Shown: piece after piece, positions 1 through 64,000 of the stretch
How positions within the stretch are numbered: the stretch's first letter is position 1
How the letters are laid out: every line of letters begins with the position of its first letter
Assembly: GCF_009068765.1 (NCBI RefSeq)
Contig: NZ_CP035534.1
Location: 1,426,001-1,490,000, forward strand
Length of the DNA stretch: 64,000 bases
Origin: Sulfurimonas hydrogeniphila
Lineage (GTDB): Bacteria; Campylobacterota; Campylobacteria; Campylobacterales; Sulfurimonadaceae
Reading direction: 5' to 3'
Program-made: the position numbers and the translations under genes
The notes under the pieces: generated by a model
Told to the model about the DNA's origin: nothing
The model's database searches: none
Seen by the model: the letters and a program-made list of their open reading frames with translations, nothing else

Positions 1-408
1 CTCTTTATAAAAAAGAGATACAGTCGTTAAAATATTCAACAGTTCTTGACGCTTAATAGGTTTTTGCAAAAATCCTATAACAGCTCCAGTATTAATAAGT
101 TCAATAAAATAGCTTGTTTCATTATAAGCAGATATAACGATAAATTTTTGTTCTATATTTATAGATAATATTTCTTTTGTAAGTTCTATGCCGTTTAAGT
201 GTGGCATCAAAATATCTGTAATTACAAGATCGATATTCGCAAGATTGTTCTTATATGCCGCTAAAGCTTCCCTCCCGTCAGATGCAGTATATACATGAGA
301 GAAAAAATTTTTCAATAAAGCAGTTGTACTTTTTCTCATCTCCAGGTCATCTTCCGCATATAAAACAGTAAGTTTTTTTGTTGTAGATAATAATTCTGTA
401 TTTGTCAC
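1..408 (-). CDS. Response regulator receiver protein (3' part outside window)
   Basis: The visible N-terminal 136 residues form a complete CheY-like receiver domain. I see the acidic pocket at Glu19-Asp20-Asp21, the phospho-acceptor Asp65 in VITDILMP, Ser93 in VISAYNE and the conserved Lys116 in LQKPI. Phosphorylation of Asp65 by a sensor kinase is the expected role. The gene runs off the left edge, so any output domain is unseen. The frame opens just upstream without an ATG, so I take GTG at 408 as the start, with a weak purine-rich site (CAGG) ahead of it. A TATAAT box lies about 30 bp upstream. Confidence 0.85.
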   Translation of the reverse strand, partial: MTNTELLSTTKKLTVLYAEDDLEMRKSTTALLKNFFSHVYTASDGREALAAYKNNLANIDLVITDILMPHLNGIELTKEILSINIEQKFIVISAYNETSYFIELINTGAVIGFLQKPIKRQELLNILTTVSLFYKE

Positions 409-438
409 CTGTTCGCCTGATTTAATTAGTTACAATTT

Positions 439-444
439 ATTATA
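439..444 (-). promoter_or_regulatory. -10 box of the response regulator gene
   Basis: TATAAT on the minus strand, about 30 bp ahead of the GTG start at 408, in very AT-rich DNA. It gives a leader of roughly 25 nt. No convincing -35 box is visible, as is usual in Campylobacterota. Confidence 0.45.
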
Positions 445-640
445 TTTTTATTCTATATAGTGAATATTCAAAAATGTAATTGTTCGATACAATTATGCGA
501 ATATTATTTGATATGTCAGCCAAACTTCATACTTATGCATAAATATTTTCAGCTGTTGTTTCAAGTTGTAACAGCAGTATTGGGGTTTAAGATAGTAGAA
601 ATTGAGAAGGAAGTGTATTCATAGTGCGGGAAGAGGAGAT

Positions 641-660
641 AACGACGCAATTGCGCCGCT
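641..660 (-). terminator. Hairpin downstream of oadB
   Basis: On the minus strand an 8-bp stem closes on an AATT loop (AGCGGCGC / GCGTCGTT). Two pairs are G-U in that strand and would be mismatches in the other, so it suits a minus-strand transcript. It lies about 25 bp beyond the oadB stop. No T-run follows, so it may act as an mRNA 3' stabiliser. The rest of 409-682 is AT-rich and holds no ORF I can support. Confidence 0.35.
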
Positions 661-682
661 ATTTGAATTTCGTGCCGATTAA

Positions 683-2011
683 TTACTGAAAAAGTGAAAT
701 AAGCACACCAGCTGCTACTGCTGAACCGATAACTCCTGCCACATTCGGACCCATTGCATGCATTAAAAGCATGTTTGTACGGTCATATTCCATACCGACC
801 TTATTTGATACACGTGCCGCCATCGGAACGGCAGAAACACCTGCTGAACCGATTAACGGATTGATTTTGTGTCCAGGGAAAAGGTTCATAAACTTCGCCA
901 TCAATACACCTGCTGCAGTTCCTACAGAAAATGCAATAATTCCTAAAACCATAATAAACAAAGTTTCAGGTACAAGGAACTGATCAGCTGCAAGCTTCGA
1001 ACCGACACCAAGTCCCAAGAAAATAGTTGTAATATTGATAAGGGCATTTTGTAATGTATCATTCAAACGTTCAACAACACCTGATTCTTTTAAGAAATTA
1101 CCGAACATAAATGCACCGATAAGCGGTGTAGATTCCGGTAAAACCAAAATTGCCAGCATCAAAACAAGGATCGGGAAAACAAGTTTTTCCAAACGGGAAA
1201 CATGACGAAGTGTCGTCATCTTGATCTTTCTCTCTTTTTCGCTTGTCAGTGCTTTCATAATAGGAGGCTGAATAATAGGCACCATCGCCATATAACTGTA
1301 TGATGCAACCGCAATAGCTCCCAAAAGTTCCGGTGCAAGTTTCGTTGCGATAAAGATGGATGTAGGACCATCCGCCCCGCCGATAATCGAAATTGCAGAA
1401 GCCTGCTGCAGAGTAAAATCAACAAAACCAAAATGAGCAAGCGCAACAGCACCCACAAGTGTTCCAAAAATACCAAACTGAGCCGCTCCGCCAAGCAGTG
1501 CTGTTTTAGGGTTTGACAACAGTGGACCAAAATCAGTCATTGCCCCGACACCCATAAAGATGATAATAGGAAAAAGCTCATTTGAAAGTCCCATATTGTA
1601 AATTACACCAAGGAAACCATGTTCTCCTGCAATACCGGCTATAGGAATGTTCGCCAGCAGTCCGCCAAAGGCAATTGGCAAGAGTAACAATGGTTCAAAC
1701 CCTTTTGCAATTCCAAGATAAAAAAGCAAAAAGACGATAAGAATCATAATCACACGGCCCAGACCTTTATGAAAATCACTCATTTTCTGCCCTGTTGCAC
1801 TCATCTCATCATCTCTTGGACTTACAAGAGCGACAATTCCTGTTGATTTGAGAAAATTTACTATCATTTCACCCATTGGTTTTGGATGATAGTTTTCTTC
1901 TTTATGTGTTGATTGTGCTTCTTGAGCAACTGTTGCATGCTCTGATGCCATTGCATTTGAAAATGCAAAGAGCATTATAAGAGCTAAAAACTTAAGTACA
2001 ATTTTTTTCAT
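683..2011 (-). CDS. oadB: Oxaloacetate decarboxylase beta subunit, sodium pump
   Basis: Membrane subunit that decarboxylates carboxybiotin and couples this to sodium export. The 442-residue protein is strongly hydrophobic. After a cleavable-looking N-terminal signal (residues about 1-23, ending AMA) comes a soluble linker and then the OadB/MmdB core. The family signature [10 protein letters not shown] lies mid-protein and a second conserved stretch, [17 protein letters not shown], near the C-terminus. It is the last gene of the minus-strand order oadG-oadA-oadB, starting 4 bp after the oadA stop, so the genes are co-transcribed. The substrate could be oxaloacetate or a related acyl-CoA such as methylmalonyl-CoA. 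The oadA partner favours oxaloacetate. Confidence 0.92.
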
Positions 2012-2015
2012 TCGC

Positions 2016-3827
2016 TTATCCTAATACTGCTACGACTTGACCTTCTACAACTTTATCGTTTGTAGCTACATTAATAGACTTAATAACACCACCGCGAGGC
2101 GCCACAACATCTATTTCCATTTTCATAGATTCTAAAATCATGATTACGTCACCTTCGTTAACACTTTGACCCGGATTTGCGACAATTTTCCAAACATTAC
2201 CCGGAAGAAGTGCTTTGATTTCTACATCATTTCCTGACACAGCAGGTGCTGCCGAAGTTGTTGATGGAGCAGTGCTCTCACCATTTACTGCTGTTACCTG
2301 AATATCTGCATCACCCTCTGCTACTTGAACACTAAACTTTTGACCATCTACTACTACTGTATAATTTCCGCTACCCATTGAACTTCCTTCACAATCTTTT
2401 TCTGTTTCTTTTTTCATTTCTGATATTTTACGAACGTTTAACTCACCTTCACCTTTAAGGAAAGTGATTCCTTTTTCCTGGCATGCAGCCGCTATAAAAA
2501 TATTTTCTTCTGTTATTTCTATACCTTCTTCTTTAAGTCTGTTAATCCAGTTCTCTAAAGATTTTGCAGGATCCGCATCTGCCAAATCAAGTGCTTTTTT
2601 TGTTGTCGGCTCAAGTTTTAACTGCTCTGAAGCAATTTTAACAATTTCCGGATCCGGTTCAACCGGAGTTTTTCCGAAGTATCCTAAAACCATTTTTCCG
2701 TAACCAGGGGCAATGGCTTTCCATGGTCCCTGCATTACATTGTTAAGCGCCTGTTGGAAATAAAACTGAGAAACCGGCGTTACCGATGTACCGTAACCGC
2801 CTTTTTCTACTACTTCCTGCATTGCCGCGATAACATCCGGGAATTTATCCATGATGCCGTTGTCGCGCATCATTTGCGTATTTGCAGTCAAAGCACCGCC
2901 AGGCATTGGTGAAAATGGAATAATCGGAGAAACCATTGTCGCTTCAGGAGGCATAAAATAATCACTCAGACATGACTGTAACTCTTTCTCATAAGTAAGA
3001 ATTTTACCAAGTTCAAGTCCGCCAAGGTCATAATTCATTCCCTTTGTTGCATGAAGCATTGTCAAAATATCAGGCTGAGATGTTCCACCGCTTACAGGAG
3101 AAGCTGCCATATCTATACCGTCAACACCCGCCTCAAGCGCAGCCATATAAGCAGCTACAGAAACACCGGCAGTCTCATGTGTATGCAGACGTATGTGTGT
3201 ATCTTCTCCTAAAAGTTTTCTTGCCATTGTAATGGTCTCAAAAACTTTTTGAGGATTTGATGTCCCGCTTGCATCTTTAAAACAGATACTGTCAAACGGA
3301 AGACCGCTGTCCAGAATATCACGAAGTGTTTTTTCATAAAACTCGACATTATGAGCACCGTGACATCCCGGTGGCAAGTCCATCATAGTTACAACCGCTT
3401 CATGTTTCAAGCCGTGATGTTTGATTCTCTCAGCAGAATACTTCAGGTTTTCCACATCATTGAGTGCATCAAAGTTACGGATTGTCGTTGTTCCGTGTTT
3501 TTTAAACATTTTTGCATGCAGGTCTATCAGTTCTTTTGAACCGGTATCCAGCATTACAGTATTTACTCCGCGGGCAAGTGTCTGCAAATTTGCATCCGGA
3601 CCTACAATTTTACGGAACTTGTCCATCATTTCAAATGCATCTTCTCTCAAATAAAAGTATAATGATTGAAATCTTGCTCCCCCACCAAATTCAAAGTGGT
3701 TAATACCTGCCATTTTTGCGGCTTCTACTGCCGGAAAAAAATCTTCCATCAATACACGTCCACCAAATACTGACTGGAAACCATCCCTGAAAGTTGTATC
3801 CATTACATCTATAAATTTCTTAGCCAT
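2016..3827 (-). CDS. oadA: Oxaloacetate decarboxylase alpha subunit (biotin carboxyltransferase; pycB-like)
   Basis: Soluble subunit that moves carboxyl from oxaloacetate to biotin. Residues about 5-270 form the carboxyltransferase barrel, starting [11 protein letters not shown] with metal-binding Asp and His (HTHETAG). A conserved carboxylase domain follows (to about 460), then a linker rich in Ala, Ser and Thr and a biotinyl domain at about 530-603 with ESMKME. The biotin-accepting residue is Lys569. At 603 residues it is full length. In Campylobacterota the same protein type can pair with a biotin carboxylase as pyruvate carboxylase subunit B. The flanking oadG and oadB argue for the sodium-pump role here, though both are possible. 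Confidence 0.92.
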
Positions 3828-3835
3828 TATAATCC

Positions 3836-4078
3836 TTAACCTTGTTTATGGTGTGCAATTGCAGCTGTTATTGCTGCAATTATCTTTTTGTTGTCTTGTT
3901 GTTGCTGTGTTGCATTCCCAGAAACAGTCTCTTCAGCTGCCTGTGGTTCAGGAAAAAATTTATGTATTATCAATGACATCAGATTGACTGAAAGAATCAT
4001 TATAATTAGAAATACGAACACTGTTCCCATTCCTAAAAACATAAATTTAACTCCCTCCATAATGAGGTTTGCTTCCAT
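3836..4078 (-). CDS. oadG: Oxaloacetate decarboxylase gamma subunit
   Basis: Small membrane anchor of the decarboxylase. The 80-residue protein has one hydrophobic span (about 12-35), then a soluble tail with Pro/Glu and poly-Gln (TQQQQ), the usual OadG plan, and ends in AAIAHHKQG. It is first in the operon and starts from ATG with AAAGGG about 9 nt upstream. Its stop is 8 bp from the oadA start. OadG is poorly conserved, so the call depends on its size, topology and position beside oadA and oadB. Confidence 0.82.
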   Translation of the reverse strand: MEANLIMEGVKFMFLGMGTVFVFLIIMILSVNLMSLIIHKFFPEPQAAEETVSGNATQQQQDNKKIIAAITAAIAHHKQG

Positions 4079-4110
4079 AAAATTACCCTTTATTCATAAT
4101 TTGTGGGCTT

Positions 4111-4121
4111 AGTATAGTATA
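4111..4121 (-). promoter_or_regulatory. Promoter of the oadGAB operon
   Basis: Two overlapping TATACT hexamers on the minus strand (4116-4121 and 4111-4116), 33-43 bp ahead of the oadG start. Either could serve as the -10 box. The tandem duplication at 4159-4317 lies just upstream of them. Confidence 0.45.
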
Positions 4122-4158
4122 AAGATGTTTAAATAAAGTTGTTGAAAAAACTTTATTT

Positions 4159-4317
4159 TTAAATTACTGCACAATTGTTACTTTTTGGTGACTTAATTTC
4201 ATCACTTAAACTAAACACTAATTGTTTTTAGCTAAAATTAAATTACTGCACAATTGTTACTTTTTGGTGACTTAATTTCATCACTTAAACTAAACACTAA
4301 TTGTTTTTAGCTAAAAT
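4159..4317. repeat. Perfect 79-bp tandem duplication in a divergent promoter region
   Basis: Bases 4159-4238 are identical to 4238-4317, a two-copy tandem repeat with a 79-bp period. Each copy carries a dyad GTGA-N10-TCAC (4188-4205 and 4267-4284) and a promoter-like TTTTTAGCTAAAAT close to its right end. The repeat sits between the divergent oadGAB operon and the gene at 4353. No mismatch is present, so the duplication is recent or kept identical. It doubles a likely plus-strand promoter and a possible operator. Confidence 0.9.
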
Positions 4318-4352
4318 GTTTTTGACAGATAAAATATTAGGATGTTTTTCAG

Positions 4353-4658
4353 ATGATAGCAGGTATGTACGAACAGAACTTCATGGCTTATATAATTTTT
4401 GGTCTTATCTTGAATTTTGTATTTTCAATTATGTTTGGAATATATTTAAGTAACAATATCGGCATGAAAGAGATGATAGAATCCAAAGGAGACAAAGAAC
4501 AGCCATTACTCATACGCTTAAGTCTTTTTATTCCTTATGCAAAAATGCTTGTTACTCTTTACAGAGTTACAATTTTACAGCTCTTTTTTCTCAACAAAGG
4601 ATATACACACAAAGAGTTTTGGATTTATATGACGAATGAGCAAAAAGAAAACTCCTAA
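4353..4658 (+). CDS. Small membrane protein of unknown function
   Basis: A 101-residue protein I do not recognise. A first hydrophobic span covers about residues 9-32 and a second, weaker one about 53-80, with a Lys/Glu-rich loop between them (KEMIESKGDKEQ). The C-terminus is charged. It starts from ATG after AGGATG and the duplicated promoter DNA. A second small membrane protein follows 9 bp downstream and is probably co-transcribed. Base composition matches its surroundings. A conserved Campylobacterota-specific protein is my guess. Confidence 0.65.
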   Translation: MIAGMYEQNFMAYIIFGLILNFVFSIMFGIYLSNNIGMKEMIESKGDKEQPLLIRLSLFIPYAKMLVTLYRVTILQLFFLNKGYTHKEFWIYMTNEQKENS

Positions 4659-4667
4659 AGGAACAAT

Positions 4668-4838
4668 ATGAAAGATTTTAAGCTTAAACTTGTCCTTACT
4701 GCTTTAAGCGCAATTGTTTTCTCATTTATATTTATACTTTTGGCATTTGCCTTGCCCATACACAAAAAAGAAGAAAAAATATCCATCAAGCCAAAAGGGA
4801 AACTTGAACAGATTTCTCATTCCTTAAAAAACAGATAA
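4668..4838 (+). CDS. 56-residue single-span membrane protein
   Basis: Short gene directly after the one at 4353. ATG at 4668 follows a strong AAAGGA site at 6 nt spacing, and the frame stays open for 56 codons to TAA. The product has one hydrophobic segment (about residues 7-30: LVLTALSAIVFSF and on), then a Lys/Glu-rich cytosolic or periplasmic tail. I do not recognise the family. The good ribosome site and 9-bp gap suggest translational coupling with the upstream gene. Confidence 0.6.
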   Translation: MKDFKLKLVLTALSAIVFSFIFILLAFALPIHKKEEKISIKPKGKLEQISHSLKNR

Positions 4839-4860
4839 CTGTGTCAGAGACGCTCTTTAT

Positions 4861-5376
4861 TTATAAAGAACTTTTCACTTCAATAAGCTTGAGTGTATCA
4901 TAAGCACACTTTGGACTCAGTTTGATGGCGCAAACCTTTAAAGCCTCCAGACAGGCAAGCAAATAGTCCAGGTTGTCTTTTTTCATTAATTCATAAAGAA
5001 GTATTTCTGCATCTTTTATGCGTAAATTTCTTGCGACACCGAGATTTTTATGTGCCAATTCTCTCAATGGGGTGTAATCCAAATTGTCATGATTGTCCTG
5101 TGAATCCTGAAGTGCAGCCAAATAACTCTCAAACTGCACAATTGCCTTGATTACCTGAGCAACATAATCATCAACCAGTTGAGAAACCAACTCTGTGTCT
5201 AATCCTAATTCGTGTACGGCAATCGAAATATCATACCGGTAACCGTCAATTTTCAAATCACGCAATACCCCTGTTCCCAGTAAAGTGCATACCCGTTTGG
5301 CTTCATGCAGCAGTTGATCAACAGATTGTCTGTCCGATGGTTTTAAAAAGAATTTTAATTTTTTTAACATAATCAT
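4861..5376 (-). CDS. Hypothetical soluble protein
   Basis: A 171-residue, mostly alpha-helical protein with no membrane segment that I can place in no family. It has many Leu-rich helices, an acidic QDSQDNHDNLD loop near residue 90 and three scattered Cys in the C-terminal half. ATG at 5376 and ATG two codons later are both possible starts, and neither has a clear ribosome site. It converges with the small membrane protein gene at 4668-4838 and is followed by no partner on its strand. Coding is supported by the uninterrupted frame and normal codon use. Confidence 0.6.
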   Translation of the reverse strand: MIMLKKLKFFLKPSDRQSVDQLLHEAKRVCTLLGTGVLRDLKIDGYRYDISIAVHELGLDTELVSQLVDDYVAQVIKAIVQFESYLAALQDSQDNHDNLDYTPLRELAHKNLGVARNLRIKDAEILLYELMKKDNLDYLLACLEALKVCAIKLSPKCAYDTLKLIEVKSSL

Positions 5377-5438
5377 AAGATATCATATAATTTGTGTGAA
5401 ACAGATAAAAAAGAAAAATAAAAGAAGAGAGTTTGGAG

Positions 5439-5457
5439 GAGTGCTACGATTGCACTC
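5439..5457 (-). terminator. Hairpin downstream of htpG
   Basis: A perfect 6-bp stem, GAGTGC / GCACTC, with a 7-nt loop lies 12 bp beyond the htpG stop. On the minus strand a T-rich tract begins roughly 15 nt later rather than directly at the stem. A terminator is likely but not typical. Confidence 0.35.
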
Positions 5458-5468
5458 ATCCAAAAAAG

Positions 5469-7361
5469 TTATAATGCTTTTGCTATAATTCTGTTGAGTC
5501 TCATTGCAAAATCTGCAGTATCATCAAGTTCTCTGCCATCAAAGAGTTTTGCCTGATCAAACAATACATGCGCTGCATCTTCAATCAGATTCTGATCACT
5601 CGAATCTTTTAATTTTGCAATCAATTCATGTTTAGGATTGATTTGTAAAATAGGTGCCGGCTCAGGCACTTCACCGCCCTGACCCATCTGTTTCATCATC
5701 TGTGCCATCATGTAAGAAGGGTCTTCTTTGTCTGTTTTTAAAGCAACAGGAGATTCTGTCAACTCCGTTGTCACTTCAACTTCTTTTATAGCTTCACCCA
5801 GTGTCTCTTTAAACTCTTTTGCAAGGCCTTCAAACTCTTTTTCAAGTTCTTCTTTTGCTTTTTTCTCTTCTTCACTCTCTTCAAATTTCGCATCTGATGC
5901 AGGAATAAGTTTATACTCTTTATATTCTGTCACCATCGGGAAAATGATAGTATCTACCTCTTCATTTAAGAGAAGCACATCGATACCGCGTGCCTTGAAT
6001 TTTTCGAGCACAGGAGAGTGTTTGAGCATGTCAACAGAGCCTTTGTTCGCAAGATAATAAATCTCTTTTTTGTCTTCATCGACATTTTTCACAAACTCTT
6101 CGATAGTCGTCATTTCATCAGAATTCAACGTATGGAATTTGAGTAATTCTAAAATCTTTTCTCTGTTGGCAAAATCATTGTAAAGTCCTTCTTTAAGTAC
6201 ATTTCCAAACTCTTTATAGAATGTGTCATATTTTTCAGGCTCTTTTTTCATCATTTTAGCAAGTTCGGAAAGCACTTTTTTCACCGAAGCGTTTTTGATT
6301 TTTGCCATCACCGGATTGGACTGTAAAATTTCACGACTTACATTTAACGGTAAATCTTTTGAATCAATCACACCGCGTAAGAAACGTAGGTATGTAGGCA
6401 TTAACTCTTTGTCATCATCTGTAATAAAGACACGGTTAATATAGAGTTTGATACCAGGCTGATAATCAACTCTGTAAATATCCATCGGTGCCTTGCTTGG
6501 GATATAAAAGAGTGTCGTGTACTCTATAGCACCCTCTGCTTTATGATGCATCCATTTTAACGGTTCTTCGTTTGAGTGTGCAAGTGTTTCATAAAAAGCT
6601 TTATAGTCTTCATCTTTTAATTCACTTTTGGCAATCGTCCAGAGTGCATTTGCAGAGTTAATTTGTACATTTTCTATTTCAGTGCGTGCAGGCTCTGTCT
6701 CTTTGCCCTCATCATCGGTAACAGCCGGAATATGCTTCTCTTTGTCCATAAAAATCGGGAACGGAATATGGTTAGAGTATTTTTTCACAACAGCCTCTAT
6801 GCGATACTCTTCCAAAAACTCCTCTTCACCCTCTTTTAAATGAAGAATAATTTCTGTTCCGTGTCCCTCTTTTGTTGCTGCTTCTACTTCAAATTCACCG
6901 TTTCCGGTACTCGTCCATTTGTAAGCCTGATCTTCTCCTGCTTTTTTCGTGATGACCTCAACGCTGTCAGCCACCATAAATGCAGCATAAAAACCGACAC
7001 CAAACTGACCAATCAGGTTAGAATCTACTTTTTGATCCCCTGTCAGATTTTCCAAGAATGCTTTTGTTCCTGATTTTGCAATTGTTCCGAGATTATTCAA
7101 AAGATCTACTTCGTTCATACCGATTCCGGTATCTGAAACAGTCAAAGTTTTTTTCTCTTTGTCTCTTTTGATATTTATTCTCGGATCAAACTTTATGCCT
7201 TTGTATGCTTCATTTGTTAAAACGAGCATATTCAGCTTGTCAAGTGCATCCGATGCATTGGAAATAAGTTCACGAAGGAAAATCTCCTTGTTGGAATAAA
7301 GTGAATGAATCATAAGTTGTAAAATCTGATTTGCTTCTGTTTGAAATTGATGTTTAGCCAT
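5469..7361 (-). CDS. htpG: Chaperone HtpG (Hsp90)
   Basis: Cytosolic ATP-dependent chaperone. The 630-residue length is standard. The N-terminal GHKL ATPase domain shows the family motifs ELISNASDALDKL (Glu and Asn for Mg-ATP), DTGIGM and GQFGVGFYAAFMV, with the middle-domain marker LPLNVSREILQ near residue 340. The C-terminal dimerisation part ends in MRLNRIIAKAL. ATG follows AAAAAAGGA. It is transcribed alone, with a -10 box about 30 bp upstream. No HrcA or other heat-shock operator is visible to me. Confidence 0.97.
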   Translation of the reverse strand: MAKHQFQTEANQILQLMIHSLYSNKEIFLRELISNASDALDKLNMLVLTNEAYKGIKFDPRINIKRDKEKKTLTVSDTGIGMNEVDLLNNLGTIAKSGTKAFLENLTGDQKVDSNLIGQFGVGFYAAFMVADSVEVITKKAGEDQAYKWTSTGNGEFEVEAATKEGHGTEIILHLKEGEEEFLEEYRIEAVVKKYSNHIPFPIFMDKEKHIPAVTDDEGKETEPARTEIENVQINSANALWTIAKSELKDEDYKAFYETLAHSNEEPLKWMHHKAEGAIEYTTLFYIPSKAPMDIYRVDYQPGIKLYINRVFITDDDKELMPTYLRFLRGVIDSKDLPLNVSREILQSNPVMAKIKNASVKKVLSELAKMMKKEPEKYDTFYKEFGNVLKEGLYNDFANREKILELLKFHTLNSDEMTTIEEFVKNVDEDKKEIYYLANKGSVDMLKHSPVLEKFKARGIDVLLLNEEVDTIIFPMVTEYKEYKLIPASDAKFEESEEEKKAKEELEKEFEGLAKEFKETLGEAIKEVEVTTELTESPVALKTDKEDPSYMMAQMMKQMGQGGEVPEPAPILQINPKHELIAKLKDSSDQNLIEDAAHVLFDQAKLFDGRELDDTADFAMRLNRIIAKAL

Positions 7362-7391
7362 AATAGTAATCCTTTTTTAAAATTTGACAGT

Positions 7392-7397
7392 ATTTTA
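7392..7397 (-). promoter_or_regulatory. -10 box of htpG
   Basis: TAAAAT in the context TTTGGTAAAATAC on the minus strand, about 30 bp before the htpG ATG. A T-run precedes it, which in Campylobacterota often replaces a -35 box. Confidence 0.45.
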
Positions 7398-7476
7398 CCA
7401 AAAAAAGTTAATAGTTGCAAGTTTTATCAATATTCTTTAGTCATTTTAACTCAAGTTTATAATATTTTTATTTTGC

Positions 7477-7482
7477 TATAAT
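7477..7482 (+). promoter_or_regulatory. -10 box almost touching the ATG at 7489
   Basis: A consensus TATAAT ends six bases before the ATG of the next gene. The expected transcription start falls on or next to that ATG, and no ribosome-binding site fits in between. This arrangement suggests a leaderless mRNA. Confidence 0.5.
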
Positions 7483-7488
7483 AACTTT

Positions 7489-7800
7489 ATGAAAAATGAT
7501 TATATAGATTTAATAGAACCTACTCCTGTTCTAAAGACAAAAAAATGTCAAATCATCGCTTTTTTACTAAAATTTTTATTGCAGTTTACTCCTGTGTTTA
7601 CTGCTCTTATCGTCTGGTACATGTATGATTATTTTATAGCAGGCGCTACTTTGTTGATTACATTTATAGTTGTTGGCATTGTAAGAGCTAAAATGAGAAA
7701 CAGTGTCATCCCTCTTTCTCAAAGAGAATATCACTATAATGATGAAGGGATAGCAAAATGGTTTACGGCAAAAGAATTATGCCCGAAAGAGAAAGATTAA
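7489..7800 (+). CDS. Small two-span membrane protein, unknown function
   Basis: A 103-residue protein with two adjacent hydrophobic segments (about 23-45 and 49-68) joined by a tight turn. The N-terminal 20 residues are soluble and the C-terminal 35 charged (VIPLSQREYHYNDEG and on). I recognise no family. The start is inferred from the first ATG. There is no Shine-Dalgarno site, and a TATAAT box lies so close that the mRNA may be leaderless. It converges with the gene at 7808, 7 bp away. Confidence 0.6.
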   Translation: MKNDYIDLIEPTPVLKTKKCQIIAFLLKFLLQFTPVFTALIVWYMYDYFIAGATLLITFIVVGIVRAKMRNSVIPLSQREYHYNDEGIAKWFTAKELCPKEKD

Positions 7801-7807
7801 GTACCTA

Positions 7808-8254
7808 TTAAAGCATTGCGCGAATCATAATTGCATAATGCAGAACAAAAAGATTTAAAAAAAATATGAGCAGGGAAGTTCCGCGTGACAAAATGTTTTG
7901 TATTTTCGTTCGCTCTTTCCCGTTTGTGCGAAATGCAATAAAAAAATGAACTATTGTTGCCACGATTATAACAGCTACAATTATGAGTTTTTTGCGTAAC
8001 TCCTGGACTATAATATTATCATCATGGGTCAAAAGCATATGGTACAAACCATTATCTACAATCATCACAGTACCGGTCAACAGTAAAACAACAATGGAAA
8101 CCAATTCAAAGTAACCGAAAATAGGCCCTATTACCGGATAAACCTGTTGTTGTTTTTCTTTATCAAGCAGTGTAACACCCAAAATAAACATAAATATGGA
8201 ACCGCCTATCCAGGCAATGGCAGCAATAAGATGAATATGTATAAATAAACCCAA
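7808..8254 (-). CDS. CopD-like integral membrane protein
   Basis: A 148-residue protein with four predicted spans (about 4-26, 47-65, 88-108, 125-147). The N-terminal pattern HIHLIAAIAWIGGSIFMF, with His in span 1 followed by W-I-G-G, resembles CopD/DUF2269-type and HemJ-like membrane proteins that bind haem or copper. His105 and His139 could be further ligands. The start is a TTG at 8254, chosen because AAAGGA sits 6 nt upstream and no ATG is in range. Function is not established. The copper link is only by family likeness. Confidence 0.6.
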   Translation of the reverse strand: MGLFIHIHLIAAIAWIGGSIFMFILGVTLLDKEKQQQVYPVIGPIFGYFELVSIVVLLLTGTVMIVDNGLYHMLLTHDDNIIVQELRKKLIIVAVIIVATIVHFFIAFRTNGKERTKIQNILSRGTSLLIFFLNLFVLHYAIMIRAML

Positions 8255-8283
8255 ATAAAATCCTTTAAATGAGTCCGTATAAT

Positions 8284-8289
8284 ATTATA
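8284..8289 (-). promoter_or_regulatory. -10 box of the CopD-like gene
   Basis: TATAAT on the minus strand, 30 bp upstream of the TTG start at 8254. It gives a leader of about 23 nt containing the AAAGGA ribosome site. Confidence 0.4.
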
Positions 8290-8291
8290 AT

Positions 8292-8744
8292 TTAAATAAC
8301 GAAGTCTTGATATACAACAATATTTTTTAAATTATTCTCTAAAGCATCTTCCAATCTGCAAAACAGTTCATATATCATGTTTGCATAATCTTTTGCTTCA
8401 TATTCTTTAGAGTGAATCGTACTTATATAATAATCATTATTTGAGTTTAGATGCAAGAGATTGTAGTTTATGTTTTCGGCGGCTTTGATATAATGTTCCT
8501 CATCCACAGAATCCTGAATGATACAATGAAGTTTATCATTTAAGGTAATAAATTTATCGGTACTTCTTAATCTCTTTTTTAATTCGTTAAAATCTATTGC
8601 AATTTTACATTCACAATATATTGCAATGAAGGAAAACTCACTGCCATACCGCTCTTTTCTGTAAAAGAACTCTTGTCCTTCTTCTTTAAGAACTTCCATA
8701 TACTGATGTTCATTTTTTCTTATTTCTGCTATTACCTGTAACAT
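8292..8744 (-). CDS. Protein with a possible degenerate GGDEF-like domain
   Basis: I chose ATG at 8744 because AGGAG lies 7 nt upstream. A longer frame to 8810 has no ribosome site. The 150-residue product carries RYGSEFSFIAIY, like the RYG-x-x-FS-L-I strand that opens many GGDEF domains. It is followed by ELKKRLRSTDKFITLNDKLHCIIQ, where the active-site GGDEF is absent, and a helix like the one after the GGDEF hairpin. It is therefore probably a catalytically dead, shortened GGDEF fold, perhaps a nucleotide sensor. This is inference from pattern only and a separate family is possible. Confidence 0.5.
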   Translation of the reverse strand: MLQVIAEIRKNEHQYMEVLKEEGQEFFYRKERYGSEFSFIAIYCECKIAIDFNELKKRLRSTDKFITLNDKLHCIIQDSVDEEHYIKAAENINYNLLHLNSNNDYYISTIHSKEYEAKDYANMIYELFCRLEDALENNLKNIVVYQDFVI

Positions 8745-8845
8745 GATTCTACTCCTATGACATACAAGATTATAATCTATTAAAATAAATAAGCCCTTAT
8801 TAATGACCAAAATGCTATTATCTCTATTAAAAAGTAAACTATATT

Positions 8846-10795
8846 ATGGCATTAATTGATCTACAAAAAATCAGCAAACACTATTCGGCACAAAAAATTC
8901 TCACTGAGGTTGACTTTCATGTGGATGCAGGTGAGCGTATAGTCATCATCGGAAAAAACGGCAGTGGAAAATCCACCTTGATGAAAATACTCAACGGGAC
9001 ACTCATACCTGATGGCGGACGCCGTATCATCAAAAATGATTTGGAAATCAAAATGCTGGATCAGCGTCCGGCATTTGAAGAAGGCCACACTGTCCGTCAG
9101 GCAGTTGAAGCAGGTCTTAAAGAGCTCAATGCCGCAAAAGAACGCTACAATGAACTCTCACTGCTTTTAAGTGAAGATTTTGGAAACAAACTGCTTTTGG
9201 AAGAGCATGAAAAGCTCTCTCGCTATATTGAACATCATAATGCCTGGAATCTGGATGATAAAATAGAGCGTATCATTGGGCATTTTCAGCTCAAACCTTA
9301 TGAAAACAAGCCTGTTATGCTCTTAAGCGGAGGCGAACAGCGGCGTGTGGCACTTGCTTCACTCCTTTTGCAAAAACCGGATGTCCTGCTTCTTGATGAA
9401 CCGACGAACCATCTTGATGTTTATATGGTTGAATTTTTAGAAGAGCTGATTCTCAAAGAGAAATTCACTCTTGTTTTTATCTCGCATGACCGATATTTCA
9501 TTGACCGAATTGCGACAAAGAGTGTTGAAGTCGAAGACTGCATTTTGCGTGAATACAAGGGCGGATACAATGACTACCTCACACAAAAAGAGGAGTACCT
9601 CAGAACCCTGCAAAAGCAGCATGACAATCTGCTGGGCATTCTAAAAAGAGAAAACGAGTGGTTTGCCAGAGGGGTGCGTGCAAGGCTCAAACGAAACGAA
9701 GGGCGCAAAGAGCGTTTGATGCAACTGCGCGAAGAGGCAAAAACAAATCCTGCCAAAATCAGAAAAATGTCTGTAGAACTCCAAAGAGAAGCAAAACATT
9801 TTAACCGTGACAAAAGCGTCAACAAACAAAAAATGCTTTTTGAAGTCGAAGATCTGTCTCTCAAACTCGGTGACAAAGAGCTGTTACACGGCTTTACAAC
9901 ACGCATACTCCAAAAAGATGTCATCGCCATTGTCGGGCCCAACGGCAGTGGAAAATCAACACTGCTAAAAGCTCTGCTTGGACGCATAGAGCCGACAAGC
10001 GGCAAGATAAAACGCGGAGAATTCAAAGTAGGCTATTTTGACCAGCACAGAGAGATGCTTGATGATGACAAAAACCTCATAGAGACTTTTTGTCCCCACG
10101 GTGGCGACCGTGTCAATGTACGAGGCAGTGATTTACATGTATACGGCTACCTTAAAAACTTTCTCTTTCCGCGTGAATTTTTAGACAAAAAGATAGGTGT
10201 ACTCAGTGGCGGCGAGAAAAACCGTGTTGCCCTTGCTCTGCTTTTTACACAGGATGTTGACATCCTCATTTTGGATGAGCCGACCAATGATCTGGATATT
10301 CCTACAATTAACATTCTCGAAGAGCAGTTGACAAATTTTCCCGGTGCCGTCATTATTGTATCGCATGACAGATACTTTGTCGACAAAATCGCAAAAAAAC
10401 TCTTTATTTTTAAGCCGGACAAAACCATTGAAGAATCACATCAGCAATACTCCGAGTATCTGGAGATAGAAAAAGAGCTGCAAGAGCTGCACACTATGGA
10501 AAAAGAGGCGACAAAAAAAGAGGAAAAACCGCGTTTACATGTAACGCAAAAACCAAAAACCTTAAAACTGACGTTTAAAGAAAAAATAGCCCTGGAAAAA
10601 CTCCCGGCCGAGATAGAAGAACTAGAAGCAAAAATAGAAGAAAAAAACACCTGTTTATCCGATCCGAAATGTTATGAGGAGACAGGTCTGAGCAAACTTG
10701 CCAAAGAGTTGGCAGATATGGAAGCGTTGTATGAGCAAAAAGTTGAAGAGCTTTTAACAATTCAGGAAAAAGAAGAAGAGATTAACAATGGATGA
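8846..10795 (+). CDS. uup: ABC-F ATPase, Uup type
   Basis: Soluble twin-ATPase of the ABC-F group, which acts on ribosomes or nucleic acids rather than as a transporter. The first cassette has Walker A GKNGSGKST (36-44) and signature LSGGEQRR (about 160). The second has GPNGSGKST (about 364) and LSGGEKNR (about 452), each followed by LLDEPTNHLD or ILDEPTNDLD. An inter-domain arm rich in Arg/Lys/Glu lies around 260-330. The C-terminal 100 residues form a coiled coil, which points to Uup rather than EttA. At 649 residues it is full length. It overlaps queF by 8 bp. Confidence 0.9.
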   Translation: MALIDLQKISKHYSAQKILTEVDFHVDAGERIVIIGKNGSGKSTLMKILNGTLIPDGGRRIIKNDLEIKMLDQRPAFEEGHTVRQAVEAGLKELNAAKERYNELSLLLSEDFGNKLLLEEHEKLSRYIEHHNAWNLDDKIERIIGHFQLKPYENKPVMLLSGGEQRRVALASLLLQKPDVLLLDEPTNHLDVYMVEFLEELILKEKFTLVFISHDRYFIDRIATKSVEVEDCILREYKGGYNDYLTQKEEYLRTLQKQHDNLLGILKRENEWFARGVRARLKRNEGRKERLMQLREEAKTNPAKIRKMSVELQREAKHFNRDKSVNKQKMLFEVEDLSLKLGDKELLHGFTTRILQKDVIAIVGPNGSGKSTLLKALLGRIEPTSGKIKRGEFKVGYFDQHREMLDDDKNLIETFCPHGGDRVNVRGSDLHVYGYLKNFLFPREFLDKKIGVLSGGEKNRVALALLFTQDVDILILDEPTNDLDIPTINILEEQLTNFPGAVIIVSHDRYFVDKIAKKLFIFKPDKTIEESHQQYSEYLEIEKELQELHTMEKEATKKEEKPRLHVTQKPKTLKLTFKEKIALEKLPAEIEELEAKIEEKNTCLSDPKCYEETGLSKLAKELADMEALYEQKVEELLTIQEKEEEINNG

Positions 10796-11285
10796 ACAAG
10801 AGTATAAAGAAAAACGCGCCCAAGAGGTCAGCCAACTCGGAGCCGGACATACAGAGTACAAATATGAATATGCACCCGAACTTTTAGAAACTTTTGAAAA
10901 TGTTCATCCTGAAATGGACTACTGGGTGACACTCAATGCAGACGAATTCACATCACTTTGCCCTAAAACAAATCAGCCGGATTTTGGAACACTCATTATC
11001 AACTATATTCCTGATGTAAAAATGGTGGAAAGCAAATCACTCAAACTCTATCTTTTTAGTTTTATCAACAGTGGTGAGTTTCATGAAGACGTCGTCAATA
11101 AAATAGGCAAAGATTTGGTCGCCTTGATGCAGCCGAAGTATCTTGAAGTTGTAGGTCTGTTTTACCCACGAGGCAATATCAGCATCCATCCGACTTTCAG
11201 TTATGCAAAAGAGGAAGACAAATACAAAGAGATAGAAAAATACAGATTTTTAAACAGAAATCTCAATCCGCAAAGAGTAGGATAA
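10788..11285 (+). CDS. queF: NADPH-dependent 7-cyano-7-deazaguanine reductase (type I)
   Basis: Reduces preQ0 to preQ1 in queuosine tRNA modification. The 165-residue single-domain form has the catalytic Cys58 and Asp65 in SLCPKTNQPDFG. The QueF motif region ESKSLKLYLFSF (about 80-95) and the T-fold end FYPRGNISIHP are present. Its ATG overlaps the end of uup by 8 bp, so translation is probably coupled. A second T-fold protein follows after 1 bp. Other queuosine genes are not in the window. Confidence 0.94.
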   Translation: MDEQEYKEKRAQEVSQLGAGHTEYKYEYAPELLETFENVHPEMDYWVTLNADEFTSLCPKTNQPDFGTLIINYIPDVKMVESKSLKLYLFSFINSGEFHEDVVNKIGKDLVALMQPKYLEVVGLFYPRGNISIHPTFSYAKEEDKYKEIEKYRFLNRNLNPQRVG

Positions 11286-11286
11286 T

Positions 11287-11643
11287 ATGCAATTAACACC
11301 TTTACATGTAAAAGAAAATACAGGCATACAGTATATGTCTCGTGAACTTCTGTTTCTGGCACACAGCGGACAGCCTTACAGAGGAACTGTTTACATCAAC
11401 TTTACCAGCAGTGGTGAGACCTTTGATTTACGTAATTTTAAAAAATACCTGACCTCACTCAGAGACAAAAAGTTTACTGCCGAAGATATTGCTTTTGAAA
11501 TCTATGAGACAATTACACAAAGTATACAGACAAAGAATCTGGGTGTAGTAGTTGATTTGAGCGCACGCGGAGGTTTGCAACAGCGACTCTGTTACGGAGC
11601 AGACTTTATACCTGTAAAAAAAGAAAATATCTTTCAGGTATAA
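11287..11643 (+). CDS. QueF-like T-fold protein lacking the catalytic Cys
   Basis: The 118-residue product lines up with its neighbour QueF. FDLRNFKKYLTSLRD matches ESKSLKLYLFSFINS, KFTAEDIAFEIYETI matches the EFHEDVVNKIGKDL helix, and LGVVVDLSARGG matches LEVVGLFYPRGN. The QueF Cys and Asp are replaced (AHSGQPYRG where QueF has CPKTNQPDFG), so reductase activity is unlikely. It may be a subunit-like partner of QueF or a separate T-fold enzyme or binding protein. It starts from ATG one base after queF, without a strong ribosome site of its own. The homology call is by eye. Confidence 0.7.
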   Translation: MQLTPLHVKENTGIQYMSRELLFLAHSGQPYRGTVYINFTSSGETFDLRNFKKYLTSLRDKKFTAEDIAFEIYETITQSIQTKNLGVVVDLSARGGLQQRLCYGADFIPVKKENIFQV

Positions 11644-11649
11644 TAAAAA

Positions 11650-11710
11650 AGACGCACAGCCCAGACTGCAGTGACTCTTCGGAATCGGCACTTCCGTGCC
11701 GACCGTTCCA
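11650..11710. repeat. Degenerate member of the paired hairpin-repeat family
   Basis: Between convergent genes. It contains a decayed left half (CAGCCCAGACTGCAGT) and a right half at 11680-11705. The right-half core CGGCACTTCCGTGCCG is a perfect 6-bp stem with loop TTCC. Other copies read GGTAC...GTGCC or GGTAC...GTACC. This copy changes the wobble side to C, so pairing is kept. It may also serve as a two-way terminator for the genes ending at 11643 and 11728. Confidence 0.7.
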
Positions 11711-11727
11711 ACTTAGAGAAAAACTCC

Positions 11728-13077
11728 TTATTTATTCGCATCCTGTAAAGAATCAGCGATTAAAAATGCCAACTCTAATGACTGATCAGCATTGAGACGC
11801 GGGTCACAGTGTGTATGATAACGAGAACTTAAATCCTCTTCTGTTACAGTAAATGAACCGCCGATACACTCCGTAACATTTTTTCCTGTCATCTCCAAAT
11901 GAACTCCGCCGGCAAATGTACCCTCAGCCTTATGTACCTGAAAGAACTGCTTCATCTCGGTTAATATAGCATCAACAGGACGTGTTTTATAGTTGTTGGA
12001 TGATTTTATAGTATTTCCGTGCATTGGGTCACATGACCAGACAACGTTGAGTCCCTCTCTCTCAACAGCACGAATCAATGCAGGCATATGCTCGCCGACT
12101 TTGTTCGCACCCATTCTCACAATGATATTGAGACGCCCTGCTTCATTTTCAGGATTTACCGCCTGAGCCAACCGTACCAGATCATCCGGGTTCATAGTAG
12201 GTCCCGCTTTAATGCCTATAGGGTTTTTAATGCCTTTCATATACTCAACATGCGCACCGTCAAGCTGGCGTGTTCTATCCCCTATCCATACCATGTGTGC
12301 TGCAGTATTATACCAGTCACCGGTAAGAGAATCCTGTCTTGTAAAAGCCTCTTCATACGGTAAAAGCAGTGCTTCATGGGAAGTAAAAAAATCTGTTTCA
12401 CGCAATGTTCTGTATGTTTTAGAAGTAACACCACAGGCTTCCATAAACTTTAATGATTTTTCTATATCCTCTGCCAATGCTTCGTATTTCTCACCCACTT
12501 CACTTTTATGGGCAAAATCCAGGTTCCACTTACTGACCTGGTGCAAGTCAGCCAATCCGCCTGATGCAAAAGCACGGAGCAGATTTTGTGTAGCCGTTGC
12601 CTGGTTATAGGCTCTTATCATACGTTCCGGATCCGGTGTACGTGACTTTTCGTCAAAGTCTATACCGTTAATAATATCCCCACGGTAAGAGTCAAGAGTA
12701 ATATCCCCTTTTGTTTCCGTATCTGAGGAACGCGGTTTTGCAAACTGACCGCCGAGACGTCCTACTTTTACAACAGGAAGTCCGCCGGCATAGGTCATAA
12801 CAACCGCCATTTGCATCAAGGCTTTAAAAGTATCGCGAATATTATCTGCATGAAATTCACTGAAACTCTCGGCACAGTCACCGCCTTGCAGTAAAAAAGC
12901 CTTTCCCTGTGACACATTGGCCAACTGTTCTTTCAATGAACGTGCTTCTCCTGCAAATACCAATGGCGGGTAGCTTTTCAACTCTTTTAAAACAGCTTCA
13001 AGTTTTGCTTTATCAGGATATGTCGGTTGTTGTAATATCGGTTTTTCTCTCCAGCTAGACGGGCTCCAAGTGCTCAT
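11728..13077 (-). CDS. 3-deoxy-7-phosphoheptulonate (DAHP) synthase, class II
   Basis: First enzyme of the shikimate pathway, joining phosphoenolpyruvate and erythrose 4-phosphate. The 449-residue protein has the plant/Mycobacterium-type class II features: N-terminal [19 protein letters not shown], metal-ligand Cys in [11 protein letters not shown], the [13 protein letters not shown] segment and [10 protein letters not shown] near residue 350. It is transcribed alone and convergent with the QueF-like gene. The other shikimate gene in the window is aroA at the right end. No leader peptide or Trp/Tyr/Phe attenuator is visible. Confidence 0.95.
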
Positions 13078-13166
13078 TATCAGACCTTATATATTATTGT
13101 TTTTGGAATTTTATCAAAAAATAGCTAAAATTGCTATGAGAAAAGCTTTTTTTATGCTTAAATTAG

Positions 13167-13172
13167 TATAAT
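13167..13172 (+). promoter_or_regulatory. -10 box of the diguanylate cyclase gene
   Basis: TATAAT in AGTATAATTG, 25 bp before the ATG at 13198. It leaves a short leader with GGAG just ahead of the start. Confidence 0.45.
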
Positions 13173-13197
13173 TGTGAATATTTTTATTTGGAGATTT

Positions 13198-14121
13198 ATG
13201 ACAAAAAGTGACTTAAAATCATTAGTAACTCAAATGTATCATGAGCTGCTTGAAAATATTGACACACAACAAGAGCCTAACAAGGAACAGGTTATCACCT
13301 ATTTGCAGGATGCTGTGATGACTATTCAAAATATAAATGACGGGGATATAGACTCAGTAGAACATGCAAAGCTGGCATTCACCAACACTTATAAAGAAAT
13401 TGCAAATAAAACACTTTTATCATATCAACATACAAACAACAAATTTGCCAAACTGACTCAAATTCATGAAGAGACTATTCACAGCTATGAAAATCAGCTC
13501 ATAGATATGCCTTCAATAAAAGAAAAGTTTGATGAGATTCAAAATCACATGGCAAAAGAGGTACAACGCGCAAATCAGGTTATATCAGAGTTAAGCACAC
13601 AGGTAAAAAAACTTGAAGAGAGCTCAAACCTGGATTCTTTGACAAAAATATTCAACAGACGGGCACTTGATACATACCTTCAAAAACTCTGTGCAAAAAA
13701 AGAATTAGAGTATGAACTGCACATACTTCTTCTGGATATAGATGATTTCAAACATATCAATGATAAATACGGACATATTGCAGGTGATAAAATACTGATT
13801 TTTGTTGCCAGACTTTTAAGAAAAACATTGCGTGACGGTGATAAAGTTTTTCGTTACGGTGGCGAAGAGTTCTTGATTATACTCAACAGAATAGATGCAC
13901 AAACCTGCCAAAAAATTGCAAGAAGAATTTTAACGCTTATCAGTTCAAATCAACTCTTTTATCAGGGAAAATCTTTGAAAGTAACCATGAGTCTGGGTGC
14001 GACAATGTACTATCCTGGCGATACGGCGGAAACACTTATAGAAAGAGCTGACAAGGCACTGTACAAATCCAAGCAAAACGGAAAAAATCAAATGCATATG
14101 GAAGTGAAAAATGGAATTTAA
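13198..14121 (+). CDS. Diguanylate cyclase (GGDEF domain)
   Basis: Makes cyclic di-GMP from GTP. ATG at 13198 is chosen over an earlier in-frame codon because GGAG lies 5 nt upstream. The 307-residue soluble protein has a helical, coiled-coil-like N-terminal half (about 1-145) with no sensor domain I can name. The GGDEF domain follows, with substrate-binding LDIDDFKHINDKYGHIAGD and the active site RYGGEEF. An RxxD product-inhibition site (RDGD) sits five residues before GGEEF, so feedback control is expected. It overlaps cvpA by 11 bp, suggesting an operon cvpA-fur-lysS headed by this gene. Confidence 0.92.
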   Translation: MTKSDLKSLVTQMYHELLENIDTQQEPNKEQVITYLQDAVMTIQNINDGDIDSVEHAKLAFTNTYKEIANKTLLSYQHTNNKFAKLTQIHEETIHSYENQLIDMPSIKEKFDEIQNHMAKEVQRANQVISELSTQVKKLEESSNLDSLTKIFNRRALDTYLQKLCAKKELEYELHILLLDIDDFKHINDKYGHIAGDKILIFVARLLRKTLRDGDKVFRYGGEEFLIILNRIDAQTCQKIARRILTLISSNQLFYQGKSLKVTMSLGATMYYPGDTAETLIERADKALYKSKQNGKNQMHMEVKNGI

Positions 14122-14728
14122 CTATTTTGACATTATTGTAGGAGTTGTCATTCTGCTCCTGGGTTTAAAAGGAATACTGAACGGGTTTTTTAAAGAAATT
14201 TTCGGACTCATTGGTATCATAGGCGGTATATTCGTAGCATCCAGATTTGGTGATGATGTCGGACTGTATCTGAGTAATACGATATTTAAATTTTCAAACG
14301 AATCGGCTATAAGTTTTACAGGTTTTCTGGTAACACTGGCACTTTTTTGGCTGGTAATGGTTCTTATAGGGTTTGCATTTAAAAAGTTAAGCGCAGTAAG
14401 CGGTCTTGGTCCGATAGACAAAATTTTGGGATTTATCGTAGGTTCAAGCAAGTTTTTTCTTATAGCAGCAGTTATTGCTTATGCGGTTTATAATGTCAAG
14501 GCAATAAGAACGACACTTGATTCTGCACTCAAAACAAGTATACTCTTTCCTGTTTTAGTCGAAACAGGAAAATATATTATGAAAATAGACCCTACGGATA
14601 TTTCAAATGATATCAATACAACAATCTCACAGGGCAGTGCTGATATGCAACAAAAAATTGAAGACAACATCTCAGCAGCAGCCTTGCAGCAAATTGACAC
14701 TATCAAAAATCAAATAAAAGAGAAATAA
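14111..14728 (+). CDS. cvpA: CvpA family membrane protein
   Basis: A 205-residue integral membrane protein of the colicin V production family. It has four spans (about 5-35, 60-85, 100-125 region) and the family start YFDIIVGVVILLLGLKGILNGFFKEIFG. The C-terminal 50 residues are soluble and Gln-rich. CvpA proteins affect envelope homeostasis but their reaction is unknown. It lies between the cyclase gene (11-bp overlap) and fur (2-bp gap). The order cvpA-fur-lysS is, from memory, conserved in Campylobacter. Confidence 0.88.
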   Translation: MEFNYFDIIVGVVILLLGLKGILNGFFKEIFGLIGIIGGIFVASRFGDDVGLYLSNTIFKFSNESAISFTGFLVTLALFWLVMVLIGFAFKKLSAVSGLGPIDKILGFIVGSSKFFLIAAVIAYAVYNVKAIRTTLDSALKTSILFPVLVETGKYIMKIDPTDISNDINTTISQGSADMQQKIEDNISAAALQQIDTIKNQIKEK

Positions 14729-14730
14729 TT

Positions 14731-15216
14731 ATGATACATGTAACGACAAACTTCAACAATAAAACCATGGAATATGAAGAACTGCTGAATGATTTCAAAA
14801 AATTATTAAAAAAGAATAATCTCAAATTTACGATTCAGCGTGAAGTGATATTGGAAACTCTGTACAATTCGGATGAACATCTGACTCCTGAAGATTTACA
14901 TCATCTCCTGCAAAACAAATACCCGGAACTAAAAACAGGTATAGCAACTGTTTACAGAACACTTTCGCTTCTTGAAGACTCCCAGGTTGTTACCTCACTT
15001 TCATTTGGAGCACAGGGAAAAAAATACGAACTTGGTGTAAAAATACATCACGACCACCTCATCTGTACAGAATGTGGAAAAATCACAGAATTTTTGGATG
15101 ATGAGATAGAAAAGCGCCAACATATAATCACAAAAAAATTCGGTTTTAAAATGACTGACCACTCTATGCAGATATATGGCGTTTGTAAAGAGTGCCAAGA
15201 AAAAGAAAACAACTAA
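14731..15216 (+). CDS. fur: Ferric uptake regulator
   Basis: Iron-responsive repressor. The 161-residue protein has the winged-helix DNA-binding part ([12 protein letters not shown], then [14 protein letters not shown] as the recognition region) and a dimerisation domain. The metal sites are in [12 protein letters not shown], and a second Cys-x-x-Cys (CKEC) lies at the C-terminus for structural zinc. The N-terminus is about 12 residues longer than many Fur proteins. A start at Met13 is possible but has no ribosome site. The lysS reading frame begins only 16 bp after the fur stop. Confidence 0.94.
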
Positions 15217-15232
15217 GAAAGAAGGAAAACTA

Positions 15233-16747
15233 TTGATTTTTGAAAATAAATACATACAGCAAAGAATAGAAAAAGCAAATGCATTAAAAGATGCAGGGTA
15301 CAATCCTTATGCAAATGATTCACAAAGAAATACAACTATCGAAAAATATTTGAATGTCAACTCTGATGTGGCCGAGATGGAAAACAAACGTGACGAAAAG
15401 CGTCACTACATTGTAAGCGGGCGTATAAAGTTTCTTCGTATTATGGGAAAAGCAAGTTTTGTAAAGATTGAAGATGAAAGCGGTATGCTACAGGTTTATA
15501 TTACACGCGACAATCTTCCTGAGGGTTTCTACAACACTATGTTTAAAAAAAACATAGAAGTCGGAGATATCATTGAAGTCGGCGGTTTTCCTTTTGTAAC
15601 AGGACAGGGAGAACTCTCTTTGCATGTAGACAGTTTCAAACTCCTGACAAAAGCCATCTCACCGCTTCCTGAAAAATTTCACGGTATTACTGACAAAGAG
15701 ATTCGTTACAGAAAACGCTATCTTGATCTGATTATGAATGCGGAAGTCAGAAAAACTTTTCAAATCCGTTCCCGCGTTATCTCTTTGACACGCCGTTTCT
15801 TTGAGGACAAAGGTTTTTTGGAAGTGGAAACACCTATGATGCATCCTATTGCCGGCGGGGCCAATGCCAAACCTTTTGTTACACATCATAATGCACTCGG
15901 TGTTGACAGATACCTCAGAATTGCACCGGAACTTTACCTTAAAAGGCTCATTGTCGGCGGTTTTGAAGCCGTTTTTGAAATCAACCGTAACTTTAGAAAT
16001 GAGGGGATGGATGCAACACATAACCCTGAATTCACCTCTATAGAGTTTTACTGGGCATACAAAACATACAAAGATTTAATCGAAATCACAAAAGAGTACT
16101 TCCAGTACCTTTTTGAACATTTAAATCTGCCGACACTCTTGCCTTACGGTGATTTGGAAGTCAATTTTGCAAACTTCCAGGAGATTCCTCTTATAGAGTC
16201 TTTAACAACGATTGGCGGAGTTCCTGCAGATGTTACAAAAGACAAAGAAAAAATCATTGCCTATTTGAATGAAAAAGGTATTACGGTTAAACCCGGAATG
16301 AATTTGGGGCAGCTTCAGGGTGAACTTTTTGATGAATTTGTTGAGAAAAAACTGATAGACCCTACTTTTATTACAGAGTATCCTGTTGAAATTTCTCCGC
16401 TTGCTCGCAGAAGTGATGCACATCCTGAAATTACAGAGAGGTTTGAACTCTTTATAGCAGGCCGTGAAATTGCCAATGCTTTCAGTGAGTTAAATGACCC
16501 AATAGACCAACTTGCACGTTTTGAAGGACAGATGGCTGCAAAAGAGAGCGGAGATGACGAAGCCCATGAAATGGACAGTGATTTTGTTGAAGCACTCAGC
16601 TATGGCATGGCACCAACAGCGGGACAGGGAATAGGAATAGACAGACTTGTAATGTTGCTGACAAATGAGCACAGCATAAGAGATGTTTTACTCTTCCCTG
16701 CTATGAAACCTGTACAGGAAGAAAACACAAAAGAAGAGGAAGAGTAA
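15233..16747 (+). CDS. lysS: Lysyl-tRNA synthetase, class II
   Basis: Charges tRNA-Lys. I place the start at TTG 15233, with GAAGGAAAAC 8 nt upstream. This gives 504 residues, the usual length, beginning [16 protein letters not shown]. An earlier ATG at 15176 lies inside fur and would add a Lys-rich tail unlike the family. The OB-fold anticodon domain covers about 50-150. The class II core shows motif 2 ([21 protein letters not shown]) and motif 3 ([13 protein letters not shown]). It is the last gene of the cvpA-fur-lysS run. Confidence 0.95.
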
Positions 16748-16762
16748 AAATACTCTTTCCTC
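16736..16762. terminator. Hairpin between convergent lysS and the HicA-like gene
   Basis: The stem GAGGAAGAGTA pairs with TACTCTTTCCTC around an AAA loop with one bulged T. It overlaps the lysS stop codon and lies about 20 bp before the end of the opposing gene. A C7 run follows instead of a T-run, so terminator function is uncertain. Confidence 0.3.
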
Positions 16763-16780
16763 CCCCCCATCTTCTGCTGA

Positions 16781-17041
16781 TTACAGCTTCTCTGGAGTCA
16801 GCCCTGCACTCTCTAAAAAATGACGCAGTTCTACCACTATCTCTTTTGAAATATTTGTATCTTGATGAGGAAGAGGCATAACATACTCTTTGTCATTTAA
16901 AAATATTTTTACATGATGATTTTTTGTCATCTCTATTTTTGCACCATAATGTTCTAAAGCATGTATTAGTTTTTTATAATCAATATTAGATGAAAGCGGA
17001 TGCTCAAATACTTTTTCTATTTTTGCTTTGTGTTTACTCAT
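16781..17041 (-). CDS. HicA-like double-stranded RNA-binding-fold protein, unpaired
   Basis: An 86-residue protein with the HicA layout: a first helix ending in DYKKLIHALEHYGAKIE, a beta-hairpin with a histidine pair (TKNHHVKIFLNDKEYVMPLPH), then EIVVELRHFLESAGLTPEKL. Known HicA toxins are mRNA endonucleases using a His in the strand region. No HicB antitoxin gene lies on either side, and the N-terminal extension (KIEKVFEHPLSSNI) is longer than in typical toxins. It fits the solitary housekeeping HicA-like proteins seen in many Proteobacteria rather than an active toxin-antitoxin pair. Confidence 0.65.
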   Translation of the reverse strand: MSKHKAKIEKVFEHPLSSNIDYKKLIHALEHYGAKIEMTKNHHVKIFLNDKEYVMPLPHQDTNISKEIVVELRHFLESAGLTPEKL

Positions 17042-17129
17042 GGGTAAATCCTTTTCTTTTTTATTTATAGTGCTATTATAACATGCAGACAGAGAAACTT
17101 TTGCTACTTAGTTTGCATTTTTTTCAAAA

Positions 17130-17410
17130 CCAGGAATGCAGTGCCGGAACTCACCGTTTTTTCTCCACTCTCAGCCAGGACTGCAGAAAAAAATTCAGTT
17201 TTTTTCTAAGTCATGCTTTAGCATAGAAAGTCCGGGTTTCGAAATATTCCGGAATCGGTACTTTAGTGCCGACTGTTGTTACATCCTTGTCACTCTCAGC
17301 CCACCCTAAAGGATGGGTTCCAGAAAAATAATATGCTTTTTCCCAACCTAATGCATCAAGACTGAAGTCCGAGGGTTCCGAAATATTCCGGAATCGGTAC
17401 TCTGCTTTTA
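17130..17410. repeat. Intergenic cluster of paired hairpin repeats, partly decayed
   Basis: The 380-bp gap 17042-17421 is largely made of repeat remnants. A decayed pair spans about 17130-17210. A clear right half lies at 17250-17277 (core GGTACTTTAGTGCC), a clear left half at 17300-17317 (CCCACCC-TAAA-GGATGGG), another decayed left half near 17358-17379, and a right half cut short at 17389-17405 abuts the methyltransferase 3' end. Reading frames across this DNA, including one overlapping the methyltransferase, have no start signal and follow the repeat, so I treat it as non-coding. Confidence 0.75.
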
Positions 17411-17421
17411 CTCCTTTTTTG

Positions 17422-18111
17422 CTACTCTGTTCTTTTTTTAAAGATAAGCAGTGTTTTGTCTTGTGTATCATAAAGAGAAAAAGTCTGTTTTTCCACAAGT
17501 TTGAGTTTTGAAAGTTTTTGAAATATCTGTATTTTATGAAAATACTGCACAATTGTATCTTGCTGTTTTGTATAACTTCCATCTTCTTTTTTTTCAAAAA
17601 GTGTGAATTTTGTATGCAGTTCATTGTTTTGAAATATGGCATCGACATTTAAAAATTCTTCTTCATTTTCACTGCTCATCGTTCCTTCTGCCACATCACT
17701 GAAACCATAAAGCGTATTGATATCAGCGATAAAAACACCCTCATCACTGAGTTTGTCCGCAACCGATTCCAAAAAAGAAAGAAGACTCTCTCTGTCCATA
17801 AAATTTAAAACATCAAAAATACTTACAATGGCATCAAATTTGCCATCAACCTCTTTTATATCAATGCACTCGGCGTCAAATCCCTGCTCTTTACACTCAG
17901 CAACCATTACAGCACTCAAATCAATGCCTTTACATGTAACACCGTCGCTACTCATTCGCTGCATAAATCCGCCACGACCGCATCCGACATCCAGCAGTGT
18001 TTTTACACTATAGTCATCCAGTTCCGAGCGGTATAAATCATAGAGTGCCTCTGTAGCCTCTTCTATACCTAAAAGATGTTCTGCCTTGGCATAAAGATCA
18101 AGATTAGTCAT
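17422..18111 (-). CDS. Class I SAM-dependent methyltransferase
   Basis: A 229-residue soluble Rossmann-fold methyltransferase. SAM-binding motif I is LLDVGCGRGG (about 39-48). The acidic residue after strand 2 is in GIDLSAVMV, and motif IV is FDAIVSIFDVLNF. The substrate cannot be told: the family (methyltransferase 11/25 type) includes small-molecule and lipid enzymes. It starts inside the last codons of hisG (8-bp overlap), so it belongs to the coaX-hisG run, though no histidine or CoA role is known to me. Confidence 0.85.
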   Translation of the reverse strand: MTNLDLYAKAEHLLGIEEATEALYDLYRSELDDYSVKTLLDVGCGRGGFMQRMSSDGVTCKGIDLSAVMVAECKEQGFDAECIDIKEVDGKFDAIVSIFDVLNFMDRESLLSFLESVADKLSDEGVFIADINTLYGFSDVAEGTMSSENEEEFLNVDAIFQNNELHTKFTLFEKKEDGSYTKQQDTIVQYFHKIQIFQKLSKLKLVEKQTFSLYDTQDKTLLIFKKRTE

Positions 18112-18727
18112 TTTCTGCTTTTATAACTTCATTAATTTTTTCGTAAATATCCAAAACTTCATCTTTTTTGGCAATATAACTGTTCTTGTTTGCTATTAAA
18201 TAGGTCGAACTTGTCATAATGTCCTGCACAACTTCCAAGCCGTTTTGTTTCATAGTCGTTCCCGTTTCAACAATATCTACTATCATATCTGCAAGACCGA
18301 TTAACGGGGCAAGTTCTATAGAACCGTAAAGCTTTATAATTTCTACACTCACAGCCCGTTCTTCAAAGTAACGCTTTGTAATGTTGACCATTTTGGAGGC
18401 TACTTTAAGCTCTGGTTTTGTCAAATCAAACTTTTCACCCCTTCTCATGCCTATTGCCACTTTACAAATGCCACGACGCAAATCGAGCAGACGGACAACA
18501 TCAAGTCCCTGTTCTTCCAGGGTATCAAGCCCGACAACCCCAATATCAGCTGCCTGATGGTATACATAGGTTGCCACATCTTGATTACGCACAAGTAAAA
18601 AACGAAATTTCGACGTCTCAAGAATTAGTTTTCTGTCATCAAATTTAAAACTGTCACCAAAAATAGTTTCAAAAATTTCCAAAGTTTCTTTGGCTATACG
18701 ACCTTTTGGCAGTGCAACTGTTAGCAT
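18104..18727 (-). CDS. hisG: ATP phosphoribosyltransferase, short form
   Basis: First step of histidine synthesis: ATP plus PRPP gives phosphoribosyl-ATP. The 207-residue protein is the short form, lacking the C-terminal regulatory domain. It shows LTVALPKGRI at the N-terminus, the ADIGVVGLDTLEE region and the PRPP-binding segment DIVETGTTMKQNGL. Short HisG normally needs the HisZ partner for activity and feedback by histidine. No hisZ is in the window. It overlaps coaX by 7 bp and the methyltransferase by 8 bp. Confidence 0.95.
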   Translation of the reverse strand: MLTVALPKGRIAKETLEIFETIFGDSFKFDDRKLILETSKFRFLLVRNQDVATYVYHQAADIGVVGLDTLEEQGLDVVRLLDLRRGICKVAIGMRRGEKFDLTKPELKVASKMVNITKRYFEERAVSVEIIKLYGSIELAPLIGLADMIVDIVETGTTMKQNGLEVVQDIMTSSTYLIANKNSYIAKKDEVLDIYEKINEVIKAEND

Positions 18728-19344
18728 TGTCTATCCTCATTCTGTAATATAATCTTTTTCATAGAGTTGAAAATCAGTTTTTCATCGACTTTTGCATCTC
18801 TAAATATCTTTTTAAATTCCAAGGCATCGCCACCTGTCAAGATGACCGGCAGGTTATTGGACATTACTTCACTATAGAGTGTTTTTAAATATCCGTAACT
18901 TATGGCATCTTGTGAATTTTTTGGCATTATATCCAAGTCACACTCAAAGTTAAATGAATATGCCAGCGCAGGAGAAATATTCTCATAGGTTTTTTGCATT
19001 GCTTTAATTCCCGGGTAAATAAAACCGCCCATGAATTGTCCGTTTTTTACAACATCAACAGTCACAGCACTCCCCGCATCAATAATAATACCGTCGGAAA
19101 CAGACTCTACGGCAAAAATTCTGTCAATTCCCATAGTCTGATAATATTTTTTTTTATCAATATATTCAGATAAATCTATCCAGTTTGGCAAAGACTGCAA
19201 GTTTACATGCAGAGCCTTGTTCACACAAATATAATAGACTTTTTCTTTTATACAGGAGGGGTCAAAACTCTTTACATGTTCTTTATAGTCTCTGTTTTCA
19301 TCATAAAAATGATAGGAAGTATTGCCTATATCACACAAAAGCAT
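18721..19344 (-). CDS. coaX: Type III pantothenate kinase
   Basis: First step of coenzyme A synthesis. The actin-like ATPase fold shows CDIGNTSYHF (phosphate 1), GIDRIFAVE (about 93-101), IIDAGSAVTVDVV (phosphate 2) and LTGGDA near the C-terminus. I prefer ATG at 19344, giving 207 residues beginning MLLCDIGN as in the family. It overlaps the previous stop as TAATG, a sign of coupled translation. A start at 19359 would add five residues (MENPI). Confidence 0.93.
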   Translation of the reverse strand: MLLCDIGNTSYHFYDENRDYKEHVKSFDPSCIKEKVYYICVNKALHVNLQSLPNWIDLSEYIDKKKYYQTMGIDRIFAVESVSDGIIIDAGSAVTVDVVKNGQFMGGFIYPGIKAMQKTYENISPALAYSFNFECDLDIMPKNSQDAISYGYLKTLYSEVMSNNLPVILTGGDALEFKKIFRDAKVDEKLIFNSMKKIILQNEDRQC

Positions 19345-19664
19345 TATTGGATTTTCCATCCTGCTTCTTTAAAAGCTTTTTGGGCTTTTGAGCATAAGGG
19401 TGCATCTATAAACAAAATCTTATGTTTAAAATTGTGTTCACAGTAGAGTGTCAACTTTGCATAAATCTCTTCAAATTTATGCACATCTTTCATCAATATT
19501 CTGCTCTTTTGGCTCACAGCAAAAATTGCCCAAAAATATCCGCGTATATCTGTTGCCTTATAAATTTTTATCTTATTTCTTATACCCAAATCTTTTGGAG
19601 AAATCTCCTGCATCTTTTTAAATATTTTACCCTTGTGTCTCAAAGAGTCTACAATCATTTGCAT
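19344..19664 (-). CDS. Hypothetical protein upstream of coaX
   Basis: With ATG at 19664 (AAAGGAG about 12 nt upstream) the product is 107 residues. It is basic, with RGYFWAIFAVSQKSRILM in the middle and HNFKHKILFIDAPLCSKAQKAFKEAGW at the end, which suggests an alpha/beta fold. I do not recognise a family. The frame extends a further 10 codons into the previous gene, but the ribosome site favours 19664. It shares TAATG with coaX and follows the GGDEF/EAL gene closely. Confidence 0.6.
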   Translation of the reverse strand: MQMIVDSLRHKGKIFKKMQEISPKDLGIRNKIKIYKATDIRGYFWAIFAVSQKSRILMKDVHKFEEIYAKLTLYCEHNFKHKILFIDAPLCSKAQKAFKEAGWKIQ

Positions 19665-19671
19665 AGAAATA

Positions 19672-22002
19672 CTATACTCCTTTGTTTTTTGCAATTATAA
19701 ATGCTTCACATTCATCTACAGGTAACGGCTTGGAGAAAAAATACCCTTGAATGTCATAACATCCCTCTTGTACTAAAAAGTCCAGTTGTTCTTTAGTTTC
19801 AACACCTTCAGCTATTATTTGCAAGCCTAAATTTTTTGCCAAAGATATAATTGTTTTGACAATTGCAACATCATCTTTGTTTTTTGGAACATCTGTAATA
19901 AAACTACGGTCTATCTTGATTTTGTTTACCGGCAGTTTTTTCAGATAGGACAATGATGAATATCCTGTGCCAAAATCATCTATAGAAACGGAAATACCCA
20001 AGTTTTGTATTTTATTTAAAATATCTATAGATTTTTGAGGATCTTTCATAATCTGACCTTCAAGAATTTCAAGTTCCAAAAGAGCTGTATCAAACTGCAA
20101 ACGCTCAACAGTATAAGCAAGCTCTTCAATATAATTACCGCTTTCTATCTTTTTAGTAGACACATTTACAGAAACCTTTCCAAATTCAAGACCCTTTTGC
20201 TGCCATTTCAGTATCTGTTTTATTGAGTGCGTCAGCATGTATTTGTCAATTTCGAGAATTAAGCCTGTTTCTTCACAAAACGGGATAAAATCATTTGGAT
20301 TAATCAAACCTTTTTGCGGGTGTATCCAACGAATCAATGCTTCTAATCCTACAATTTTTCCGTTTCTTGCATCTATTTTCGGTTGAAAATAACTTACAAA
20401 TTCTCTGTTTTTCAAGGCTTTGCGTATATCTGCATCGAGTTGAATTTTCTGCAGTGCCATCTCTGTCATTTTTTTCTCATAAAACTGATAGGTGTTCTTA
20501 CCGCTGTCTTTTGCTTTATACATGGCAGTTTCGGCATTGCGTAAAAGCTGGCTCGCTTTTTTGGCATCTTGAGGATACAGGGCTACACCAATACTGAATG
20601 TAGTATATATTTCTATATTTTTTATATTAAACGGTTTTTTCATCTGAATCAAAATAGATTCAATCAGATTTATTGTACTGAAATGTGTTGTATTTCTGTG
20701 CAATATGGCAAACTCATCTCCACCAAGCCGTGCCAGAGTATCATCATTCTTTATACACTTTTGCAGCCTTTTGGTAATTTCTAACAGCAATTCATCGCCT
20801 ACTTCATGTCCGTAGGTGTCATTGACATCTTTAAAGCTGTCTAAGTCTAAGAAAAATATACTCAACTGTTCGCCGGTTGCTTTGTAGTGTTTTATAGCCT
20901 CTTCAATTCTGTCTAAAAGTAACACTTTGTTTGGCAGTTGTGTCAAATGGTCATGATGCGCAATAAATCGCAAAACATTTGACTGCAGTTCCAGCTCTTT
21001 GGTTTTTTCCTCTACACTTTGTTCGAGTATCTCATTTTGTTCTTCTATAAAGCGTTTGTAATTTACATTATAAGCATAATACAAGAGCACAATGATCAAT
21101 AAAAAAATGAGCAGTGTTACTTCCAAAATACTGTTTTTAGCCTGTTCAATATCTGAAAGATCAATCAGTCTCAAATCTTTTGCAATGATAAAATAGCCCA
21201 TGGATTTTGCATTCAAATCCGGCAACCGCAAGGTTGTAATCAAAAGAGAATGCTCTTTGTCTACTCTATATTCAGGAATATCAAGGTATTTTGTAATTGA
21301 CGAACTTTTGACTATTTCAAGCAGCCTGTTGCTCTTAAAGGGATTGACTATATAATAATTTTCAACAAAAGTATTTGAATAGGCTTCACTCAACTGCTTT
21401 TTATAACTTTTGTCAACAACTATCAGCAGATCATTGCCACTGCGTTTCATTTTTTCACTTATGGAGTCAAATTTTGCGATGCTCTCAACAATACCTATGA
21501 ACTTGCCTCTTTCATAGATCGGCACCATTGCTTTAAAAGTCATATCAAATTTTCCGGTACTGACGGTGGAGATAACTTTAGGATCATGAATAGCCTGCTT
21601 TACATCCTGTCGCACAAAAGAGAGATCATCTCCTCTTTTGTCACTCCAGCTTCTGTAAATGCTTCTCCCGTCGGGTGCGATAAACTGTATCCAGATATTT
21701 TTTAAAGAGGAGTAGCGTTGCAGAGTTGTAATTAAATTATCAAGATAAAGACTGCTGTGATTTTTCTGTTCTAACGCATTTTTTATATTCTGATTTGCAG
21801 AAAGTGCCAAAGTCACCAGCAAAATCGCCTCAGATTTTTCTTTAATCAGACTCTGCAGTTCATTTTTCATATCTTTACTGACTTCAAAATACTTTTCATT
21901 TTTTAAAGTCTCTACTTTATTGGTCACATAAAGATAGCTTCCTGTCAAAAAAACTGTAATTAACAATACAGCTATGACAATGATTCTTAAAAACTGCGTC
22001 AT
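19672..22002 (-). CDS. Membrane sensor with Cache-like, GGDEF and EAL domains
   Basis: A 776-residue bifunctional c-di-GMP protein. An N-terminal span (about 5-27) and a second span near 290-312 bracket a periplasmic domain of about 260 residues that looks like a double Cache or CHASE-type sensor (WIQFIAPDGRSIYR, then FDMTFKAMVPIYERGKFIGIVE). A short coiled coil leads to GGDEF (LARLGGDEFAIL, intact) and EAL (GLEALIRWIHP, later DDFGTGYSSLSYL and AEGVET). Both catalytic signatures look intact, so synthesis, breakdown or both are possible. The ligand is unknown. Confidence 0.9.
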   Translation of the reverse strand: MTQFLRIIVIAVLLITVFLTGSYLYVTNKVETLKNEKYFEVSKDMKNELQSLIKEKSEAILLVTLALSANQNIKNALEQKNHSSLYLDNLITTLQRYSSLKNIWIQFIAPDGRSIYRSWSDKRGDDLSFVRQDVKQAIHDPKVISTVSTGKFDMTFKAMVPIYERGKFIGIVESIAKFDSISEKMKRSGNDLLIVVDKSYKKQLSEAYSNTFVENYYIVNPFKSNRLLEIVKSSSITKYLDIPEYRVDKEHSLLITTLRLPDLNAKSMGYFIIAKDLRLIDLSDIEQAKNSILEVTLLIFLLIIVLLYYAYNVNYKRFIEEQNEILEQSVEEKTKELELQSNVLRFIAHHDHLTQLPNKVLLLDRIEEAIKHYKATGEQLSIFFLDLDSFKDVNDTYGHEVGDELLLEITKRLQKCIKNDDTLARLGGDEFAILHRNTTHFSTINLIESILIQMKKPFNIKNIEIYTTFSIGVALYPQDAKKASQLLRNAETAMYKAKDSGKNTYQFYEKKMTEMALQKIQLDADIRKALKNREFVSYFQPKIDARNGKIVGLEALIRWIHPQKGLINPNDFIPFCEETGLILEIDKYMLTHSIKQILKWQQKGLEFGKVSVNVSTKKIESGNYIEELAYTVERLQFDTALLELEILEGQIMKDPQKSIDILNKIQNLGISVSIDDFGTGYSSLSYLKKLPVNKIKIDRSFITDVPKNKDDVAIVKTIISLAKNLGLQIIAEGVETKEQLDFLVQEGCYDIQGYFFSKPLPVDECEAFIIAKNKGV

Positions 22003-22008
22003 AAAAAA

Positions 22009-22221
22009 TTATTTACTCAAACCTAATTCTGCAAATAAAACTTCAAAATATTCACTGATATTCAAAAGCTCTTCCATAAGTGTTCCAAATGCTTTATCCT
22101 CTTCTATCCACTCTTCAATTCTTTTGACACTGTCACTTTTTTGGCTCTCATCCAGCTTGTCACTGTTGACAACTGCATCTTTGATTTTTTCTAAATGTTC
22201 TTTGTGTTTATGTGCGCTCAT
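22009..22221 (-). CDS. Small acidic helical protein
   Basis: A 70-residue charged protein of predicted helices (HKEHLEKIKDAVVNS, SVKRIEEWIEEDKAFG) with no membrane segment and no family I recognise. AAAGGA lies 8 nt before the ATG, and the gene sits in a run of same-strand genes, 6 bp ahead of the GGDEF/EAL gene and 17 bp after another small acidic protein. The DUF4404-like size and charge pattern is suggestive only. Confidence 0.55.
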   Translation of the reverse strand: MSAHKHKEHLEKIKDAVVNSDKLDESQKSDSVKRIEEWIEEDKAFGTLMEELLNISEYFEVLFAELGLSK

Positions 22222-22238
22222 TTCTTTTTCCTTTGTAA

Positions 22239-22451
22239 TTAATAATTTTCATATTTTCCGGCTTTTACATCTTCTCTAAGCTGTTGAATCTTTTTTTCCA
22301 TAATATTTAAAATAATATCTGCCGCCTCTGTATCATCCGCTTCGGGAACATCCCAGTCTGTTATTTTCATATTCATTTTAAACAGTAATTCCAATTCTTT
22401 TTCTATTTCAGCCTTTCTTTCCGCCAATTCCTGTATAACTGCATCTGACAT
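22239..22451 (-). CDS. Small acidic helical protein
   Basis: A 70-residue protein beginning MSDAVIQELAERKAEIEKEL. The middle holds ITDWDVPEADDTEAADIIL and the end a Lys/Glu coil (KKIQQLREDVKAGKYENY). I chose ATG at 22451, with AAGGA 6 nt upstream, over an in-frame TTG two codons earlier. It is probably part of a small operon with the genes at 22009 and 19672. No family recognised. The helix-turn-helix character suggests a protein-protein adaptor, which is inference. Confidence 0.55.
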   Translation of the reverse strand: MSDAVIQELAERKAEIEKELELLFKMNMKITDWDVPEADDTEAADIILNIMEKKIQQLREDVKAGKYENY

Positions 22452-22489
22452 TTTCAATCCTTACTTTTTCTTTTAGTATACATCAAATT

Positions 22490-22990
22490 TTATTTAATAT
22501 CTATATACTTTGGAATGAAACTTTTGATTTTTTTGTAAATCCTTTCAAAATCTGTTGAGTAGACTCTTGTATGAGCAACAGCAGTGATAAAGTTCGTATC
22601 TCGCTCCCATCTTGGAACAAGATGCATATGAATATGCTCGGCTATTCCTGCACCCGCAGCCTTGCCCAAATTCATACCGATATTTACGCCGTTTGCACCT
22701 AATCCTTCTTTGAGCAGTTTGACACTCTGCTGTGCGAGTTTGGACATGTTCAGCCAAACTTCACTCGGCAGCTCTTCAAGTTTGTCCGTATGCATATGGG
22801 GGATAATCATAAAATGCCCCGGAGTATAAGGATATTTGTTCATCACCATAAAACAGTGTTCATTTCTGTAGAGTACATGTAAAGACGCATCCTCTTGCGG
22901 GTGTGTACTGATATGGCAAAAAACACACCCTTTTATTTTTTCCTGTGTAACATATTCATCCCTCCAGGGAGCATATAAAATATCTTCCAT
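22490..22990 (-). CDS. HIT family nucleotide hydrolase/transferase
   Basis: Histidine-triad protein, expected to cleave dinucleoside polyphosphates or nucleotidyl compounds. The 166-residue chain has the N-terminal zinc-type pair CVFC (18-21) with the PYTPGHFMIIPHMHTD stretch. The C-terminal triad is AEHIHMHLVPRW, with His-x-His-x-His giving the nucleophile. It is closest in pattern to the Ap4A phosphorylase/HIT branch. Upstream lies repeat DNA. Downstream a 33-bp gap leads to the small acidic genes. Confidence 0.9.
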   Translation of the reverse strand: MEDILYAPWRDEYVTQEKIKGCVFCHISTHPQEDASLHVLYRNEHCFMVMNKYPYTPGHFMIIPHMHTDKLEELPSEVWLNMSKLAQQSVKLLKEGLGANGVNIGMNLGKAAGAGIAEHIHMHLVPRWERDTNFITAVAHTRVYSTDFERIYKKIKSFIPKYIDIK

Positions 22991-23046
22991 TCATTCTCCT
23001 TCAAAAATTATAAATCGCTATGGCAACAGTAATAAAACCAGCCTAA

Positions 23047-23210
23047 AGCCCGCACTGAAGTACGGGTTCCGAAAAAAAAATACAGACTCACCCGGAATCG
23101 GTACTTCAGTACCGACTATTGCTACTTTCTTGCCACTCTCAGCCCGCACTGAAGTACGGGTTCCAAAAAAAAACACAGACTCACCCGGAATCGGTACTTT
23201 AGTGCCGACT
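23047..23210. repeat. Two complete paired hairpin repeats in tandem
   Basis: Two copies of a unit with 93-bp period fill the gap between the HIT and dctM genes. Left halves are at 23049-23066 and 23143-23160 (CCCGCAC-TGAA-GTACGGG). Right halves are at 23093-23117 (core GGTACTTCAGTACC, fully paired) and 23186-23210 (core GGTACTTTAGTGCC, one G-T pair). A-runs and CACAGACTCACC link them. Left and right halves are inverted copies of each other, so each unit can also fold as one large palindrome. Reading frames across them reflect only the repeat. Confidence 0.85.
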
Positions 23211-23223
23211 GATGGCGACAGCA

Positions 23224-24519
23224 TTACAAAAATGCAAAAACCAGATCAGGAAAAGCCACGACAAGCCCCAGACCTAACAACTGCAAAGCGATAAAAGGGA
23301 TAATACCTTTGTAGATATCCATCGTTGTAACACTGTTGCCGGCGGCCCCTTTTAAAAAGAAAAGCGAAAGTCCAAACGGCGGTGTTAAAAATGATGCCTG
23401 CAGATTCATGGCTATTAACACGCCAAACCAGATGGGATCTATTCCAAAAGCAGCCATAACAGGGACTAAAATAGGTACAATAATGAAACTTATTTCTATA
23501 AAATCTATAAAAAATCCGAGTATAAAAATACTCAGCATTGCCACAGCTATAAATACCCAGACATTTCCTATGTCTTGCGAGAAAAATTCCAAAATCAAAT
23601 CAGTTCCACCGAGTTCGTTAAAAACAAGACTAAAAGTTGTCGCACCGATTAAAATCATAAAAATCATACCGCTGAGCTTCATCGTCTCAAACAGAGCATA
23701 TTTTATCATCGCAAACTTAAGTGTTTTATTGTATGCCGATAAAATGACGCCACCGAGTACGCCAAAAGCCGCTGATTCTGTCGGAGAGGCGATACCGGTA
23801 AAGATACTACCCAAAACCGCCAGCATTAACAAAAGCGGCGGGATTATAGCAGAGAGTACGGCAAACATACTGATTTTTTCTTCACTCATCAGTGCCGGAG
23901 CATCTTCTTTGTTCATGAAAGCACGAATGAGAATATAGGCTATATAGAGTGAAACAAGTGTCAGTCCCGGCAAAACCGCACCTTTGAACAAATCACCGAC
24001 ACTGACACTCATCACATCACCCAGCACTATAAGAATGATCGAAGGCGGTATAATCTGTCCAAGCGTTCCGCTTGCGGCAATAGTTCCCGATGCCAGGCTT
24101 TTATTGTACCCGGCTCCAAGCATCAACGGCAAAGCAATGACACTCATCATTACCACAGAAGCCGAAACTATTCCCGTAGAAGCTGCCAAAAGTGCGCCGA
24201 CCAGAACAACACTTACACCCAAACCGCCGCGAACACTTTTAAAAAGCGCACTCATCGAAATCAGCAGCTTTTCCGCCATACCTGACTTTTCGAGAATCAG
24301 TCCCATCATAATAAAAAGCGGCACTGCCATAAGCGTAGTATTGCTCATAATGCCGTAAATTCTAAAAGGCAGTATATTAAAAACATCAAATCCCAAAGAA
24401 GGAATGAAAAAGGCAAAAAACATTGCCACACCGCCAAAGGCAAAGGCAACAGGGATTCCCCAAAGTAAAAGTGCAAGCGCCACACCAAACATTACAAATG
24501 CCATTAGAGTGATTTCCAT
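23224..24519 (-). CDS. dctM: TRAP transporter large permease (DctM-like)
   Basis: Sodium-coupled transport channel of a tripartite periplasmic transporter. The 431-residue protein has about 12 spans and the family motifs PVAFAFGG, TTLMAVPLFIMMG, GTLGQIIPPSIILI and SPTESAAFG. It overlaps the small permease gene by 16 bp. Substrates of such systems are usually C4-dicarboxylates or other organic acids. Specificity lies with the binding protein, and none is encoded nearby, so the substrate is unknown. Confidence 0.93.
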   Translation of the reverse strand: MEITLMAFVMFGVALALLLWGIPVAFAFGGVAMFFAFFIPSLGFDVFNILPFRIYGIMSNTTLMAVPLFIMMGLILEKSGMAEKLLISMSALFKSVRGGLGVSVVLVGALLAASTGIVSASVVMMSVIALPLMLGAGYNKSLASGTIAASGTLGQIIPPSIILIVLGDVMSVSVGDLFKGAVLPGLTLVSLYIAYILIRAFMNKEDAPALMSEEKISMFAVLSAIIPPLLLMLAVLGSIFTGIASPTESAAFGVLGGVILSAYNKTLKFAMIKYALFETMKLSGMIFMILIGATTFSLVFNELGGTDLILEFFSQDIGNVWVFIAVAMLSIFILGFFIDFIEISFIIVPILVPVMAAFGIDPIWFGVLIAMNLQASFLTPPFGLSLFFLKGAAGNSVTTMDIYKGIIPFIALQLLGLGLVVAFPDLVFAFL

Positions 24520-24992
24520 TTTTCAATGTCGCTTACAAGCTCTTTGAGTGCCTGCAACACCAAAAGAACAAAAGCAAACGGCATCAAAGATTTGACAATC
24601 CAACGGTATTGCAAACCGCCCGGATCTGAAGAGGCTTCATGCTGCACAAAGCTCATCTCCACAAATCCTATTCCTATATAAATAATCAAAATTGAAAGAG
24701 GGAGTACAAAAAAGAGAGCCGAGACAATATTAATGAGGGCCTGTGTCTTTGGCGAAAATTTTTCATAAAAAATATCAACACGGACATGGGTATTATGACG
24801 CAGAGCAAAGGCAATACTGAGTAAAATAACCACATCAAAAAAATGCCACTCCAACTCCTGCAGTGCCGTAGAACCGTGAGAAAAAAGATAGCGGCTTGTT
24901 GCATCAAATACAACCAAAACAACCAGTAATGCCAGAATCACTGCAGTCAAATAAGATATATACTTCATAAATTTATCGACAGCATTTAACAT
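24504..24992 (-). CDS. dctQ: TRAP transporter small permease (DctQ-like)
   Basis: A 162-residue protein with four spans (about 14-35, 47-66, 88-110, 130-150) and the DctQ marker LQELEWHFFDVVILLSIAFALR, followed by NTHVRVDIFYE. It starts 9 bp after the murF-like gene ends and overlaps dctM by 16 bp. The missing dctP gene must be elsewhere, or the pair works with a distant binding protein. Confidence 0.92.
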   Translation of the reverse strand: MLNAVDKFMKYISYLTAVILALLVVLVVFDATSRYLFSHGSTALQELEWHFFDVVILLSIAFALRHNTHVRVDIFYEKFSPKTQALINIVSALFFVLPLSILIIYIGIGFVEMSFVQHEASSDPGGLQYRWIVKSLMPFAFVLLVLQALKELVSDIEKWKSL

Positions 24993-25001
24993 ACAAAAAT
25001 C

Positions 25002-26447
25002 CTATATAAAATTCGGTGCATCATTGGCAAAGAGTATGATATCGCCTGATTTTGTCTGACTGGCCAAAATGTCAACCATTGATGCTTTGTCTTTGAGTAT
25101 TATTTTGTTCTTTACATGTAAATGCCTGTCAAAAAGATCTGCATTTAAGGAGCCGGTAACAATCACTATGTCAAAGACTTTGTTGATTGCTTCAATCAGC
25201 TGCAGATTCAATTCATCCGTACTTTCAACAAGTCCCGGTGTAACGATGACTTTTCTGCCCTCATGCAGTGAACACAAACGTATACCCTCAAGCATACCGT
25301 CAATATTTCCGTTATATCCGTCATCAAGAATGATTTTTCCACCGGCTTTTATGAGTTGGAGTCTATGCTCAACCGGTTCGAGGTTTTTGACAGCCTCAAC
25401 TATCTCTTCATCACTCATTCCAAAACTTTTTGCTATTCTTACCGCTACGGCAATATTCATCGTCTGAAAAGCACCCAGAATATCTGTATGCAGTTGTAAA
25501 GTTCTCCCATCTGATTCAAGTTCAAAATCAGTACCTTCGAGCGTTGCCTGTACGTTTTTTATCTCATCACCGAAAAAAGTTACCTTTTCATGCGGTTCAT
25601 CTGTCACAGAGGTATGAATAAATGCCTGCTCCAACCTTGGTGATTTAATAATTTCGAGTTTTGTAGCGATAATATTTTTCAAAGATTTAAAATACTCTAT
25701 ATGTGCCTCACCCACACGCCCGACCACAACTCTCTGCGGTTCCAGAAAAGTCGTAATTTCATAAATATCTCCGCGCTCTCTTGCGCCTGCTTCACATACA
25801 TATATCTGTGTATCTTCAGGGAGATTATTGTTTATATCCGCAACAATTCCGCCTAAAGTGTTTACACTTCTCGGTGTTGCATAGACATTAAATTTATACG
25901 AGAGAATTTTGGCTGTAAAGTTTTTAATGCTTGTCTTGCCGTAACTGCCGGTAATGCAGACAATTTCCAAATCTTTCATAGATTGCAGTTTTTTCTTCGC
26001 CTCTTTCATGTAGACTTTGAAAAGAAACTTCTCTATTATATAACTGCCGATATAGGCAAGTGCCAAAGGCATAAAAACACCGTATGTTGCACAGCCCTCT
26101 TTAAGCGTACACAGTACATCCTGAAACAATGTCAGCGAAACCAAAAGAATCAAAAATCTTTTGACACGCCATGTAAAAACCAGCTTTTTATCAAGCTTTT
26201 TATACCAGATAATAATACTCGGGACAAAAGCAAATATAAAAAATATAATGAAAAACTTCCCTGTTGTGTAATAGGCGATAAAAGGAATAATAAAATACAA
26301 AATATGCCAATGCGGTTTATGATGTCTGAAAATCACTCTCTCAATTTTATAATCATACCACTGCAGGTTTGTAATAAGGTACCAGCCTAAAAGTGTGACA
26401 AAAAGAACATTGGTTACAAAGGCCAGCAGTGTTTCATACTCTTGCAT
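25002..26447 (-). CDS. murF: UDP-N-acetylmuramoyl-tripeptide--D-alanyl-D-alanine ligase with membrane N-terminus
   Basis: Adds D-Ala-D-Ala to the peptidoglycan precursor. Residues about 1-145 hold four or more hydrophobic spans, an extension not found in E. coli MurF but known, as I recall, in Campylobacterota. The ligase part begins near 160 with the ATP loop ITGSYGKTSIKNF, then ATPRSVNTLGG and the active-site VCEAGARERGDI. The C-terminal domain has ILDDGYNGN. ATG is preceded by GGGAG. It lies in one run with the hydrolase and ddl, whose product D-Ala-D-Ala it uses. Confidence 0.92.
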   Translation of the reverse strand: MQEYETLLAFVTNVLFVTLLGWYLITNLQWYDYKIERVIFRHHKPHWHILYFIIPFIAYYTTGKFFIIFFIFAFVPSIIIWYKKLDKKLVFTWRVKRFLILLVSLTLFQDVLCTLKEGCATYGVFMPLALAYIGSYIIEKFLFKVYMKEAKKKLQSMKDLEIVCITGSYGKTSIKNFTAKILSYKFNVYATPRSVNTLGGIVADINNNLPEDTQIYVCEAGARERGDIYEITTFLEPQRVVVGRVGEAHIEYFKSLKNIIATKLEIIKSPRLEQAFIHTSVTDEPHEKVTFFGDEIKNVQATLEGTDFELESDGRTLQLHTDILGAFQTMNIAVAVRIAKSFGMSDEEIVEAVKNLEPVEHRLQLIKAGGKIILDDGYNGNIDGMLEGIRLCSLHEGRKVIVTPGLVESTDELNLQLIEAINKVFDIVIVTGSLNADLFDRHLHVKNKIILKDKASMVDILASQTKSGDIILFANDAPNFI

Positions 26448-26460
26448 TGCATACTCCCTT

Positions 26461-27195
26461 TTAGTGTTGCATTGTTTCTAAAAACGCAGTTTGAATTTTT
26501 AAAGAAATATCCTCTGCATTTTTCATAAAAAAATAATGATCGCCATTATATACTTCCAAAGCAGAATCATTGATAAGCTCTTGGATTTTTCTTCCCGAAT
26601 CAAGTGGGGTGGCACTGTCCTCTTTACCCCAAAAAAGCAATGCTTTTTCTTCAAATCTTGAAAATTCATCACTAAAATCTTCATTGACCACATTTTTAAA
26701 AGTCTGATACATGTATTCGCTGAGTTGCTTGGCATCATCTGCCACAAAGAGCGAACGGAATTTGGATAAACCAAAAACTTTCAATGCCTTAAAAAGTGCT
26801 ATTTTTGCCTGTACTTTCAAAGGCTTTGGTATATAAATACCGGCACTTGCAACCAAAACAAGCAGTTTCGGCTCCAGCAACAAAGCAACTTTTCCGCCAA
26901 AAGAGTGCCCCATTACAATATCTTTTGAAGCATTCATATGAATCATCAGCAATTCTACAATTCTTGCTACATCAGCAGTTGTTAAAGCATCATTACATGT
27001 AGAATTACCAAAACCCGGCAAATCTATATAGATGTGGCGAAAAGTGTCCATATAGGGAGAAAATGTCTGTTTCATCAGATTTTTATTGCTTCCCCAGCCA
27101 TGCAGGACTATCAAATCAACCTTTGCTTGAGGATTCACTATTTCATAACTAATGTCAAAAGTATGCTGATTATACTGTATTGACTTTACCGCCAT
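26461..27195 (-). CDS. Alpha/beta hydrolase
   Basis: A 244-residue hydrolase of the BioH/MhpC-like group. It has the oxyanion motif LHGWGSN (35-41), nucleophile elbow GHSFGG (about 95-100), a catalytic Asp in KEDSATPLDSG and His in GDHYFF near the C-terminus. The natural substrate is unknown. It sits between ddl and murF and shares the ddl stop region, the same order that I recall in Campylobacter, so a link to cell-wall work is possible but unproven. Confidence 0.88.
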   Translation of the reverse strand: MAVKSIQYNQHTFDISYEIVNPQAKVDLIVLHGWGSNKNLMKQTFSPYMDTFRHIYIDLPGFGNSTCNDALTTADVARIVELLMIHMNASKDIVMGHSFGGKVALLLEPKLLVLVASAGIYIPKPLKVQAKIALFKALKVFGLSKFRSLFVADDAKQLSEYMYQTFKNVVNEDFSDEFSRFEEKALLFWGKEDSATPLDSGRKIQELINDSALEVYNGDHYFFMKNAEDISLKIQTAFLETMQH

Positions 27196-28233
27196 CTATT
27201 TGCCTTTGGCCTGAGAAATAGAGTGAATATAATCATAAGTCACTTTTGGACGTTTTGAATGGGGTAAAGAGGAGGCAAGTTCTTCAAGAGAGGCTGCAAA
27301 ATCTTCAAAAAGATAATTTGCCATAGAACCCGGAATAGGGTTGATTTCATTGAGCAGTACTTCATCATTGAAAACAAAAAAGTCACAGCGTATCAAAGCA
27401 CCTTCAAACAAACCACGATAGACTTTTTCAAAATTTGTTTTCAGACGCAGTGCCAACTCTTCACTGACATCCGCCTGAAGCACCTGTTCACTTCTTGAAA
27501 AATCCATATACTTTTTCTCAAAATCTAAAAATTCTTCTTTTTTCGGTTCTTCGACAATGGAGTAATGCATCATGCCGTTTGCGTAATATCCTGCCAGATT
27601 ATACTCTTTGACACCCTCTAAAAACGGCTCTACAATGAGTGTGTCATCAAATTCAAAAGCAACATCGAGTGCATAATCAAGTTCACTTTCATCTTTGACT
27701 ACACTTACCCCGATTGAGCTGCCAAGAGAAGCAGGTTTGACTATAAAAGGATACGGTATCGTTATATTGCAATGTTCATTTTTATGAATAACTTCATATT
27801 TTACATACTTGACACCTGTGGCTTCACACAAATATTTTGTATAACGCTTGTCATAAGAGAATGTACAGGCATCCACACGCGGACCAATGTATTTTACAGA
27901 GTAAAAATCAAACAGTGCGGCTATTGTCCCGTCTTCTCCATCCGCCCCGTGAATTAAATTTAACACGATACTGTTGTATTGACTCTTTGAAAACATGCTT
28001 TTTTGTACAAAAGAGCCCTGTGCGAGTGTAAGCAGAGGCATCTTTTTATAGGCACCTTTTGAAAAAGTGACTGCTTTCATTTTTGCAGGTTCTATGAGAT
28101 AAAAAGTATGATCACTGTCACAAAATACAAATGTCAAATCAAAACCTGCTAATTTCTCTTTTAATGTTATGGCACTGACAATGCTTATTTCATGCTCGAA
28201 ACTTGCACCGCCAAATAAAATTGTTAATTTCAA
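27196..28233 (-). CDS. ddl: D-alanine--D-alanine ligase
   Basis: ATP-grasp enzyme forming D-Ala-D-Ala. I place the start at TTG 28233, with AAAAGGA 8 nt upstream. It gives 345 residues beginning MKLTILFGGASFEHEIS, the canonical start. A longer frame would overlap ruvA and add 14 unlike residues. Motifs seen are HGADGEDGTIAALFD, KPASLGSSIGVSVV (ATP loop), LIRCDFFVFNDEV and NEINPIPGSMANYLFE. The neighbouring ruvA is 13 bp upstream, the hydrolase directly downstream. Confidence 0.94.
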   Translation of the reverse strand: MKLTILFGGASFEHEISIVSAITLKEKLAGFDLTFVFCDSDHTFYLIEPAKMKAVTFSKGAYKKMPLLTLAQGSFVQKSMFSKSQYNSIVLNLIHGADGEDGTIAALFDFYSVKYIGPRVDACTFSYDKRYTKYLCEATGVKYVKYEVIHKNEHCNITIPYPFIVKPASLGSSIGVSVVKDESELDYALDVAFEFDDTLIVEPFLEGVKEYNLAGYYANGMMHYSIVEEPKKEEFLDFEKKYMDFSRSEQVLQADVSEELALRLKTNFEKVYRGLFEGALIRCDFFVFNDEVLLNEINPIPGSMANYLFEDFAASLEELASSLPHSKRPKVTYDYIHSISQAKGK

Positions 28234-28246
28234 TAGATATTTCCTT

Positions 28247-28816
28247 TTAAATTGTTTGGAGTTGTTTAAGGGCACCTTTTACAAGTGAAGCGGTATCGTC
28301 TCCCTCACATGCGCTCAATGCCTTTGCTATTTTATCTTTTTTAAAGCCTAAAGCTTCCAGTGCTTCACTGGCTTCGTTAAATGCCTGTGAGGCCTGCGGT
28401 GTTGCATTGTCACCGAGTATTTCAGCATCAAAACCGTTAAGTTCCACTAAAATTCGCCCGGCACTTTTAGGCCCTATTCCGGGTACTTTTTTGACACCGT
28501 TCACGTCTTTGTTATTTATAATTGCAGCAAACTGGGAAGGTGTATAGGTAGAACAGATTGCCATAGCAACCTTGGGACCGACGCCGTTGATTTTGATCAA
28601 ACGGGAAAACATTTTTTTCTCTGCCATATCCATAAAACCAAAAAGCAGCTGTGCATCTTCGCGAATGATGTGTGTTGCAAACAAAGAAACATTTTCTTTT
28701 GGCAAAGCAGAAAATGTGTGTAAAGAGATAAAAACCTCATATACAATTCCCTGTACGTTTACATGTACATATTTTGGTTCTTTATATTCAATTTTTCCGT
28801 GTAAGCCTACTATCAT
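28247..28816 (-). CDS. ruvA: Holliday junction branch migration protein RuvA
   Basis: Binds four-way DNA junctions and loads the RuvB motor. The 189-residue chain has the N-terminal OB fold (MIVGLHGKIEY), two helix-hairpin-helix motifs (LIKINGVGPKVAMAI and VKKVPGIGPKSAGRILVEL) and the mobile C-terminal domain (ALEALGFKKDKIAKAL) that contacts RuvB. ruvB and ruvC are not in the window. It follows fapA by 2 bp and precedes ddl. Confidence 0.96.
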   Translation of the reverse strand: MIVGLHGKIEYKEPKYVHVNVQGIVYEVFISLHTFSALPKENVSLFATHIIREDAQLLFGFMDMAEKKMFSRLIKINGVGPKVAMAICSTYTPSQFAAIINNKDVNGVKKVPGIGPKSAGRILVELNGFDAEILGDNATPQASQAFNEASEALEALGFKKDKIAKALSACEGDDTASLVKGALKQLQTI

Positions 28817-28818
28817 AT

Positions 28819-30738
28819 TTATTTCATTTCCTCTTCATTCATAGGACGTATGGCATATTCGCCTTCGTCCAGTTCAACGAGTCCAAAAACCTGTTCACGG
28901 GAACCTTCCATAGGTTTATAAACCAGTTCCATAGGAGGGTCGACCAGTTTAAATCTAATTTCGTTGTACCCTATCCACCTGTCTCTGTTTATAATCCTTG
29001 CATCAAAAATATTTTCTTGAAAAGAAGAAGTTTTTGTTGTTAAAAGGTTTAACGCATCCTGTGTCACTGAAACTTCGGTCTTTAAATTCTTTACATTTTC
29101 CTGCATGACCTGAAACTGTTTGTATTTTTTTACAAAAGAAGCAGGCATTTTCACTCCGTTTTTTTTGTAATGCAAAAGTCTTTTTTTAATTTCTATAAAA
29201 GCCGGTGTTGCTTCTTTGAGCAAATGCATCTGTTTTTTTAATTCTTCTCGTAACTCTTTGAGCTGCAGCTCCAGTTTTTCTATTTTTTGCTGATTCTCGT
29301 CCAGGCTTTCTTTGGCTTCTTTTTGCAACAAAGGATCAATCGTAAAAATGTTTTCACTGCCCTGAAGTTTTTGTATTTCAATGCGTTTTGTTGCAATTGC
29401 TTTGACATGAGAAGTACAAATTTCTATATCTATTTCCCGGCCTCGAATTATACCACCTAAAGCTTGTGCAACCTTTACCTGCTCACCGTCAATTTCACCA
29501 TGTTCGAGTCTCGTAACCCGGATATTTTTCCCATAGGCTTTCCCCTTATGGACATTTATTTCCAAGTTGTCTGCTTTGATAACAGCAGTTTTATGCGTTT
29601 GTCCGTTTACAGTAGCCTCTTTTGCTATAACTTTTGCATTGGAGCCGACATTTCCTTCAATTTTTATTTTACTTACCTCAACAGTCATACCTGTTCCAAC
29701 AGCATCTTTGACGGCATCTGTCTCTTTTACAGACATCTCCACATCAGAGTCCACACCGCTTTTGATAGATCCTGTCGTTTTGAAACTGACTTCTCTTACA
29801 TCAACGTCATTTTTTATCACATAAGTATCGTTTTCAAAAGCAATATAACCATTTTCATTGGCAATATATTTTATTGATTTTTCATCTTCAACGACTCGTA
29901 TCGTACTGTCAACTTTAAAAGTCGGTTCATGTTTGACGACAGGCTCGGCAGGTTTTATATATTCGCCACGACAGTTACGCCCGGGTTTTCCGGGTTTTGG
30001 TTTGATATACTCTATAAGCACTTCATCTTTTTTGACACTTTGTATAAACCCTCTTAACGCATAATCAATTCTCTCATTTTCATCAAACTCTTTATTTTTT
30101 TCAAAATAGAGTATCAAAGCATCATTTGTTGTAGGTGTCGGCTCAATCCCTTCTGCTATCAAATGTGTTTCATTTTGCAAAAATTCAAGGTGCTGCGCCA
30201 CTCTGACTCGTGCAGAGATTTTTGAGACCACATCAGGAAGCATCTCATCAAAAATATGCACAAGAATTCCTGCCCGTATTTTTTTCTTATTTATAAGATC
30301 CAAAAAACTGTCTTCGAATCTCGGAGAATACTCAACACTTGATCCCGCTGCAATACTCAGATACACTTTACACTTTGTAGCATTGGCCCCAACTGCTGTT
30401 TTGAAATTTTTACAGAGTTCATCTTCATCCAGCCTTTTGGAAAAAATTTCCACCTCATATGTCTGTTTAATCTGAAAATCAGGGTTTAAAAAGCTCTCTT
30501 CATTGTTGAGTTCACGCAGGGCTTCGGGTGTGACTTCTTCCCATTCACTCTCTTCTTTGTCTTTTTTTATTCTCGTATAAGTCTGAATATCAAGTATGTT
30601 AAAATCCAGCAATTCCGGCTTTATATCGTATGATTTTGCAATGTTAAAAATCTCTTTTGCAACATTTTGCGTTCGTACGACAGTCGGACGAACTTTTCTT
30701 ACTGTTTTAGTCTTTTTATCAGAACCAAATAATGCCAT
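28819..30738 (-). CDS. fapA: FapA family protein (DUF342), flagellar-assembly-A-like
   Basis: A 639-residue protein of the FapA/DUF342 family, which forms a beta-helix and has been linked to polar flagellar number or signalling. The basic N-terminus (DKKTKTVRKVRPTVVR) leads to a helical region, then the beta-helix at about 270-470 with PKPGKPGRNCRGEYI and repeated short strands. A long coiled coil follows (about 480-590) and a short acidic end. It is divergent from murJ and upstream of ruvA, an order I recall from Campylobacter. Molecular activity is unknown. Confidence 0.88.
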   Translation of the reverse strand: MALFGSDKKTKTVRKVRPTVVRTQNVAKEIFNIAKSYDIKPELLDFNILDIQTYTRIKKDKEESEWEEVTPEALRELNNEESFLNPDFQIKQTYEVEIFSKRLDEDELCKNFKTAVGANATKCKVYLSIAAGSSVEYSPRFEDSFLDLINKKKIRAGILVHIFDEMLPDVVSKISARVRVAQHLEFLQNETHLIAEGIEPTPTTNDALILYFEKNKEFDENERIDYALRGFIQSVKKDEVLIEYIKPKPGKPGRNCRGEYIKPAEPVVKHEPTFKVDSTIRVVEDEKSIKYIANENGYIAFENDTYVIKNDVDVREVSFKTTGSIKSGVDSDVEMSVKETDAVKDAVGTGMTVEVSKIKIEGNVGSNAKVIAKEATVNGQTHKTAVIKADNLEINVHKGKAYGKNIRVTRLEHGEIDGEQVKVAQALGGIIRGREIDIEICTSHVKAIATKRIEIQKLQGSENIFTIDPLLQKEAKESLDENQQKIEKLELQLKELREELKKQMHLLKEATPAFIEIKKRLLHYKKNGVKMPASFVKKYKQFQVMQENVKNLKTEVSVTQDALNLLTTKTSSFQENIFDARIINRDRWIGYNEIRFKLVDPPMELVYKPMEGSREQVFGLVELDEGEYAIRPMNEEEMK

Positions 30739-30838
30739 AATGAAATTACCATACTTTTTTTAATTTTTTTTATGAAAGATTTTAACCAAAGATTTGTTAA
30801 AATTATGTAAAACTTATATTATATCGACAAAGAAGCCT

Positions 30839-32245
30839 ATGTTTAAAGCAATTTTCACCAACAGTTTTGGAATTCTCATCTCCCGTGTATTGGGATTTTT
30901 CAGAGACCTTTTAACCGCATCCGCACTTGGTGCAAACATATACAGCGATATATTTTTCATCGCCTTTAAACTCCCCAATCTTTTTCGCAGAATTTTTGCA
31001 GAAGGTGCTTTCAGTCAGGTTTTTATACCTGCGTTTACACGAAGCAGACACAAGGCGCTCTTTAGCATCAATATACTCCTTGTTTTCACTTCTGTCATAC
31101 TTATACTCACCCTTCTTGTCAATCTCATACCGCAGCTTTTTACAAAAGCAATCGCCACAGGTTTTGATGCGGACACCATTGCCCTCGCCGCTCCCTATGT
31201 TGCCATCAATTTTTGGTACCTTCCGCTTATATTTTTTGTTACATTTTTGAGTGCTATGCTGCAGTACAAACACCATTTTGCAACCTCGGCATTTGCAACT
31301 GCCCTGCTCAATCTTTCACTCATTGCTGCTTTGTACCTCTCTCAGGACAAAAGCCAAAGTGAAATTGTTTACTATTTAAGTTACGGGGTCATTATTGGCG
31401 GAGTGTTGCAACTCGGCGTCCATCTGCTGGCCATATACAAACTCGGACTGGCAAAACTGCTTCTTGGCGGCGTGAAGTATTTTGGAGTCAAATCTAAAAA
31501 TATAAATGAGGATACCAAAAAATTTCGCACAAATTTCTTTCCGGCGGTCTGGGGAAACTCTACCGCACAGGTTTCTGCTTTTTTGGACACTTTTTTAGCC
31601 TCGTTTTTAGTCACCGGTTCTATCTCCTATCTTTACTATGCCAACCGCATTTTTCAACTGCCTTTGGCACTTTTTGCCATTGCCGTATCTGTTGCGCTGT
31701 TTCCAAGAATCGCACGCTATTTAAAAAACAATGATGAAGCAAAAGCGCTTGCAAACCTGCAAAAGGCTTTCTGGTTTTTGGCATTTCTGCTTACATGCAG
31801 TACTCTTGGAGGCATCATCCTTTCTCATGAAATCATCTGGCTTTTGTTTCAAAGAGGTGCCTTTGACGCCCAGGATACCCAAAACACAAGTGCCGTACTG
31901 CAAATGTATATGCTCGGACTTTTACCTTTTGGCATACAAAAACTTTTTGTTCTCTGGCTCTATGCAAAAGAGATGCAGGCAAAAGCCGCAAAAATAGCGA
32001 CTGTTTCTCTTGTCGCCTACATTACTTTTGCCTTGGCTTTTATTGGCCCTTTTGGCGTGGCAGGTTTGGCACTGGCAAGTACCATCGGCGGCTATGTGAG
32101 TCTCTTTTTTACCCTCAAAGTTTTTGGGATAAAAAACTTTTTTGCTATACTTCGTTCAAAAAATCTCATCTATCTGGCTGTAAGTTCTGTTGTACTTATC
32201 GCATTACTACTCTATTTAAAGGAAATTCTCCGTGCATATATTTGA
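30839..32245 (+). CDS. murJ: Lipid II flippase MurJ
   Basis: Moves lipid II across the inner membrane. I choose ATG at 30839, giving 468 residues starting MFKAIFTNSFGILISRVLGFFRD, as in MviN/MurJ. The earlier TTG at 30794 lacks a ribosome site and adds an unlikely leader. About 14 spans are visible, with the conserved Arg in SRVLGFFRD, SDIFFIAFKLPNLFRRIFAEGAFS and LYYANRIFQLPLALFAIAVS. It overlaps cysS by 14 bp and is divergent from fapA. Confidence 0.94.
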   Translation: MFKAIFTNSFGILISRVLGFFRDLLTASALGANIYSDIFFIAFKLPNLFRRIFAEGAFSQVFIPAFTRSRHKALFSINILLVFTSVILILTLLVNLIPQLFTKAIATGFDADTIALAAPYVAINFWYLPLIFFVTFLSAMLQYKHHFATSAFATALLNLSLIAALYLSQDKSQSEIVYYLSYGVIIGGVLQLGVHLLAIYKLGLAKLLLGGVKYFGVKSKNINEDTKKFRTNFFPAVWGNSTAQVSAFLDTFLASFLVTGSISYLYYANRIFQLPLALFAIAVSVALFPRIARYLKNNDEAKALANLQKAFWFLAFLLTCSTLGGIILSHEIIWLLFQRGAFDAQDTQNTSAVLQMYMLGLLPFGIQKLFVLWLYAKEMQAKAAKIATVSLVAYITFALAFIGPFGVAGLALASTIGGYVSLFFTLKVFGIKNFFAILRSKNLIYLAVSSVVLIALLLYLKEILRAYI

Positions 32246-33632
32246 TTCTGTACAAAAAACAAAACGAAAATTCATTCCGCTCAAAGAAGGAAAAGTCACA
32301 CTCTATGTCTGTGGTCCTACCGTTTATGATGATGCCCACCTCGGACATGCAAAATCAGCGCTTGTGTTTGACTTGCTTACGCGTGTTTTGGAGGCAAACG
32401 GATATGAAGTCATCTATGCACGCAACATTACCGACATAGATGACAAAATCATCAAAAAAGCGATAGAGCAGAAAAAAGAGATACAGGAGATTACAGACTT
32501 TTATACAGAGGCATACCACAAAGAGATGGAAGCTATCGGTGTAAAAAAACCGACCCTGGAGCCAAAAGCAACACAAAACCTTGAAGCGATGGTTGATTTG
32601 ATACAAAAGCTCATAGACAAAGGACATGCCTACACAACACCTGATGGCGATGTCTATTTTGATACGGCAAGCGACAGTGAGTATCTGACGCTTTCACACC
32701 GCAGCCAAAACGAAGAAGACAAGCAGGAGCGGGTCGCGAGTTCTAGCTACAAAAAAAATCATGCCGATTTTGCCCTGTGGAAAAGTGTCAAGGACAACAG
32801 TGTTACCTTTTCTTCTCCTTTTGGTGCAGGTCGTCCGGGCTGGCATCTGGAGTGTTCTGCCATGATAGAAAAGCATTTGGCCTACAAAGATACGCCTTTT
32901 GCCATAGACATCCACGGAGGCGGAGCTGACCTGCTTTTTCCCCACCATGAAAATGAAGCGGCACAGACACGGTGTGCCACAAAACATGAACTTGCCAACT
33001 ACTGGATGCATAACGGATTTGTCAATATTGAAGGCGAAAAGATGAGCAAATCACTGGGCAACAGCTTTTTTCTCAAAGATGCCCTCAAAGAGTATGACGG
33101 CGAGGTATTGCGGTTTTACCTCTTAAGTACACATTACCGCAGTAATTTTAATTTTAACACGCAGGATCTGGAAGCTTCCAAAAAGCGTCTTGACAAACTC
33201 TACAGACTGAAAAAACGTCTTTTTGGTTTGTCTGCGTGTAATGATGAAACACCCTTTAAAAAAGAGCTTTTAAAATCTCTTAATGATGATATGAATGTCT
33301 CAACGGCTCTGGCCCTTATTGATGAGATGATAAGCAAAGCCAACGAAACACTCGACACTGCAGGAAAACACAAACTGCTCAAGCGTGAGACTCTGGCAAA
33401 TTTGGCATACATAGAAGAAATTTTGGGCTTTGGTGTACAAAATCCTTTTGAGTATTTTCAGTTTGGCATAGATGACAATACAAAAGAGAAAATTAATACC
33501 CTCATAGAACAAAGAGACAGCGCAAAAAAAGAGAAAGATTTCGCGCTCTCGGACAAGATTCGAGATGAAATTCTTAGCCTTGGTGTTCATCTAATGGATA
33601 CCCCGCAGGGAACTTTTTGGGAAAAAGTATAA
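32232..33632 (+). CDS. cysS: Cysteinyl-tRNA synthetase
   Basis: Charges tRNA-Cys. The 466-residue class I enzyme shows the zinc Cys and HIGH-type motif in VCGPTVYDDAHLGHAKS, NITDIDDKI, the second zinc region WHLECSAMIEKHL, HHENE and the signature KMSKSLGN near residue 270. The C-terminal helical domain includes DKIRDEILSLGV. Translation is probably coupled to murJ (14-bp overlap). The next gene begins at the base after its stop. Confidence 0.96.
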   Translation: MHIFDSVQKTKRKFIPLKEGKVTLYVCGPTVYDDAHLGHAKSALVFDLLTRVLEANGYEVIYARNITDIDDKIIKKAIEQKKEIQEITDFYTEAYHKEMEAIGVKKPTLEPKATQNLEAMVDLIQKLIDKGHAYTTPDGDVYFDTASDSEYLTLSHRSQNEEDKQERVASSSYKKNHADFALWKSVKDNSVTFSSPFGAGRPGWHLECSAMIEKHLAYKDTPFAIDIHGGGADLLFPHHENEAAQTRCATKHELANYWMHNGFVNIEGEKMSKSLGNSFFLKDALKEYDGEVLRFYLLSTHYRSNFNFNTQDLEASKKRLDKLYRLKKRLFGLSACNDETPFKKELLKSLNDDMNVSTALALIDEMISKANETLDTAGKHKLLKRETLANLAYIEEILGFGVQNPFEYFQFGIDDNTKEKINTLIEQRDSAKKEKDFALSDKIRDEILSLGVHLMDTPQGTFWEKV

Positions 33633-34547
33633 ATGACACTCAAAGAACTCCAACAGCATCTTGAGAAAAACGCCCTTGCATGTAATGAAGAGTTTAAACG
33701 CCTGTTTCATGGTCGTGGCGGACTTTACGAGGAGTGGAGGCATCTTACAGTAGACTCCATTGACACTATTTTGAGTATTGCTTTGTATTTTGAAAAAAAG
33801 AATGAGACAGAACTTTTAGAGATGCTCAAAGCCTTTACATGTAACACGCGATATACAACACTTGTAATACAAAGACGATATCTTAAAGATGCACCGAGTG
33901 AAGTGATTACAGGAGAAATTCCGCAGGATTTACATGTAACAGAAAACGGCATGCAACTCAAAATCAACCTTCTCTCCAACAAAAACAGCGGTTATTTTCC
34001 CGATATGAAGAACGGGCGTGCCTTTGTACGCGAAAATGCCAAAGGCAAACACATTTTAAATCTCTTTTCCTATACCTGTGCATTTAGTGTTGCGGCAAAG
34101 CTCGGAGGTGCAAAGAGTATTGTCAATGTCGATATGAGCAAAGGTGCCCTAAAAACAGGAATGGCAAACCATGCTTTAAACAATCTCGACCCAAAAGGTG
34201 TGAGCTTTCTCTCATACAACATACTCAAATCATTCTCTTCACTCAAAAGAAAAGGTCCTTACGATATGATTGTCATCGATCCGCCGAGCTTTCAAAGAGG
34301 CAGTTTTGAAGCGACAAAAGATTATGAAAAACTCATAAAAAAACTGCCGCAGCTTGCAAGCCAGAACTGCATACTTTTGGCATGTCTGAATTCTCCTGAG
34401 TTGGAAAGTAACTTCATTATAGAGATGATAGAAAAATTCGCACCGAGTTTTACATTTGAAAAACGACTGGAAAACCTGCCCGAATTTGCAAGTAATGACG
34501 AAGAAAAAAGTTTGAAAAATCTTGTTTTTACAAGAGTTGCTGTATAA
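33633..34547 (+). CDS. RlmI-like SAM-dependent methyltransferase
   Basis: A 304-residue methyltransferase whose C-terminal two thirds match RlmI/YccW-type 23S rRNA cytosine-C5 methyltransferases. It has NSGYFPDMKNGRAFVRENAKG, SAM motif I in LNLFSYTCAFSVAAKLGG, NVDMSKGAL and catalytic DPPSFQRGSF. The PUA domain at the N-terminus of E. coli RlmI is not evident, so substrate choice may differ. Cys residues lie in CLNSPE late in the chain. It follows cysS directly. Two copies of the TTTACATGTAA motif lie inside it. Confidence 0.85.
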   Translation: MTLKELQQHLEKNALACNEEFKRLFHGRGGLYEEWRHLTVDSIDTILSIALYFEKKNETELLEMLKAFTCNTRYTTLVIQRRYLKDAPSEVITGEIPQDLHVTENGMQLKINLLSNKNSGYFPDMKNGRAFVRENAKGKHILNLFSYTCAFSVAAKLGGAKSIVNVDMSKGALKTGMANHALNNLDPKGVSFLSYNILKSFSSLKRKGPYDMIVIDPPSFQRGSFEATKDYEKLIKKLPQLASQNCILLACLNSPELESNFIIEMIEKFAPSFTFEKRLENLPEFASNDEEKSLKNLVFTRVAV

Positions 34548-34553
34548 TCAGTT

Positions 34554-36803
34554 ATGAAAAAAGAGAACCAAATCAAATATGAACTGATGCGACTGATGGC
34601 ATTGGATTCTTATGCCTCTTCTGTTTCATTGCTTTTTATAGTTACCGTAGTTGCCGCTCTTTTTTGGCAAGAGACAGCACTGAAGGTTCCGCTTGCTGTT
34701 TGGTTGCTCTCTCTTTATACTGTTCTTATAATCAGAAGCTACTATGTAAGACAGTTTTTACATAATAAAACAAACCTTCAAAAAGCACAGACAATTTTTA
34801 ATTTTTCCACCATTTTTTCAGCTCTGCTCACCAGTGCAGGTTTTTTGTTTTTATTTACAACTGCTGACCATGTGCATCAGACATTTATTATAATTATTAT
34901 TTCCGGAACTTCAGCCGGTGCTGTCATTACACTCTCTTATTTCAAAAAACTGAGTATCAGTTATTTGTTTGTCCTGCTGCTTCCGCTTATTTACACTCTT
35001 TTGACACATAAATCGAATGCTTTTAATGCACTAAGCTATCTTATCATTTTGTTTTTGATTATGCTCTCCATTTTTTCGGCAAAATACAATAAAAATATTG
35101 TAACAACATTAATAAGCAAATATAAAATTTTGGCGACCAAAAAAGCACTCGAAGTTTCAAAAAACAATTTTGAATCAATTTTCAAAGAACTTCCTATCGG
35201 TGTTTTCACCTACAGCAAAGACCTCGTACTGACCCAGGTGAACAAAGCATTTGCAAAAATTATAAAGGTTCCTCAGGAAAAACTTTTCAACCTTGACATG
35301 AAAACACTCAAAGACAAATCTATAATAGAACCCCTGCAAAAAGTTTTTAAAAATGAAAAAGCAGTTTATGAGGGTATTTACCATACAACACTCACTGACC
35401 TGGATCTGTGGATACGCCTCCATGCAATTCCCATGTATGATGCACAGGGCAATATCATTTCCGGACTGGGCATGGTAGAAGACATCACAACAGAGGTACA
35501 GAATCAAAAAAAACTGGAGTACCAGGCTTTTTATGATTCTCTGACCGGTTTAACCAACAGAGCCTCTTTTCGCAACTATTTAGAGCAGTTTATGAAAAAA
35601 ATTCACCGCTCAAAAGAGTATGGTGCCCTGCTGTTCATTGATCTGGATGACTTTAAGAATATTAATGATTCTATCGGACATGATGTCGGTGATTATGTAT
35701 TGCAGATATTTGCACAAAGAATCAGAAAAGTTCTCAGAGCAGAAGATATTTTTGCCAGACTCGGAGGGGATGAGTTTGTCATTCTCCTTTCGCAAACTGA
35801 TGCAAATCTTGCAAAGATGCATGAAACAGCTCTGTACTTATCGGAAAAAATTCATACAACCCTCAAAGAACCGATACACAAAGAAAATGAAACACTCTAT
35901 ATATCACTCAGTATAGGCATAAAAATACTCACACCCGAAGAGCTTGATACTACCACTATACTCAAACATGCAGATATAGCCATGTATGAATCAAAAAAAG
36001 GAGGAAAAAACAAAACCTCTTTTTATGACAGCGCAATGAGCAGACAGATACAGGAGCAATTGCTTTTGCACAATGAACTCAAAATTGCCATACAGGAAAA
36101 ACAGTTTGAACTCTACCTGCAGCCTATTGTAGAGACAAAGACAGGTAAAATTGTTTCTGCCGAAGCATTGATACGATGGAATCACCCGACAAAAGGGCTT
36201 CTGTTTCCAGATGCTTTTATAGAGTATGCAGAACAGTCCAGCCTTATCATCAACATAGGCAGTTGGGTGATAGAGAACGCTTTTGCAATGTATAAAGAAC
36301 TCGAAGATACGCTTGAAAATATTGCTGTAAATATCAGCTTGAAACAGTTTTCCCAGGATAATTTTGAAGAACTTTTGCTTGCGAGTGCAAAAAAACACAA
36401 TGTACATCCTCGCTGTATCAAACTTGAACTTACAGAATCTGTGATGCTAAACAATCTGGAAAAGACCATTGACAAAATGCTCCATATCAAAGCGCACGGA
36501 TTTGCATTTTCCATGGATGATTTTGGCACAGGCTACTCTTCACTCTCCTATCTGAAAAATCTGCCGTTTGACTATCTCAAAATCGATCAAAGTTTTGTAC
36601 GGGATATGCTTGAGAATGAAAATGACAAAAAGCTTGTCAAAATTATTATTGATGTGGCAAAACAGTTTGATTTTTCAGTAATAGCCGAAGGGGTAGAAAC
36701 AGTCGAGCATGCTCACTTTATAGAGGAAAACGGATGTGACTACTATCAAGGCTATTTGATATCCAAACCTGTTCCTTTGGCAGAATTTAAAAAACTCCTC
36801 TAA
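34554..36803 (+). CDS. Membrane PAS-GGDEF-EAL protein
   Basis: A 749-residue c-di-GMP protein. About six hydrophobic spans fill residues 20-185 and may act as a membrane sensor. A PAS domain follows (about 204-320, FKELPIGVFTYSKD and on), then GGDEF with LDDFKNINDSIGHDVGD and an intact RLGGDEFVIL, and EAL with AEALIRWNHP, MDDFGTGYSSLSYL and AEGVETVEHA. Both activities are possible. ATG follows six bases after the preceding stop. A TATAAT that includes that stop codon sits just ahead, and no ribosome site is visible. Confidence 0.9.
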   Translation: MKKENQIKYELMRLMALDSYASSVSLLFIVTVVAALFWQETALKVPLAVWLLSLYTVLIIRSYYVRQFLHNKTNLQKAQTIFNFSTIFSALLTSAGFLFLFTTADHVHQTFIIIIISGTSAGAVITLSYFKKLSISYLFVLLLPLIYTLLTHKSNAFNALSYLIILFLIMLSIFSAKYNKNIVTTLISKYKILATKKALEVSKNNFESIFKELPIGVFTYSKDLVLTQVNKAFAKIIKVPQEKLFNLDMKTLKDKSIIEPLQKVFKNEKAVYEGIYHTTLTDLDLWIRLHAIPMYDAQGNIISGLGMVEDITTEVQNQKKLEYQAFYDSLTGLTNRASFRNYLEQFMKKIHRSKEYGALLFIDLDDFKNINDSIGHDVGDYVLQIFAQRIRKVLRAEDIFARLGGDEFVILLSQTDANLAKMHETALYLSEKIHTTLKEPIHKENETLYISLSIGIKILTPEELDTTTILKHADIAMYESKKGGKNKTSFYDSAMSRQIQEQLLLHNELKIAIQEKQFELYLQPIVETKTGKIVSAEALIRWNHPTKGLLFPDAFIEYAEQSSLIINIGSWVIENAFAMYKELEDTLENIAVNISLKQFSQDNFEELLLASAKKHNVHPRCIKLELTESVMLNNLEKTIDKMLHIKAHGFAFSMDDFGTGYSSLSYLKNLPFDYLKIDQSFVRDMLENENDKKLVKIIIDVAKQFDFSVIAEGVETVEHAHFIEENGCDYYQGYLISKPVPLAEFKKLL

Positions 36804-36816
36804 AAGACTTATTATT

Positions 36817-36846
36817 ATGTAAGTTAATAAAATTAATAACTTACAT
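36817..36846. promoter_or_regulatory. Perfect 10-bp inverted repeat upstream of the cytochrome bd genes
   Basis: ATGTAAGTTA and TAACTTACAT flank a 10-bp AT-rich centre, 38 bp before the DUF4492 gene that heads the cyd operon. A second small dyad, GGAAT-AAT-ATTCC (36870-36882), lies directly at the start codon. The first could be an operator, or the terminator of the PAS-GGDEF-EAL gene that ended 14 bp earlier. The lack of GC pairs and T-run favours an operator. Confidence 0.45.
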
Positions 36847-36884
36847 TTATTAATTGTTAATGCTGATTGGAATAATATTCCGCC

Positions 36885-37112
36885 ATGAAAACACATATCA
36901 CAAACTTTTTTCGATCCGTTTTCTATTTGTACTATGATGGTTTTGTAAATATGAGAATAGGCAAAACCCTTTGGATTCTCATAGCTGTAAAACTATTTGT
37001 TATGTTTGCCGTTATAAAATGGCTGTTCTTCCCAAATATATTGCAGGAAAACTTCAAAACTGACACACAAAGAAGTCAATATATTTTGCAACAACTCACA
37101 AAGGAAAAATAA
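36885..37112 (+). CDS. DUF4492 membrane protein, cytochrome bd accessory
   Basis: A 75-residue single-span protein (hydrophobic about 28-50) with the DUF4492 look: an N-terminal FFRSVFYLYYDGFVNMRIGKTLW amphipathic stretch before the membrane helix KLFVMFAVIKWLFF. Proteins of this family are often coded next to cydA in Campylobacterota and Bacteroidota. It is 1 bp ahead of cydA here. It probably helps assembly or stability of the oxidase. The exact role is not known to me. Confidence 0.78.
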   Translation: MKTHITNFFRSVFYLYYDGFVNMRIGKTLWILIAVKLFVMFAVIKWLFFPNILQENFKTDTQRSQYILQQLTKEK

Positions 37113-37113
37113 T

Positions 37114-38643
37114 ATGGAACACACTGACGTGCTTGTTGACTGGTCACGGGCGCAATTTGCTCTTACAGCACTCTATCACTGGCTTTTCGTACCGCTTACA
37201 CTTGGTTTGACATTTATCGTTGCCATTATGGAAACTCTTTATGTCAAAACCGGCGATGAAAAATGGAAACAGACAACAAAATACTGGATGGGACTTTTAG
37301 CCATTAACTTTGCCATAGGGCTGGCTACCGGTATTATTATGGAGTTTGAGTTTGGTACCAACTGGTCGAACTACTCCTGGATTGTCGGCGATATTTTCGG
37401 TGCACCGCTTGCCATTGAAGGGCTTATGGCATTTTTCATGGAATCGACATTCTTTGCCGTTATGTTTTTCGGCTGGGACAAAGTCAGCAAAAAAATGCAC
37501 CTGACCTCCACATGGCTTGTTGCGATCGGTTCAAACCTCTCTGCACTGTGGATTTTGGTAGCAAACGGCTGGATGCAGCACCCTGTTGGTATGAAATTCA
37601 ATCCCGATACGGCAAGAAACGAAATGTTGAATTTTTGGGAAGTATTTTTCAACCCGAATGCAGTCAGCAAGTTTTTGCATACAATAAGCAGCGGTTATGT
37701 ACTTGCTTCACTTTTTGTTATAGGAATCAGTGCCTGGTATCTGCTTAAAAAACGCGATACACAGTTTGCACGACGCAGCATTATTGTAGCCTCAAGCTTC
37801 GGGCTTATTACCTCACTTTTTTTGTTAACCACAGGTGATGAATCAGCCCACCAGGTAGCCCTCAACCAGCCCATGAAACTTGCCGCTATGGAAGGTTTGT
37901 ATGATGGAGAAAAACGCGCCGGAATTGTTGCCTTTGGTGTACTTGATACCGCAAAAGAGATAGGTGACGACTTAAATCCCTTTCTTTTCAGTTTTGAAAT
38001 CCCGGGTGCGCTTTCTTTCCTTGGCTACCATGATTTGAATGCTTTTGTACCGGGTATAGACAACCTGATGCAGGGAAGCGAGAAATACGGCATTATGTCC
38101 ATACCGCAAAAAATGCAAAAAGGGAAAACTGCCGTGGCCGCTTTAGGCGCCTATAAAAAGTTCAAAAAAGAAGGCAATCTCGTTGAGGCTGAAAAAGCAC
38201 TCAAAACTTTTGAAGCAAATCAGGCTTATATGGGCTACGGTTATTTGAAAAAACCGCAGGATGCTGTCCCCGATGTTGCACTGAGCTTTTACAGTTTTCA
38301 CACAATGGTAGGGCTTGGAACATGGTTTTTGGTTCTTTTTATGGTGACCCTTTATTATGCCATGACCAACGAAATGCACAACAAAAAGTGGCTGCTCTAC
38401 CTCGCAGTGGCAACCATTCCGCTTGGATATATCGCACAGGAAGCCGGATGGATAGTAGCAGAAGCGGGACGTCAGCCCTGGGCTATTCAGGATCTGCTTC
38501 CGGTAGGCATGGCAGCTTCCAACATTGCCTCAACAAGCGTTATGATTACTTTTTGGCTCTTTGCAGTGCTTTTTACAGCACTCTTAATAGCCGAAGTAAA
38601 AATCATGTTAAAACAGATAAAAATCGGGCCGGAGGGACATTAA
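37114..38643 (+). CDS. cydA: Cytochrome bd quinol oxidase subunit I
   Basis: Quinol-oxidising, haem-carrying subunit of a proton-motive, high-affinity terminal oxidase in the inner membrane. The 509-residue protein has about nine spans. Haem ligand His is in ALYHWLFVPLT, the quinol-binding loop contains conserved KMAAMEGLYD-type sequence (KLAAMEGLYDG) and the signature GRQPWAIQDLLPVG lies near the C-terminus. ATG follows AAAGGA. It precedes cydB directly. Such oxidases serve under micro-oxic or nitrosative stress, or as a sulfide- and cyanide-tolerant branch (the CioAB type). Confidence 0.95.
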   Translation: MEHTDVLVDWSRAQFALTALYHWLFVPLTLGLTFIVAIMETLYVKTGDEKWKQTTKYWMGLLAINFAIGLATGIIMEFEFGTNWSNYSWIVGDIFGAPLAIEGLMAFFMESTFFAVMFFGWDKVSKKMHLTSTWLVAIGSNLSALWILVANGWMQHPVGMKFNPDTARNEMLNFWEVFFNPNAVSKFLHTISSGYVLASLFVIGISAWYLLKKRDTQFARRSIIVASSFGLITSLFLLTTGDESAHQVALNQPMKLAAMEGLYDGEKRAGIVAFGVLDTAKEIGDDLNPFLFSFEIPGALSFLGYHDLNAFVPGIDNLMQGSEKYGIMSIPQKMQKGKTAVAALGAYKKFKKEGNLVEAEKALKTFEANQAYMGYGYLKKPQDAVPDVALSFYSFHTMVGLGTWFLVLFMVTLYYAMTNEMHNKKWLLYLAVATIPLGYIAQEAGWIVAEAGRQPWAIQDLLPVGMAASNIASTSVMITFWLFAVLFTALLIAEVKIMLKQIKIGPEGH

Positions 38644-39765
38644 ATGTTTGACTTACTCACTTTACAACAATACTGGTGGTTCTTAATCAGTCTTTTAGGA
38701 GCACTCTTTGTCTTTATGACCTTTGTACAGGGCGGACAGACACTGCTGTATACTCTGGCAAAAACAGAAGATGAAAGAAATGTTTTAGTCAACTCTTTAG
38801 GGAGAAAATGGGAACTTACTTTTACAATGCTTGTCATGTTCGGCGGTGCGCTTTTTGCCGCAATGCCGCTTTTTTATGCAGTAAGTTTCGGCGGTGCCTA
38901 TTATGTCTGGATGGGCATTCTTTTTTGTTTTATTATTCAGGCTGTCGCGTATGAATACAGAAAAAAACCGGACAATTTTTACGGGGAACGTTTTTATGAG
39001 ACCCTGCTCTACATCAACGGCTCCCTCGGGATATTTTTAATCGGTGTGGCAGTGGCGACACTCTTTAGCGGCGGTAATTTCATTGTCAATGAAAACAACC
39101 TCTCACACTGGACGATGCAGAGCTACGGGCTTGAAGCACTTTTAAACCCTTTTAATGTTGCCTTTGGATTGATGCTTGTTTTTCTTTCACGATTTCAGGG
39201 TGCTTTGTATTTTTTAAATAATGTCGATGTGCCGACTGTTACGGCAAGAATCAAAAAGGTTGTTATTGTAAACTTCGGGATGTTTCTGATCCTTTTTCTT
39301 TATGTTTTGGCAACAATATTGTTTATGGACGGTTTGCGTTATGATCCCGATACCCTTGTTGTCAGTGTTGAAAGTATGAAATTTTTACACAGCTTTATGG
39401 ATATGCCGGCTTTAGCAGGTTTACTGCTTGTCGGTGTTCTCACATTATTATACGGAGTAGTTATCGCAGTAACGAAAAAAGCACAAAAAGCCATCTGGTT
39501 TAGCGGATTGGGCGTTATACTTACAGTGCTTGTATTGTTTTTGATTTTGGGACTGGACGCTTCGGTTTTTTACCCGTCACTTGCAGATATACAAAGTTCA
39601 CTCACCATACAAAACAGTTCAGGAAGTCACTACACACTTGAAGTGATGAGTATTGTCTCTGTCCTTGTTCCGGTTGTCCTGCTTTATATTATATTTGTAT
39701 GGCGTTCAATGGACAAATCACAAATCACAATAGATGAAGTCAAATCTGACCCGCATCATTACTAG
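38644..39765 (+). CDS. cydB: Cytochrome bd quinol oxidase subunit II
   Basis: Second core subunit, 373 residues with about nine spans. Family features are LQQYWWFLISLLGALFVFMTFVQGGQTLL at the N-terminus, with W-F preceding the first helix, the RKWELTFTMLVMFGGALFAAMPLFYA helix and the acidic C-terminus. Its start is at the base after the cydA stop. A short ORF with a CydX-like segment follows 8 bp downstream. Confidence 0.94.
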   Translation: MFDLLTLQQYWWFLISLLGALFVFMTFVQGGQTLLYTLAKTEDERNVLVNSLGRKWELTFTMLVMFGGALFAAMPLFYAVSFGGAYYVWMGILFCFIIQAVAYEYRKKPDNFYGERFYETLLYINGSLGIFLIGVAVATLFSGGNFIVNENNLSHWTMQSYGLEALLNPFNVAFGLMLVFLSRFQGALYFLNNVDVPTVTARIKKVVIVNFGMFLILFLYVLATILFMDGLRYDPDTLVVSVESMKFLHSFMDMPALAGLLLVGVLTLLYGVVIAVTKKAQKAIWFSGLGVILTVLVLFLILGLDASVFYPSLADIQSSLTIQNSSGSHYTLEVMSIVSVLVPVVLLYIIFVWRSMDKSQITIDEVKSDPHHY

Positions 39766-39773
39766 GAGAAATT

Positions 39774-39932
39774 ATGGAATATTTAGCAGAATCAATTTGG
39801 TATTTAAGCTGGCCGGTCATTATTTATCTCTCATATAAATTTGTCAGTCTCAACCTGCATCACTACAAAAAGATGGAAAGACTCGAAGAACTTGAAGAAA
39901 TACATACTGAGAACTCACTAAAAATCTCCTGA
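39774..39932 (+). CDS. CydX-like small subunit candidate
   Basis: A 52-codon ORF right after cydB. ATG at 39774 has TAGGAGAA 6 nt upstream. Its single span contains SIWYLSWPVIIYLSYKFV, close to the W-Y-F-A-W start of E. coli CydX, the 37-residue third subunit that stabilises the haem site. A longer acidic tail (MERLEELEEIH) follows. It is too short for routine gene calls. Position, ribosome site and motif all agree, but the motif is short, so I call it CydX-like. It ends 3 bp before the end of the opposing HD-GYP gene. Confidence 0.68.
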   Translation: MEYLAESIWYLSWPVIIYLSYKFVSLNLHHYKKMERLEELEEIHTENSLKIS

Positions 39933-39939
39933 TTTTTAG
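39918..39939. terminator. Two-way terminator between cyd and HD-GYP genes
   Basis: A perfect 9-bp stem, CTAAAAATC / GATTTTTAG, around TCCT. It overlaps the stop codons of both converging genes. The A-run and T-run within the arms give a U-rich 3' arm in either direction. Confidence 0.45.
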
Positions 39940-41060
39940 GAGTGTTCCAGCATACCTTTTTCTTTGTTTTTGTAACGCTCTTGAATATCTGTAAAAACTT
40001 GTATATTTTTTAAAAAATTTTCCACTAAAAATGGATCAAATTGTTTTGCTTTACCAGATTCAATATAATTCAAAATTTTATCAAGTGGCCATGCTTTTTT
40101 ATACACTCTGTCATGTCCCAATGCATCAAAAACATCTACTATTGCTATAATACGCCCATAAATATGAATGTTTTCGCCTTTTAGACCTCTTGGATATCCG
40201 CTTCCATCCCATTTTTCATGATGTTCATATGCAACAATTGCTGCAGTTTGTAAGAGTTTTTGTTGAGAACCGCTTAACATTTCATAACCCAGTAAAGAGT
40301 GTTGTTTCATAATTTCAAACTCTTCTTCTGTAAGTTTTCCCGGTTTGTTTAAAATAGCATCTTCAATCCCTACTTTTCCAATATCATGCATTGGTGCTGC
40401 CATTCTTAGTTCTTCTGCTTCTTCAGAAGAGAGTCCAATTATTAATGCCAATGCTTTTGCATATTCACCGACTCGTAAAACATGATCACCCGTCTCCTTT
40501 GATCGTGTCTCACCAATTGCTCCCATCGTTGCAATAACCTCACGTTGTGTTACAATAATATCATTTGTGAGACGCACATTTTTTTCAACCTCTTTTTCAA
40601 CCAGTTCTGTTATATGTTTATTGTATTTTGCAAGCATTCTATTCGCTTTATCAAGTTCCAAAACAAGCAACTCTTTATCGTTTCTGTCTTGAATAGATTT
40701 CTGTTGCATCTTCACAAAGTCAGTCACATCTTCAAATAAAATAATAATTGTTTCGATTGCTTCAAATTTGTTTTTTCTTCCTGCTTGAACACTAATGGTA
40801 ACATAATCACCATTCTTGTAAATCAATGGTAGTTCTAAATTTGCTCTTTCTCCTTTTCCTATTTGCATCAGTTCTTTCTCTAAACCAATCAATTCAGGAA
40901 TAAGTTTCATAATACTGACATACATTTGTGAAGCTTCTTCTATATCAATATATTTTATAACTTTGTCAGAGAATTCAATACATTGCATATTCATATCTGC
41001 CACTATATATTCATACTGATGCCGTTCATAAATAGCATTAAAGACCTCTTGTATATGCAT
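39936..41060 (-). CDS. PAS-like plus HD-GYP domain phosphodiesterase
   Basis: Predicted cyclic di-GMP phosphodiesterase of 374 residues. ATG at 41060 is chosen for its strong AAAGGAGG at 5 nt. The earlier in-frame TTG is inside that site. Residues about 1-125 look like a PAS sensor (YIVADMNMQCIEFSDKVIKY). A coiled coil follows (about 130-180), then HD-GYP at 185-370 with MHDIGKVGIEDAILNKPGKL, YEHHEKWDGSGYPRGLKGE and VDVFDALGHDR. Metal ligands and the GYP motif are intact. It is the last gene of the GTPase operon, 20 bp after the GTPase stop. Confidence 0.9.
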   Translation of the reverse strand: MHIQEVFNAIYERHQYEYIVADMNMQCIEFSDKVIKYIDIEEASQMYVSIMKLIPELIGLEKELMQIGKGERANLELPLIYKNGDYVTISVQAGRKNKFEAIETIIILFEDVTDFVKMQQKSIQDRNDKELLVLELDKANRMLAKYNKHITELVEKEVEKNVRLTNDIIVTQREVIATMGAIGETRSKETGDHVLRVGEYAKALALIIGLSSEEAEELRMAAPMHDIGKVGIEDAILNKPGKLTEEEFEIMKQHSLLGYEMLSGSQQKLLQTAAIVAYEHHEKWDGSGYPRGLKGENIHIYGRIIAIVDVFDALGHDRVYKKAWPLDKILNYIESGKAKQFDPFLVENFLKNIQVFTDIQERYKNKEKGMLEHS

Positions 41061-41080
41061 TTGAACCTCCTTTTTCAACT

Positions 41081-41590
41081 CTATTGTTTTAGTATAGCTT
41101 TACTCAGTGAGAGAAAAAGTTCTTCCACATTCCTGCCATCTTTTGCAGAAGTTTCAAAAATTTCTTCTACTTTTTCAAGAGAGTCGCGAAGTTGTGAAAC
41201 TGTACTTTTTATTTGAGTATTTTCTATAAGCAAATCAGCCTTATTCAAGGCTACAACAGCAGGAACATTTTTCAGTAAATTTTGTGCTAACTTTAGATGC
41301 AAAGATATATTGTCTATACTTGATTGGCGTGTAATATCTCCCACAACAATCACACCATGTGCTCCTAAGACATAGGCAGGATTTGTATCTTTTACATCTG
41401 TCCGCCCTTCAATATCCCAGATCATAAGCTGTAACTCTAATTCTTCTGAAACTTGTACATATTTTTTAGATATTTTAACACCTATAGTTGTAAGGTAATC
41501 ATCACTGAACTGGTTATCAACATAACGACGTATTAAACTTGTTTTTCCAGTTGCAAAATCGCCGATTAAGACTACTTTTTTAGTTATCAT
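41081..41590 (-). CDS. Ras-like small GTPase
   Basis: A 169-residue stand-alone G domain like eukaryotic Rab and bacterial MglA/Rup proteins. It shows G1 GDFATGKT (10-17), a switch I Thr35 in TTIGVK, G3 DIEG (59-62), G4 NKAD (116-119) and G5 TSAKDG (147-152). The residue after G3, Gln61 in Ras, is Arg63, so hydrolysis may depend on a partner. It overlaps the end of the OmpA-domain gene by 11 bp. Bacterial relatives set polarity or motility. Here the likely partner is the roadblock-like domain next door, by analogy with MglA-MglB. Confidence 0.9.
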   Translation of the reverse strand: MITKKVVLIGDFATGKTSLIRRYVDNQFSDDYLTTIGVKISKKYVQVSEELELQLMIWDIEGRTDVKDTNPAYVLGAHGVIVVGDITRQSSIDNISLHLKLAQNLLKNVPAVVALNKADLLIENTQIKSTVSQLRDSLEKVEEIFETSAKDGRNVEELFLSLSKAILKQ

Positions 41591-43379
41591 TTTTTATCCA
41601 TTTAATCTGCACTAAGCGTCCTTCATGATTTTTTTTATTCTCCATCTCTGCTAAAGGAACAGGCGAAGCAATAAAACTTATCCTACTAGACGGTATCCCT
41701 TTTTCTATAAGATAATTATACACATTTTTTGCTCTTTCTTGCGCATAATATATATTTTTTGAAGAAACACCTCTTCCATCTGAGAAGCCCATTACCAAGA
41801 GATTTAAATCATTATAAAGTTCTAAAGTTTTCTTCATTTTTGAAGACTTCATCCATAAATCAATAAGCTTCATCTTTTCCTGAGTCAACTTGGATTGAGA
41901 AACCCCATAATAAATTTTCAGTTCATCTTGGGAAAAACTATACTCAATATCTGAAATAATTTGCCTAATACCTTTTATAGAACTTACTTCTTTTAATAAA
42001 TCATTATAGCTTTTTTTATTTTTTATTATACCACGTATCATAAGTATACCGTTATGGAATTTATATCTCAATCTGTTTCCACTGTCCAAATTAAGCATTG
42101 CAAATGCAATCGACAACTCTTTATTTATTTCTTCTTCGCTTAAAGGTGCATGCGCTAAAACAATTTTATCTTCCAATACTCTTCTTGTCAGAAGTGGTTT
42201 GATTGTCTGTAAAATATTTGTATGAAGACTTTCATAAGGAATCTTACCTTGAACTAAGACGTTTTTGTAGTTGACATCCACGTTGATATTATAAAGATTA
42301 AGATAAGGATTTTTTTGCAAATTTTGTTCAATTTTCTCTTGTAATACTTGATTACTGTAATTTATGTAAGAATATAGAGATAATCCGGCTAATGCTGATA
42401 TTCCTACTATCCAAAGAAAAGTATAACTTTGTTTTTTTTCTTCTTCTTCCAATATTTCGCTTTCATTTTCAAGCAAGGTATCAAGCTGTTCATTAATCTC
42501 ATCAAGATTGAGTTTATCCTTATCTCCTTCAAAATGCATAATTGCATCAGAATGTTTTTTGACTAAGAATTCCAAAACAGATGTAATTTTGTCTTGTAAC
42601 TTACGATTACTTGTACCGCTTAAAACAACAGCCAGATAACAACAACCTGCCACCTCTAAATAAATAGTATAATTTCCAAACTCTATTTCATTTAACTCTA
42701 AACTATCACTGTTCTTAGAAATCCAATCATTCACAAAACTTCGAATCGCACTCAACATTGAAGCGACCATCTCAGGTTCTATAGATTCATGATTTTTAAT
42801 GCTTCGTTCACTAACTAAAAGTCCACTCTCCTTATGAATTAAAAAAACACTCTCTACTTTATTTAATTTTGTAGAACTTTGCAGAAGCAATTCTGTCTCT
42901 GATATACCTTTAATTTTAGCAACGATTTTTCTTTTGAGTGTTTCATATGAGAATGTTGTTTGTACTTTTGTATTTATCTCATCAATCATATCTTTAAAAG
43001 ATTGTGAAACAAACTTACTAATCATATTACCAATAACAGGATAAAGTGCATCTACTATCTCATCTTTTTCATTTTTAACTTGATCTTTAATTGCCAGGGA
43101 AATTATAGGAGACATTACTTTTGCTATTTTATCACTCGAGTCTTGAATGGTGCTCTGTAACATATCACCAATAAGTGGAGCAAAAATAGCAATAAATTCA
43201 GCTTTATTTTTTTCAATGGTTTTTGAAAATATATCACTTAAAAGTGGTGAAATTTTTTCAACAATAACAGTAGCATCACCACTTTCTTTGATAGCCTTCT
43301 GAAGAAGCAGTTCAAGTTCATCTATTTTATGGCGTTCTTCTTCAAACAGCAGCTGTTTTAGTTTTTCGTAATCATTCAT
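41580..43379 (-). CDS. Inner-membrane linker with roadblock-like, BON-like and OmpA-like domains
   Basis: A 599-residue protein of unusual design. Residues 43-132 hold four helical repeats of exactly 23 residues, each with a central Pro (45, 68, 91, 114). About 165-280 is an alpha/beta domain like roadblock/LC7 (SVFLIHKESGLLVSE, then MVASMLSAIRSFV). An acidic linker leads to one span (about 320-340). After it come two BON-like segments (about 363-405 and 417-480) and an OmpA-like domain (486-597) with GFSDGRG and GRLVQI for peptidoglycan binding. The N-terminus is therefore expected in the cytosol and the C-terminus in the periplasm. It lies between the coiled-coil and GTPase genes. Confidence 0.82.
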   Translation of the reverse strand: MNDYEKLKQLLFEEERHKIDELELLLQKAIKESGDATVIVEKISPLLSDIFSKTIEKNKAEFIAIFAPLIGDMLQSTIQDSSDKIAKVMSPIISLAIKDQVKNEKDEIVDALYPVIGNMISKFVSQSFKDMIDEINTKVQTTFSYETLKRKIVAKIKGISETELLLQSSTKLNKVESVFLIHKESGLLVSERSIKNHESIEPEMVASMLSAIRSFVNDWISKNSDSLELNEIEFGNYTIYLEVAGCCYLAVVLSGTSNRKLQDKITSVLEFLVKKHSDAIMHFEGDKDKLNLDEINEQLDTLLENESEILEEEEKKQSYTFLWIVGISALAGLSLYSYINYSNQVLQEKIEQNLQKNPYLNLYNINVDVNYKNVLVQGKIPYESLHTNILQTIKPLLTRRVLEDKIVLAHAPLSEEEINKELSIAFAMLNLDSGNRLRYKFHNGILMIRGIIKNKKSYNDLLKEVSSIKGIRQIISDIEYSFSQDELKIYYGVSQSKLTQEKMKLIDLWMKSSKMKKTLELYNDLNLLVMGFSDGRGVSSKNIYYAQERAKNVYNYLIEKGIPSSRISFIASPVPLAEMENKKNHEGRLVQIKWIKNDN

Positions 43380-43383
43380 CTAA

Positions 43384-43974
43384 TTACTTACTTTTTTCTT
43401 CCTCTTTAGGTACGCTCTCTTCTATCATCATGTCAAAATTCTCTGCTATGGTTGTATCTTTTACCTTCATGGCTAAATCAAAAAACATACTTGAAAGATT
43501 ATCTTTTGAAACTTTTGCGCCCTCGAGATTTTCAACCTGTTCTTTAAGAAGTTTTATAATAGATGTTTCAATTTCTTTTAGTTCATTATGAAGTTCTTCT
43601 TTATTTTGGATATTTTCTCTTTTCATTGCATCAACTTGTGACTCAAATACTTTTTGAACGTCATCAAGCGCATTGTTTGCTTTTCTTTCTTGGCGAACAA
43701 GCTGTTCTTTTAATTCAATACTTTCATCCTGCAGTGCGTTTGATACAGTTTTAATCTTTTGTTCCAGAAGTTGCACATTTGAAGCATGTTCAGCAGTCAG
43801 TTTTTTCTCTAATAATATTACTTTTTGACTTAACTCTTTAGCAACAACATTCATATTTTCTTGAAGTTTGCTCAATTCTTCTTCAAATTTACGAATTTGC
43901 GGACCAAACATAAGCTCTCTTATTTGATCCATATTTCCTAATTGCCCTATTGAATTTTCTATTTTCGTTGCCAT
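43384..43974 (-). CDS. Coiled-coil protein heading the GTPase operon
   Basis: A 196-residue soluble protein that is almost wholly coiled coil from about residue 28 to 155, with heptads rich in Leu, Glu and Lys (LLEKKLTAEHASNVQLLEQK and on). The C-terminal part, LSSMFFDLAMKVK, is followed by an acidic tail. No family is recognised. It is the first gene of the four-gene minus-strand run and its stop is 4 bp before the linker gene start, so it is likely a structural or scaffold partner of the GTPase and linker. Confidence 0.75.
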   Translation of the reverse strand: MATKIENSIGQLGNMDQIRELMFGPQIRKFEEELSKLQENMNVVAKELSQKVILLEKKLTAEHASNVQLLEQKIKTVSNALQDESIELKEQLVRQERKANNALDDVQKVFESQVDAMKRENIQNKEELHNELKEIETSIIKLLKEQVENLEGAKVSKDNLSSMFFDLAMKVKDTTIAENFDMMIEESVPKEEEKSK

Positions 43975-44085
43975 TTTCTAAACCTTTCATTTCTTCAGTT
44001 GCACCATAATAACATAATACATATAAAAATGTAATATCACTAAATATTTACAATAAAGCTTTTAGATACCGGGCAACTTTAGAGT

Positions 44086-44646
44086 CTAATTGCAGTAAGT
44101 TGCCAAAAGCCCTGCTTTGAGTGCATTGTACGTCTCTTCTCCTTTGAGTTTTTTCACGATTTTCAGACCAAAGCACAACGCCGTACCCGGTCCGCGTGAG
44201 GTCATCACATTTTGATCTTCAACGACCATTGCTTTGTCTCCCATATATCCTTCTTGGCGTATCTGTTCTTCTACAGACGGGTAGCAGGTATATTTTTCTT
44301 TTAAAACACCCGCTTTGTTCAGGGCAAACGGGGCTGCACAGATAGCTCCGATATTTTTTCCTTTGGCATCCATTTCACGCAAAATTCTCTGTACATTTTC
44401 ATCATCAGCCAACGCATAGGTACCGTCCCATCCGCCAGGCAAAACGACCATATCAATCATGTCGGCATTGACATCCTTTACATGTAAGTCCGCTTGAATG
44501 ACAATATTGTTCGCTCCTTTTACAAGCATCTCATCACTTAAAGATGCAACCAAAACTTCAATCTCTGCACGTCTTAAAACATCTATGATGCTCACCGCTT
44601 CTATCTCTTCAAATCCGTTTGCCAACGGGACTAAAACTTTACTCAT
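44086..44646 (-). CDS. DJ-1/PfpI family protein
   Basis: A 186-residue DJ-1 superfamily member with the nucleophile Cys103 in GAICAAPF, the conserved acidic residue in GFEEIE (about 13-15) and VVLPGGWDG. It is closest to the DJ-1/ThiJ/YajL branch, whose members are linked to oxidative stress and protein or glyoxal repair. That role is debated. It is a single gene with an upstream gap shared with the divergent lipoprotein gene. Confidence 0.9.
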   Translation of the reverse strand: MSKVLVPLANGFEEIEAVSIIDVLRRAEIEVLVASLSDEMLVKGANNIVIQADLHVKDVNADMIDMVVLPGGWDGTYALADDENVQRILREMDAKGKNIGAICAAPFALNKAGVLKEKYTCYPSVEEQIRQEGYMGDKAMVVEDQNVMTSRGPGTALCFGLKIVKKLKGEETYNALKAGLLATYCN

Positions 44647-44787
44647 AAACTACTCCTTTCCTGAGAACTTTTTATTATTCTAACACGACTTCAGTAACAA
44701 AAAAATTAAGTACAATCAAAGGTCAAAGAGATTAAAATGTTCACTAATAAAAGTTATAATGTGTTAATATTAAATACTGGAGATATT

Positions 44788-45657
44788 TTGACAAAATCGC
44801 TGCTTATACTCTTACTGCTTCTTTTGAGTGCCTGCTCTTCAAAACCACAAAAGCAGATTGTCATCTCTACAAATCAATGGATAGGCTATGCACCTTTGTT
44901 TTATGCCTATGAAACAGGAAAACTTGATTCTTTGAACATAAAAATAGTTACCAGCGTCTCTCTTGCAGAAGCAGCCGATTTGTACAGTATCGGCAAGGCG
45001 GATATGGTCACGACTACACAGCATGAATACAATGTTTTAAAACAAACCACCCATGATATCAAAGCGGTTATTTTGATAGACCGCTCAAACGGCGGCGATA
45101 TGATTTTGTCAAACAGAACACTTGAGGCACTCAAAAAAAGTACAAAAACAGATGCCTATCTTGAAGTTGATTCCATCAATCAGGAAATTTTACTTGATTT
45201 TCTCAAAAAAAATGCCATCAGTAAAGAGAAGATAAACTTTATAAACAAAGATCAGCGGCAAATCCAGGATGTGGAAAATGACCCCCAAAAAGCCATACTC
45301 ATTGCCACCTACACGCCTTATGAGATTGCTTTGAAAAAAAAGAATTTCAAAGAGGTTGCCTCAACAAAAGATATTAACAGTATTATTGTCATAGATGCAC
45401 TGTGTGCAAGAGATACTCTTATCAAAAATGACAAGCAGAGGCTTATACAACTCAAAAAAGTGATAGACAAAGCTATAACAGCCATAGAAACAAATCCAAA
45501 AGCATCCTATAAAGTTATTTCCAAATACTTTTCACATGTAAGCTATAAAGAGTATCGTCACTCTCTGAGTCTTATCAAATGGATAAACAAGCCCTCACAG
45601 GAGTTTTTGGAATATATACAACAGTATGGATACAAAAAGGACGATATCATTTTATGA
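44788..45657 (+). CDS. Lipoprotein, NMT1/THI5-like substrate-binding protein
   Basis: I choose TTG at 44788. GGAG lies 5 nt upstream, and the product then starts with a textbook lipoprotein signal of 15 residues with lipobox LSAC (Cys16). ATG at 44737 would bury it. The 289-residue protein has NQWIGYAPLFYAYETGKLDSL, typical of NMT1/SsuA-type binding proteins, and no ABC permease is nearby. Instead it is joined by an ATGA overlap to a GGDEF/EAL gene. The pair may form a periplasmic sensor: the ligand-bound lipoprotein could signal to the membrane c-di-GMP enzyme, which is inference from gene order. Confidence 0.85.
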   Translation: MTKSLLILLLLLLSACSSKPQKQIVISTNQWIGYAPLFYAYETGKLDSLNIKIVTSVSLAEAADLYSIGKADMVTTTQHEYNVLKQTTHDIKAVILIDRSNGGDMILSNRTLEALKKSTKTDAYLEVDSINQEILLDFLKKNAISKEKINFINKDQRQIQDVENDPQKAILIATYTPYEIALKKKNFKEVASTKDINSIIVIDALCARDTLIKNDKQRLIQLKKVIDKAITAIETNPKASYKVISKYFSHVSYKEYRHSLSLIKWINKPSQEFLEYIQQYGYKKDDIIL

Positions 45658-47645
45658 ACTCCATTTCCATAAAGAGTTTTATCCTGTCGATTATATTTGT
45701 TGCGTTTGCACTCGAAGGGTATATTTTTTATAATTTTTTTGAAAATTCAAAAGAGACGATAAGCAAACTGCTTCAGACAAGCATACAGACCGATGTGTTA
45801 AATCTCAAGCACTTTATGGAAAAAAATTTAAAACAAAAAGACATCAACTTTATTGCCTCTCATATTGACAATATTATTATCATTAATCCCACTGTCAAAG
45901 ATATACATATTCTTGACAGCAACAAAAATATTATTTACCATGCAAATATCAGATATGAAAATCACAATCACTCAACACAAAAGTGTCTCCCGATTTCCAA
46001 AATTACAAATACGAATATTTTCAAACAACAGTGTTACTCTTTTTCCATTAAAACTTTTCATGGACTCCAGGCAAAATATTATTATGCAAATGTATATATT
46101 GATGAAGCCTATACGCATGGACTCATTGCACAACAGATAAGAAAAATTCTTGTCGCCTTTCTTGTAAGCGCTTTTGTCTTTATACTGTTTTTATGGATAT
46201 TGTCAAAAATCTACATCATCACACCTCTTGAGAAACTGCGCCAGTATGCCTACTACAGTCGAAATCCTCCAAAAAACTTTTTTGTCAAAGAGATAGAAAG
46301 TATCCGCTACTCCCTCAATATGACATTCAAAAGGCTGCAGCAGGAACAGGAAGAACTCTATAATTTGTCGACAAAAGACCCTTTAAGCGGTCTGTATAAC
46401 AGGCTGAGTCTTATAGAAAAAATCAATTGGCTGATTGCAAAAAGCAAAAGAGACAAAAAAGAGTTTGCCATTATATTTTTGGATCTGGATAATTTTAAAA
46501 ATATAAATGATTCAAAAGGACATGCCTTTGGTGATAAAATTCTTTTGCACATTGCTCAGGTTCTTTTAAAAACAACCCGGGAAAATGACATTGTCGCACG
46601 TCTGGGAGGCGATGAATTTGTAGTAATTCTGCCTGATTTTACAAATGAAAATACAATTATAGAAATTGCCCAAAGACTCAAAGAAAAACTCTCATTGCCT
46701 TTTAGAATTGAGGATGAGGAGTACCAGATCACTGCCAGCATGGGGATTGCCATCTATCCCAAAGACGGCAGGGATGTTCAGACACTGCTAAAAAATGCAG
46801 ATATTGCAATGTACAAATCAAAAGAGCTCGGAAAAAACAATTTCCAGTTTTTTACAAATGCCATCAACAAGGCGGTTCAGGAAAAAATACATATGCAGCA
46901 AATCATAAAAGATGCTTTGCAACACAATCATTTCAAACTCTATTATCAGCCAAAAGTAGATATAAAAACCAAAAAAATAGTCGGATGCGAAGCACTTATC
47001 AGACTTATAGACCCTGTAGAGGGAATCATTCCTCCTTACAGGTTCATCGGTATTGCTGAAGAAAACAGAACGATTATTCCTCTTGGAGAATGGATTATTC
47101 AAGAAGCTGTTGCTCAAATAAAAAAATGGGAACAGACTCCTTTAAAAAATATAAAAATCTCTGTCAATCTGTCTGCTGTGCAATTCCAAGACCCAAAACT
47201 CTTGCAAAAGATACAAAAATATACACAGGACATAGACAGAAGCAAATTTGACATAGAATTGACAGAATCTGTCCTTATACAACATTTCAAAGAACGGTTA
47301 AATATTATCAAAAATATTAAAAAGCTGGGAATCACTCTCTCTTTGGATGATTTTGGCACCGGCTACTCTTCTTTGTCTTATCTCAAAGATATTCCTTTTG
47401 ACACCCTTAAAATAGACAAAGCATTTATAGACAATATTTACACAAAAGATGATTTGACTTTTATCAATATGATAGTGGGTATTGCCGATGACCTGCATCT
47501 CAATGTCGTCGCCGAGGGTGTCGAGACAAAAGAACAGCTCAAACTTTTAGAAGAAATCAACTGTAAAGAGTACCAGGGATATTTGTGTTCCAAACCGGTA
47601 CCGCCAAAAGAGTTTGAGAAGTTATTTAGCTTAGATTGTGTATAA
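45654..47645 (+). CDS. Membrane GGDEF-EAL protein paired with a binding lipoprotein
   Basis: ATG at 45654 overlaps the lipoprotein stop (ATGA), giving 663 residues. A first span (about 8-26) and second span (about 160-180) enclose a periplasmic sensor of about 130 residues. A HAMP-like segment (ITPLEKLRQYAYYSR) follows, then GGDEF (LDLDNFKNINDSKGHAFGD, RLGGDEFVVI) and EAL (GCEALIRLIDP, DDFGTGYSSLSYL, AEGVETKEQL). All signature residues look intact. The small periplasmic part and tight coupling suggest it takes its input from the lipoprotein. Confidence 0.9.
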   Translation: MNSISIKSFILSIIFVAFALEGYIFYNFFENSKETISKLLQTSIQTDVLNLKHFMEKNLKQKDINFIASHIDNIIIINPTVKDIHILDSNKNIIYHANIRYENHNHSTQKCLPISKITNTNIFKQQCYSFSIKTFHGLQAKYYYANVYIDEAYTHGLIAQQIRKILVAFLVSAFVFILFLWILSKIYIITPLEKLRQYAYYSRNPPKNFFVKEIESIRYSLNMTFKRLQQEQEELYNLSTKDPLSGLYNRLSLIEKINWLIAKSKRDKKEFAIIFLDLDNFKNINDSKGHAFGDKILLHIAQVLLKTTRENDIVARLGGDEFVVILPDFTNENTIIEIAQRLKEKLSLPFRIEDEEYQITASMGIAIYPKDGRDVQTLLKNADIAMYKSKELGKNNFQFFTNAINKAVQEKIHMQQIIKDALQHNHFKLYYQPKVDIKTKKIVGCEALIRLIDPVEGIIPPYRFIGIAEENRTIIPLGEWIIQEAVAQIKKWEQTPLKNIKISVNLSAVQFQDPKLLQKIQKYTQDIDRSKFDIELTESVLIQHFKERLNIIKNIKKLGITLSLDDFGTGYSSLSYLKDIPFDTLKIDKAFIDNIYTKDDLTFINMIVGIADDLHLNVVAEGVETKEQLKLLEEINCKEYQGYLCSKPVPPKEFEKLFSLDCV

Positions 47646-47646
47646 T
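47641..47646 (+). promoter_or_regulatory. Possible -10 box of pyrD
   Basis: TGTATAAT extended -10 sequence across the stop of the upstream gene, 28 bp ahead of the pyrD ATG. Part of it is fixed by the Val-stop codons, so it may be chance. Confidence 0.35.
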
Positions 47647-47673
47647 AATCCAATTTTATACAAGTGGACAGTT

Positions 47674-48735
47674 ATGTTAAGTTATGAATCTATAAAACCT
47701 TATCTTTTTAAATTCCAGCCGGAAACTGCACATCATATTGCCGAATGCGTTTTACGCCTGCCAAATATTTGTCAGATTCCCTTTAACTTCTTTTTGGAAT
47801 CTCATTTCATCAATGATGCAAGTCTGAAGCAGGAAATTTTCGGACGTACCTTTTACAACCCGGTAGGACTTGGCGCCGGCTTTGACAAAAATGCAACAAT
47901 GATACGCGGTATGCAGATTTTGGGATTTGGTTTTACCGAGATCGGTACAGTCACCCCAAAACCCCAGGCCGGAAATCCGAAGCCAAGAATGTTCCGCCAT
48001 GTGGAGGAACAAAGCATTCAAAATGCTATGGGTTTTAACAATGACGGCGCCTATAAAGTCATAAAGAGACTCAAACAACGCACTCCGTTTACTACACCCA
48101 TTGGTATCAATATCGGAAAAAACAAAACAACACCTGAAAAAGAGGCTCTTAATGACTATACGCATCTTATCAAAGCTTTTGACGGGTTGGGCGACTATTT
48201 TGTAATTAATATTTCCTCACCAAATACACCCGGATTACGGGATCTGCAAAATGAAGCGTTTATTACAAACCTTTTTACACAGGCAAAAAAACTCACACAA
48301 ATGCCGATCTTGCTAAAAATTGCACCGGACATGGAAATACAAGACGCCGTAAATTTAACAAAAATGGCAGTAGCTGCCGGAGCTGACGGTATCATAGCGA
48401 CCAATACAACTATAGACTACTCACTTGTCAAACATCCAAAAAGTATAGGCGGGCTCAGCGGTGCCGTCCTTAAAGAAAAAAGCTTTAAAATCTTTGACGC
48501 TATTGCAAACGAACTCTATGGAAAGACAGTACTGATTTCCGTCGGCGGTATTGATTCTGCGGAAGAAGCATACAAACGCATACGGGCAGGCGCATCACTG
48601 GTACAGATTTTAAGCGGATTGATTTTTCACGGTCCCGATATGATCATGAACATAAACAAAGAACTCATACAACTGCTCAAAGCAGACGGTTTTGACAACA
48701 TCACACAGGCCGTCGGAGCTGACAGAAAGCAATGA
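47674..48735 (+). CDS. pyrD: Dihydroorotate dehydrogenase, quinone type
   Basis: Fourth step of pyrimidine synthesis, passing electrons to the quinone pool at the inner membrane. With ATG at 47674 (MLSYESIKPYLFKFQPETAHH) it has 353 residues and the amphipathic N-terminal helix pair of class 2 enzymes. Motifs are VGLGAGFDKNA, GFTEIGTVTPKPQAGNPKPRMFR, INISSPNTPGLRDLQ with the catalytic Ser, and IATNTT. A GTG start 12 codons earlier is possible but would lie inside the previous gene. It overlaps the M16 peptidase start (ATGA). Confidence 0.94.
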   Translation: MLSYESIKPYLFKFQPETAHHIAECVLRLPNICQIPFNFFLESHFINDASLKQEIFGRTFYNPVGLGAGFDKNATMIRGMQILGFGFTEIGTVTPKPQAGNPKPRMFRHVEEQSIQNAMGFNNDGAYKVIKRLKQRTPFTTPIGINIGKNKTTPEKEALNDYTHLIKAFDGLGDYFVINISSPNTPGLRDLQNEAFITNLFTQAKKLTQMPILLKIAPDMEIQDAVNLTKMAVAAGADGIIATNTTIDYSLVKHPKSIGGLSGAVLKEKSFKIFDAIANELYGKTVLISVGGIDSAEEAYKRIRAGASLVQILSGLIFHGPDMIMNINKELIQLLKADGFDNITQAVGADRKQ

Positions 48736-50024
48736 AAACATTACTTACAATACTCTTAACACTAGGAACACTTATGGCGACATCACTCCCAAAATATGAA
48801 ACAAAAATACTCAAAAACGGACTGCAGATTGTAGTCATCCCTTTGAAGAACCATTCAAATGTCATCAGTACGGACATTTTTTACAAAGTCGGCAGTCGAA
48901 ATGAGGTCATGGGCAAAACAGGCATAGCCCATATGCTTGAGCATATGAACTTTAAATCCAGCAAAAATCTCAAAGCCGGTGAATTTGACAAAGAGGTCAA
49001 AAGCATCGGAGGGGTGAACAATGCTTCAACAAGCTTTGACTATACGCACTACTATATCAAATCAAGCACAGACAATTTAAACAAATCCATAGAACTCTAT
49101 GCCGAACTTATGCAAAATCTCAATCTCAAAGATGACGAGTTTCAACCCGAGCGTGATGTTGTTACAGAGGAGAGACGCTGGAGAACTGACAACAATCCTT
49201 TGGGATATCTCTATTTCAGACTTTTTAACAATGCCTACATTTACCACCCGTACCACTGGACACCTATCGGGTTTATGAATGACATCAGAACATGGACCAT
49301 CAAGGACATAAGAGATTTTCATGCGACCTACTATCAGCCGCAAAATGCCATTTTAATGGTAACAGGGGATGTCGATCCAAAAGAGGTCTTTAAAAGTGCA
49401 AAAGCCGCTTTTGGCAAAATAAAAAATCATGGGAAAATCCCAAAAGTAAAATTTGTAGAACCGGAACAGGACGGTGCAAAAAGAGTGATCGTGCATAAAG
49501 AGAGTGAAGTGGAAATGCTCGCTATTACTTTTCATATTCCTGATTTTAAAGACCCTGACCAGGTCACACTCAGCGTTATTTCCGAAATTCTCTACTCGGG
49601 GAAAAGTTCACGGCTCTATAAAGAACTTGTAGACAAAAAACGTCTTGTCAACTCTGTCTATGCATACAATATGGAAAACACAGACCCGGGACTTTTTATC
49701 TTTATGGCTACATGTAACCCCGGTGTCAAGGCAGAGACAGTAGAAAAAGAGCTTATCAGACAGATAAACCTGATGAAAGAGACAAAAGTGACAAAAGCGG
49801 AGCTTGAAAAAGTCAAAATCAACACAAAATCAGATTTTATCTATTCGCTTGAGAGTTCAACCTCTGTGGCTAATCTTTTTGGCAGCTACCTTGTACGGGG
49901 AAACATTGAACCTCTTTTACATTATGAAGAAGAGATCAATAAAGTCACAGCAAAGAAAGTACAAAAAGTCGCCCAAAAGTATTTTAATTTTGACAAATCG
50001 ACAACCCTTATTTTAAAGAAATAA
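48732..50024 (+). CDS. M16 family zinc metallopeptidase, exported
   Basis: A 430-residue pitrilysin-type protease. It has a short signal peptide (cleavage near MATSLP), the inverted zinc motif HMLEHMNF (His-x-x-Glu-His) near residue 70, the supporting Glu in VVTEERRWRTDN, and the M16C domain with a YSLESSTSVAN-like helix. The pyrD-M16 order, with dapA next, is what I recall in Campylobacter. It probably works in the periplasm with an unknown substrate. Confidence 0.92.
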   Translation: MKTLLTILLTLGTLMATSLPKYETKILKNGLQIVVIPLKNHSNVISTDIFYKVGSRNEVMGKTGIAHMLEHMNFKSSKNLKAGEFDKEVKSIGGVNNASTSFDYTHYYIKSSTDNLNKSIELYAELMQNLNLKDDEFQPERDVVTEERRWRTDNNPLGYLYFRLFNNAYIYHPYHWTPIGFMNDIRTWTIKDIRDFHATYYQPQNAILMVTGDVDPKEVFKSAKAAFGKIKNHGKIPKVKFVEPEQDGAKRVIVHKESEVEMLAITFHIPDFKDPDQVTLSVISEILYSGKSSRLYKELVDKKRLVNSVYAYNMENTDPGLFIFMATCNPGVKAETVEKELIRQINLMKETKVTKAELEKVKINTKSDFIYSLESSTSVANLFGSYLVRGNIEPLLHYEEEINKVTAKKVQKVAQKYFNFDKSTTLILKK

Positions 50025-50038
50025 CAAATACTTATAAC

Positions 50039-50075
50039 ATAAAGTTACATAAAAGTAATTCTTTTGTAACTTTAT
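50039..50075 (+). terminator. Long hairpin after the M16 peptidase gene
   Basis: A two-part stem: ATAAAGTTAC pairs with GTAACTTTAT, and inside it AAAAG pairs with CTTTT around TAATT, with two unpaired bases on the left side. It starts 14 bp beyond the stop codon and separates the pyrD-M16 pair from the lipid module. AT-rich DNA with -10-like TAATAC follows before the next gene. Confidence 0.55.
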
Positions 50076-50147
50076 CAAAAAAATATCACAAAAAATAAGT
50101 TTCTGTGCTACCATTAGTAAAAATAATACTATGCAAGGTTCTTATTC

Positions 50148-50897
50148 GTGTCAAAAACTCTCTTCTTTCTCCTTATTTCATCCGCTCTTTTTGCCATTTC
50201 AAACCAGGAAGTTGCCAACAAATGTGAAGCTGTTATGAACGGTTTCAAAGACTCCTCCTCAACTATGAAAATGACGCTCATTAATGCCAACAATCAAAAA
50301 CGTGAACGTCATATGAAAATGATCATTCTTGAAAAAGCATCCGGAAACAAATCACTGATGACCTTTCTTTCGCCTGCGGATGTAAAAGGAACAAAGTTTC
50401 TCAATTATGAGCATATCAACAAAGATGATGACCAGTGGCTCTATCTGCCGGCATTAAAACGTGTAAAACGGATCGCTTCAAAAAACAAATCGGGCTCTTT
50501 TATGGGTTCGGAATTCTCTTATGAGGATCTCAGCTCTTTTAGTGCGAAAAAATACACTTTTACAGGTGAAGCCAAAGAAGAAATGCTCAACGGCAAAAAA
50601 TATTATGTCGGCAAAAGAGTGCCTGTGAGTAAAAACTCAGGCTATACAAAACAGATCTCATGGGTGAATGCAAAAACATTTTTGATAAAAAAAGTGGACT
50701 ATTACGACAGAAAACATGAACTGCTTAAAACAGCTTTTTTTGATGATTACAAAAAGATAAAAGGCGTATGGCGCGTAGGCATGATGAGAATAAAAAACCA
50801 TCAAAATGGCAAGAAGACCATTTTAGTCTGGGAAGACGAAAAAATAAAAACCGGGCTCAAAGAGAGAAATTTTCATAAACGCGTCTTGAAAAAATAA
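50148..50897 (+). CDS. LolA-like outer-membrane lipoprotein-sorting protein
   Basis: A 249-residue exported protein of the family annotated as outer membrane lipoprotein-sorting protein, with a LolA/LolB-like half-barrel for lipid. Signal peptide 1-16, then EVMNGFKDSSSTMKM-like start, DQWLYLPALKRVKRIASKNKSGSFMGSEFSYEDLS (the family hallmark) and VDYYDRKHELLKTAFFDDYKKIKG. The start is GTG at 50148. In other bacteria such proteins sit with MMPL/RND transporters, as here, and are thought to take lipid from the transporter through the periplasm. Confidence 0.88.
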   Translation: MSKTLFFLLISSALFAISNQEVANKCEAVMNGFKDSSSTMKMTLINANNQKRERHMKMIILEKASGNKSLMTFLSPADVKGTKFLNYEHINKDDDQWLYLPALKRVKRIASKNKSGSFMGSEFSYEDLSSFSAKKYTFTGEAKEEMLNGKKYYVGKRVPVSKNSGYTKQISWVNAKTFLIKKVDYYDRKHELLKTAFFDDYKKIKGVWRVGMMRIKNHQNGKKTILVWEDEKIKTGLKERNFHKRVLKK

Positions 50898-50899
50898 TT

Positions 50900-52555
50900 A
50901 TGAAACTGCTTTTTTTACTGCTTTTTTGCATAAGTATCCTTTATGCAAAATCTGATGATACCTGCTACTCCGTACAACTGACAAGTTTTAAATTCAAAAA
51001 GAATTCGACCTATGATTTTGCAGCACACAATTACCCAAAAACATGCAGACTTATCTCTTTTAGCAATATCAACAGTGTACGCTGCGGGTGTTATGAGAAA
51101 TACCGTGATGCCAGAGCAGCACTCAAAAAACTCTCAAAAAAATACCCAAAGCCTATTATTGTAAATACATATAAATACAGATTTCAAAAAAAAGTTGAAA
51201 AAGTTGAAAAATTACAAAAAAATTACAAAAAAATTACAAAAAAGCCGCAAAAGAAAAATATTCCAAAAATAAGTCCAGTGTTGCATGAGCCTTTGCGTGT
51301 AAGCGAAGAAGTAATACAAAAAGAAACAGCAAGTTTCCTCGATGACATCAGCTATCAGGGCAATATCAACCTGACACTGCAGTCCTATATGAAAGCTCCT
51401 GCAGGCAAAGAGAAACAAAATGCACTGCTGTCTGCCAATTTTGAAGCAAAATACATCAAAGAAAACTTTACAGGGTTTGCAAAAGCCAGAGTACAACAGG
51501 ATTATTATGATTTGCAAAAAACAGTGAAACATACCAACAGAAGTTTTATCCGTTTGGATGAACTTTACGGCAGTTATGATTTTGAAAATGATTCCATCCT
51601 TCTTGGAAAAAATATTTTGTTCTGGGGTGCACTTGAAGTACGCAATATTGTCAATGTTTTTAATCCTGACGAACTGCGGTCTGACCCTTTTTACACAGAC
51701 AAACTCGGTGTCATCAATGCAACTTACACACACTACACAGAAAGCGGAGAGTTTTCTGCCATTATAAAACTGTATGAACAAAACAGGAAAATGCCTGCCT
51801 ATCCTTATGTCTATTACTATTTTCCCGCTACACTCAATGTAGCGCCAAATGTTACTCTGCCTTTGGTATATAAAGAAAAACTCAGAACAAAAGCCAGCCC
51901 CTACCGACCAAGTATTTACCTGAAATATTCAGACAGCACAGACACCCAATATGCACTTGATTATGCTTTTGTCTTTGAAAACGGGTACGATTCCCAACGC
52001 TACTATACACAAACACTCCAGACTGACAATACTGTTACAACAGAAGAAAATGCCTACCTGGTCAACAAATTTATGACCTATGATACCCTTGTAATTGGCG
52101 CAACACTCTATAAGCTTGAAGCCACCTTTGCCGACATTCTTGATGATACACTTGTTTCTGATTATATACATGTAGGGATTGGTGCAGAACATACGCTCTC
52201 GCAGGTTTACAAAGAGGCTGATCTGGGATTACTTGTGGAATACTACCGTTATATTACACTGCAAAGCGGAAAAAAAGATGATCTGGCACTGTTTGAACTC
52301 TTTCAAAATGACCTTTTTTTAGGGCTTCGTTACAGTTTCAACCAGGGCAATGATGCAAGTATCGTCGGCGGCGGCATATTTGACCTTGATTATAATGAAC
52401 AGGTCTACTATATGGAGTATCAAACCCGTGTTATGGATACTTTCAAACTTAATTTTGACTACAGATACATATCTCCGTCAAAAAATTACAATACGGCTTT
52501 TAAACTGATGGGTGCGCATGAACGCATCAGTCTAAAACTCGGTTATTATTTTTAA
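50900..52555 (+). CDS. Exported SPOR-like plus outer-membrane beta-barrel protein
   Basis: A 551-residue protein with signal peptide (1-16). Residues about 22-95 look like a SPOR fold (CYSVQLTSFKF, then RCGCYEKYRDARAALKKLSKKY), with extra Cys. A Lys-rich coil follows (about 95-125), and from about 150 a beta-barrel with alternating aromatic strands, ending in the aromatic C-terminus LGYYF typical of Bam-inserted barrels. SPOR domains bind denuded peptidoglycan. The barrel resembles the DUF1302-type proteins found beside RND lipid transporters. The fusion could anchor a lipid exit pore. The gene starts 2 bp after the LolA-like gene. Confidence 0.78.
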   Translation: MKLLFLLLFCISILYAKSDDTCYSVQLTSFKFKKNSTYDFAAHNYPKTCRLISFSNINSVRCGCYEKYRDARAALKKLSKKYPKPIIVNTYKYRFQKKVEKVEKLQKNYKKITKKPQKKNIPKISPVLHEPLRVSEEVIQKETASFLDDISYQGNINLTLQSYMKAPAGKEKQNALLSANFEAKYIKENFTGFAKARVQQDYYDLQKTVKHTNRSFIRLDELYGSYDFENDSILLGKNILFWGALEVRNIVNVFNPDELRSDPFYTDKLGVINATYTHYTESGEFSAIIKLYEQNRKMPAYPYVYYYFPATLNVAPNVTLPLVYKEKLRTKASPYRPSIYLKYSDSTDTQYALDYAFVFENGYDSQRYYTQTLQTDNTVTTEENAYLVNKFMTYDTLVIGATLYKLEATFADILDDTLVSDYIHVGIGAEHTLSQVYKEADLGLLVEYYRYITLQSGKKDDLALFELFQNDLFLGLRYSFNQGNDASIVGGGIFDLDYNEQVYYMEYQTRVMDTFKLNFDYRYISPSKNYNTAFKLMGAHERISLKLGYYF

Positions 52556-52568
52556 TATAGAGGAAAAA

Positions 52569-54875
52569 ATGAAAAAATTTGTAGATTTCATCATCAGATT
52601 TCGCTGGTTTATTGTCACACTGATTCCGCTTATTACTGTTGTCCTTGCCTATCAGCTCAAATATGCACAGTTTGACGGCTCCTACAGAATCTGGTTTGGC
52701 AAAGAGTCACAAACACTCAAACAGTATGATGCCTTTAAAAACACCTTTGGCAATGATGACTCCATCATCATAGTTTTTCGCGATGAAAACGGTATTTTTA
52801 ACAAAAAAGCGTTACATGTAATAGATCGGCTCACCCAAAAACTCTGGCAGACAAAATACATAGCAAGAGTAGATTCGCTTACAAATTACCAATATGTCCA
52901 TCAAAACCCGCAGGACGAAGATGACATTCTCATAGATAATTTTATAGAAGATATTGACGCTTTACATGTAAATGATTTACAGAAGAAAAAAGCAATTGCT
53001 TTGGGTGAAGATTTGATTGTCAACCGTATTATATCAAAAGATGCCAAAACTACTATGATAGTCGGGCGTTTGACACCAAAAGCAGGCAACACCATTGGGG
53101 CTTCCAAACATATTATGCAGGATATAAACAGATATATCCAGGAGGAAAAAGAGAGCGGTTACAAATTTTATCTCGCAGGCGGACCTGTTGTCAATACAAC
53201 ATTCAGTTCCCTCGGTCAGTATGATGTCAAAACCTTCACCCCGCTTGTTCTTTTGATAGCTATGCTTCTGCTGTGGACTATTTTTCGTAAAATTTCCGGT
53301 GTTTTTCTGACAATAGCCGTCGTTGTTTTTACCTTTACTATAGTTCTGTCACTGCAAACAGTTTTTGGCTACAAACTCAACAACTTTACGGCAAATATGC
53401 CCGTATTTATCATTGCTATCGGCATTGCCGATGCTATGCACCTTTTTTGGATCTACCTGCTTGGCAGAAAAGCAGGACTTGACAATTATGCGGCAATTCA
53501 TGATACTTTGGAGAAAAACCTCCTGCCTACTTTTTTAACCTCCATAACAACCGCTGTCGGTTTTGCTTCTTTGGGTATTTCAGATATTGTTCCCATCAAG
53601 ACCTTAGGTCTGGCAACAGCAAATGCCGCCATATTGGCTTTTGTCATTACGATACTTTTTGTTCCTGCAGCCCTGGCAATTTTAAATATAAAGGTCAAAG
53701 TCACGCAAAAGACGGCTGTCCAAAACAGACTCGGTGCCTTTGCCAAAAAATATGCAAAATTCATCATAAAGCATGACAACAAAATTATCATTGCCACACT
53801 TTTGCTCTTTAGCTTTATAGCTTTTGGACTGACAAACCTCAAAGTGGATTCCAATGCGGTCAGATATTTCAGAGAGGATGTTCCCTTTCGTCAAACCGTC
53901 AATGTGATAGAAAAAAACCTTACCGGTCCGATGAGTTACGAAATTGTCATAGATTCAAAAATCACAGACGGGATTAAAAATGCAAAATTCATGCAAACTG
54001 TCGATAAATTTTCCTATGCGCTCAAAGAAAAATTTCCGGATGCCAGACATACTTCTTCGCTTGTGGATGTGGTCAAAAAATTCAATGAGGTCATTGATGC
54101 AAACAAAAGCATACCAGACAACAACAATCTTATTGCCCAATATCTTCTGCTGTATTCACTCTCACTGCCGCAGGGTATGGAAATAAATGATAAAATGGAT
54201 GTCAACGAACGGCTGCTCAGACTCACTGTATCTATGAATGTCGTTGATACCTCAAAAGATCTGCAGATGATAGAGTGGATTGAGAAGTGGTGGCAAAAAA
54301 CACCCTACTCTGCACAGGTTAACGGTCAGACCCAAATGTTTGCACATATGCAGGCTGATGTAACAAAAACTCTTATTGAATCTATATTGCTTGCCATTAC
54401 CGCTACTTCTCTGCTTATGTTTTTTATTTTTAAAAATATAAAAATGATACCGCTCTTTTTAATTCCCAATATCTTGCCTATTGTCTTGGTCATAGGTGTT
54501 ATGGGCTGGCTCAACATTAACATAGATTTGGGTGTAGCCATCTCAGGTGCCATCATTCTCGGTATAGCCATAGATGACACAATTCACTTCTTAATCAAAT
54601 ACAAAGAAGCGAGAAAAAAAGGATTTGATTTTGAAAATGCCCTGGCCTATGTTATGCAGTATGCAGGTTTGGCAATGGTACTGACCACTGTCGTTTTAAG
54701 CAGTGCATTCATAGTCTTCCGTCTTTCACAGTTTATGCTCAATGCAAATTTCGGACTCATTACAGCCATTGCTTTACTCATCGCCCTGCTGGTAGATCTG
54801 CTCTTATTGCCGGCACTTTTGAAAAAGATTGACGGCAAAACAAGAAGCATACTTATAGAAAAGGAGAAAATATAA
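52569..54875 (+). CDS. MMPL/RND family lipid transporter
   Basis: A 768-residue inner-membrane transporter with the RND layout: one span at the start (about 13-32), a periplasmic loop, five spans (about 220-370), then a second half with the same plan (about 405-750). Conserved features are NFTANMPVFIIAIGIADAMH in the fourth span region and GVAISGAIILGIAIDDTIHF in the second half, with Asp residues for proton relay. At this size it fits the MMPL/HpnN-like group moving lipids rather than the long drug pumps. It is followed after 1 bp by the acyltransferase gene. Confidence 0.9.
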   Translation: MKKFVDFIIRFRWFIVTLIPLITVVLAYQLKYAQFDGSYRIWFGKESQTLKQYDAFKNTFGNDDSIIIVFRDENGIFNKKALHVIDRLTQKLWQTKYIARVDSLTNYQYVHQNPQDEDDILIDNFIEDIDALHVNDLQKKKAIALGEDLIVNRIISKDAKTTMIVGRLTPKAGNTIGASKHIMQDINRYIQEEKESGYKFYLAGGPVVNTTFSSLGQYDVKTFTPLVLLIAMLLLWTIFRKISGVFLTIAVVVFTFTIVLSLQTVFGYKLNNFTANMPVFIIAIGIADAMHLFWIYLLGRKAGLDNYAAIHDTLEKNLLPTFLTSITTAVGFASLGISDIVPIKTLGLATANAAILAFVITILFVPAALAILNIKVKVTQKTAVQNRLGAFAKKYAKFIIKHDNKIIIATLLLFSFIAFGLTNLKVDSNAVRYFREDVPFRQTVNVIEKNLTGPMSYEIVIDSKITDGIKNAKFMQTVDKFSYALKEKFPDARHTSSLVDVVKKFNEVIDANKSIPDNNNLIAQYLLLYSLSLPQGMEINDKMDVNERLLRLTVSMNVVDTSKDLQMIEWIEKWWQKTPYSAQVNGQTQMFAHMQADVTKTLIESILLAITATSLLMFFIFKNIKMIPLFLIPNILPIVLVIGVMGWLNINIDLGVAISGAIILGIAIDDTIHFLIKYKEARKKGFDFENALAYVMQYAGLAMVLTTVVLSSAFIVFRLSQFMLNANFGLITAIALLIALLVDLLLLPALLKKIDGKTRSILIEKEKI

Positions 54876-54876
54876 T

Positions 54877-56625
54877 ATGTTGGATATAGAAAAAGCCTAC
54901 AAAACAAATTTTAAAAAAGCCGTAAAATACCTGCCGGCATCTGTTAATAATTTTTTTATACAAAGACTCAAAAAAATATTTCATGAAGAAAAATATAATG
55001 AAATTCATGAAAAAAACCATTATCTGCATGGACTGGAGTTCGTTGACAGTATGCTTGAACTTTTGGATATAGACTATACCATCAAGCCAAAGGAGCTCAA
55101 AAACATTCCCTCAACGGGCAGAGTACTTGTTGTTGCAAACCATATAACAGGAGCATCAGATGCCTTTGCTTTGGTACAACTCATAGCAAGTGTAAGAGAA
55201 AACAAGAAAGTAAGACTGATGGTAAACGGTATGCTCATGGGTGTGACACAGGCAAGTGACATCATCATTCCCGTTGACAACATTACAGGAGCCATTACAA
55301 AAACAAGTATCAAAGCCATTAATGAAGCTCTAAAAAATGAAGAAGCGGTAATCATTTTTCCCGCAGGCATTGTCAACAGATTTTCACTCAAAGGGATAAA
55401 AGACACCCCGTGGAAAGCAAGTTTTTTAAAAATTGCCAAAAGAAACAAAACACCGATCCTGCCGGTAAGAATCGAGGGTCGCAATAGCTTTTTATTTTAT
55501 TTTGTCTCGCTGATACTTCCCAAAAAGCTCAGCGGTCTGTTAATGCTCCCGCATGAATTTGTCACAGCAGGAGATAAAAAACCGCTAGTATTTAACATAG
55601 GCAGAGTTATTCCTCTCAGCTCTTTTTCTGATGAAAATATCAGCATTGCCGAGTATCTCAAACTTTTCTACCGGCATCTTTATACCCTTGGAACAAAAAA
55701 AGAATGTGTATTGCAAACTGAGACTACCATCACAGCAGCGCATAATAAGATGCTTTTGCGTGCAGAGGTAAACAATGCCGAAGTTTTGGGACATACACTT
55801 GACGGCAAAAAAATCATTCTCGCCCAGGCGGATGAAGCACCGTTTTTAATGCAGGAACTCGGACGCGTGAGAGAAATTTCTTTTCGTGCAATCGGCGGCG
55901 GGACAGGCACGGCAAAAGACAATGACCTGTATGACAACTACTACAAACATCTTATCCTTTGGGACGAAGAAGATCTTGAAATTGTCGGAGCCTACCGCAT
56001 AGGGGAAGTCGCACAAATCATAAAAAACCGTGGTATGGAAGGGCTGTATACTTACAACCTGTGTGATTTCAGTAAACATTTTCAAGACTACTGCAACAAC
56101 TCCGTAGAACTCGGACGCAGTTTTGTGCAACCAAAATACTGGGGCTCACGGGCACTCGACAATCTGTGGCAGGGCGTCGGTGCCTATTTGGCAAAAAATC
56201 CGCATATCATTTATACCTATGGCACAGTTACCATTAATGCAGACACACCAAAACAGGCCGTTGCGGCACTTGTCTACTTCTACTCTCTGCATTTTTCCTG
56301 CAATACCGATATGATGAGTGCAAAAACACCCTATTTTATGAGCTATGAACAAAAACAGGAGTTTGACATGCTTTTTAAATACAGATCCTACAAAGAGGGG
56401 TTTGTTGTTTTAAAAAAATATCTCAAAGAGTTGGGAACGGCTGTGCCGACTTTGTTTAAACAGTATGCAGAACTGTATGATGAGGGGGCTGTCCGCTTTT
56501 TCGATTTTAGTGTCAATGAAGGACTCCATGGTGTGGTCGAAGGATTTATCATTGCAGACAATTCAAAAATGAAAGAGGCGAAAAGAAAACGCTACATTAA
56601 AAACTTCGAATCTGAAAAAATTTAA
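54877..56625 (+). CDS. PlsC-like acyltransferase fused to OlsB-like GNAT domain (OlsF-like)
   Basis: A 582-residue two-domain protein. Residues about 70-290 form a glycerolipid-type acyltransferase with VANHITGASD (His89-x5-Asp95, the spacing of hemolysin-type members) and FPAGIVNRFS. Residues about 300-565 look like the ornithine N-acyltransferase/GNAT domain (EIVGAYRIGE, LYTYNLCDFS, ELGRSFVQPKYWGSRALDNLW). The order PlsC then GNAT is that of the bifunctional ornithine-lipid synthase OlsF. It could make ornithine lipid or a similar aminolipid. The amino acid used cannot be read from the sequence. Confidence 0.82.
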   Translation: MLDIEKAYKTNFKKAVKYLPASVNNFFIQRLKKIFHEEKYNEIHEKNHYLHGLEFVDSMLELLDIDYTIKPKELKNIPSTGRVLVVANHITGASDAFALVQLIASVRENKKVRLMVNGMLMGVTQASDIIIPVDNITGAITKTSIKAINEALKNEEAVIIFPAGIVNRFSLKGIKDTPWKASFLKIAKRNKTPILPVRIEGRNSFLFYFVSLILPKKLSGLLMLPHEFVTAGDKKPLVFNIGRVIPLSSFSDENISIAEYLKLFYRHLYTLGTKKECVLQTETTITAAHNKMLLRAEVNNAEVLGHTLDGKKIILAQADEAPFLMQELGRVREISFRAIGGGTGTAKDNDLYDNYYKHLILWDEEDLEIVGAYRIGEVAQIIKNRGMEGLYTYNLCDFSKHFQDYCNNSVELGRSFVQPKYWGSRALDNLWQGVGAYLAKNPHIIYTYGTVTINADTPKQAVAALVYFYSLHFSCNTDMMSAKTPYFMSYEQKQEFDMLFKYRSYKEGFVVLKKYLKELGTAVPTLFKQYAELYDEGAVRFFDFSVNEGLHGVVEGFIIADNSKMKEAKRKRYIKNFESEKI

Positions 56626-56636
56626 TACTTTTTAGC

Positions 56637-56642
56637 TATAAT
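56637..56642 (+). promoter_or_regulatory. -10 box of dapA
   Basis: TATAAT in TTTTTAGCTATAATTAG, 29 bp before the dapA ATG. It resembles the TTTTTAGCTAAAAT in the duplicated promoter at 4 kb. The leader contains AAAGG as ribosome site. Confidence 0.55.
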
Positions 56643-56670
56643 TAGCCATTATTTTTAAAGGCTATTTAGA

Positions 56671-57564
56671 ATGAATTTAGTAACAGGTTCTTCAACCGCA
56701 CTGATAACTCCGTTTAAAAACGGAAAACTTGATGAACAGACCTATGCTGCGTTAATACAACGCCAAATAAACAACGGTATGAATGCAGTATGCCCTGTCG
56801 GAACAACAGGCGAAAGCGCCACACTGACACATGATGAACACAAACGCTGTATAGAAATTGCCGTAGAAGTCTGTAAAGGCACGCAGACAAAAGTTTTGGC
56901 AGGAGCAGGCAGCAATGCAACACATGAAGCGATAGAAATTGCCAAACATGCGCAAAGCTGTGGTGTTGATGCTATTTTTTCTGTTTCTCCCTACTACAAC
57001 AAACCATCACAAGAAGGTCTGTACCAACACTATAAAGCTATAGCAGAAGCTGTCAGCGAACTGCCGTTTATGCTTTATAATGTTCCCGGACGTACAGGTG
57101 TGGACATTTCTGCAGACACGACTATCAGACTTTTTGATGATGTCAAAAATATTTACGGAGTCAAAGAAGCGACAGGCAGCCTGGAGCGTACTGTAGAACT
57201 GCTTTCGCGCAGACCCGAATTAAAAGTATTTTCAGGGGATGATGCGATTGACTATCCTATTTTGGCAAACGGCGGAGCAGGAATCACTTCAGTTACATCC
57301 AATCTTATGCCTGACCTGAAATCAGAACTCGTCAACAAAGCGCTCAGCGGTGATTTTATGGGGGCAAAAGCCATCAATGACAAACTCTACCCTTTGAACA
57401 AAGTGATGTTTTGTGAGTCAAATCCTATTCCGATAAAAGCGGCAATGTATATAGCAGGACTTACAGAGACACTGGAGTACAGACTGCCTCTTGTTGCTCC
57501 AAGCAAAGAAAACATGAAAAAGATTGAAGAAGTAATGAAAAATTACGATATTAAAGGACTCTAA
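56671..57564 (+). CDS. dapA: 4-hydroxy-tetrahydrodipicolinate synthase
   Basis: Lysine and diaminopimelate pathway: condenses pyruvate with aspartate semialdehyde. The 297-residue aldolase-fold protein shows VGTTGESATLTHDEH, SPYYNKPSQEG (Tyr relay), LYNVPGRTGVD and the Schiff-base Lys in YGVKEATGS (about 161). The product feeds peptidoglycan, in line with the many cell-wall genes nearby. It has its own -10 box, so it is separate from the lipid module. The SDR gene begins 3 bp after its stop. Confidence 0.96.
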   Translation: MNLVTGSSTALITPFKNGKLDEQTYAALIQRQINNGMNAVCPVGTTGESATLTHDEHKRCIEIAVEVCKGTQTKVLAGAGSNATHEAIEIAKHAQSCGVDAIFSVSPYYNKPSQEGLYQHYKAIAEAVSELPFMLYNVPGRTGVDISADTTIRLFDDVKNIYGVKEATGSLERTVELLSRRPELKVFSGDDAIDYPILANGGAGITSVTSNLMPDLKSELVNKALSGDFMGAKAINDKLYPLNKVMFCESNPIPIKAAMYIAGLTETLEYRLPLVAPSKENMKKIEEVMKNYDIKGL

Positions 57565-57567
57565 AGT

Positions 57568-58335
57568 ATGAAAAACAAAACTCTCTTTGTAAGCGGCGGA
57601 ACTCGCGGAATCGGCAAGGCAATTGTGTATGCTTTTGCAAAAGAAGGCTGTAATGTTGCCTTTACCTATGCTTCAAGCGCTGATACCGCAAATGAAATTA
57701 TTAAAGATATCGAGACAAATTACGGAGTAAAATGCCGTGCCTACAAACTGGATATATTAGAGCCAAACACATATAAAGATGTTTATAAAGAGTTTGACGA
57801 AGATTTTGACAGACTGGATTATTTTATATCCAATGCAATTATCTCAGGGCGTGCCGTTGTCGGTGGATTTGGACCGTTTATGCGCCTTAAGCCAAAAGGT
57901 CTCAACAATATCTATACGGCAACGGTAGATGCTTTTGTCGTCGGTGCACAGGAAGCTGCCAAAAGAATGGAAAAAACAGGAGGCGGCAGCATTATTTCCA
58001 TGAGTTCTACAGGAAACCTTGTTTATACGCCGAATTATGCAGGTCACGGAACAAACAAAGCTGCTGTTGAGGCTATGGTACGTTATGCCGCAGCTGAACT
58101 CGGTGAGAAAAATATTCGTGTCAATGCCGTAAGCGGCGGACCGATTGATACCGACGCACTCAAGGCATTTCCAAACTACGAAGAGGTAAAAGCTGAAGTT
58201 GTCAGACGCTCTCCGCTTTCTCGTATGGGTGTTCCTGAGGATTTAACAGGTGCATGCAAATTTTTGTGTTCTGATGAGGCATCCTGGCTGACAGGACAGA
58301 CAATAGTCATTGACGGCGGAACTACTTTTCAGTAA
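57568..58335 (+). CDS. Short-chain dehydrogenase, enoyl-ACP-reductase-like (FabL type)
   Basis: A 255-residue Rossmann protein with cofactor loop SGGTRGIGKA. The active-site Tyr and Lys are spaced as Tyr-x6-Lys (YAGHGTNK), the spacing of enoyl-ACP reductases FabI and FabL rather than the Tyr-x3-Lys of ketoreductases. NAIISGRAVVGGFG and GPIDTDALKAFPNYEEV also resemble FabL. A role in fatty-acid synthesis is therefore possible, but related proteins in Campylobacterota are usually listed only as SDR. It follows dapA, an order I recall in Campylobacter. Confidence 0.85.
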   Translation: MKNKTLFVSGGTRGIGKAIVYAFAKEGCNVAFTYASSADTANEIIKDIETNYGVKCRAYKLDILEPNTYKDVYKEFDEDFDRLDYFISNAIISGRAVVGGFGPFMRLKPKGLNNIYTATVDAFVVGAQEAAKRMEKTGGGSIISMSSTGNLVYTPNYAGHGTNKAAVEAMVRYAAAELGEKNIRVNAVSGGPIDTDALKAFPNYEEVKAEVVRRSPLSRMGVPEDLTGACKFLCSDEASWLTGQTIVIDGGTTFQ

Positions 58336-58370
58336 ACACTTACGGCTTATGAAACTCTAAAGAGATCAAG

Positions 58371-58664
58371 CCCGTACTTTAGCATTAAGAGTACAGATTC
58401 AGAAGAACATATCGGAATCGGTACTTCAGTGCCGACGGCCAAAACATTCCTGCCACTCTCTGCCCACCCTGAAGGATGGGTTCCAAAAAGCCATACATTC
58501 CTCAGAATCGGTACTTCAGTGCCGACTGTTAAAACATTCCTGCCACTCTCTGCCCATCCTGAAGGATGGGTTCCAAAAAACCACACATTCTTCGGAATCG
58601 GTACTTCAGTGCCGACTGTTATTACTTACTTTTACGCCACTTTCAGCCCGCACTAAAGTACGGG
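58371..58664. repeat. Tandem array of paired hairpin repeats, 90-bp period
   Basis: This fills most of the 359-bp gap between the convergent SDR and serA genes. Right halves start at 58413, 58503 and 58593, exactly 90 bp apart (core GGTACTTCAGTGCC). Left halves lie at 58463-58480, 58553-58570 and 58647-58664 (CCCACCC or CCCATCC with GGATGGG, and CCCGCAC with GTACGGG). A truncated inverted left half (CCCGTACTTTAG) starts near 58371. The conserved flanks CTGCCACTCTCTGCCC and GTTCCAAAAA complete the unit. Frames through the array translate to repeated short peptides and lack ribosome sites, so I call it non-coding. Confidence 0.9.
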
Positions 58665-58694
58665 TTTCAAAAATTTGTAAAAGAGAAGAAAGTT

Positions 58695-60281
58695 TTATAA
58701 ACGAGCGTAGTTAACACTTATGCAGGCATCTAAAGATGCCAATTCATTCAAGGTAGTATCATTTACCGCATTGTCTACCAAGATCACAGCAAGCGCTTCT
58801 GACTGCTCGTTTCTTGCCAATGAAAAATCTGAAATATTGACATTGTTGTCTGCAAGTATAGTTCCTACACTGCCAATGACACCGGGAACATCAGAGTTTT
58901 TAAACAGAACCATATCACCTTTGAGAGGGAATTCAATGTCAAAACCGTCTATTGCAACAATACGCTGTAACCCGTCTTCAAAAATTGTAGCCGAAATTGA
59001 TGTTGTTCCCTCATTTGTTGTGATTTTCACAGTGATCAGGTTCTTGTAAACTTTTGAGTCTCCCAAATTAACCGCTTCAACTTCAATAGCTTTTTCTTTG
59101 GCAACAAAGTCTGCATTTACATAATTTATAGTCTCTGAACTGTGGCTCAATGCCCCAACTGTCACAAAAGTAGCAAGAGAATCAACATAGTTTGCTATTT
59201 CTCCCTGCCCTTTTACTTTTATAGAGATTATTTTAGACTTATTAATCTGAGACTCCAGAAAACCGATTTTTTGTCCCATTTCCAAGAATGGCTTTACAAA
59301 AGGAGGTATTTTACTCTCATCTATCGGCAAATTCATTGCATTAGGATAGGCTATTCCTTTCGCCGCGGCGATTGCATTTTGTGCCGCCTGTGTTCCGATA
59401 TTGTACTGAGACTCATAGGTATTTGCTCCCAAGTGAGGAGAAACGACAATATTGTCCAAATCAAGCAGTTTATTGTTAATTGCAGGCTCTTTAACAAACA
59501 CATCGATGCCGGCAAAACGAATTTTACCGGATTTCAGTCCGTCATACAAAGCATCTTCGTTATAGAGTCCGCCACGTGCACAGTTGACAAGCACAACGCC
59601 GTCTTTCATTTTTGCAATTTCTTCTTTATCGATAATATTAATTGTCTCTTGGTTTTTCGGTGTATGTATCGTGATAACATCACATGCCAAAATATCATCA
59701 AAATTTTTCGTATAGATCATGTCCAAATCAGTTACCTTTGAAGGGTCGATATACGGATCATAGGCAACTATATCCATCTCAAATGCTTTTGCGCGTTTCG
59801 CAACACGGGAACCGATATTTCCAAAACCGATAATACCGAGTTTTTTACCTTTAAGTTCATATCCGTACCACTTTTCACGCTTCCAGATTCGCTGGTTTTT
59901 CAAATGGTCATGAGAATACGGAAACATTCTCATACATGAAAGCATGTGTGTCATAGTAAGTTCTACCGCAGCAATTGTATTGGCAGTCGGTACATTCATT
60001 ACAATGATTCCTTTTTTGGAACACTCGGGAATGTTGACATTGTCAACACCGACACCGGCACGCACAATAGCTTTCATATTTGTTGCATGTTCTATAAAAA
60101 ATTCATCAACATCCGTTGAACTTCTTGTGATGGCAACATCTGCTTTTGGAATAATTGTTTCAACAAGCTCTTTTTTATCCACATCAGCTGCCATGATGAA
60201 GTTGATATTTTCATCTTCTTGAAGCATTTTCAAGCCGGCTTCATGGATATGGTCACACACAACTACTGTATATTTCTGCAT
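58695..60281 (-). CDS. serA: D-3-phosphoglycerate dehydrogenase
   Basis: First step of serine synthesis. The 528-residue long form has the substrate and NAD domains (VRAGVGVDNVNIPECSKKGI, GIIGFGNIGSRVAKRAKAF, HTPKNQETINII, NCARGG, catalytic His in VVSPHLGANTYESQ). An intervening domain and a C-terminal ACT domain (KGDMVLFKNSDVPGVIGSVGTIL, from about 455) suggest serine feedback. It lies in the run aroA-ispH-rpsA-hypothetical-serA, which I recall as conserved in Campylobacter. It ends against the repeat array. Confidence 0.96.
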   Translation of the reverse strand: MQKYTVVVCDHIHEAGLKMLQEDENINFIMAADVDKKELVETIIPKADVAITRSSTDVDEFFIEHATNMKAIVRAGVGVDNVNIPECSKKGIIVMNVPTANTIAAVELTMTHMLSCMRMFPYSHDHLKNQRIWKREKWYGYELKGKKLGIIGFGNIGSRVAKRAKAFEMDIVAYDPYIDPSKVTDLDMIYTKNFDDILACDVITIHTPKNQETINIIDKEEIAKMKDGVVLVNCARGGLYNEDALYDGLKSGKIRFAGIDVFVKEPAINNKLLDLDNIVVSPHLGANTYESQYNIGTQAAQNAIAAAKGIAYPNAMNLPIDESKIPPFVKPFLEMGQKIGFLESQINKSKIISIKVKGQGEIANYVDSLATFVTVGALSHSSETINYVNADFVAKEKAIEVEAVNLGDSKVYKNLITVKITTNEGTTSISATIFEDGLQRIVAIDGFDIEFPLKGDMVLFKNSDVPGVIGSVGTILADNNVNISDFSLARNEQSEALAVILVDNAVNDTTLNELASLDACISVNYARL

Positions 60282-60761
60282 TTAATCTTCCTTTTTATAA
60301 GGCGCAACAGTGGCCTTAATTTTATAATTTTTTAGCACTTTTACCAATTTGTTTAATTTATCTACATTTTGTGAATAAATAAGTAAATCTATACCTTTAG
60401 TATCTTTTTTTAAAAAATACTTTAATTTATGTCTTTTCAACTCTTCTTTGAGACAAAAAAGCTGATAGGGATCTAAAAGTTTTGCTGACAGTTTATAGGT
60501 AATAGTTTTAGTTATTTTTTCATTCAGATCAAGTGTAATATACACTTCATTCACAGGATAAAAATAACCGAGCCTCTCAGATTTTGAAAAATGATTCAGC
60601 CACAGTTTTTCCGGTTTTTTAAAAACAGTTTCATTTTTTAAAACCAGAGGTTGCGTATCTATCACTTCATCCTGTGAGTTTATAGATACTAGAAAAAAGA
60701 CAATAAACACGGCTACCCCCAATGCTAAAAGCGGGGCAAACCATTTAATTATCTTTTGCAT
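60282..60761 (-). CDS. Membrane-anchored hypothetical protein between rpsA and serA
   Basis: A 159-residue protein with one N-terminal span (about 8-27) and a basic, Lys- and Leu-rich C-terminal part expected in the periplasm (KEELKRHKLKYFLKKDTKGIDLLIYSQN). I know no function. It ends at the base before the serA start and begins 14 bp after rpsA, so it is co-transcribed. A similar small exported protein holds this place in Campylobacter, as I recall. The C-terminal alternation of strand and helix looks like a small alpha/beta domain. Confidence 0.72.
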   Translation of the reverse strand: MQKIIKWFAPLLALGVAVFIVFFLVSINSQDEVIDTQPLVLKNETVFKKPEKLWLNHFSKSERLGYFYPVNEVYITLDLNEKITKTITYKLSAKLLDPYQLFCLKEELKRHKLKYFLKKDTKGIDLLIYSQNVDKLNKLVKVLKNYKIKATVAPYKKED

Positions 60762-60775
60762 TTAAAAGCTTGAGC

Positions 60776-62434
60776 TTATTTAAATTTATCTTTTATCAAG
60801 TCACCGAGAGAGTGTGATTCTGTATCATTAATCTCTTCAAGCATTGCCTGATTTTTGATATAATCCAATTTTTTAACAGATAAACGGATACGGTCACGAC
60901 GGGTATCAATGTTTGCAATTGCAGCTTCTATTTCCTGACCCGGCTCTAACTCTTCTTTTACCAGTGGCGCCAAATCTTCATCACGAATAAGTGCATCAAC
61001 ACCGTCTTCGAGAGAAACAAATACACCAAAGTCTTTAATGTCGCGAATAGTCCCTTTGACTACAGAGTTTACTTTGTGTGTTGTAGCAAACTTGTCTATA
61101 GGTGACTCCAAAAGTGTTTTACGGTTTAAAGATATTTTTTGGTCTTCTTTGTTGATTTTGGCAATTTTTACTTCAACTTCTTCACCGGATTTCAAAACAT
61201 CTTTTGCTTTTGTATTTTTGTCCCATGAAATATCCTGATTGTGTAAAAGGCCTTCAACACCGTCTATACGGACAAATGCACCAAAATCAGTTAAAGATGT
61301 AACTGTACCGGTCACCACATCACCTTCATGATATTTTTTAACAAATTCATCAAATGGTTTTGGTAATAGTCTTTTTAATGAAACACGAAGTTTATGTGTT
61401 TTAGAATTGATTTCTATTACTTCAACATCGATTTCCTGTCCAACTTCCAGATAATCATTTGGATTTTTTACATTTTTGTTCCATGTGATTTCTGAAATAT
61501 GCAAGAAACCTTCTATATCATTTCCAAGATCAACAAAAACACCGTATGCTTCAATATTTGAAACAGTAACAGTAATTGTGTCGCCCTCATCCAGTTCACT
61601 TTCAACTTCTGCCCAAGGGTCAGGCTGAACAGCTTTGATAGATAAAGAAAGATGACGCTTGTCTTTGTCATAAGAGATTGCTTTGACAGTTACAACATCA
61701 CCCTCTTTATAAAGTTTTGACGGATTTACCGGACCTTTATAAGAGATTTCATTGTAGTGTACCAAACCGTCAACACCGCCGACATCTACAAACATACCGT
61801 AACTGGTGATTTTTTTGATAGTCCCTTCAACAATAACATCTTCAGCCATCAGTTGATCAATAATCTCTTTTTTCTTTTTGCGCTCTTCATTGAAAAGCTT
61901 ACGACGTGAAAGAATAATCGAATTTTCAGCCGGATCAATTTTCACAACCTGTGCTTTGATTTTACGCCCTACAACATCGTCAGTCTCTTTGAATGCTGCT
62001 AAAGAACGCGGCATAAAGAATGAAACTGCATCAGCCTCAACAACATATCCGCCACGATTTTTCTTCGTAATGACACCTTCAACAACCAGGTCTTCAAAAT
62101 CCTCTTTGTGTGCATCAATAAACTCTATAGTTTTTTCCTGCTCTAAAACTTTCTTGTATGATATTTTGGGACGCTCATTGTAGTATCCCATTTGCATAAC
62201 TTTAATTTTATCACCGGTATTAAACTTCAACTCACCGTTTTCATCACGGATTTCGTCAAGGCTTAATATACCTTCGAGTTTATCACCTACACTTACTAAT
62301 GCTCTGTTCTCATCAGCCTGTATCTCTACTATTTCACCTTCTACGATGCGACTTGTTTCTTGCTTTTTTTCGCTTGCTGCGAACATCTCTGCAAAATTTT
62401 CTTCTTCTTCAAATGATTCGTTATCGAACGCCAT
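60776..62434 (-). CDS. rpsA: 30S ribosomal protein S1
   Basis: Binds mRNA on the small subunit and helps initiation. The 552-residue protein is a string of six S1 (OB-fold) repeats with the usual starts, such as GDKIKVMQMGY, GTIKKITSYGMFVDVGGVDGLVHYNEIS, GYGVFVDLGNDIEGFLHISEIT-like and GTVTSLTDFGAFVRIDGVEGLLHNQDIS. It ends in an acidic/basic tail. ATG follows AGAGGATAGGC-type purines. It precedes the membrane-anchored hypothetical gene and serA. Confidence 0.96.
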   Translation of the reverse strand: MAFDNESFEEEENFAEMFAASEKKQETSRIVEGEIVEIQADENRALVSVGDKLEGILSLDEIRDENGELKFNTGDKIKVMQMGYYNERPKISYKKVLEQEKTIEFIDAHKEDFEDLVVEGVITKKNRGGYVVEADAVSFFMPRSLAAFKETDDVVGRKIKAQVVKIDPAENSIILSRRKLFNEERKKKKEIIDQLMAEDVIVEGTIKKITSYGMFVDVGGVDGLVHYNEISYKGPVNPSKLYKEGDVVTVKAISYDKDKRHLSLSIKAVQPDPWAEVESELDEGDTITVTVSNIEAYGVFVDLGNDIEGFLHISEITWNKNVKNPNDYLEVGQEIDVEVIEINSKTHKLRVSLKRLLPKPFDEFVKKYHEGDVVTGTVTSLTDFGAFVRIDGVEGLLHNQDISWDKNTKAKDVLKSGEEVEVKIAKINKEDQKISLNRKTLLESPIDKFATTHKVNSVVKGTIRDIKDFGVFVSLEDGVDALIRDEDLAPLVKEELEPGQEIEAAIANIDTRRDRIRLSVKKLDYIKNQAMLEEINDTESHSLGDLIKDKFK

Positions 62435-62484
62435 TGCCTATCCTCTGTTACATAAAAATTGTCGTGATTATAACAAAGTTATGA

Positions 62485-63315
62485 TTAATTTATACTTTTT
62501 TCAATCGAATTGATAACATTTTGTATAATCCAGTCCGGAGTGGAGGCACCTGCAGTAACACCACAATGTTTTTTATCCAAAAACCACTCGCTCTCTAATT
62601 CGTTTTCATCTTCAATATGATGACTGTTTGGACAGTTTTCATAAGATATATTAAAAAGCTGTTTGGTATTTGATGAATTTTTTCCACCGATGATTATCAT
62701 AACATCTGCTTTTTTAGAAAGTTTTCTCACAGCTTCCTGATTTTCAAATGTTGCATTGCATATCGTGTTAAAAATACGTACCTCTTTGTGGCGGGGAATC
62801 AGATAATTTGCAATCTCCATATAGTCTTCTACTTTTCTTGTTGTCTGGGCAATCAGTGCTATACGTTCATGAAACTTCAGATTCTGTAACTCTTGAACGC
62901 TTGTAACAACCGTTGCACCGTGTGTTGCATAAGACTTTACTCCTTTTATCTCAGGGTGTGATTCATCCCCGAAAATGACAACATCATACCCATTTTCACT
63001 CATCTCCTGAGCTATCTCCTGTGGCTTTGTCACAAACGGACAGGTGGCATCCACCACTTCAATGCCATTTTCTTTGAGTTGCGCAAGTTCACCTTTGACT
63101 ATACCGTGTGTCCGAACGATTGCTTTATCTCCCGGCTTGAATGTTTGAAAATCTTCAACGAGGCCTACTTTAAAATCTTTATCCAGTCTTGCTATCTCTT
63201 TAGAGTTGTGAATCAACGGACCATAGGTTGCTGCATTTGTATTTTCTTCTGCAATTTTAATCGCCCGTTTCACACCAAAACAAAAACCGTAGTTTTCTGC
63301 AAGCTCTATTTTCAT
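62485..63315 (-). CDS. ispH: 4-hydroxy-3-methylbut-2-enyl diphosphate reductase
   Basis: Last step of the MEP isoprenoid pathway, an iron-sulfur reductase. The 276-residue protein has the three cluster Cys in GFCFGVKRA (12), DATCPFVTKP (about 92) and TICNATFENQ (about 187). HTHG-type residues (VRTHGIVKGEL) and the Thr/Glu loop ALIAQTTRK are also present. Its start overlaps the aroA stop by 4 bp (ATGA-type), so the two are coupled. Confidence 0.96.
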   Translation of the reverse strand: MKIELAENYGFCFGVKRAIKIAEENTNAATYGPLIHNSKEIARLDKDFKVGLVEDFQTFKPGDKAIVRTHGIVKGELAQLKENGIEVVDATCPFVTKPQEIAQEMSENGYDVVIFGDESHPEIKGVKSYATHGATVVTSVQELQNLKFHERIALIAQTTRKVEDYMEIANYLIPRHKEVRIFNTICNATFENQEAVRKLSKKADVMIIIGGKNSSNTKQLFNISYENCPNSHHIEDENELESEWFLDKKHCGVTAGASTPDWIIQNVINSIEKSIN

Positions 63316-64000
63316 TCTGTAAACTCCGTTTCACTTATTTTGCTTAAAAGTTCAAAAAAGTTTGGAAAAGAGGTATTTATACACTCCAAATCACTCACTT
63401 CCATCCCGCATTTCACTCCTGCAATAATAAAACTCATAGCAATCCTGTGGTCTCCGTCACTCTCAACCTTGGCTTTTTTCAATGCTCCGCCAGTAATTTT
63501 GTATCCGTCTTCATATTCGTCAACTTCAATACCGCAGGCTCTCAGACCTTCAACAACCGTAGAAATTCTGTCAGACTCTTTGACCCGCAACTCTTTGGCA
63601 TTTTTGACAATACTCTCGCCATTTGCAGTTGCCATAGCTATGGAGAGTGCCGGCAGTTCATCAATCAACCATGAGATGTTTTCCTCAATGACAATTGAGT
63701 GCAAAGGCGCATACTTTACATGTATATTGCCAACAGGCTCATACCTGTCATCTGTTAATTCGTAAGAGATATCCGCTCCCATACGTTCTAATGCCTTAAA
63801 AGCTTCTATTCTTGTAGGATTTAGTGTAACACCTTCAAGAATTACCTGAGAACCCGGAACAATCGCAGCCGCAACTGCAAAGAAAAAAGCAGAAGAAGGA
63901 TCAGCAGGAACTCGAATTTTTAAAGGTTCAAGAAGTTTTTTTAACGGTGTAACAGTCGTTGTCAAACCATCTACTTTGATATCTGCCCCCATACCTTTGA
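63312..64000 (-). CDS. aroA: 3-phosphoshikimate 1-carboxyvinyltransferase, 3' part
   Basis: EPSP synthase of the shikimate pathway, cut by the right edge, so only the C-terminal half (about 229 residues) is visible. Visible features are VPADPSSAFFFAVAAA, the GMGADI strand, LIDELPALSIAMATANGES, KESDRISTVVEGLRACGIEVDE and DHRIAMSFIIAG, all typical of the C-terminal domain. The methionine at 63992 in GMGADI is internal, since the frame is open to the edge. It is followed by ispH with a 4-bp overlap. Confidence 0.95.
   Translation of the reverse strand, partial: KGMGADIKVDGLTTTVTPLKKLLEPLKIRVPADPSSAFFFAVAAAIVPGSQVILEGVTLNPTRIEAFKALERMGADISYELTDDRYEPVGNIHVKYAPLHSIVIEENISWLIDELPALSIAMATANGESIVKNAKELRVKESDRISTVVEGLRACGIEVDEYEDGYKITGGALKKAKVESDGDHRIAMSFIIAGVKCGMEVSDLECINTSFPNFFELLSKISETEFTE

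Follow-up and report, generated by a model that had tools for sequence, protein, structure and literature searches.

The question raised by this locus is whether the hairpins found between its genes are mobile sequences multiplied by a transposase or elements maintained by the host. The window (i.e. the whole 64-kb stretch of DNA that was analysed) corresponds to positions 1426001–1490000 of one 2,342,011-base contig. A first reading, made from the letters alone, had reported paired inverted hairpins at four intergenic sites. Hairpins were present at all four (11.7, 17, 23 and 58 kb; Table 1). The pairing held for the 17-, 23- and 58-kb sites but not for the 11.7-kb site, where a lone copy lies between a QueF-like gene and a class-II DAHP synthase gene. 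The left and right halves had been described as inverted copies of each other. Opposite orientations were indeed observed; however, they belong to one element, every copy of which reads GGAA, 7-nt stem, TTYA, 7-nt stem on its GGAA strand. The left-half stem proposed at that stage, CCCGCAC/GTACGGG, contains a C-A mismatch as written and was corrected to CCCGTAC/GTGCGGG, with a T.G wobble, on the strand proper to the element. It can be said with high confidence that the repeats are REPs, arranged as REPINs/BIMEs, of a REPtron, in which many non-autonomous single-stranded DNA hairpins go with one cognate RAYT.

Table 1. REP hairpins and REPIN units of the window (positions within the window)
Feature	Position	Strand	Composition and remarks
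Single REP, GGAA TCGGCAC TTCC GTGCCGA	11681-11702	+	Loop TTCC; wobble replaced by C-G; unpartnered
Decayed long-loop REP	17174-17240	-	44-nt arm in the loop
REPIN	17251-17321		REP 17251-17272 (+) and REP 17300-17321 (-); GGAA ends outward; 27 nt between
Truncated/decayed REP pieces	about 17340-17401		Last piece ends at GGAATCGGTACT
REP, stem CCCGTAC/GTGCGGG	23049-23070	-	
REPIN	23094-23164		REP 23094-23115 (+) and REP 23143-23164 (-)
REP, stem TCGGTAC/GTGCCGA	23187-23208	+	Orthologous copy in genome G137 has the 44-nt arm
Decayed REP relic	58371-58400	-	Left edge of the array
REPIN 1	58414-58484		REP 58414-58435 (+) and REP 58463-58484 (-)
REPIN 2	58504-58574		REP 58504-58525 (+, head AGAA) and REP 58553-58574 (-)
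REPIN 3	58594-58668		REP 58594-58615 (+) and REP 58647-58668 (-, head GAAA)

Copy number, stem pairing and paired units

On its own strand, a REP consists of GGAA, the first half of a 7-bp stem, TTYA, the second half and usually CT, over 22–25 nt. A search of the window alone with two mismatches gave 15 matches vs 7 in the control. As this enrichment is mild, genome-wide counts were used to settle that the repeats are not due to chance. The sequence-only reading had proposed to collect all copies from the genome, and this was done with two patterns. The exact core GTACTTYAGTGC was found 57 + 54 = 111 times in the 2.34-Mb genome vs 0 + 0 times in the reversed control, and the stem-blind pattern GGAAN7TTYAN7CTG 41 + 46 = 87 times vs 1 + 0. 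All seven pairs were intact in 68 of the 87 stem-blind matches, which comprised several stem types. The commonest stems were TCGGTAC/GTGCCGA, CCCATCC/GGGTGGG, CCGGTAC/GTGCCGG and CCCGTAC/GTGCGGG; CCCAGAC/GTCTGGG is an example of the rarer ones.

The stem-blind matches comprised 37 distinct sequences, in which 219 of the 259 stem cells were paired, vs 170 on average, and never more than 192, over 5000 shuffles. The covariation from which selection on a hairpin had been proposed is thus real in a set chosen blind to the stem. This comparison does not amount to a strict probability, because the REP sequences of one genome are related; the comparison of stems between lineages, given below, answers this caveat. 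In alignment A2, all seven pairs varied on both sides and covariation was 1.09, vs 0.33 after shuffling and no more than 0.15 after sliding; the rows of A2 were chosen as paired, and the unbiased test is the shuffle of the 37 stem-blind sequences. Two outcomes had been named beforehand as counting against the proposal, namely stems that change at random and repeats that match the end of a known transposon; neither was found.

Strand-specific features were counted in the 136 copies of the fetched stretches. Stem pair 5 (the third from the loop) was T.G in 117 of them and G.T in none. The stem was directly followed by CT in 82% of the copies and by C in 135 of 136. The head was GGAA in 127 of 136, the finder having demanded GAA-like heads. 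When folded as DNA, the GGAA strand gives the 7-bp hairpin at -4.1 to -5.0 kcal/mol, and the complement folds otherwise and more weakly. The copies are extragenic: 22 of 136 overlap ORFs of at least 130 aa, although such ORFs, called mechanically, make up 84% of the DNA. The repeats are high-copy palindromes in the range of 20–65 nt that characterizes REP/BIME/REPIN elements.

Neighbouring REPs with GGAA outward (CTG inward) formed 23 pairs separated by 23–31 nt (mode 27), whereas GGAA-inward neighbours were 10–93 nt apart. From this tight outward and loose inward spacing, the outward pair, which spans about 71 nt, was taken as the unit, i.e. a REPIN as in PMC3116915. The matches of relatives to the 23-kb site mostly begin at the GGAA of the REPIN unit, and the unit 23094–23164 is the portion that recurs elsewhere in these relatives. 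REPIN 2 is a tandem repeat of REPIN 1 with a period of about 90 nt.

The RAYT transposase

The sequence-only reading had also suggested looking for a RAYT gene. Only one match to PF01797 (Y1_Tnp) was obtained in the whole genome, a RAYT of 169 aa (1545209–1545718, minus strand) whose intact ORF lies about 55 kb outside the window. REPs lie at 1545057(-), 1545101(+) and 1545188(+) on one side of the gene and at 1545763(-), 1545799(+) and 1545843(-) on the other. This single-copy gene flanked by inverted copies of a genome-wide REP has the layout of a REPtron and, with the inverted pairs, their tight spacing and the copies throughout the genome, it bears out the REP/BIME-like plan suspected from the window.

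The protein carries the motifs NHIH and YIKNNP (HuH and Y---NP), and H91, H93 and Y149 are invariant in 14 homologues. It scored 74.8 bits (E 6e-21) with NCBIfam NF047646 (REP_Tyr_transpos), below the 80-bit cut-off, which is an annotation threshold and not a biological feature, and 34.4 bits with the IS200 model. The best PDB match of its AlphaFold model (pLDDT 90) was 4er8, the E. coli RAYT–REP complex (Foldseek E 6.5e-8), which was also the top match with VIA-align (Z 12.5, 133 residues, 2.8 A). IS608 and ISDra2 came close behind in the fold searches. With phmmer, the single RAYT sequence missed 4er8 in the PDB; it was found with a profile. The dN/dS of 0.07–0.13 (0.10–0.13 relative to two relatives) is low and indicates that the protein is maintained. 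A Sulfurimonas MAG contains a RAYT 88% identical with the same flanking genes, which places the organism in or very near Sulfurimonas, and from coordinates the gene appears to be syntenic with that of G137. Within 10 kb of rayt, 16 of 105 REP copies were found vs 0.9 expected; counted as independent loci, the clustering is weak (3 vs 0.5 expected, p about 0.01–0.04).

We infer transposition from these data: the REPs are very probably spread by the single RAYT of the genome. The REP strand would become single-stranded, e.g. on the lagging-strand template. RAYT is predicted to bind the GGAA head and the stem-loop, and to tell the REP from its complement by the head and the T.G wobble. By analogy with TnpAREP, it may cleave close to the CT that is conserved at the 3' foot, and strand transfer would then multiply REPINs into intergenic DNA. 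In E. coli, TnpAREP cuts the single-stranded REP, and not its complement, at a CT near the foot, and the stem irregularity and the 5' tetranucleotide let it choose the strand; the dissemination of REPs by RAYT is unsettled even in this species (PMC8266576). We also infer that stems drift in compensating pairs as RAYT mainly reads shape, head and loop.

Relatives and rival explanations

RAYT homologues were found in 14 further genomes of a 150-genome sample of the family and also in other families of the phylum. All 21 inspected RAYT loci are flanked by hairpins with GGA-type heads (GGAA, GGAG, GGAT or GGAC), and the loop is TTYA in most of them. The stems of relatives differ yet pair: GCAAGGT/ACCTTGC, GTGGGGT/ACCCCGC, GTGAGGC/GCCTCGC and GTACGAC/GTCGTAC. 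In the REPs of some relatives, a bulge or mismatch separates four pairs at the foot from three next to the loop, e.g. GCGA-T-GGC TT GCC-T-TCGC. Retention of the GGA head and, mostly, of the loop while the stem is turned over in pairs is what a hairpin recognised by its cognate RAYT should show. Some lineages have perfect stems and no T.G wobble, and the CT is variable outside this genome; these strand-discriminating features are partly lineage-specific. Bacteroidota relatives of the RAYT (L064, L066 and L067) are flanked by CCGTGGG-type hairpins with TTAA or similar heads and, in some cases, TTYA-like loops.

Within the genus, 7 of 13 genomes with a RAYT were REP-rich vs 2 of 45 without (Fisher p 1.7e-4), the CM counts per genome being lower bounds at the upper end (at least about 57). 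G075 and G115 were REP-rich with no RAYT detected, so REPs can persist without it. In L082 (G089), 22 REP matches were found and the RAYT homologue contains an internal TAA, i.e. REPs outlive a broken RAYT there. The 58-kb site, between an SDR gene and serA, contains three REPINs here, related arrays in G137 and G150, a relic in G184 and REP-free gaps of 22–94 nt in G053, G186 and G152, which, judged by serA identity, rank with the closest relatives. The REPs of this site turn over between species; this does not reveal the mechanism, and presence or absence between species could be partly due to loss.

The same hairpins might be RNA or DNA elements maintained by the host (transcript-end stabilisers, attenuators or terminators), in which case selection on a host function, and not mobility, would explain the covariation. 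Their intergenic placement agrees with such a role, and E. coli REPs exert effects of this kind (PMC8266576). A U-tract, however, followed the hairpin in 2 of 136 copies on the REP strand and in 0 on the other, and intrinsic terminators were rejected on this near absence; no Rfam match was obtained within the window. REP sites are not conserved between species, and the stem has changed completely in RAYT-bearing lineages with the GGA head and loop kept. Moreover, a host function predicts neither the paired spacing nor the flanking of RAYT, and it is considered improbable.

An origin from classical IS200/IS605 elements, with MITE-like derivatives whose hairpin ends are recognised by the IS TnpA and not by RAYT, was given still less credit. 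The transposases belong to the same Y1/HuH superfamily, the ends of these elements are likewise hairpins with a 5' tetranucleotide, and IS200-type structures came close behind in the fold search. Such elements have a Y---Q transposase and several near-identical copies, but the genome contains a single Y1 gene and no IS200-type transposase, its lone PF01797 match being the RAYT. The YIKNNP of this protein corresponds to the Y---NP of class 2 TnpAREP, and not to Y---Q, in the motif table of PMC6006769. It is also nearer to the RAYT model than to the IS200 model, and many alternating copies with one transposase copy fit a REPtron. Chance palindromes or another class of short repeats, e.g. DNA-uptake sequences, have a negligible probability. 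Uptake sequences can occur as inverted pairs too, but the reversed controls gave 0–1 matches, the repeats are linked to one gene, and many stem types with pairing kept are not expected of a fixed uptake word.

Known REP systems, the 44-nt arm and other repeats

As the REPs of a REPtron, the repeats resemble the REP/BIME/REPIN and RAYT/TnpAREP systems of E. coli, Stenotrophomonas and Pseudomonas. They share with them short, high-copy, intergenic imperfect palindromes in inverted pairs, a 5'-foot tetranucleotide, a 3'-foot CT and a strand-marking stem irregularity, and a single RAYT gene bordered by inverted copies (PMC2817692, PMC3116915, PMC8266576). They differ by the head, which is GT[AG]G in those systems, GGAA here and GGA[A/G/T/C] across the phylum, by a TTYA loop fixed in most lineages and by a protein under the cut-off of the NCBI RAYT model. 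They are best classed with REPs as a GGAN-headed variant and not as canonical GTAG REPs.

By its motifs, the RAYT is placed with TnpAY1 subclass 2.4 (Bertels group 4), for which PMC6006769 gives NH[IFV]H and YIxNNP. This subclass has WQ and GT[AG]G heads, whereas the W-motif is mostly WA here and the heads are not GT[AG]G. In E. coli TnpAREP, Q95 contacts GTAG, and its replacement by A was considered as the cause of GGAA; this was rejected, L078 and L081 keeping WQ with heads GGAC/GGAA. In PMC6006769, REP-like hairpins without GT[AG]G are described for subclass 2.6, which is mostly from Bacteroidetes and has weaker structures, unlike here, and for class 3, whose foot is CnGA and whose motif is Y----Q. 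REP-type repeats are also present in another member of the Campylobacterota, Sulfurovum, with GTAG or CGTC tags. These two are the only tags listed in that survey of tagged repeats, the main text of which makes no mention of GGAA (PMC3733652). In RepRanger, the REPs of Sulfurimonas gotlandica were counted only. Outside the supplementary tables of PMC6006769, which may already list these RAYTs together with hairpins found by hand, no description of GGAN heads was found in the literature.

Dissection of how RAYTs recognise REPs has so far been confined to GTAG heads (PMC8266576). Here the head (GGAA/GGAG/GGAT/GGAC), the stem and the RAYT changed together and the loop was mostly kept, which makes a recognition and cleavage-site code readable from sequence. 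The REPtrons of Campylobacterota extend beyond the described tagged families, and REP families of the GGAN type escape surveys that look for GTAG or CGTC. We propose, as a rather doubtful combination, two linked novelties: a phylum-wide Campylobacterota RAYT lineage with GGA-type heads and a code unlike GTAG, and a 44-nt arm that would be a separate, extremely small mobile element targeting hairpin loops, perhaps via the Y1 transposase.

The arm, TCTATGCTAAAGCATGACTTAGAAAAAAACTAAATTTTTTTCTG, interrupts the loop precisely between TT and YA in 7 REPs here and 13 in G137; the window copy lies at 17187–17230. The REP at 23187–23208 has a plain loop, and its arm-filled orthologue in G137 has identical flanks and no duplication. 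Among the matches listed, the arm was found in 20 distinct contexts, all of them REP apices, with at least five stem types. It was detected in 20 of 135 Sulfurimonas genomes and not in the reversed control (0). It folds as two extra hairpins upon the REP stem, and no Rfam match was obtained for it in the loci scanned. Complete insertion sequences are known to target REPs (PMC1525189); the 44-nt insert would be something other than these and is the least explained part.

Several other features were noted. At L189, L191, L192, L202, L205 and L208 (about position 1500), the arm lies inside a different multi-hairpin intergenic repeat of other Sulfurimonas species, composed of a GGAAGTAATTCC hairpin, CTACGCTT-arm-AACGCT, then TTTTCTTCGGCAGAAAGC and CACTAG; the scanned loci gave no Rfam match. 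At 930791–930914, 1994960–1995071, 2100563–2100670 and elsewhere, REPs are enclosed by inverted CCATTAAGTTAAG / CTTAACTTAATGG pairs with a spacing of about 110 bp. With at most one mismatch, 36 matches were found vs 4 in the control, and the arrangement looks like a MITE carrying a REP. G137 contains an insertion of about 160 nt with terminal inverted repeats of about 20 bp (CCCGGATTATGCAATAGAAAAC) between TTTAA repeats, at a site that is uninterrupted in the window (8264–8268). A 4.1-kb island of the window (39906–44067) is missing from the syntenic region of G137; it encodes an HD-domain protein, a Ras-like small GTPase, an OmpA/BON protein and a 196-aa protein.
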